Virus record (IMG/VR): IMGVR_UViG_3300030450_001359
Span: 1 to 23,962 of that record
Strand: one strand, 5' to 3'
Source of the DNA: a virus
DNA length: 23,962 nucleotides
Each line of letters starts with the position of its first letter. Positions within the stretch are counted from its first letter, which is position 1. Under the pieces are notes generated by a model. The model searched no databases, was not told the origin of the DNA, and worked only from the letters and a program-made list of their open reading frames with translations. The position numbers and the translations under genes are program-made. Shown here piece after piece: positions 1-23,962 of the stretch.

Positions 1-45
1 GTCTACTACTACTTCTGTTTTAAGATTTGTCATACTCCTTACCAT
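1..45 (-). CDS. Partial 3'-truncated gene, possible small terminase subunit
   Basis: Only the first 15 codons are inside the window. The reading frame opens with an ATG at 45 and has a second in-frame ATG at 33 (MTNLKTEVVD and so on). An AGGAG stretch lies between the two starts, too close to the second to decide the choice. The gene follows an HNH endonuclease by five bases in the same direction. In many HK97-like phages the order is HNH nuclease, small terminase, large terminase, and the large terminase lies at the other end of this window. The small-terminase idea rests only on that gene order; the residues are too few to identify a family. Confidence 0.45.
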   Translation of the reverse strand, partial: MVRSMTNLKTEVVVD

Positions 46-49
46 AAAT

Positions 50-400
50 TTAATAAAATTTTTTTATATGCTTTCTCGCTTCTCTCTCTTTAGCAGATTT
101 ACTAGAGTGACAGCTTCTGCATAATGTCTGGAGATTATGGAGTGCAAGCTTTTCTCCGCCATCTCTTATCGCTATTCGATGGTCGATCTCTTGTCCTGGC
201 TCAGTTAAACCTTTTCTCTCGCATATCTCGCAGCAGGGATTAAGTTGTATTTTATATAGCCTTAGACTCCTCCAGCTCTTAGAATTATAGAAAGACCTCA
301 TATCTTCTGAGGCCCTACTCTTATTTATATTAAGTATATCTATACTTTTCTTTCTTCTTGGAATCCAAGGTCTTTTCTTCTTTTCTGGTAGTTTAGGCAT
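50..400 (-). CDS. HNH endonuclease
   Basis: A 116-residue HNH nuclease of the type common next to phage terminases. The N-terminal third is very basic. Cys57-x2-Cys60 (NPCCEIC) and Cys94-x2-Cys97-His98 (LCRSCH) form the zinc-binding pairs. Asp73-His74 (EIDHRIA) is the start of the beta-beta-alpha-metal active site, followed by Asn89. In HK97-like phages this small HNH protein works with terminase to cut concatemeric DNA, which is known from the family and not shown here. It starts seven bases after the NinG-like gene and is followed within five bases by the partial last gene. Length and motifs are complete. Confidence 0.9.
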   Translation of the reverse strand: MPKLPEKKKRPWIPRRKKSIDILNINKSRASEDMRSFYNSKSWRSLRLYKIQLNPCCEICERKGLTEPGQEIDHRIAIRDGGEKLALHNLQTLCRSCHSSKSAKEREARKHIKKFY

Positions 401-407
401 TAATACT

Positions 408-743
408 TTATTCAGTTAGTAAGAAGTAAAGCTCAGTATCATTCTCTAAGATATATTCCATAGCTAAGGGCCAGTCTAAGAGTTTTTGTTTATCTGCTAT
501 AGACCCCTCCCAAAGTTCGTGACAGCCTTTTCTTTCTCCCATACTTAAACAATGATACGTAATATTATTTATATCTGTTTCTAAATCCTTCCTCCTGCTT
601 CTTGCTATATAATGGCTATGGCTTAATGGTACATCTGATCTACCGCATCCAGTACAGTAGTGTCCTCTAGTTTCTTCTATCTCTTTATACACCTTTTTAA
701 GTTCTCTATTTATCTTGGCTTGCTTTTTGCTTATTGTTTTCAT
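408..743 (-). CDS. NinG/HNH-like zinc nuclease
   Basis: A 111-residue protein with a lysine-rich N-terminal helix and then an HNH-like zinc fold: Cys30-x2-Cys33 (YCTGCGR), His42 and His44 (SHSHYIARSRR), Asn60 and Cys65 (NNITYHC), and Cys74-His75 followed by GCHELWEG. The spacing matches phage NinG/Rap-like and related HNH proteins that act on recombination intermediates; the exact substrate is inferred from the family. The ATG (743..741) overlaps the stop of a tiny hydrophobic ORF as ATGA, which suggests coupled translation. It sits between a VRR-NUC nuclease and a classical HNH nuclease, so three nuclease-type genes end the early operon. Confidence 0.75.
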   Translation of the reverse strand: MKTISKKQAKINRELKKVYKEIEETRGHYCTGCGRSDVPLSHSHYIARSRRKDLETDINNITYHCLSMGERKGCHELWEGSIADKQKLLDWPLAMEYILENDTELYFLLTE

Positions 744-814
744 ATTGATAGAAGTATTATGATATATATAATTAAAAATAGTATAAGGAGTATAGGTAGC
801 TCTAACCTTCTCAT
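740..814 (-). CDS. 24-residue predicted membrane microprotein
   Basis: A very short ORF (MRRLELPILLILFLIIYIII and then LLSI). Two arginines and a glutamate precede about 18 consecutive hydrophobic residues, enough for one membrane span with a positive-inside N-terminus. Its ATG overlaps the TGA of the VRR-NUC gene (ATGA at 814..811), and its own TGA overlaps the ATG of the NinG-like gene (ATGA at 743..740). These two overlaps are the main evidence that it is translated, because an ORF this short can arise by chance in AT-rich DNA. The function is unknown. It could also act simply as a translational link between its neighbours. Confidence 0.5.
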   Translation of the reverse strand: MRRLELPILLILFLIIYIIILLSI

Positions 815-1146
815 TTTAAATACCAGTCTATTAAATCCATAGCCTCCTCTAATCCTTTGCAGCATTGAGCTAGATATCCTTTATTATTCAAATCTTCGAG
901 CCATTGTTTCTGATGAGGAGATAGCCTACCCTTCTTTGTCTTAAGCTCTATAAATAATCCATAGTAATTATGTCTGCTTTCCATTATCTGTAGATCAGGT
1001 ACTCCCTTTACATATCCTGCTCGCTTCATCCTCGCTGCTTGACTTATTGAAGTTCTTAATCCTCCAGCTGAAGCGCAGTATCTTATTCCTTTATATTTTA
1101 GCTGAAGATAAGTTATTATGGCTTCTTGTAGATTCTGCTCATTCAT
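811..1146 (-). CDS. VRR-NUC domain nuclease
   Basis: A 111-residue single-domain VRR-NUC protein of the PD-(D/E)xK nuclease superfamily. The conserved elements are in order: an N-terminal Glu-containing helix, KGVPDLQI with catalytic Asp51, LFIELKTKKG with Glu67-x-Lys69, and LSPHQKQWLEDL with the conserved Gln79. The stand-alone phage form is of normal length. Family members are structure-selective nucleases that act on branched DNA such as Holliday junctions, which would suit resolution of replication or packaging intermediates. It is followed by a 24-residue ORF through an ATGA overlap. An upstream gap of 58 bases separates it from a small membrane-protein gene. Confidence 0.9.
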   Translation of the reverse strand: MNEQNLQEAIITYLQLKYKGIRYCASAGGLRTSISQAARMKRAGYVKGVPDLQIMESRHNYYGLFIELKTKKGRLSPHQKQWLEDLNNKGYLAQCCKGLEEAMDLIDWYLK

Positions 1147-1204
1147 TTGCCTAAATTATAGAATATATATAATCAGGCTACCTTGGAGCATTGTTTCTTT
1201 TTAA

Positions 1205-1375
1205 CTAACTATTGTTAATATGATTATCATAATCTGTTACTGCATTCTTTATACTATGATAAGTATAAGTAAATACAAAGACTATTATTCCTATAGTAAG
1301 AAATAATATAAAACCTAAAATTAATTCTACTAAAGTTTTTATAATAAGATTAATTATTAGTATATTTTTATTCAT
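1205..1375 (-). CDS. Small single-span membrane protein
   Basis: A 56-residue ORF starting MNKNILIINL and ending NHINNS with a TAG stop. Residues about 7 to 38 are almost entirely hydrophobic (ILGFILFLTIGIIVFVF), followed by a short polar tail, so one membrane-spanning helix or a hairpin is expected. The start overlaps the last eight bases of the DUF3310 gene upstream, the same close packing as the rest of the operon. No family is recognised. It could be an inner-membrane accessory protein, for example one altering host physiology, but nothing in the sequence fixes a role. Confidence 0.6.
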   Translation of the reverse strand: MNKNILIINLIIKTLVELILGFILFLTIGIIVFVFTYTYHSIKNAVTDYDNHINNS

Positions 1376-1643
1376 TTATTCTCTCTAATTCGAATTCTAA
1401 ATGAGCGATCGCCTTATAAATACATTCTTTAGGGCTTTTATGCTTACGATATGCTCTTAATATATAAGTAGTAGCTGAAGCCAGATGATAGGTTAAATCA
1501 AAATTATCGCATACCTTCCTCGCCTCATATCCTTCTTTACCTTTATAGTAATCTGGTACTCTACTATCATTATCGAGGCCTCCTGTTCTTGTTTTAGTCA
1601 TATTTCTATCTTTTATATAATAATATTTACTGTGTTTTCTCAT
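1368..1643 (-). CDS. DUF3310-type protein
   Basis: A 91-residue protein whose residues about 29 to 89 match the DUF3310 pattern: VPDYYKG at the front, a helix in place of the usual Gly-Asn-x-x-Lys-Tyr segment (HLASATTYILRAYRK), then a helix of the LxKAxxYLE type (CIYKAIAHLEFELERI). DUF3310 proteins are widespread in phages; T7 gp1.7, a nucleotide kinase, belongs to this group. A nucleotide-metabolism role here is inferred from that alone. The first ATG overlaps the preceding gene by 17 bases. A second in-frame ATG at residue 15 (1601) would remove a basic leader and could be the real start. Confidence 0.7.
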   Translation of the reverse strand: MRKHSKYYYIKDRNMTKTRTGGLDNDSRVPDYYKGKEGYEARKVCDNFDLTYHLASATTYILRAYRKHKSPKECIYKAIAHLEFELERINE

Positions 1644-1821
1644 TATCTAAAATCTTTATTAACTCATTTTGAGTATAAAGAGATCTAGGATTTAATCCTT
1701 TTTTATATTCTTCTGGATTAAAAATTAGCTTAACTTCTCTTACTTTGTTATTATTCATTTTAACTATCCATCTATTTTCTGGATGCATTCTGTTTCTTTT
1801 TAAAAAGTTTAAATAGCTCAT
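1627..1821 (-). CDS. Hypothetical 64-residue early protein
   Basis: A small basic protein (MSYLNFLKRN and so on, ending DNEKTQ) with no recognised family. It has a mixed strand/helix character: a central IVKMNNNKVREVKLIFN stretch looks like two short beta strands, and the C-terminal part (YTQNELIKIL) looks helical. No cysteine pairs or membrane segment are visible. The start lies two bases after the TAA of the 58-residue gene upstream, and its end overlaps the DUF3310 gene by 17 bases, so it is embedded in the early operon. It is probably a real gene on the basis of packing and codon pattern. Confidence 0.6.
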   Translation of the reverse strand: MSYLNFLKRNRMHPENRWIVKMNNNKVREVKLIFNPEEYKKGLNPRSLYTQNELIKILDNEKTQ

Positions 1822-1823
1822 AA

Positions 1824-2000
1824 TTAATTATCTCTACGATAAGTACCTCGACTTAAAGAATCCCAGAATAAATCTCCTTTAATATAATATTTTACCTTAT
1901 AATAATTGTCTCTTAATCTTTTTCTGTATTCACTGTACTCCTCTTTAAATCCTCTTTTATTATCTAAGTTTATATCTTTAAATGTTATTTTTCCTTTCAT
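1824..2000 (-). CDS. Hypothetical 58-residue basic protein
   Basis: A short ORF starting MKGKITFKDINLDN and ending with TAA at 1826..1824. It is rich in Lys, Arg and Tyr, with a basic helix-like centre (EEYSEYRKRLRDNYYKVKYY) and a conserved-looking tail GDLFWDSLSRGTYRRDN. The ATG overlaps the TGA of the upstream membrane-protein ORF as ATGA, and the next gene starts two bases after its stop. These junctions support real translation. No family is recognised. It could be a nucleic-acid-binding accessory protein because of its charge, but that is only a guess. Confidence 0.55.
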   Translation of the reverse strand: MKGKITFKDINLDNKRGFKEEYSEYRKRLRDNYYKVKYYIKGDLFWDSLSRGTYRRDN

Positions 2001-2167
2001 TTGTTTTTGTATTTTTTTAATTCTTTATTTTTAGCATCTATTTCTTTTATCATTGATTTTATATCTGAAGATAATACAAAGAAAGTATATAAACTTCCGA
2101 TCATCATACCTAATAAAACAGATAAAGATATGCACATTAAAGGATTAATAATATTAAAATATTCCAT
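1997..2167 (-). CDS. Small membrane-anchored protein with charged tail
   Basis: A 56-residue ORF starting MEYFNIINPL. Residues about 8 to 32 form one hydrophobic span (LMCISLSVLLGMMIGSLYTF), and the tail (residues 35 to 56) is a Lys/Glu-rich helix (IKSMIKEIDAKNKELKKYKN) that could form a short coiled coil facing the cytoplasm. The start is two bases after the zinc-ribbon gene, and its TGA overlaps the next ATG as ATGA. The architecture resembles many small phage membrane proteins, including spanin- or holin-like ones, but it sits in the early operon away from the endolysin, so a lysis role is not favoured. Confidence 0.6.
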   Translation of the reverse strand: MEYFNIINPLMCISLSVLLGMMIGSLYTFFVLSSDIKSMIKEIDAKNKELKKYKNK

Positions 2168-2169
2168 TT

Positions 2170-2358
2170 TTATTTCTTTTTTAAAGTAGGCTCAGTCCTA
2201 ATTAGATAAGGTATTCCGAATTCTTTATCATATTCCTGCATATACTCGCCACATATACACTTAGCTTCTGCAGTCCTTACTTTTCCTTCTATTACTTTGA
2301 TCGTAGCAGTTCTAATCTTTTTAGTTTTTTTACATTTATTACATATAAATTTTAACAT
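2170..2358 (-). CDS. Small zinc-ribbon-like protein
   Basis: A 62-residue protein with an N-terminal Cys6-x2-Cys9 (FICNKCKKTKK) and a second pair Cys34-x-Cys36 (AKCICGEYM), the layout of a small zinc ribbon or rubredoxin-like knuckle; the second pair is one residue tighter than the usual C-x2-C. Between them lie two predicted beta strands. The C-terminus is polar and basic. Such mini zinc proteins are common in phage early regions and may bind DNA or modulate host proteins, but the partner cannot be told here. It lies between the putative helicase-loader-like gene and a small membrane-protein gene with one- to two-base gaps. Confidence 0.6.
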   Translation of the reverse strand: MLKFICNKCKKTKKIRTATIKVIEGKVRTAEAKCICGEYMQEYDKEFGIPYLIRTEPTLKKK

Positions 2359-2359
2359 A

Positions 2360-2716
2360 TTATTTTAAAAGTTTAATTTTATTCTGTTTAAATAAAGGCA
2401 CTTCTTTAGGCAGTCTATTCATTGTCTTAACTTGATACTCTGCCTCCCATAACAAATTCCGATAAGTCTTAATCCATTTGTAGTATGTCTTAACAGTTAT
2501 ATGAAATTCTTTAGTCTCTCGAATACCTCTACGAAATGCAGCCTTTATATCCTCTATCTCTAAATTCTTAAAATCCTTTTGTAAATCATCCGCTAAGATT
2601 AAGCTCATTGATACTATAGTATCTTCATTAGGATTCTGGCCCAGCTCTAAAAAAGTTCTGCTAAGTATTTCAACTGAGTGCGATCGCAAATCCTGTATCG
2701 ACATTTCTTTTATCAT
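2360..2716 (-). CDS. Putative replication accessory protein (helicase-loader-like)
   Basis: A 118-residue, all-helical-looking protein. The centre (LEIEDIKAAFRRGIRET followed by a HITVKTYYKWIKTYR segment) resembles small phage proteins found directly downstream of HTH replication initiators, in which an 'AFxxG...T..KWL..Y' pattern is conserved. I think these act as helicase loaders or replisome organisers, but no ATP-binding motif is present, so the assignment is by position and weak pattern only. Its ATG overlaps the stop of the HTH replication gene (2713 to 2716), which suggests the two proteins are made together. A structural accessory role for the initiator is the alternative. Confidence 0.45.
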   Translation of the reverse strand: MIKEMSIQDLRSHSVEILSRTFLELGQNPNEDTIVSMSLILADDLQKDFKNLEIEDIKAAFRRGIRETKEFHITVKTYYKWIKTYRNLLWEAEYQVKTMNRLPKEVPLFKQNKIKLLK

Positions 2717-3327
2717 TGACTGTTTATTTGATTAATCATTTCTTTAGCTTTTGTATAGGTATTTAGTTTAGCTTTTAATTTTGATTCTGGCTTTTTGGTA
2801 TTCCATTTCTTTGTATTGTTTATCCATCGCTCTAGTCTTTTTTTAGTGTCCCAAGTTTTCTCCAGTTCAAATCTCATTTTAGTCTTGCTTTTGTTTTCTT
2901 CTGTCCAATATAAAACAAACTCCTCTCTAATTTCTTTAGATACTCCTAAAAAATTAATATCCTTTAAAAATTTTTCTTTTCTATTAGATATATTATTTGT
3001 ATTAATAATCTTTATACTATTAAGGTCATTATTATTAATGCTAGCCCTATCATCTTTTTTAGTGATACCTATCCTTCTTTCTGTAATCTGCTCGCCTTTT
3101 TTAATAAGCTCTACAGAAATGAATCCTGCTTTATGTAATTGCGAAACCCAGAGGCTGATCGTATTCTTAGTAACATTATAGAGCTTAGCGAAATAGTTAT
3201 TTGTAGCGAAGCAGTAGCCCTCTTTACTACTTAGAGCAGTTATCTCTCCATATAATAGCTTAGCATTAGGCTTTAATTTAGAATACCTAACCTCAGCAGG
3301 AATAATAGCATAATAACTAGGCTTCAC
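2713..3327 (-). CDS. Helix-turn-helix replication protein
   Basis: A 204-residue protein with an N-terminal winged-helix domain (residues about 8 to 90). The opening YYAIIPAEVRYSKLKPNAKL, then LLYGEITALSS, FATNNYFAKLYNVTKNTISLWVSQLHKAGFI and a wing ending ERRIGI are typical of the HTH_36 type found in phage and plasmid replication initiators. The C-terminal half is Lys- and Asn-rich with a helical WINNTKKWNTKK region. It probably binds the replication origin; this is inferred from the domain and from its neighbours, a DnaA domain IV-like protein upstream and a loader-like protein downstream. It overlaps both neighbours by four to eleven bases, consistent with coupled translation. Confidence 0.7.
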   Translation of the reverse strand: MKPSYYAIIPAEVRYSKLKPNAKLLYGEITALSSKEGYCFATNNYFAKLYNVTKNTISLWVSQLHKAGFISVELIKKGEQITERRIGITKKDDRASINNNDLNSIKIINTNNISNRKEKFLKDINFLGVSKEIREEFVLYWTEENKSKTKMRFELEKTWDTKKRLERWINNTKKWNTKKPESKLKAKLNTYTKAKEMINQINSQ

Positions 3328-3718
3328 TTATCATCTGTCTTAATTGTTTAATATTCCAGTTAATTACTCTCCTCATCTCTATCTGTTTATTTAATTCCTT
3401 TTCTAGTTTATCCATCCCCTTGTCTAGTACTTGATTTCTAAACTGCATATATTTAGTCTGAGTAGCTGCTTCGTGCTTCATTCCTAAAATGTCTATCATC
3501 TTATAATAGTGATGCATAGCAGTAGCGTGACTTTTTATGCTTTTAATATATTTAGAAATATGCGAAAATTTCATTCCTATTTCAGTTACTAAAAAATATA
3601 TTAAATATCTTTTAGCTTCTATTACACTTCTTTTCCTGGTATATAAATCAAAAGAATCTTTATCTATATTAAACATCTCAGCTAAAGTGCATCTGGCTAT
3701 CTCGATCGTTTTATCCAT
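3317..3718 (-). CDS. Stand-alone DnaA domain IV-like DNA-binding protein
   Basis: A 133-residue protein whose residues about 8 to 75 resemble the C-terminal DNA-binding domain of DnaA. The order is a first helix (AEMFNIDKDSF), the basic loop-helix region (YTRKRSVIEAKRYLIYFLVTE), and a helix-turn-helix with the signature-like KFSHISKYIKSIKSHATAMHH, comparable with the DnaA box-recognition motif (GRDHTTVLHA type). The AAA+ ATPase part of DnaA is absent. The C-terminal 55 residues form a charged helix (MDKLEKELNKQIEMRRV). It probably binds phage or host origin sequences next to the HTH protein encoded immediately downstream (11-base overlap). Confidence is good for the fold and moderate for the role. 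Confidence 0.65.
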   Translation of the reverse strand: MDKTIEIARCTLAEMFNIDKDSFDLYTRKRSVIEAKRYLIYFLVTEIGMKFSHISKYIKSIKSHATAMHHYYKMIDILGMKHEAATQTKYMQFRNQVLDKGMDKLEKELNKQIEMRRVINWNIKQLRQMISEA

Positions 3719-3720
3719 AT

Positions 3721-4149
3721 TTAAAAAGGCATATCGTTTTGATCTTCTTTTACTGCAGTAGTATCTTTAAGTATAAAGTCCGACATTATTTTAGCAGTTT
3801 CTAAAATTTGTGCTAGTTCTAATCCTTGAGCGATACCTAATTCTGTAGCTGATTTAACACCTACCGATCGAGCTATCTGGCCATCATTATTAGATGGAGC
3901 TGAATAACTATAATTTGATGAAGTAGGATTACTATAATAAGGCTTAATCTTTGGAAAGTCCCCTCCTATATAATTATATTCTACCTCAGCTCCTTTTATG
4001 AATTTTTCTTGAGAATCAGATATACTAGAATATTCTCCTACATCTCCATTTTCCATCTCTATTTCATATTTAAAAAATTCTTTTCCTTCTCTGTTTTTCC
4101 AAGTTCCATTACTTTGTACGGATTTTACTGTTGACTTTTTTACTGACAT
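3721..4149 (-). CDS. SSB-like single-stranded DNA-binding protein
   Basis: A 142-residue protein built like SSB. Residues 1 to about 70 look like an OB fold of beta strands (KSTVKSVQSNGTWKNR, FFKYEIEMENGDVGEY, AEVEYNYIGG). A flexible Ser/Asn/Tyr linker follows (about 70 to 90), then a helix (about 95 to 128). The C-terminus is acidic and ends EDQNDMPF, close to the DDIPF tip that bacterial SSB uses to dock host replication and repair proteins. The OB part is divergent from classic SSB, so it may be a phage-specific type. It sits just ahead of the DnaA-like and HTH replication genes, which supports a replication role. Confidence 0.65.
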   Translation of the reverse strand: MSVKKSTVKSVQSNGTWKNREGKEFFKYEIEMENGDVGEYSSISDSQEKFIKGAEVEYNYIGGDFPKIKPYYSNPTSSNYSYSAPSNNDGQIARSVGVKSATELGIAQGLELAQILETAKIMSDFILKDTTAVKEDQNDMPF

Positions 4150-4153
4150 TTTT

Positions 4154-4387
4154 TTATTTATTTTGATTATTAATTAAGCTTATGCAGGATTCCTGATAAG
4201 CAGTTATATTTTGAGAAGTTTGTATTATCTCCTCTAAATCTTCTATAGTCTTTTCTATGAATAGTAAAGCAAACTGTAAAGATAATTTTTCTATTTTATT
4301 TTCTGGATTAAGATTTAATATTTTATTTTTAATTATGTCTTTTTCTTTTATCCAGTATTCTTTTTTATTTTCAATTATTCCGATCAT
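4154..4387 (-). CDS. Hypothetical helical early protein
   Basis: A 77-residue protein that is probably almost entirely helical: a long charged segment (NKKEYWIKEKDIIKNKIL) is followed by an amphipathic one (IEKLSLQFALLFIEKTIEDL), consistent with a small coiled coil. No cysteines cluster, no membrane span is present and no family is recognised. Its ATG overlaps the end of the upstream gene by four bases (4384 to 4387), and the SSB-like gene starts four bases after its stop. The position suggests a role with the replication genes, but the sequence itself gives no function. Confidence 0.55.
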   Translation of the reverse strand: MIGIIENKKEYWIKEKDIIKNKILNLNPENKIEKLSLQFALLFIEKTIEDLEEIIQTSQNITAYQESCISLINNQNK

Positions 4388-4665
4388 CTTATTCTAAATA
4401 TTAGTATTTTATTATCATTTAATTCGTATAATTTTTTATACTCTTGTAATTTATGCTCTACATCAAAAGTATAGGCCTCATCTATATTATATTTATTTTC
4501 TATTTCTTTTAGCTGATTCTTAGTGCCGAATACTCTTATTTCTTTAGCTACTTCTTTTACATCTCCAAATTCTATTCCAGTCATAGAATCAGTAGATATA
4601 CACCCCTCATAGATATTATCATATAACACCCAGTCCTCGCATCTTAACTTATTCTCTAATTTCAT
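4384..4665 (-). CDS. Hypothetical 93-residue protein
   Basis: An acidic protein with mixed strands and helices and no recognised domain. The N-terminal half (ENKLRCEDWVLYDNIYEG) and the middle (IRVFGTKNQLKEIENKY) look like a small alpha/beta fold, and the last residues (NKILIFRIR) look like an edge strand. The overlaps are 17 bases with the upstream gene and four bases with the downstream gene, the same tight packing as in the rest of the early operon. No cysteine clusters, signal peptide or membrane helix are visible. It is probably a real gene of unknown function. Confidence 0.55.
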   Translation of the reverse strand: MKLENKLRCEDWVLYDNIYEGCISTDSMTGIEFGDVKEVAKEIRVFGTKNQLKEIENKYNIDEAYTFDVEHKLQEYKKLYELNDNKILIFRIR

Positions 4666-4957
4666 ATCCTAACTTTTTCCTCCATTCTTCTTGATAAATT
4701 CCTTTTCGTTTATAATATTTTTCTCCTCTATAGTGAGGATTTTCTTCTTGTAATTTTGCTCTAGCCCTTTTTATACTGGGAGCTGAAGTTAATTTACCTA
4801 AAGAATAAAACATTAAGAAATCTCTTACATTAGATTTTTCTAAATTGACATATAATTCTATTTCTTTCCTCCATATATTCGCACATAATCTATAGTCATT
4901 ATCTCTTAATTCTGGATATTTAGCGAGCCAGTACTCTACTTTTTCTTTTGTATTCAT
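4649..4957 (-). CDS. Conserved phage hypothetical protein (ParB/HTH-like helical)
   Basis: A 102-residue helical protein of a kind often seen in phage early regions. The marks are a front helix (KEKVEYWLAKYPELRDNDYR), an IWRKEIELYV segment, a central FLMFYSLGKLTSAPSIKRAR segment, and RAKLQEENPHYRG followed by a basic tail. The S-I-x-R-x-R-x-x-L-Q-E-x-x-P pattern is conserved in many phages, where the protein has no assigned function. The centre could be a helix-turn-helix, so DNA binding is possible. It follows the methyltransferase gene by a single base and overlaps the next gene by 17 bases. Confidence 0.6.
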   Translation of the reverse strand: MNTKEKVEYWLAKYPELRDNDYRLCANIWRKEIELYVNLEKSNVRDFLMFYSLGKLTSAPSIKRARAKLQEENPHYRGEKYYKRKGIYQEEWRKKLGYEIRE

Positions 4958-4958
4958 A

Positions 4959-5384
4959 TTATATAGATTTTAAAATGACTATCATAGAATCGTGCATACC
5001 TGCTTTATCACTAACATAGTCTCCGAAAGTATTTACTCCTTTGAATTTTATTCTTTTATATACAAATCTTATTTCTTTTTTATTAGGTAAGATATGATGA
5101 TGAAATAATTTTGTAGATGTAGATACTGGTAAAAGCATTACACATAATTTACCTTTTTTACTTTCTTCTATTGCTTTTATAACAAATGATTCTTTTAATT
5201 TTCTAGAATAAGGGGGATTAATAAAATTTCTTTCTTTCCATTCTATTTTTAATCCATCCCATTTACTTAAATCGTGCTGTAAAGGACAGGGATCAAAATT
5301 AAAATTAAATTCCTTATTTAATTCATTATATATATAATCTGGAGTAGCCCAGTCATCTATATGATTTAAATTTCTATTTTTCAT
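4959..5384 (-). CDS. Phage Dam-type DNA N6-adenine methyltransferase
   Basis: A 141-residue protein of the phage N-6-adenine methyltransferase group (the Dam family in phages such as T1). The N-terminal DDWATPDYIYNELNKEF and DPCP (Asp31) segments form the cofactor-binding start, and the catalytic motif NPPY is at residues 56 to 59 (INPPYS). The ending KAGMHDSMIVIL is also typical. The enzyme would transfer a methyl group from S-adenosylmethionine to adenine in a short target. GATC is common for this family but is not proven here. It is short but complete. No restriction partner is present, so protecting phage DNA or marking it is more likely than a restriction system. Confidence 0.85.
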   Translation of the reverse strand: MKNRNLNHIDDWATPDYIYNELNKEFNFNFDPCPLQHDLSKWDGLKIEWKERNFINPPYSRKLKESFVIKAIEESKKGKLCVMLLPVSTSTKLFHHHILPNKKEIRFVYKRIKFKGVNTFGDYVSDKAGMHDSMIVILKSI

Positions 5385-5577
5385 CCTTAATACTATAGGA
5401 AGCTCTTACTTTATTAGAAATATCTTTATCTAATTGTCTTAAGTGAGCGATTTCTTCTTGGATCTGGAATTCTGTTCTATTGCCTATTTCTCCAAATTGA
5501 TAGACTATTTTTTTTACAGGTTGCGGATTTAAAGATTGATGTATATATCTCATCCAATTATTATAAGTTAATTTCAT
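5374..5577 (-). CDS. Hypothetical 67-residue early protein
   Basis: A small protein (MKLTYNNWMRYIHQSLNPQP and so on) with a probable C-terminal helix containing QIQEEIAHLRQLDKDISNKV. No family is recognised. The start overlaps the TGA of the small ORF upstream as ATGA (5577..5574), and its end overlaps the methyltransferase gene by 11 bases, which suggests coupled translation with it. It may be an accessory partner of the methyltransferase or simply an early-operon protein; there are no catalytic motifs to choose between these. Confidence 0.55.
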   Translation of the reverse strand: MKLTYNNWMRYIHQSLNPQPVKKIVYQFGEIGNRTEFQIQEEIAHLRQLDKDISNKVRASYSIKDEK

Positions 5578-5675
5578 TTTTCCTTGTTTTTAATCTTGCG
5601 GACACTATTGTCCTTTACCACGAAAACCCCACTATTTTCATAGTGAGGCTGTGAAGGATATTTTATCATTTCCAT
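5574..5675 (-). CDS. Possible 33-residue leader ORF
   Basis: A short ORF (MEMIKYPSQPHYENSGVFVV followed by a basic tail) whose TGA overlaps the ATG of the next gene as ATGA. That junction and an AAAGAAAG stretch upstream argue for translation. Against it, a strong hairpin with a GAAA loop and a T-run (5623 to 5648) lies inside it. It may be a leader peptide whose translation affects that hairpin, or a chance ORF in the leader of the early transcript. Confidence 0.35.
   Translation of the reverse strand: MEMIKYPSQPHYENSGVFVVKDNSVRKIKNKEK
5623..5648 (-). terminator. Hairpin with GAAA loop and T-run (attenuator or terminator)
   Basis: In the minus-strand transcript, CCTCACTAT pairs with ATAGTGGGG (nine pairs, one a G-U wobble) around a GAAA tetraloop, and TTTTC follows. 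Arms are at 5640-5648 and 5627-5635. The shape fits an intrinsic terminator, and it lies about 200 bases downstream of the predicted early promoter and ahead of most early genes. A second small hairpin (GGACA, loop ATAG, TGTCC) follows at about 5600-5613. The short T-run suggests partial termination. Confidence 0.6.
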
Positions 5676-5689
5676 TGAGTATCTTTCTT

Positions 5690-5821
5690 TAATTTGATTT
5701 TTCTGTCTCTTTCCTCTCTTCTTTTTTCTGAAAATGATTTAAACTCTACCTCTTTTTTTTGTGATTGTCTTTTTGCTAATCTTGCTATTGCGTCTATTGC
5801 TGTTTGTCTGTTGTATTCCAT
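5690..5821 (-). CDS. First early gene, 43-residue basic protein
   Basis: A short ORF (MEYNRQTAIDAIARLAKRQS and so on, ending RRKEE-like basic repeats and DRKSN) of 43 residues. It is highly charged and almost certainly one long helix. The start is supported by an AAGGA sequence seven bases upstream, one of the few Shine-Dalgarno-like sites in the window, and by the predicted promoter whose start point would lie only about 25 bases upstream. Being first in the early operon, it could be a host-takeover or regulatory peptide, but that is inference from position and charge. No family is recognised. Confidence 0.6.
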
Positions 5822-5853
5822 TTTTTTCCTTGTTTTAATGATTAATTATGGTA

Positions 5854-5884
5854 CAAAGATACGTAAAAATTCTAAACTACAAAA
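5854..5884 (-). promoter_or_regulatory. Early-operon promoter, Bacteroidota type
   Basis: On the minus strand TATCTTTG (5861..5854) matches the Bacteroidota -7 element TAnnTTTG exactly. TTTTG (5884..5880) lies 18 bases upstream and matches the -33 TTG element; known flavobacterial spacing is about 17 to 23. The start point would be near 5848, about 27 bases before the first early ORF at 5821. Confidence 0.75.
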
Positions 5885-5946
5885 CTTTTTACTGTTAAAA
5901 AGTAAAAGTTATTAACATTTATAAAGTTAATAAGTAACTTAGTTAC
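5885..5946. repeat. Three inverted repeats between divergent promoters
   Basis: Three short perfect inverted repeats follow one another in AT-rich DNA: CTTTTTA/TAAAAAG (5885-5891 and 5896-5902, four-base spacer), TTATTAAC/GTTAATAA (5909-5916 and 5926-5933, nine-base spacer) and GTAAC/GTTAC (5934-5938 and 5942-5946, three-base spacer). The first touches the -33 element of the early promoter. They look like operator sites for a regulator, or parts of an AT-rich replication origin. Chance dyads are easier in AT-rich DNA, so only the clustering is persuasive. Confidence 0.5.
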
Positions 5947-5968
5947 AAGTTTTCTAGATAAAAATCCC

Positions 5969-5976
5969 TATATTTG
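5969..5976 (+). promoter_or_regulatory. Possible plus-strand promoter -7 element
   Basis: TATATTTG on the plus strand is an exact TAnnTTTG match. No good TTG is seen 17 to 23 bases upstream, so it would be a weak or activated promoter. It points into the two-hairpin region that ends at about 6069 and is divergent to the early promoter. Confidence 0.4.
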
Positions 5977-5981
5977 CATTT

Positions 5982-6069
5982 CATTTCAATGAGCCGAATA
6001 CTTATGTATAAGGCTTTTGATTCCTTGTTTTGAAGGCTCGGCTAATAGCTGGGCCTTCTCTTTTATTTT
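5982..6069 (+). ncRNA. Candidate plus-strand small RNA with two hairpins
   Basis: This would be an RNA of about 85 to 90 bases on the strand that carries no genes. Hairpin 1 pairs AGCC and ATAC (5992-5995, 5998-6001) with GTAT and GGCT (6006-6009, 6012-6015) around a TTAT loop with a GA/AA internal loop. Hairpin 2 is an 11-pair stem with a three-base loop (6033-6057) followed by a T-rich run. The 5' strand of hairpin 1 (AGCCGA) can instead pair with TCGGCT (6038-6043) of hairpin 2, so the two folds compete. No small ORF is evident. The 3' end overlaps the end of the metallophosphoesterase gene as antisense. Confidence 0.4.
6033..6069 (+). terminator. Intrinsic terminator, plus-strand orientation
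   Basis: An 11-pair stem (6033-6043 with 6047-6057, two G-U pairs in RNA, loop AAT) is followed on the plus strand by CTCTTTTATTTTCTT. On the minus strand, where the late operon ends (stop at 6063), the same hairpin is followed by CAAAAC and not by a T-run, so it would stop plus-strand RNA better than late minus-strand RNA. It could still slow late read-through into the control region. Confidence 0.55.
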
Positions 6070-6833
6070 CTTGTAATTTTTGAGCCTAAATGCATAGGAA
6101 TGAATAAAGCTACCCTGCCTCCATCTAATACTACTCCGCAGCCTATAGTAGGCTTTTTAGGAAATTGTTTACCATAACGAAAGGAATAGGCCGAATTATC
6201 TATACCGCAGCCGACATTCATTCCATAGATTATATCCGATCGGGAGGCCATATAATTGACTCCTCCAAAAGAATGACAGTGACCTATTACTGTAGACTGT
6301 CTATTAGCGATAGCTCTATTCTTTGCTGCATTAGGGCCAGAGCTTCCTGTGCCGTGTTCAAATAAGACTCCCTGTACTTCCCATTGTAGCTCCCATTTCC
6401 AGCCTTTAGGAGCTTCCCATATCTCCTCATAAGTTTTCATAAATCTTTTAGGAATACCTGCTGCAGTAGCCTGCCTAAAAGGCAAAGCCGAATGATTACC
6501 TACACATACTTTAACATCTGGAAAAGCCGCATAAAATTTATTCATTTCAGCTTGCGCTTTCTCTGCTTCTGATTCTGCATTTAAGGAATCGGTCTCCTTT
6601 TGATGAAAAGAGATTGCACAGTTATCGACCTCATCGCCTATATGAATTATCTCTGAGCAGCCGAATTTGTTAAAGGTTTCATAGCAAAACTGGAGATAAC
6701 TCAAATGTTCATCAGTTTCCTGCAAATTAAATGGACAGTGAGTATCTCCAATTATTCCTATATTTTTACTATTTCTGAAGTCCTCTATAAGCCTATTTTC
6801 TTTTTCAGATAATCTGGGCCTAAATTGCTTCAT
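6063..6833 (-). CDS. Calcineurin-like metallophosphoesterase
   Basis: A 256-residue protein with all metal-binding motifs of the metallophosphoesterase fold: GDTHCP (Asp30, His32), HIGDEVD (Asp67), VGNHS (Asn113, His114), FEHG (His160) and IGHCH (His185, His187). It should hydrolyse a phosphomonoester or phosphodiester using two metal ions. The substrate cannot be read from the sequence; nucleotides, cyclic nucleotides and nucleic-acid ends are all possible. No signal peptide is seen, so it acts in the cytoplasm. It is the last gene of the late block, starting at the stop of a holin-like gene (one-base overlap). A metallophosphoesterase at this position is uncommon compared with replication regions. 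Confidence 0.88.
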   Translation of the reverse strand: MKQFRPRLSEKENRLIEDFRNSKNIGIIGDTHCPFNLQETDEHLSYLQFCYETFNKFGCSEIIHIGDEVDNCAISFHQKETDSLNAESEAEKAQAEMNKFYAAFPDVKVCVGNHSALPFRQATAAGIPKRFMKTYEEIWEAPKGWKWELQWEVQGVLFEHGTGSSGPNAAKNRAIANRQSTVIGHCHSFGGVNYMASRSDIIYGMNVGCGIDNSAYSFRYGKQFPKKPTIGCGVVLDGGRVALFIPMHLGSKITRK

Positions 6834-7033
6834 TACTTCTTTTTATTCATATCAGCAAATCCTTGACCTAGTACTAAAGCACCTATAGACATAAGAATAG
6901 CATTTACTTCTTCAGAATTTAAGTTAAATTGTTCACTTAATATCGTTGTCAGTACTCCTATTACAGTGTACCAGAATTTTTTACTTTTAATCATTTGTCC
7001 GATTAAATATTTATTTAAAAATTTATTTAACAT
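6833..7033 (-). CDS. Holin-like membrane protein
   Basis: A 66-residue protein with a basic N-terminus (NKYLIGQMIKSKKFW) followed by a hydrophobic segment (FWYTVIGVLTTILSEQF), a short Asn/Glu turn, a second hydrophobic segment (AILMSIGALVLGQGFAD) and a KKK tail. Two spans with both ends in the cytoplasm fit a class II holin, and the KSKKFW...GQGFADM pattern is familiar from small phage holin families. It is directly downstream of the M15 peptidase gene, which supports a lysis role. Another holin-like gene lies on the other side of the peptidase, so one may be an antiholin. Confidence 0.6.
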   Translation of the reverse strand: MLNKFLNKYLIGQMIKSKKFWYTVIGVLTTILSEQFNLNSEEVNAILMSIGALVLGQGFADMNKKK

Positions 7034-7054
7034 TTTATTTTATTTTAGTTAATA

Positions 7055-7447
7055 TTAATAGAGCCACGCTACTTTAGCTGGCTTTTCTATGTCTGCTATG
7101 TCTATATGAATAAAAGAATCTGATATTCCTATTCTTTGAATTCCGAAATGTATAGCAGCTTCTAGTATTAGATATCTACTCCTACTATCTGTAGCCGCAA
7201 TATCTAAGGCTTTTCCTTTTATATGAGCTGAATTTTTTGAGGAGTTTTTTAAGGCATCATTATATTCTTGACTCCTATAGGCTGAGGTTATACGAAAGGG
7301 AATCCCAGCTCTATGTCGCATTTTATCTACTAAAAGTAATAAGTTTAAATCCATCTTTTTCCAAGATTCTGGGAGTCCAGGCTGATTGAATTCCTCCATC
7401 TTGAAATACTTAAGATTAATATTAAATCCTATTTTTTTTTCTTCCAT
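7055..7447 (-). CDS. Endolysin, peptidase M15 family
   Basis: A 130-residue M15_3-type peptidase. The zinc ligands and catalytic residues appear in the usual order: ITSAYRSQEYN, SAHIKGKALDIA (His75, Asp82) and SFIHIDI (His114, Asp116). Such enzymes cut peptide cross-links in peptidoglycan, either between L-alanine and D-glutamate or at D-Ala-D-Ala. The domain fills the protein and no cell-wall-binding domain or signal peptide is present, so export through a holin is expected, as for endolysins of Gram-negative hosts. It overlaps the upstream holin-like gene by 19 bases. Confidence 0.88.
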   Translation of the reverse strand: MEEKKIGFNINLKYFKMEEFNQPGLPESWKKMDLNLLLLVDKMRHRAGIPFRITSAYRSQEYNDALKNSSKNSAHIKGKALDIAATDSRSRYLILEAAIHFGIQRIGISDSFIHIDIADIEKPAKVAWLY

Positions 7448-7620
7448 TGATTAATCTCATTAATTATTTTAATTAATGTATATCCGATCGCTACAATATA
7501 TGATAAAATCTTTAATCCTATTTCTACATCTGTTAAACTCATTCCGATTGCTCCTACGTTTAGTAATACTGTAGTAGGACAAAACTTAGCTATTATTTCA
7601 TTCATCATTTTTGCATTCAT
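7429..7620 (-). CDS. Second holin-like small membrane protein
   Basis: A 63-residue protein with two hydrophobic segments (CPTTVLLNVGAIGMSLTDV and IGLKILSYIVAIGYTLIKII) and a polar, lysine-rich C-terminus ending QWKKKK. It directly precedes and overlaps the M15 peptidase gene by 19 bases, and starts eight bases after the large tail-tip gene, a common position for a holin. No specific family is recognised. Together with the holin-like gene on the other side of the peptidase it may form a holin/antiholin pair. An alternative start at the Met-Met of residues 5 and 6 would shorten it slightly. Confidence 0.55.
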   Translation of the reverse strand: MNAKMMNEIIAKFCPTTVLLNVGAIGMSLTDVEIGLKILSYIVAIGYTLIKIINEINQWKKKK

Positions 7621-7627
7621 TTTATTA

Positions 7628-10600
7628 TTAATTTTTTCTTATAAGTGTAAAGGTTATATTTCCTCTAAAGTTAAAACTACTTCCTGTCCCTTTACTTCCA
7701 GCATATACGTGAGGAATAATTACATCTCCTGCCGCTATCTCTGCAGTACTTAAAGCTGTTAAAGTATCTATCTGAGTAGTATTATTTCCTGTAGTACTAA
7801 TATCGCAATAACCTATAGAGGTCATAGTAGTGTTAGAAGTAGACCCCTGTACAGGAGTAGTCTTATAGAGAATAATTCTAAAATCCCAGCCAGCAGTACC
7901 AGTAATAACACTTCTTCCAGATTCTATCGTATAGATTGTATCAGTTAAAAATTTGCCAGATTTAATAGCATCCTGAGTAGAAATTCCATCTGGAGCTGCA
8001 CTATTAGTATTACCGAATCTACCGCTCTTATTATTATCTTCTCCATATAATATATAGTAATTAGTTTCTGTAAGCGCATTTCCTTCTACTCTGAAAAATA
8101 CCTGCTGCCTTCCTAGACTTTTTGCTCCATCGAAAGAGTCTGCAGTTACTGTCATTCCTCCGATAGTTCCTTTAGTTTTATTTTGATACTGAGAAATTAA
8201 ATCGGTCTGAGAGACCGCAATAGAATCTCCGATCAAAATATCATTATATACAGTCTGAGAAGTTACTGCTATACTCGTATCTCCTTCTCCTTGGTCTGAT
8301 GATACAGTAAATTCTATATCTGCAGAATCTCTTATACTCTTTACTTGAGGATTTCCTATTTTAGCACCTGCTGGCTTAAGTAATATAGTGTCTCCACTTT
8401 TTAATAAAGCAGTAGGCATAGAATAGACCCCTAGCGAAGTGACAGTCTGACTAGTAGAGCCGAAAGGTATTATAGCATTCGTATCAATAATAGCGACAGG
8501 CCTTACTCTATCCTGATTTATTCTTCTTACCTGCTTTAATATTCCGCCATTATTATTAGGATTAGATATTAAAGAAGAAGGGCCGTTAGTAGTAGTAGGA
8601 GCGAAGCCATATTGACCTACAGGGCCAGAATCAGAGCCATCGTAATTAGTATTAGTAGTAGTAAAAGCATTAGCGAAAGTGTCAAACTCATATAAAACTA
8701 AAGACCATTCATCTGCTGCTGGATTCCACTCTCCGCTATGCATTATCCAATTAGCTGAGGTAGTTCCGCTAGCGATATGAGAAGGAGTAAAAAATCTACT
8801 TAACGGCATAGGATAAATAGGCCTATTTCCATAGGAGTCATATTCTCTATAGTCTAATTTTTGAGCTATAGTAGTAGTCAATTTTTTTATCGTGTTAGCC
8901 TGTCTTTTAAATATTTCCTCTGCTAGTGTCTCTGTTAAAGAATTCGAGCCTCCTAAAGTACCGAGTCCCCATACTCCTACAAAGCTGGTATCGACCCAGG
9001 CACTTCCTGTATATACCTGTATATTTCCTGCTGCACCTTCGAGCGAACAGTCTCCAAATAATACTCCTTTTACTTCTGCAAATTCTGTATCATCTCCAGT
9101 CTGTACTACATTAGTAGTAATTTGAGAGCTTCCTACCATTCCATCTTTAATCTCTGCAAATATACTCGAGCCTATCCCTTGAGTTATTGCAGTATTAGTA
9201 TAGGTAAAATCTGCATCATCTGGATTAGTAAACTGAGCGGCATTAGTAAAGATTTGTCCGTGACCAAAAAAATCATCCTCCCAGTCTCCAGTCAAAGTAT
9301 AGGCAGCGCATCTATATCTAAAATCATAAGCACCTGCAGGAAAATCGGCTGCAGGACACATTACAAAATTAGCCACGCCTGCTACTGCTGGATTATTTAT
9401 AACCAGAGGAGACATCATCGACTGAGTAGATACTCCTGGTACGGCATACATATAACCGCTCATCCAGTTCAAGGGATTAGAAGTAGTAGCGGCAGATGCA
9501 GTGACCCAGGAAAAGATCTGACTAGGTACATTTACGGCAGATAACTCTCTCCAAGTTCCAGAAGATTGCAATTTAGCTTGTACAGTCCAATTTATCCCAA
9601 GCTCTACTATTTCTGGAAGCCCTGAAGTATCTACGGCATTATTTACTAGACTTACATTAGCATCGTGATAGAAGGCACGATCGGTACTCCCATCGAAAGT
9701 AAAAGTCCCTATATCTGTATACATATCTAGGAGAGCAGAGCTTCCTACAGGAGAAGGCCAGGGGCTAGTAAGTAAAGGAAAACCTTGAAATTTATTGTCA
9801 TTCGATACATTAGCAAAATCTACAGTAACTTTTTTAAATGCTGGAAGTATTCCATACTGAGAGCCAGATAATTTCTGCTGGATTCCATTCGGATTAATTA
9901 TTTGCACAAAATATCGACCCCAGTAATAATCTAAAGAATCGGCAGTACTGTCAAAAGTACCATCCATTTCATATTTCCAATTCTTTATATTATCTGGATT
10001 AGGTAGAGTCCCAGACTCATTTTCAGTATATCTATTTATTTGTATAAAATAAAAAGAATTTCTATAGACCATACATCTCATTCCCCAAGTAGTACAGATA
10101 GATTTTAAAGCATCGTAGCAGTTCATCGCTTTATACTTAAGGTCTCCTGTCTCTCCTTCTTGCTCATAAAAAGGCTCTGGCTTACATCGTGTCTTAGCTA
10201 GAGAATCATCTGTAGCACTAGCCATACTTCCATTAGCCCAGTTAGTAGCGGTTACTATTCTCATCGCACTAGAATTTCCTTCAGTAGTAGTAGCGTGACC
10301 TGTATAATAAAGTATCTTACTTATCCATTCTATAAAAGTCCTATAGGCAGGATATTGTCCTCCTCCATTATCTGGGTCTGATAAAAAAGTAGCTTCTTTA
10401 CTGTAGAGATGATCGGCATTCTGGGGAGTGCCGTGTGGTATAAAATCATAGTATTTTAAAGAGGCTAATCCATCTACTGCCTTTAATGTTATATTAAAAG
10501 GCACTGCCTCATCTGGCTCATCAGATAAATCCATTAATAGATAGCCAGCGAACACACACTTATAGCTCGGAGTAGAGCCAGGATGCGAAGTTCCAGTATT

Positions 10601-10891
10601 ATATAAATATACATATACATCTCTCTCCTGTCTAGCTGTTCTTAAAGCCTGTATATAAGCGGCATCTGTACTATTAGTGACTAGGAAATCTATACTTAAG
10701 CTCGAAGATTTTAAAGGAGCAAACATATTAGAGCCATCTGAATCATATTTTAATTTTACAGTCCCTTTGCCTAATCTCCCTTCAGTTTGAATAAAGCTAC
10801 TAGCTCCTGTCCCTTGGTCGTGAAATTCTAAGCGATAACAAATACCAGAATTACTCTGGAATTCAAAATTATAAGTATTAATATAAGCCAT
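7628..10891 (-). CDS. Large tail-tip / host-recognition protein
   Basis: A 1087-residue, beta-rich protein directly after the tape measure (TAATG overlap at 10891), the place of distal-tail and tail-associated baseplate proteins. The first about 180 residues (FEFQSNSGICYRLEFHDQ, then LSIDFLVTNS and FAGYLLMDLSDEP) look like a distal-tail/hub-type domain also seen in other Bacteroidota phages. The centre has Ser/Thr/Asn/Gly-rich strands, and the C-terminal about 200 residues (from about TVTADSFDGAKS onward, ending NITFTLIRKN) look like a separate beta domain. It probably organises the tail tip and contacts the cell surface. No enzyme motif is evident. Domain borders are estimates. Confidence 0.65.
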   Translation of the reverse strand: MAYINTYNFEFQSNSGICYRLEFHDQGTGASSFIQTEGRLGKGTVKLKYDSDGSNMFAPLKSSSLSIDFLVTNSTDAAYIQALRTARQERDVYVYLYNTGTSHPGSTPSYKCVFAGYLLMDLSDEPDEAVPFNITLKAVDGLASLKYYDFIPHGTPQNADHLYSKEATFLSDPDNGGGQYPAYRTFIEWISKILYYTGHATTTEGNSSAMRIVTATNWANGSMASATDDSLAKTRCKPEPFYEQEGETGDLKYKAMNCYDALKSICTTWGMRCMVYRNSFYFIQINRYTENESGTLPNPDNIKNWKYEMDGTFDSTADSLDYYWGRYFVQIINPNGIQQKLSGSQYGILPAFKKVTVDFANVSNDNKFQGFPLLTSPWPSPVGSSALLDMYTDIGTFTFDGSTDRAFYHDANVSLVNNAVDTSGLPEIVELGINWTVQAKLQSSGTWRELSAVNVPSQIFSWVTASAATTSNPLNWMSGYMYAVPGVSTQSMMSPLVINNPAVAGVANFVMCPAADFPAGAYDFRYRCAAYTLTGDWEDDFFGHGQIFTNAAQFTNPDDADFTYTNTAITQGIGSSIFAEIKDGMVGSSQITTNVVQTGDDTEFAEVKGVLFGDCSLEGAAGNIQVYTGSAWVDTSFVGVWGLGTLGGSNSLTETLAEEIFKRQANTIKKLTTTIAQKLDYREYDSYGNRPIYPMPLSRFFTPSHIASGTTSANWIMHSGEWNPAADEWSLVLYEFDTFANAFTTTNTNYDGSDSGPVGQYGFAPTTTNGPSSLISNPNNNGGILKQVRRINQDRVRPVAIIDTNAIIPFGSTSQTVTSLGVYSMPTALLKSGDTILLKPAGAKIGNPQVKSIRDSADIEFTVSSDQGEGDTSIAVTSQTVYNDILIGDSIAVSQTDLISQYQNKTKGTIGGMTVTADSFDGAKSLGRQQVFFRVEGNALTETNYYILYGEDNNKSGRFGNTNSAAPDGISTQDAIKSGKFLTDTIYTIESGRSVITGTAGWDFRIILYKTTPVQGSTSNTTMTSIGYCDISTTGNNTTQIDTLTALSTAEIAAGDVIIPHVYAGSKGTGSSFNFRGNITFTLIRKN

Positions 10892-13527
10892 TAGACATAT
10901 CTTAATCTTTGATTAGTAGTATTTTCATTTGATAAATAAATATCATTTCCTTTCAGCATTCCTCCTACATTTACTGCTATATTCATCTCATTACTTAGCA
11001 TCTGCTTTAACTTCGAGAGAGGAGCTATGACTTCAGGATCATTTGCTGCTCCTGGATTATCCCCTACTATAGCATTTGTAGGGCCAAAAGCTAATCCTCC
11101 TTTAGCTAAAGGGATCGGAGTAGAGGCTATGGCGGCTACTTGAGCTACTCCTAAAGCTCCTACTACACCAGCTAAGATAGGCCCTGCAATCGGCCCAGCC
11201 GTTAAAGCTTGTACTACTGCCTGAGCGGTAGCCATTATAGCCTGGGCTATTTTCATCTGTTTATCTCTTATAGCTGCTTTCTTTTGGATATTCGCTCTTT
11301 TTCTATCCATTTTCTCATCTAAGTCATTTTGTAAGCCATCGTATTTTTCATCTAGGCTGAGTAATGCTTTCTGTTTATTTTCTTCACTCATAACTGAGTT
11401 CTCTATTACAGCTTTTTCTCTTTCATATCCTTTCTGCAGTCCTTCATTCTCTTTCTTTTCTTCATTATCCAGTATAGTCATTCTCTTTTCGTGCTGAGCA
11501 GCCCAAAGATTGCCGATTCCATTTAATACAGTTTGAGCGACATCGGCTATACTATTCCAAACCTCTCCGACCTTTTCCGCCATACTATCCCAATTATCCT
11601 TACTCCAGTCTAGATACTGTCTTAAAAACGATTTTCTCTTTTTTATGTGAGTTTTGATTATCTCAGTTTTCTTGTCTTCTGTTTTCTCAGTATTCTTAAC
11701 CTCATCATTTTCTCCTTCAGGCATTATAATAGAAGGGCCACCCATAAAGCCCTCCATCTTTTTCCTTACTGCTCCTAATTTTTCTTCCAGCCAGTTCGCT
11801 ATATTATCTACTCCAGTCTGAATATCTTTTTCAGTTATTAAAGGAATGTGGTCTCTAGTACCGATTCTTCCTAAACCTTCCTCTAAAGCTTTTCCTAAAT
11901 CTTCTCCATATTCTACATAATTGTCCGCCACACCCTCCATCGCCTCCTCGAGAGTACCTTGGATTCCTGCAGCAGTCTGTCTTACTCCTTCTATTATAGT
12001 TAAAGGATTTTTAGTAAATGTCCCCTCTATAACTTTTGCGAGTCCTTTAAAAGTAGAAATTACATTAGCAGCAAAAGCCTTAATAACAGCCCAGATGTTT
12101 TTAAACATTAAACGAGCAGAAAACCATAACGCTTTAAATCCAAATATAATTCCTTCTACTCCCTTTCTTACGAAGCTAGAATGATTATATAAATCGATAA
12201 AATAATTAATAATATTTACAAATACTCTTTTTACTTCTCCCCAGTTATCGTATATTACTTTAAATAAAACTCCTAAAGCCACTACTACGAGTCCGATCGG
12301 AGATAAAATCATCCCTATTACAGAGACTAATCCTCCTGCTAAAGTCGCTAGAGGGCCAGATAAAGCTATTAAAGTACCAGTAGCTCCTATTATCTTTTTA
12401 GTACCAGAATCTAAATCCATAAAAGCTTTAGCTAATTTTACTGCGCCATCTACTATCTGAGTAAATACAGGCAGCATTACTGCGCCTAATTCTTGACTGG
12501 CTAGCTTTAAACTGTTAAAGGCCTTTTGCATTTTGAATCCAGTAGTCTCCTCTAAAGTACCGAATCCATCATCGACCATTCCCATAGAATCGTGCATACT
12601 ATCTAATACATCCGCATACGTTTCCGATTGATTTCCTAGTACTCCTAATACACCTTTAAGGGCTTGAGATTTACTAAAAAATTCAGTTAAAGGGACATTA
12701 TTATTTTCAAAAGCAGTCTTAATATGTTCTAGAGTACTTCTTAATCCTTGCTCTCCTAGCATCTCTCGCACCGAGTCTCCACTCATTCCGACCTTATTTA
12801 AAGCTCTCTCCATTTGAGGAGTAGTTTTAGCTAAGGCCATCATTACTCCTCCAAAACTTGTAGAGGCTGCTTTCGCATCTCCTGTAGTTTTAGTATAAGT
12901 AGCTATAAAGGCATTAGTTTCCTCAAAAGAAACTCCTAGGCTAGAAGCTAATCCTAACTGAGTCCCTAATACTTCGGCTAAATCTGAAGCCTCGAACATA
13001 CCCTGTCTAACCGCTCCTCCAAATACATCTAAAGCCTGTGCTGCAGTAATAGTATCTGCTCCATAAGCATTCTGAGCGGCTGCAGCTACTTTAGCTAGGT
13101 CTGCCTGTTCTCCTAGTCCGATCGCAGTACCTTTAGATACTGCTTCTAAAGTTTCCATAGCATTAGCTCCTCGTAATCCTGCAGAAGTTAAAAAGAATAA
13201 TCCATCTGCTAATTCTACTGGAGACTGCGCAGTCGTGCCAGAGAGCTTCATAACATCTTGAGAAAGTCTATTAACTTCTTTTCCAGAGATACCGACTAAA
13301 GTATTAATTTTAGTCATATTCTTTTCGAAGTCTATGGCCATCTTCGCTCCTGCTGCCGATATCGTAGCAAAAGGCAGGGAGAAACTCATAGAAATAGACC
13401 TCCCTACTGCTTTCATTTTAGCTCCGAATACAGTTAATCTTTTAGATGCTTTATTCAATCCTCTAAATAGAGGAGAAGTAACTGCATTTATTACGACATT
13501 TAAGGAGGCTAGGGCTTTTTTAGGCAT
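10891..13527 (-). CDS. Tail tape measure protein
   Basis: An 878-residue tape measure protein of the TP901/PhageMin type. The N-terminus is a basic coiled coil (residues about 10 to 60), followed by the conserved region with FEKNMTKINTLVGISGKEV, LFFLTSAGLRG and FGGAVRQGM. A glycine-rich hydrophobic stretch (about 380 to 430) may cross the membrane during ejection. A charged coiled coil with LDNEEKKENEGLQKGYEREK and a hydrophobic region (ATAQAVVQALTAGPIAGPIL) close the protein. At about 0.15 nm per residue the tail should be near 130 nm, which points to a long siphovirus-type tail. It overlaps the chaperone extension ORF by eight bases. Confidence 0.92.
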   Translation of the reverse strand: MPKKALASLNVVINAVTSPLFRGLNKASKRLTVFGAKMKAVGRSISMSFSLPFATISAAGAKMAIDFEKNMTKINTLVGISGKEVNRLSQDVMKLSGTTAQSPVELADGLFFLTSAGLRGANAMETLEAVSKGTAIGLGEQADLAKVAAAAQNAYGADTITAAQALDVFGGAVRQGMFEASDLAEVLGTQLGLASSLGVSFEETNAFIATYTKTTGDAKAASTSFGGVMMALAKTTPQMERALNKVGMSGDSVREMLGEQGLRSTLEHIKTAFENNNVPLTEFFSKSQALKGVLGVLGNQSETYADVLDSMHDSMGMVDDGFGTLEETTGFKMQKAFNSLKLASQELGAVMLPVFTQIVDGAVKLAKAFMDLDSGTKKIIGATGTLIALSGPLATLAGGLVSVIGMILSPIGLVVVALGVLFKVIYDNWGEVKRVFVNIINYFIDLYNHSSFVRKGVEGIIFGFKALWFSARLMFKNIWAVIKAFAANVISTFKGLAKVIEGTFTKNPLTIIEGVRQTAAGIQGTLEEAMEGVADNYVEYGEDLGKALEEGLGRIGTRDHIPLITEKDIQTGVDNIANWLEEKLGAVRKKMEGFMGGPSIIMPEGENDEVKNTEKTEDKKTEIIKTHIKKRKSFLRQYLDWSKDNWDSMAEKVGEVWNSIADVAQTVLNGIGNLWAAQHEKRMTILDNEEKKENEGLQKGYEREKAVIENSVMSEENKQKALLSLDEKYDGLQNDLDEKMDRKRANIQKKAAIRDKQMKIAQAIMATAQAVVQALTAGPIAGPILAGVVGALGVAQVAAIASTPIPLAKGGLAFGPTNAIVGDNPGAANDPEVIAPLSKLKQMLSNEMNIAVNVGGMLKGNDIYLSNENTTNQRLRYV

Positions 13528-13846
13528 TTTTTCTTTTTCTTTTCTTTAATTCTTCTACTTTATCTTGATACTGCGATTCTTTCAAAATCTTATTTATATC
13601 TGCTTGAGTCTTTTTCTTTTCAGCTTTTTCCCAAGGAAAGACAGTTATTTTATTAGGAGATATTACTCTTTTTAAATGAGGATTAATGATAACACACGAC
13701 ATCCATCTAGCTCGCTCCCAGTCTGCCTGCTGCTGCATCTCGAACAGTCTAGCCTGTCCTAATTGCGCATTAAGAAAATTTCTAGGAGTCATATTATATA
13801 ATTCATCTGTACTCATATTTAATTCTCCAAAAGCTATCTGCTCCAA
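13520..13846 (-). CDS. Tail assembly chaperone second part (gpGT-like extension)
   Basis: This region encodes about 108 residues (IAFGELNMSTDELYNMTPRN, then ARLFEMQQQADWERARWMSC and a basic KKRKRKNA tail). The E-x-x-x-x-x-x-W-E-x-x-R-x pattern is typical of the second tail-assembly-chaperone ORF of siphophages. It has no good start: the 5' end is a TTG, and the first ATG is ten codons in (13816). It is open in the -1 frame back through the slippery site of the preceding gene with no stop codon, so the natural product is probably a 227-residue fusion made by frameshifting. It precedes the tape measure gene, the usual place. Confidence 0.8.
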   Translation of the reverse strand: MEQIAFGELNMSTDELYNMTPRNFLNAQLGQARLFEMQQQADWERARWMSCVIINPHLKRVISPNKITVFPWEKAEKKKTQADINKILKESQYQDKVEELKKRKRKNA

Positions 13847-13857
13847 AATATCAAAAG

Positions 13858-14202
13858 TTACTTTTTCGCTTTTGCCTTTTCCTTTTTTTTTGAAGGAGTC
13901 TCTACATTCTGGCCCATTTGTTCTCCAAAAATTTCTAAAGCTCTAGTAAGTCCGCCCATATCTGTGTCTAGCATATCGCCTAAATCATCTATCGATAATT
14001 TAAAGTCCTCACCAGATTTTCTGCATCCTTCTTCTATTCCTACTAAAACTAATTTTAAAGCCTCATCTAAAGTCATATCTTGCCCTAAAGACATTAGCTT
14101 ATTTAAACTTGTACCTGTTAAAGCACAATACTTCCGAAGGCCATTAAAGCCAAAGAATATAGGAAATTTTTTTCCTCCTAATTCTACTATTTCATAATTC
14201 AT
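13858..14202 (-). CDS. Tail assembly chaperone (gpG-like)
   Basis: A 114-residue protein (MNYEIVELGGKKFPIFFGFN and so on) with the features of a gpG-type tail chaperone: a small beta start, then helices with LDEALKLVLVGIEEGCRKSG and DDLGDMLDTDMGGLTRALEI, and a Lys-rich C-terminus ending just past the slippery run. In lambda-like and other siphophages gpG and the frameshifted gpGT coat the tape measure before tail-tube assembly. Here the shifted frame leads into the following ORF. It starts downstream of a terminator-like region, which would lower its expression relative to the tail-tube genes. Confidence 0.75.
   Translation of the reverse strand: MNYEIVELGGKKFPIFFGFNGLRKYCALTGTSLNKLMSLGQDMTLDEALKLVLVGIEEGCRKSGEDFKLSIDDLGDMLDTDMGGLTRALEIFGEQMGQNVETPSKKKEKAKAKK
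13882..13888 (-). promoter_or_regulatory. -1 ribosomal frameshift slippery site (A AAA AAG)
   Basis: In the frame of the gpG-like gene the heptamer reads A AAA AAG at codons for Lys106 and Lys107, the same heptamer used by E. coli dnaX. After a -1 slip the reading frame continues GGA AAA GGC AAA AGC GAA without a stop into the ORF ending at 13520, giving 107 plus 120 residues. The zero frame stops at 13860..13858, eight codons later. Confidence 0.85.
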
Positions 14203-14209
14203 TTTTTAT

Positions 14210-14261
14210 TTTCTTAAAGGTTAATAAATAAAGAGGTCATCCGAGCTACCCCTTTAAGAAA
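14210..14261 (-). terminator. Terminator/attenuator region with competing hairpins
   Basis: The gap between the tail-tube gene and the gpG-like gene holds two overlapping dyads. One pairs AAAGGGGT (14255..14248) with ACCTCTTT (14237..14230) over a ten-base loop and is followed by ATTTATT on the minus strand, a weak terminator. The other is a perfect 11-base inverted repeat, TTTCTTAAAGG with CCTTTAAGAAA (14210-14220 and 14251-14261). Because both use bases 14251-14255, only one can form at a time. This would limit transcription into the chaperone and tape-measure genes. Confidence 0.55.
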
Positions 14262-14294
14262 TAAAAAGGCAGCAAGGATTCTCTCTAAGTTATA

Positions 14295-14729
14295 CTATGA
14301 TACAGTCCCCTGAGCTAAAGTTCCAGTCCCAGAGAAAGAAGCACTCCAAGTACTAGAATCCTCATTAGGAGTATCTGCAGATAAAGAAGTCATAAAAGCA
14401 TTACCACTCCATTTAATATCTCCAGTTTCTTCTGTAGAGAATTTTAATTCAAATTCTGTTCTAGTTGCTATATACGTACTATATAACTCATTCATAGTTA
14501 GTCCTGCGATCGCTCCACCAGAGCCATCTACAAAAATCATCATCCCTTCTACTGATACCTCCCAGTCTCTTTGTCCTTCTAACTGGTCTCTCCATCCTCC
14601 AGAGTCTTTAGTTGAAGTATCTCTAAGGTTATGATTCATTGATATTGAAGCTGAAGTAGCGTAAGCAATTTTCGTGCCTGCTGCATAAACTCCAAATTTT
14701 GTTCCATTGATTACGCCATTTGTAGCCAT
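14295..14729 (-). CDS. Major tail tube protein (second copy)
   Basis: A 144-residue tail-tube protein (MATNGVINGTKFGVYAAGTK and so on) of the TP901-1 major tail protein type. The beta-rich sequence carries IAYATSASISMNHNLRDT, then KDSGGWRDQLEGQRDWEVSV, and ends with a TWSASFSGTG strand. It is paralogous to the gene just upstream (14800-15264), with which it shares the NG-x(n)-I-x-x-x-T, S-I-S-x-N, DT(S/T), W and R-x-W landmarks. An A-rich leader (TTAATTAATTAAAAAAACAC) without Shine-Dalgarno precedes the ATG, as in strongly expressed Bacteroidota genes. It is the better match to a classic tube protein and probably the main one. Confidence 0.8.
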   Translation of the reverse strand: MATNGVINGTKFGVYAAGTKIAYATSASISMNHNLRDTSTKDSGGWRDQLEGQRDWEVSVEGMMIFVDGSGGAIAGLTMNELYSTYIATRTEFELKFSTEETGDIKWSGNAFMTSLSADTPNEDSSTWSASFSGTGTLAQGTVS

Positions 14730-14799
14730 TTGTTTGTGTTTTTTTAATTAATTAATTTAGTTTCTATTTTTATCATTTCAATTTTTTTCCTGTTATATT

Positions 14800-15264
14800 T
14801 TAAGCAAAACTTATAAGGTCTGCTATTATATGATTTTTTCCTGTTAAAGTTAGATTCCACGTAGCACTATCTTCTAAAGGAGTATCTATACTAGCACTAG
14901 TTATATATGCTTCTCCTAATATTCTAAAATTATTATTTGCATAAGGCATAGGAGGCATAATTTCTATAAATACTGGATTCCTATTTAATATATAATCATT
15001 TAATATTTCATTTACACTGGTATAGAAAGGCTCACTCGTATAAGGAGTACCACTTGTAGTAGTGAAAGCTATCGCTGCATCGGCAGTAGCTCCCCAGTTT
15101 CTCAGCCCTGGGAGGCTCGTATTCCAGGCATCAGTCTCTCTACTAGTAGTATCTTTTAAAGAAGTATTTATAGATACACTCACATTTGTAGAGTGTACTA
15201 GTATCTCTGCATCTAAAAAAAGTAGCATCGAGCTTCCATTATATACTCCATTAACAGTAGGCAT
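14800..15264 (-). CDS. Major tail tube protein paralogue (first copy)
   Basis: A 154-residue beta-rich protein (MPTVNGVYNGSSMLLFLDAE and so on). The parallel landmarks to the next gene are STNVSVSINTSLKDTTSRET, then AWNTSLPGLRNWGATADAAI, and an ending SATWNLTLTGKN strand. It probably makes an alternative or minor tube ring, or a tail-tube decoration, next to the main tube protein. Whether both copies enter the tail cannot be told from sequence. The start shares one base with the stop of the preceding gene. A 70-base AT-rich gap separates it from the second copy, with no clear terminator. Confidence 0.7.
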   Translation of the reverse strand: MPTVNGVYNGSSMLLFLDAEILVHSTNVSVSINTSLKDTTSRETDAWNTSLPGLRNWGATADAAIAFTTTSGTPYTSEPFYTSVNEILNDYILNRNPVFIEIMPPMPYANNNFRILGEAYITSASIDTPLEDSATWNLTLTGKNHIIADLISFA

Positions 15265-15617
15265 TACGTAGTATAAAGTATTGCTGCTGCATCCAGATTC
15301 TCAGAATCATAAGGAGTAATAGCAAAGGTTACATCTTGATCAGAATCATTATATACCGATACTGGAAAAGGGCCTATATAAGCTATCTCTCCATTAGCTA
15401 CTACTTGAGTAGCATTTGATTTAGTTATATCTCCATATAAAGGGCTATCTATAGAAGTTACTTGAGCAGTAACAGTAATAGTCTTACTTACTCCGCTAGT
15501 ATTTCTAAAGTATATAAATTCCTTTCCTGTATTAGTAAAAGTATTCGATGCGCCTAGATTAGTAGTAGTAGGAACGATACCTGCTTCAGTAATTTCTTGA
15601 CTAGTTAGAGTCGCCAT
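15264..15617 (-). CDS. Small beta-rich structural protein (decoration-like)
   Basis: A 117-residue protein with no cysteines or charged helices and many Thr/Ser/Val residues: MATLTSQEITEAGIVPTTTN, then NTFTNTGKEFIYFRNTSG, TVTAQVTSI, IGPFPVSVYNDSDQDVTFAI. The alternating pattern predicts a small beta sandwich. Proteins of this type (start MATLTSQ, later YIGPFP) are found in virion operons of many phages, often as head-decoration or head-tail joining components of unknown role. It lies between small head/tail genes and the tube proteins and overlaps the upstream gene by 17 bases. Confidence 0.6.
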   Translation of the reverse strand: MATLTSQEITEAGIVPTTTNLGASNTFTNTGKEFIYFRNTSGVSKTITVTAQVTSIDSPLYGDITKSNATQVVANGEIAYIGPFPVSVYNDSDQDVTFAITPYDSENLDAAAILYTT

Positions 15618-15789
15618 CTTCTTTTATTTTTTTAGTTTTCTTTTTAGTTTTCTTTTCTCCTTCTAGAGCCTCGCACATTCCTTCTGATACTAGTCTTTTA
15701 TAAGTATCTCGATCGCAGGAATATTTACTCCCAGCAGGATATAATCTGCCTTGAGGAGAAGTAAAATCTTGTATTAATGTTATTTCCAT
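15601..15789 (-). CDS. Small hypothetical virion-region protein
   Basis: A 62-residue protein (MEITLIQDFTSPQGRLYPAG and so on) with a likely SH3-like beta start, in which the SPQGRLYPAGSKYSC segment resembles short phage head-tail region proteins, and a highly basic Lys/Thr repeat tail (KKTKKKTKKIKEDGD). Function is unknown. Similar small proteins are found next to tail-completion genes in many siphophages. It overlaps the next gene by 17 bases and follows the 74-residue gene by three bases. Confidence 0.5.
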   Translation of the reverse strand: MEITLIQDFTSPQGRLYPAGSKYSCDRDTYKRLVSEGMCEALEGEKKTKKKTKKIKEDGDSN

Positions 15790-15792
15790 TTT

Positions 15793-16017
15793 CTATTCAT
15801 TTATCCAGCCATTAGCTGGGTCGTTAATTATTTCTATTATTTCTGTATGAGTGTAAGAAGTAAAACTATCTAAATCGGTAGGCTTTTCTCCTATATATTT
15901 TACTATAAATTTTGTATTATCTATACTGTATCTTATAGTACTTTTATTTTCTAGTACTTTAGTAAAGTTAATATTATCGATATCTTCTGTAGGTATTATG
16001 CAGTATTTCTTTTCCAT
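15793..16017 (-). CDS. Hypothetical 74-residue protein
   Basis: A small alpha/beta protein (MEKKYCIIPTEDIDNINFTK and so on) with predicted strands around the N-terminus and KFIVKYIGEKP, and a C-terminal helix (HTEIIEIINDPAN). No family is recognised. It has three-base gaps on both sides between the tail-completion/LamG fusion and the 62-residue gene. It is a plausible minor virion or assembly protein by location alone. Confidence 0.5.
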   Translation of the reverse strand: MEKKYCIIPTEDIDNINFTKVLENKSTIRYSIDNTKFIVKYIGEKPTDLDSFTSYTHTEIIEIINDPANGWINE

Positions 16018-16020
16018 ATC

Positions 16021-17247
16021 TTAAGGTACTTCAGTATTAATATCATCAGCCGCCATATTTGTCATCGTTCCAGGATTGCTATATAATGGAGCTGCATCTG
16101 GAATAGTAGGATAAGTAGCACCATCTCCGCATCGCCAATATCCTGCCAGATAATCGGAAGCTACAGGATATCTATTAGGGTCTCCAGTCTTTCCACTATT
16201 ATATAAGTCCTCTATATGGGCAGCAGATAAAACTTTATCCCATATAGAAACTTCATCTATATACATCGCAGCATAGTCTACTCCAGAATTTCTAGCTAGA
16301 TACATAGGATTCATAGTATTCGATGCAGTTCCCCAGCTACCAGTAAGAGTCACAGTAGCACCATCTCCATCTGTTTTACGAATGTTATTTACATACATTC
16401 TAAATCCAGTCTTAGCTAAAGTTAAATCATAAGTAATTACTATATGATACCAAGTATCAACAGATAAAATATCAGTAACATCCATCGTAATATAGTCAGT
16501 ATTAGTATCATTAAAATAGAGAATGAATCTTACTTGACCATTATATCGTACTAATAATTCCCATTCATAATGATAAGATCCTAAATCAAAAGCTCCGCTT
16601 TTGCTTGTTATCCACTGAGTCGAATGCTCTCCTGGTACGTTAATCCATACCGAATAACTCCATCCTCTCCCTGCATCAGAGCCATTAATACTCCATAAGG
16701 CATTATCTCCGAAAGTAACATAGTCATCTACTCCATCAAAAGCTAAAGAATAATTATTAGTCCACGTGTTTTCAATTTTATATCTAAGTACTCTTATTAC
16801 GAAATCTAAATGCTTTACGTAAATACCTCTATTTCCTGAATCATCATCGTAATCATCGACTGCTCCTTCAAATACTATAGAGTCTACGTATATATCATTC
16901 TCGTAAGGAGTATTAACAGACCCCCATTCTCTATCTAAAGCTTCTCGTACTTTTACTGCTATATTTTCCAGGTTATAATAATCAGAAGCAAATACAGATA
17001 TTTGCACTCTATTAGTATCTAAAATTGACCTTTGCTGGATTCTAGGGTCTGCCGCATTATCTACAGTATCTCCTGTAGTATTTAAAGGCACAGAGCTTAT
17101 TTCTCTATATACTATATACTCTCCTCTATCGCTTGCAATAGATGCTCCTTGCTCTGCTCTTACGGCATACATATTCGCAGTAGATACTAAGTCAGTAAGT
17201 TCTCCATACGCTGCTAATAAAGGATATATTATAGCTCCGCTTCTCAT
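16021..17247 (-). CDS. Tail-completion (DUF3168-like) protein fused to LamG-type lectin domain
   Basis: A 408-residue two-domain protein. Residues 1 to about 155 fit tail-terminator/completion proteins of the DUF3168 group: IIYPLLAAYGELTDLVSTAN, RGEYIVYREISSVPLNT, TNRVQISVFASDYYNLENIA, ending with HLDFVIRVLR. Residues about 167 to 385 are a LamG/jellyroll domain (YSLAFDGVDDYVTFGD, WSYSVWINVPGE, DTWYHIVITYDLTLAKTGFR, AMYIDEVSIWDKVL and AGYWRCGDG). The fused domain would be displayed at the head-tail neck or tail end and could bind glycans. The position, between the gp10-like gene (one-base overlap) and small tail genes, fits a tail terminator. The usual protein is only 110 to 160 residues long. 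Confidence 0.75.
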   Translation of the reverse strand: MRSGAIIYPLLAAYGELTDLVSTANMYAVRAEQGASIASDRGEYIVYREISSVPLNTTGDTVDNAADPRIQQRSILDTNRVQISVFASDYYNLENIAVKVREALDREWGSVNTPYENDIYVDSIVFEGAVDDYDDDSGNRGIYVKHLDFVIRVLRYKIENTWTNNYSLAFDGVDDYVTFGDNALWSINGSDAGRGWSYSVWINVPGEHSTQWITSKSGAFDLGSYHYEWELLVRYNGQVRFILYFNDTNTDYITMDVTDILSVDTWYHIVITYDLTLAKTGFRMYVNNIRKTDGDGATVTLTGSWGTASNTMNPMYLARNSGVDYAAMYIDEVSIWDKVLSAAHIEDLYNSGKTGDPNRYPVASDYLAGYWRCGDGATYPTIPDAAPLYSNPGTMTNMAADDINTEVP

Positions 17248-17708
17248 TATTTATATAATCTTTTTTGTCCTTTTAGTTCTCTAGTTAATACTTTTTCTAC
17301 TATCGCATAAGCTCCAGCTAATAAAATATCTGCGGCTTGATTTTGTGTTTTATCCCAGGCTGGCCTCATAAATGGATGAGGGTCTGCATTGACTGAGCCA
17401 TATTCTACGATCGCTCCATAATATCCTCCGCCTCTTTGTTCGTTCTTTTTAGAGCTTCCTCCTGTTGCTTTTGGCCCTACATATAAAGCAGGAAGCCTTC
17501 TTGAAGCTCTTGTACTGAAAGCCTTTATACTTCTTTTTAAATCTCCATCTTTATTATTAATATGCGCTCTAGCTGAAGCTATAATAGGTTTTGCAGCTTG
17601 TCTAAATACAGCCATAAAGAATTTATTTTTTTTTACTTTATAAGGAATTAATTTCATAGCTTTAATTAGCTCCTTATTTCCTAATACTTTTCCAGACATT
17701 AATTCCAT
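17247..17708 (-). CDS. HK97 gp10-like head-tail protein
   Basis: A 153-residue protein of the HK97 gp10 family. The pattern fits: a helix-containing N-terminus (KELIKAMKLIPYKVKKNKFF), an AAKPIIASARAHI segment, SIKAFSTRASRRLPALYVGP, a glycine-rich turn, and YGAIVEYGSVNADPHPFMRPAWDK, which ends with the family's typical HPFMRPA. The basic helical C-terminus is normal. It is a neck or tail-assembly protein in related phages. One-base overlaps with both neighbours place it firmly in the head-completion cluster: connector, closure, gp10-like, terminator. Confidence 0.85.
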   Translation of the reverse strand: MELMSGKVLGNKELIKAMKLIPYKVKKNKFFMAVFRQAAKPIIASARAHINNKDGDLKRSIKAFSTRASRRLPALYVGPKATGGSSKKNEQRGGGYYGAIVEYGSVNADPHPFMRPAWDKTQNQAADILLAGAYAIVEKVLTRELKGQKRLYK

Positions 17709-18085
17709 TAGTGACTATCTTTTTCTATTGCAGTTAACCTTGTTATTCTATGCCTTCCATCTATATGAGCTATCTTCTCTATATAGTAATATATATAATT
17801 AGCGATACTCGTATTTCCATCATTTAAGTTATATCTTATTCTCCATCCTGGCTGAATAGTATCTTTATAGCTTTCGTATCTTATATAGAAATCTACTTTT
17901 TGTGAGCCTACCATCTGATCGCCTTCTTCTCTTTCTCTACCTCCTTTGAAAATTCTATAACACCATAAAGTCCCTGCTCCTGCATCGACCCAGGCATCTT
18001 TATATACTCCTCCATAGTTTGCATTAGCACCATATGAAACAGATTCTATTTGTACTGGGGTATCTAATTCTCCTACTGTTATCAT
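17708..18085 (-). CDS. Head closure protein (SPP1 gp16-like)
   Basis: A 125-residue beta-barrel protein of the phage head-tail joining family (SPP1 gp16/HK97 gp7-like). The start (ITVGELDTPVQIESVSYGAN), a Trp-containing loop (KDAWVDAGAGTLWCYRIFK), the region GSQKVDFYIRYESYKDTIQP and a final RITRLTAIEKDSH strand fit the group. It closes the portal channel and receives the tail. It overlaps the connector gene by four bases and the gp10-like gene by one base. Confidence 0.8.
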   Translation of the reverse strand: MITVGELDTPVQIESVSYGANANYGGVYKDAWVDAGAGTLWCYRIFKGGREREEGDQMVGSQKVDFYIRYESYKDTIQPGWRIRYNLNDGNTSIANYIYYYIEKIAHIDGRHRITRLTAIEKDSH

Positions 18086-18651
18086 AGAGTCTGAATTTTA
18101 TAAGTATTCATTAAATACTGAGCAGTCTTAGGAATCTCTGATACAATTTTTCCTACTATTACAGATTGTCGATTTTCGTACATATCAGCGACAGTAATTT
18201 TTATAGCCTGTATTATAGGCTCTGGAATAGCTTGAGTTTCTGAATATCCTACAATATAATCGCATCTCCAAGCCTGGAAAATATCATCTGTAGTAGGCTC
18301 TGTAGCATCTTCATTCATATAAACTCTAGGAGGCTTAATATGTTGTACTAATTCTGTACTAGTTGTAAAAGTAACCCAGGAGCTATCTTTTTTATATTTA
18401 ACATCATAAGACCCATTAATAATAGGGCTTTTAAATAATATATTTAAATCTTTAAAAGTATTTCCATACTGTCTTAAAGTAGTTTCTAAAAGAAAAATAT
18501 TACAGTATTCTTCTATCATATGTACGGCAGCTTTTTCTAAGCTTGCTATATAAGTATCATCATCAGAATAGGTCACTCTTAAATGAGTTTTTAAATCTGC
18601 AGTACTTACTATTTGTGTATTATGATGGCTTACTACTTCTAAATATCTCAT
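18082..18651 (-). CDS. Head-tail connector (HK97 gp6-like)
   Basis: A 189-residue protein with a helical N-terminus typical of gp6-like connectors (STADLKTHLRVTYSDDDTYI, ASLEKAAVHMIEEYCNIFLL), a central beta part (LNILFKSPIINGSYDVKYKK) and a C-terminal helix pair (PIIQAIKITVADMYENRQSV). The final YLMNTYKIQTL helix is also usual. It would form a ring under the portal. It is the first gene after the capsid-gene terminator and a 238-base gap, and it overlaps the head-closure gene as ATGA, so the completion genes are probably coupled in translation. Confidence 0.85.
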   Translation of the reverse strand: MRYLEVVSHHNTQIVSTADLKTHLRVTYSDDDTYIASLEKAAVHMIEEYCNIFLLETTLRQYGNTFKDLNILFKSPIINGSYDVKYKKDSSWVTFTTSTELVQHIKPPRVYMNEDATEPTTDDIFQAWRCDYIVGYSETQAIPEPIIQAIKITVADMYENRQSVIVGKIVSEIPKTAQYLMNTYKIQTL

Positions 18652-18796
18652 CCTTTTTTACTTTTTTTATAATTTAACATAATATAAATTATAGTATTTT
18701 CTTATATTTTTTGTTATCTAGTGAATCTCTCGTATTGTATTATCTCAAATGTTTAATAGTAATACTTGTTAACACTAGCTACATCTCTTAAAATGG

Positions 18797-18832
18797 CTCT
18801 AAATAGTCTTAAATCGGATTTAGAGTTTTTTT
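18797..18832 (+). terminator. Plus-strand-oriented terminator in the capsid/connector gap
   Basis: CTCTAAAT (18797-18804) pairs with ATTTAGAG (18818-18825) over a 13-base loop, and seven T residues follow (18826-18832). The T-run is on the plus strand, where no gene is known. It faces the capsid-gene terminator, with the shared T7A7 tract between the two. It could stop antisense RNA coming from the left. Confidence 0.55.
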
Positions 18833-18870
18833 AAAAAAAGGAAGGAAAAAGGAGCTAAGCTCCAATTTCC
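18833..18870 (-). terminator. Terminator after the major capsid gene
   Basis: In the minus-strand RNA, GGAAA-TT-GGAGC pairs with GCTCC-TT-TTTCC around a TTA loop (arms 18859-18870 and 18844-18855), ten pairs with a symmetric U-U internal loop. T-rich sequence with T7 (18839..18833) follows. It lies 20 bases after the capsid stop (18890) and should make the capsid gene the end of an abundant transcript, with partial read-through to the connector genes. Confidence 0.75.
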
Positions 18871-18889
18871 GACCTAATTTAAGTACTAA

Positions 18890-20113
18890 TTATGCTTCGA
18901 TTAGTTTATAGAAAGCAGTGTCATTTTGTACTGCATCTCCATCTACTAAAGAAGTTACAACCATTCTTGGAAGTCCTGAAGTTGCATTAGTATAAGGATC
19001 AAATAATACATCTAATCCACCAAATTGCGCTATATGTACTTTAGAGAAATCTCCGAATAATCCGTGAGCTTTGTTAGAAGCACCTGAAGCAGCTACATTT
19101 CCTGATTGGAAAGCATAGTAGCCATTCAATCTACGATCGCCATTATCCCATATAGGAGATACATCAGTTACTTGCGCCATAGTTTTTACAGCTTTATAAG
19201 CATCCATATCTAATAAGTAAGCCATTCTAGCTCCTTCTCTGTTTACACCAGCACCTAGTACATCAGTCTCTAACTCTACCCAGTCAGCAGCAGTAGTAGG
19301 AGAAGTAGTAGGCCCTGCAGCAGCATCAGCGAAGATAGATTGTGGAGCGTTTGATACATCTCCAGTATCTAATAAAGCAAACTCTAAAGAAGCAGCTACT
19401 TGAGAAGCCATCTGTCTAGTTAAAGCAGATTCTAAAGCTGGATTTTGCATCATTGACTCAGCAGTCATATTTACTACAGAGATTAATTTCTTAGGAGTTA
19501 AAGTTACCGCAGATAAATCTCCTGCAGATGATGGAGCGCCTGATCCTGCTTCTGTAACCCAAGATGAAGAAATACCAGAGAATACTGGAAATTTAAGGTC
19601 ATTTACTCCAGCATAGAAATTAGCTCCAGCAGATGCTAGTACTAAATTTTTCTCTAATTGCTCAGTAAAGCTCATTACTTCTTCATTATTTACTGAAGCA
19701 GTACTCCACGCTCTAGTTAATACTGAAGATGGAATTCCATATCCTTTTATAGTATTGCCAGTATAACGAGATTCGTTTACTGCTTCCTGATGCATCTCTT
19801 TATATATTCCATCTACTTGACCAGTATAAGCAGCTCTTATCGCTCCCTGGAAAGTAAATTTCTTCAAATCTTTATCTGAGTCAGAGCTAAGTTTAGCTCC
19901 AGATACTGCAGCAGCAGTTCTTAATTCAGCTTCCATTTTCTCTGCTCTTTTGATTTGTACATCTAATTCATCTATAGAAGATAGAGTATTATCTACTTCA
20001 ATAGTTTCAGCCTCGTTAAGATTTCTAGATTCTCCTTCAGCAGTATTTTTGATTGCCTCTAAAGTATCTACAAGTCCTGAACGAGATTCTTTTAATTCTA
20101 ACGATTTTTTCAT
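18890..20113 (-). CDS. Major capsid protein, HK97 fold
   Basis: A 407-residue HK97-type capsid protein. Residues 1 to about 85 form a charged helical delta/scaffold domain (MKKSLELKESRSGLVDTLEA, then IDELDVQIKRAEKMEAELRT) that is normally cut off by the prohead protease after assembly. The rest is the capsid fold: VLTRAWSTASVNNEEV, SSSWVTEAGSGAPSS, TPKKLISVVNMTAESMMQNP, and the C-terminal AHGLFGDFSKVHIAQFGGLD. It overlaps the protease gene by four bases (ATGA), and a strong terminator follows it. The exact cut site cannot be fixed, but the Lys/Asp-rich region around residue 80 is the likely zone. Confidence 0.92.
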   Translation of the reverse strand: MKKSLELKESRSGLVDTLEAIKNTAEGESRNLNEAETIEVDNTLSSIDELDVQIKRAEKMEAELRTAAAVSGAKLSSDSDKDLKKFTFQGAIRAAYTGQVDGIYKEMHQEAVNESRYTGNTIKGYGIPSSVLTRAWSTASVNNEEVMSFTEQLEKNLVLASAGANFYAGVNDLKFPVFSGISSSWVTEAGSGAPSSAGDLSAVTLTPKKLISVVNMTAESMMQNPALESALTRQMASQVAASLEFALLDTGDVSNAPQSIFADAAAGPTTSPTTAADWVELETDVLGAGVNREGARMAYLLDMDAYKAVKTMAQVTDVSPIWDNGDRRLNGYYAFQSGNVAASGASNKAHGLFGDFSKVHIAQFGGLDVLFDPYTNATSGLPRMVVTSLVDGDAVQNDTAFYKLIEA

Positions 20114-21561
20114 TGTTCCGATCTTTTTAATAAGTTAATTTTCAAATTTAATAATGTATTCATTTCAAATTTTTCCTCATCTTGTTTTCTTTTGTTTTCT
20201 TTATCCATAAAGTTGCTTCTATGTGCTAAAGCCAGATTATCGGCTGAGGGGTAAGCAGGGAGGCTGACAGGAGATACATCGTACAAGCGATTCACTTTAT
20301 GTATTAATCTTACATCTCCACTATCTCCTCGCTCCCAGGAATCCCCATCTTTTCCGATCGTAAATGCGAAAGAAGACTGACTTATATTACCAAGCCTCAT
20401 ATTCTCTTTTAAGTCCCTTCCTGCCGTTGTATCTGGAATATCTAGCTCATATCGAAGTCCCTTTTCATCTACTCCTAGTCTTAAAGTTCCTGCAGATACT
20501 CTACCTAGAATAAAATTAGGGTCGTGATTAAAGTAAGCTCTTACATCATTGTCTAAGACATCATCAAAAGCTCCAGGCATTATCTTCTCTCTGAATCCTC
20601 CTAAATCTTCACTTAAACTATTAAAGACTGCAGCGTGTCCTACTACTACATCTTTTCCCTTTTTTTGTGTTATTCTACTTTCTATCTCAAAGAATCTCTT
20701 TTCAGAAGTATGTTTCTCATCCCATACATTAACTCCATCGAGTTTTCTCATCCCATACTCATCCTCTGTATCTTCTTCGATTTCTTCTTCTTCTTCTTCA
20801 TCTATATCCTCTATGATATCTTCTTTAGGAGTTTCTTCCATATCTTCTGGCCCTCTTAATACTTCTTCCTCCTCCTCCTCAGTTTCCACTTTTTCCATAA
20901 TATCTTCAGTAGATGCATCAGTATCTTTTTCGTAAACGATTGTAACTGTTTTCTCATCTTCTTTTATTTCTATTATATGTCTTTTCTTAATTTCTCCCAT
21001 AGTTTTTACTTCTATTATTTTTATATTTTCCTCCTCCTCTATATTTTCAAATCTTTCCCAGTAAGATTCTATATATGATTTCCACTCCTCTGGCCTTTCA
21101 TTTTTTGCTACTTCTAAACATTCTTCTTTATTTCTACTTATATATATAATCTCAGCATTTAATTCTTTTGCTAAGTTTTGTCTTACTTCTTTTAAAGGAG
21201 AAGAATTAATAATCCATACTCTTAGATTCTTTTCATTTTTTAAATCTTCATAAAACTTCTTACGCATAGAAAATATATATTTTCTTACTTCCTCTATATG
21301 ATTATGAGTATCTTCTCCAGTTAGAGCAGTATGAATTTTATCAAAGTCCCATACTATATCTCCCTGTCTTTTATTCTTTTCTATATAAGTATTCTTTCCA
21401 CTACAAGGAGAGCCAGAGACTATTTTAATATTTCTCTCTAATTGAGATTCGCATACTGCATATCTCTGCTTATCATCGTATTCCTGCATAACCTGATCGG
21501 CCATACATCTATCTAAAAATTCTTTTTTAGATTCGTTATTTTTTGGCTCTGGTATCGGCAT
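20110..21561 (-). CDS. P-loop kinase / HK97 prohead protease (S78) fusion
   Basis: A 483-residue multi-domain protein. Residues 1 to 41 carry a short phage motif (RCMADQVMQEY followed by QRYAVCESQ) often found at the N-terminus of head proteases. Residues about 45 to 185 are a P-loop kinase-like NTPase: Walker A GSPCSGKNT (50 to 58), VWDFDKIHTALTG (Asp72, Asp74) and a lid-like Arg/Lys region. Residues about 225 to 266 are a very acidic Glu linker. Residues about 285 to 445 are the S78 protease: FREKIMPGAFDD, AYFNHDPNFILGR (His346) and NISQSSFAF (probable Ser397). The protease processes the capsid delta domain. An internal start near Met271 could give protease alone. Confidence 0.85.
   Translation of the reverse strand: MPIPEPKNNESKKEFLDRCMADQVMQEYDDKQRYAVCESQLERNIKIVSGSPCSGKNTYIEKNKRQGDIVWDFDKIHTALTGEDTHNHIEEVRKYIFSMRKKFYEDLKNEKNLRVWIINSSPLKEVRQNLAKELNAEIIYISRNKEECLEVAKNERPEEWKSYIESYWERFENIEEEENIKIIEVKTMGEIKKRHIIEIKEDEKTVTIVYEKDTDASTEDIMEKVETEEEEEEVLRGPEDMEETPKEDIIEDIDEEEEEEIEEDTEDEYGMRKLDGVNVWDEKHTSEKRFFEIESRITQKKGKDVVVGHAAVFNSLSEDLGGFREKIMPGAFDDVLDNDVRAYFNHDPNFILGRVSAGTLRLGVDEKGLRYELDIPDTTAGRDLKENMRLGNISQSSFAFTIGKDGDSWERGDSGDVRLIHKVNRLYDVSPVSLPAYPSADNLALAHRSNFMDKENKRKQDEEKFEMNTLLNLKINLLKRSEQ
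20143..20169 (-). promoter_or_regulatory. Weak candidate promoter for the capsid gene
   Basis: Inside the protease gene the minus strand has TAAATTTG (20150..20143), an exact TAnnTTTG match, 29 bases before the capsid ATG (20113), with TTTG at 20169..20166 upstream. The spacing is only 15 bases, shorter than the usual 17 to 23, and AT-rich DNA gives such matches by chance, so this is a low-confidence site for extra capsid transcription. Confidence 0.3.
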
Positions 21562-22762
21562 TATTATCTTTTAAAGTTCCTCCTTCTACTATGTCATTTA
21601 ATGTAGCCATATTAAGCTGCATAAAGTGATTCTCTCCTCCTTGTATTGTCGGAAGCTCCTCATATTGTCTTATCTCATCAATACTTAAAGCTCCTATATT
21701 TAACATCGTTCTATAATATTCAGCTCTATCTTTTGGAGTTCCTCTTAATAAAGCATTTACATTAAATTTAGTTCCTATCTTATTTAATTCATTCTTCCTA
21801 AATAATTTACAGTTCATCTCTGATTCCATCATAACGATATAAGGCATTAAAGAATACTGCACAAATTCTCTACTTTGCTCTGATATATTATTAAAGCTAG
21901 ATTTTGTTAAATCTCTAAGTAAGTGAGGAGGTAAATTAAACAGTCGAGCTATTTCAGTAATAGAAAATTCTCTGGATTTGAGAAACTGGCTGGCCTCGTT
22001 TGACAGGCTAATCTGTTGAAATTTAAGCCCTTCCTCTAGTACCATAGTTTTATTAGAGTCTCTTAAGCTAGAATAATTCTCTTTAAAAGATACTCTTAAT
22101 CTATTAATAGCCTCATCCGATAAATGTCTATCTGTAGAAAGTACGCCTGATACTTTTGCGCCATTAGAAAAGTAAGAATTTCCATACTGCTCTAAAGCTA
22201 ATCCATATCCGATCGCAGAAGCTCCTACATCTACTGGAGACATTCCTACAAATCCATCTTTGCTCATTACTTTAAAATGCAAAATATCATAAGAATCCAC
22301 TAGACCTCCTTCATCTAATTCGTAATATATCTCTCCTTCATTTTCTATCAGCCTTACTTTTTTTACATCTAAAGGTAGTAACTCTACAGGAGTAGCTCCA
22401 TTATTTCTATTAATATATACGAAAGAATTTCCTCGAGTTAATAAATCTATCATACACTTCTGAATAAAAGTATAAGTAGTCATATTCTCATTAGGCTTGC
22501 GATGTAATAAATTATAAATTTTATGATTAAAAGCAGTTAATTTATTTCCTGCCTTATCAGTTTCAAATACTGAGAGAGGTAGCTGAGCTATAGATTCAGA
22601 TAATATTCTGATAGCACCCCATACCGCAGTAAAATTCATAGCGGATTCATCTGTTACCATAACACCTGCAGTAGGTTGCCCTACTTGTGACATAGCCTGT
22701 AAAAATCCGTTTCTCTTTTCTGTTCTTGTAAAAATTCCTCGTAAAGTATCTAGTATCCCCAT
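21536..22762 (-). CDS. Portal protein, HK97 family
   Basis: A 408-residue HK97-type portal. The recognisable parts are an N-terminal helix (MGILDTLRGIFTRTEKRNGF), NFTAVWGAIRILSESIAQLP, the LHRKPNENMTTYTFIQKCMI region, the RGNSFVYINRNNGATPVELL strand, EEGLKFQQISLSNEASQFLK, and REFSITEIARLFNLPPHLLR before the C-terminal AEYYRTMLNIGALSIDEIRQ and LPTIQGGE. It forms the dodecameric gate through which the terminase pumps DNA. It overlaps the protease gene by 26 bases, an unusually long overlap for this cluster. Length and domains are complete. Confidence 0.93.
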   Translation of the reverse strand: MGILDTLRGIFTRTEKRNGFLQAMSQVGQPTAGVMVTDESAMNFTAVWGAIRILSESIAQLPLSVFETDKAGNKLTAFNHKIYNLLHRKPNENMTTYTFIQKCMIDLLTRGNSFVYINRNNGATPVELLPLDVKKVRLIENEGEIYYELDEGGLVDSYDILHFKVMSKDGFVGMSPVDVGASAIGYGLALEQYGNSYFSNGAKVSGVLSTDRHLSDEAINRLRVSFKENYSSLRDSNKTMVLEEGLKFQQISLSNEASQFLKSREFSITEIARLFNLPPHLLRDLTKSSFNNISEQSREFVQYSLMPYIVMMESEMNCKLFRKNELNKIGTKFNVNALLRGTPKDRAEYYRTMLNIGALSIDEIRQYEELPTIQGGENHFMQLNMATLNDIVEGGTLKDNNADTRAKK

Positions 22763-22803
22763 ATAGAGTATGCATAATTATTGCGATACAATTATACGTA
22801 ATT

Positions 22804-23025
22804 CTAGTGATTCCTTCTTGTAACTTTGTTTCTATTCTTCCTATTTTTAGTAACTCTAAAGCTATCATAGGAAGCATATCTTCTCTTACCGAAGTTTTCC
22901 TCATATTCTAGCTCTGTTAATTCATAAGCTTCGGTATAGTTTCTAGCTGCCTTGCAGTGCTTATGAAATCTTCTTTCAAATCCAGAAGGGCTTAAGAGTG
23001 CTAATATTTCTAAGTCTATTTTCAT
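22804..23025 (-). CDS. Small conserved protein between terminase and portal
   Basis: A 73-residue protein (MKIDLEILALLSPSGFERRF and so on) with YELTELEYEENFGKRRYASY and a basic DSFRVTKNRKNRNKVTRRNH end. The Y-E-x-x-E-x-E-Y...RRY-x-S-Y-x-S-F pattern is common in small genes placed after the large terminase in phages and has no assigned function. It starts eleven bases after the terminase stop, and a 41-base AT-rich gap leads to the portal. DNA-binding by the basic tail is possible. Confidence 0.65.
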   Translation of the reverse strand: MKIDLEILALLSPSGFERRFHKHCKAARNYTEAYELTELEYEENFGKRRYASYDSFRVTKNRKNRNKVTRRNH

Positions 23026-23036
23026 CTATTTAATTA

Positions 23037-23962
23037 TCAAAAGGTTAATATTCCTCGCTCATCGTATATAGAATCTCCATCGGATTCATCTGTCATCATC
23101 TCTCCTAGAGCCATTACTAGAGCTACCATTCCATCTACTTTCTCCGAGCTTCTCTGTTTATTTATTTTTATATTTCCTGCTGGGTCAGTTTGTAAGCTTA
23201 CATTTTCGCACTGCCAGCGTAGTACTGGATTTCTTATATGATTAATTTCTTTTTTAAGTACCAGCTTTTCGAGTTCTTTCGATGGGGCTGACATACTACG
23301 GTAGCCCTGGCCGAATTGACTCATAGGTATTCCATCTTGTTGAGCTAGCTGGATAATAAGCTGGCTAGAATTCCAGCGATCGTAGGCTATACTTTGTAAA
23401 TCATAATCTTCTATAATTTTATTTATATCCTGTCTTATATAGTCATAATCTTGTACATCTCCTGGAGTTGCTTTTATATATCCATCGGCTATCCATTCAT
23501 CGTAAGGCAGTTTATATTTCCTTCCTCTGAGTTCTGCCGATTCTTCTGGACACCAGAAGCGCACTAATACTACATCCTTCTGCTCCTCCATAGGAAAATA
23601 TAATACGAGACTAGATAAATCCATAGTCGAGGCTAGGTCTAAACCTCCCCAGCATCGCTTCCCTTTTAAAGATTCTAAATCTATTTCTTCATAATTTTCC
23701 ATCCATACACTATCGGAAATCCATTTTGTAATAGTAGAAGTCCATATATTAAGATGTAATCTTTTAAAAGTATTTTCGTAACTCGGTAACTCAGCAGCTC
23801 TCTTAGCTTCAGTTACTAAATAATCATTAGAGATAGACACTCCTAAATTAGGATTAGCTTTCTTCCAGGTCTCTGGGTTTTGTATATCATCCTCGGCATC
23901 GGCTGCATAGATTACAGATAGATGAGTGTCATCGTTTATAATTTTATTTTTTACCTTTTCCG
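23037..23962 (-). CDS. Terminase large subunit, C-terminal part (5' end outside window)
   Basis: The frame is open to the right edge of the window, so about 308 residues of the C-terminal part are visible. It begins EKVKNKIINDDTHLSVIY and includes ETWKKANPNLGVSIS, a typical terminase junction segment. The nuclease domain follows: GGLDLASTMDLSSLVL (first catalytic Asp), LQSIAYDRWNSSQ (second Asp) and KVDGMVALVMALG (third Asp). The ATPase half with the Walker motifs lies outside. The enzyme cuts and packages DNA through the portal encoded just downstream. The frame shows no interruption, so truncation is only at the window edge. Confidence 0.93.
   Translation of the reverse strand, partial: EKVKNKIINDDTHLSVIYAADAEDDIQNPETWKKANPNLGVSISNDYLVTEAKRAAELPSYENTFKRLHLNIWTSTITKWISDSVWMENYEEIDLESLKGKRCWGGLDLASTMDLSSLVLYFPMEEQKDVVLVRFWCPEESAELRGRKYKLPYDEWIADGYIKATPGDVQDYDYIRQDINKIIEDYDLQSIAYDRWNSSQLIIQLAQQDGIPMSQFGQGYRSMSAPSKELEKLVLKKEINHIRNPVLRWQCENVSLQTDPAGNIKINKQRSSEKVDGMVALVMALGEMMTDESDGDSIYDERGILTF

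Follow-up and report, generated by a model that had tools for sequence, protein, structure and literature searches.

Phages of the HK97 family encode an S78 prohead protease between the portal protein and the major capsid protein. PHROG_9644, named 'head maturation protease', comprises proteins encoded directly after the portal, as in the DNA described below, among them UKM35917.1 of S. aureus phage vB_SauS_308 and gp04 of Corynebacterium phage phi673; its profile contains a kinase at positions 4-139 and an S78 protease at positions 141-327 and is annotated as a protease only. The kinase-protease fusion is, thus, already contained in a known family, where it stands without comment. The same kinase family is found in PHROG_4581, named 'terminase small subunit', which holds HNH-kinase proteins, e.g. 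ORF61 of Lactobacillus phage A2, and proteins called 'polynucleotide kinase' in mycobacteriophages and Gordonia phages. Iyer et al. (2017) described MuF and portal proteins that carry fused effector domains and suggested that these domains are injected (PMC5512222); a P-loop family on S78 or ClpP head proteases was not found described in that paper, and the kinase-protease fusion was not found described in the open-access literature searched.

Here, we analysed a 23,962-nucleotide stretch of viral DNA (positions 1 to 23,962 of IMG/VR record IMGVR_UViG_3300030450_001359; referred to as the window). The coding sequence at 20110..21561, which lies on the minus strand like all features of the window given below, encodes a protein of 483 amino acids in a single open frame, and relatives have the same architecture. 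It directly follows, and overlaps by 26 bp, the gene for the portal protein (21536..22762; phrog_12, 4e-121) and is directly followed by the gene for an HK97-type major capsid protein (18890..20113; phrog_617, 9e-35), i.e. the portal-protease-capsid order of the HK97 family. All parts named in the original prediction, including an N-terminal motif, the Walker A sequence GSPCSGKNT, a DFD, a Glu-rich linker and a complete S78 protease, were located in this one uninterrupted frame. The N-motif MPIPxP...FLDRCM...EY..QR.A.C..Q, defined by a 12-sequence alignment (A3), occupies residues 1-44 (21430..21561) and the P-loop kinase domain residues 45-186 (21004..21429). They are followed by a fast-evolving stretch of residues 189-285 (20707..20997), which consists of an RHI segment and the acidic linker, is Glu-rich over residues ~205-285 and has a dN/dS of 0.2-0.5 in most pairs, and by the S78 protease at residues 294-441 (20239..20682), for which the matches to PF04586 (E 1.8e-44; 152 bits versus 21) and TIGR01543 (2.5e-30; 105 bits versus 59) are far above the curated cut-offs. 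The whole fusion is kept in close relatives at 73-80% identity, and we hold this description of its anatomy with very high confidence. Among the head-tail joining genes of the window, the ORF at 16021-17247 (408 aa) encodes a different N-terminal part followed, at residues 171-345, by a LamG-like lectin domain (PF13385) and, thus, is itself an odd fusion.

The N-motif was matched by no Pfam or PHROG model. It is also present on S78 proteases that lack the kinase, on a ClpP-type protease (L198) and on HAD genes adjoining TerS (L261-264, L274), and is possibly a docking or procapsid-targeting signal. An alternative N-motif, MPAxxCxNGKYxWGxxGxCKYxSxxEAExDN, precedes this kinase instead of the common one in the proteases of L012 and L039-L049.

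The whole protein matched PHROG_9644 at 8.9e-49 in two stretches, with matches in both the kinase half and the protease half, while for the kinase segment alone the match was 1e-30 to PHROG_4581 and 9e-20 to the kinase half of PHROG_9644. By contrast, the kinase alone gave nothing credible against Pfam and NCBIfam, where hits to IDO, KTI12 and others were chance matches, and nothing significant in a profile search of PDB sequences. The window protein also lacked a match to Pfam AAA_33, the cut-off of which (27) is exceeded by the relatives L089 (29.8 bits) and L057 (29.0 bits). An AlphaFold2 model of the kinase built from a 48-sequence alignment had a pLDDT of 94.8, and the top five PDB matches of this model in Foldseek were all C. 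thermocellum polynucleotide kinase (4gp6, 4gp7, 4mde; E 4e-5 to 7.6e-5), followed by gluconokinase, shikimate kinase, PSTK and T4 PNK. Among the 48 family members, G50, P52, G55 and K56 of the Walker A motif (residues 50-58; 21388..21414) are invariant, and position 57 is occupied by S (36 members) or N (12); D72 and D74 of the DxD motif D72-F-D74 (21340..21348) are each conserved in 47; the lid arginine R156 (21094..21096) is R in 31; and a further lid position, 151, is R in 41 but V in the window clade. Moreover, a dN/dS of 0.06-0.26 indicates that the kinase is under purifying selection. We conclude that the domain is predicted with confidence to have a P-loop kinase fold of alpha/beta type with a DxD motif, as had been proposed for this part of the head-protease polypeptide from the letters of the sequence, and that polynucleotide kinase is its best structural match.

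The fold leaves the substrate undecided because the arginine that follows the DxD in PNK is not conserved and because shikimate and gluconate kinases, too, typically have a DxD. Specifically, the D-x-x-R motif after strand 2 that marks the T4/Cth Pnkp type is absent from the family, in which D72 is conserved and position 75, the equivalent of T4 R38, is variable. The earlier suggestion that the NTPase modifies DNA or nucleotides still names the best class of explanation, despite the missing PNK arginine, and we tentatively favour nucleic-acid ends as the substrate, at less than even confidence.

The fused genes may also direct synthesis of the protease on its own. Met188 (20998..21000), immediately behind the kinase, is invariant in ~30 relatives while the sequence preceding it varies freely, and it is the sole start in relatives without the N-motif. 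An internal start had been predicted near Met271; however, Met271 is not conserved, and Met188 is the likely start. Among 37 diverse kinase-S78 fusions, a Met follows the kinase by no more than 40 residues in 33, versus an expectation of 43% (binomial 6e-9); the remaining four have a GTG at the junction. Because a test for Shine-Dalgarno (SD) sequences is uninformative in the SD-poor clade of the window, it was assessed in SD-using relatives: an SD energy of -6 or lower was found before the junction start in 23 of 38 SD-type fusions (41 rows minus three from the window's clade) compared to 20% of matched random stretches, and the junction of the S. aureus phage reads AAAGAGGAGGTGAGGAAA-ATG. 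In the window, SD-like sequences precede only 2 of 25 gene starts (the 25 minus-strand genes), and the starts are A/T-rich; since SD sequences are rarely used there, the evidence for an internal start in the window phage itself is solely the invariant Met. Altogether, the junction Met or GTG and the SD enrichment suggest that free protease is probably made beside the fusion, and we consider an internal protease start at the junction probable from these sequence comparisons. SD-poor, A/T-rich starts resemble those of phages of Bacteroidota, from which group the host may come.

The original prediction regarded a fusion of this kind as unusual. In a survey of IMG/VR and GTDB contigs by pattern-limited scans, in which counts of architectures are not frequencies in nature, 127 unique kinases comprised 48 on HNH proteins, 48 N-terminal to S78 and four on lambda-type portals, with the rest alone or unresolved. 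The HNH-kinase proteins adjoin the terminase upstream. Moreover, eight kinases (three of them Pfam-confirmed) lie N-terminal to ClpP-type (S14) head proteases, which are unrelated to S78. The fusion, therefore, is not unusual: it recurs on two unrelated protease folds and across phyla, in phages of Actinomycetota, Bacillota and Chloroflexota, and PHROG_9644 spans both domains. Where the kinase is borne by a portal it is at the portal's C terminus, whereas on proteases it is N-terminal, and in Rhodococcus-type prophages an unfused kinase gene lies between portal and protease. In two of these prophages (L218 5213-7084, L107 4213-6084), S78 is apparently fused to a capsid-like protein in a 623-aa ORF after the separate kinase. 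Standalone kinase relatives of 170-180 aa occur in Saccharibacteria (L249-L251, L253-L258), where no phage head or packaging genes were recognised around them.

In 28 loci showing both an HNH protein and a head protease, the kinase was borne by HNH in 21, by the protease in seven and by both in none; in these loci, the two placements are mutually exclusive, and two kinases in one locus were not seen in the loci surveyed. A kinase tree, calculated by a quick method from few columns, needs at least three switches between HNH and protease as well as two S14 origins. In the same tree, with these limits, the kinases of L055 (S78) and L201 (ClpP) group as sisters with full support, indicating that the protease partner was swapped while the kinase was retained. 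In the window, the HNH endonuclease (50..400; PF01844, 7.5e-12) is separate and without a kinase domain. It and TerL (23037-23840) are at opposite ends of the window; should the genome be circular or the record permuted, HNH would adjoin the terminase upstream, as in cos phages.

These arrangements bear on the possibility that the fusion is incidental, i.e. that a kinase gene came to lie between portal and protease by insertion and then lost its stop codon, that the enzyme acts in free or released form, and that the linkage has no role. The separate kinase gene that Rhodococcus-type prophages have in this place, the occurrence of fusion both ways, to the portal C terminus or the protease N terminus, and the retention of a start codon at the junction are consistent with such a history. 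However, fusion is far commoner than separation in our sample and recurs on two unrelated proteases as well as on HNH, suggesting that the linkage itself is favoured, and we regard an incidental fusion as unlikely.

In one relative, L025, the kinase slot is occupied by a HAD-like domain. All HAD motifs, i.e. DxD, S/T, K and the acidic motif IV, are present, with invariant D6, D8, K65 and D79 plus S/T34 in alignment A5. A model of the L025 domain had a pLDDT of 93 and gave weak fold matches with KDO8P-type phosphatases among those on top (best Foldseek E 0.009). Among PHROG families, relatives of the domain hit one of nucleotidases (6e-5) and, more weakly, one of polynucleotide kinases (1e-3), such that the assignment to HAD is weakly supported by sequence as well as by fold; a tblastn search with the L025 segment against isolate phages gave no match. 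Some of these relatives are encoded directly upstream of TerS and TerL, in some cases with the N-motif, and others are C-terminal fusions to XkdF-type head proteases. The kinase and the HAD domain, thus, share two niches, beside the terminase and on a head protease, and it is mainly for this reason that we favour a role in processing nucleic-acid ends over that of some random metabolic kinase.

In total, we propose, at a probability of about one half, that the fusion carries a phosphotransferase of the polynucleotide kinase/gluconate kinase type in an accessory slot of the protease, that its family is tied to the packaging/head module, and that it may function at packaging in end processing or a related phosphotransfer. 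The P-loop phosphotransferase would fill an N-terminal accessory slot of the head protease; members of its family ride on HNH, on the portal C terminus or on the head protease, or stand alone, and no more than one copy per locus was seen. Initiation at Met188 would also yield free protease, such that two nested products would arise, one of them the full-length protein, and the kinase fused in it would be carried with the protease into the procapsid. The enzyme may act on nucleic-acid ends by 5'-OH phosphorylation around genome cutting and packaging, and the HAD domain may provide a complementary or alternative phosphatase activity. Alternatively, the substrate of the kinase may be a nucleotide or a small molecule.

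The enzymes in the slot could, instead, be virion cargo that acts early: they would enter the particle together with the protease and, once injected or released, would oppose host defence or modify nucleotides or tRNA of the host, an idea put forward for polyvalent proteins and MuF/portal fusions. In our sample, an HNH nuclease beside the terminase is among the two commonest homes of the kinase, and such a nuclease is not known to enter the capsid. In addition, no relevant PADLOC model fits the kinase, and the HAD domain also adjoins TerS. These observations make cargo improbable, even though the contents of the slot are variable and unrelated (kinase, HAD and others) behind a common N-motif, the kinase is also fused to portals, and injection has been suggested for MuF and portal effector fusions (PMC5512222).

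Comparisons of near-identical phages argue that the kinase is an accessory part. L003, which has the kinase, is 99.9% identical to L017 and L019, which do not, from the junction Met on and 95.5% identical before it, and presence or absence is in frame. The pattern AATATWAAAATART matches only twice in the window, at the left copy AATATTAAAATAGT of a direct repeat at the kinase start (21419..21432) and at the right copy AATATAAAAATAAT at the kinase end (21014..21027), both in frame and 405 bp (135 codons) apart; the pattern was derived from these two sites, and a shuffle control is, therefore, no independent test. L134 lacks the kinase and retains NIKI-IEVKTM, the product expected of recombination between the flanking copies, and appears from its sequence to be an excision product, while L133 has a decayed kinase scar. 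In other relatives the slot is empty or holds other domains. The kinase also stands out by its GC content of 27%, compared to 33-38% in the flanks, and is nevertheless under purifying selection. We conclude that the kinase is very likely a mobile accessory cassette. A domain with 'GLEWREEFGRGGTEVGVARARD', matching phrog_2859 in L044 and L051, recurs between the N-motif or kinase and S78 (L155-L161, L171, L174, L176, L181, L187, L194, L197; L044, L051).

The presence of phages without the domain that are 99.9% identical downstream disfavours the earlier idea of a regulatory role in maturation. In such a role, the kinase would control the protease in an ATP-dependent manner or phosphorylate head proteins. 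The covalent linkage and the position adjoining the maturation protease would suit such a role; however, near-identical phages do without the kinase, and the same family rides on HNH in phages in which the protease has none, making this role very unlikely. Finally, although the GC content of the kinase (27%) differs from that of its flanks (33-38%), a frame error joining two genes or an assembly chimera can be dismissed since the same in-frame fusion is present in many independent IMG/VR contigs and in isolate genomes.

If end processing is the function, then tailed phages might more generally carry packaging-associated end processing assembled from exchangeable modules: either a P-loop 5'-kinase or a HAD 3'-phosphatase would dock on HNH/terminase or on protease/portal but never on both, amounting to an unrecognised end repair at packaging or at the first ligation after injection; we consider this extension speculative and rather unlikely. 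A single family that is found, one copy per locus, on a terminase-helping nuclease, a portal or two unrelated protease folds, and whose place at the same site can be taken by a phosphatase-like domain, suggests that DNA cutting/packaging and the procapsid have a function in common that is missing from current packaging models. The near-identical phages with and without the kinase make its role directly testable. Moreover, the annotations 'terminase small subunit' and 'prohead protease' conceal a kinase, and the fused genes probably hold an internal protease start that is likewise hidden. The interest lies in the wider pattern of a single kinase that shifts among a packaging nuclease, portals and head proteases, with a phosphatase-like alternative.

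Compared to the known systems, the window protein differs from the PHROG_9644 isolates, which are without the N-motif or acidic linker and in which the kinase is only ~24-27% identical, and from PHROG_4581, in which the kinase is on an HNH protein or alone beside the terminase and not on a protease. It is predicted to share the P-loop kinase fold with the C. thermocellum and T4 polynucleotide kinases, with plausible positions for the catalytic Asp and the lid Arg, but has a DxD where these enzymes have DxxR. With the HK97-family S78 proteases it shares the complete protease domain and the gene order, and adds the N-terminal N-motif, kinase and acidic linker. Finally, as in polyvalent proteins and MuF/portal effector fusions (PMC5512222), swappable enzymatic domains are carried on head proteins.
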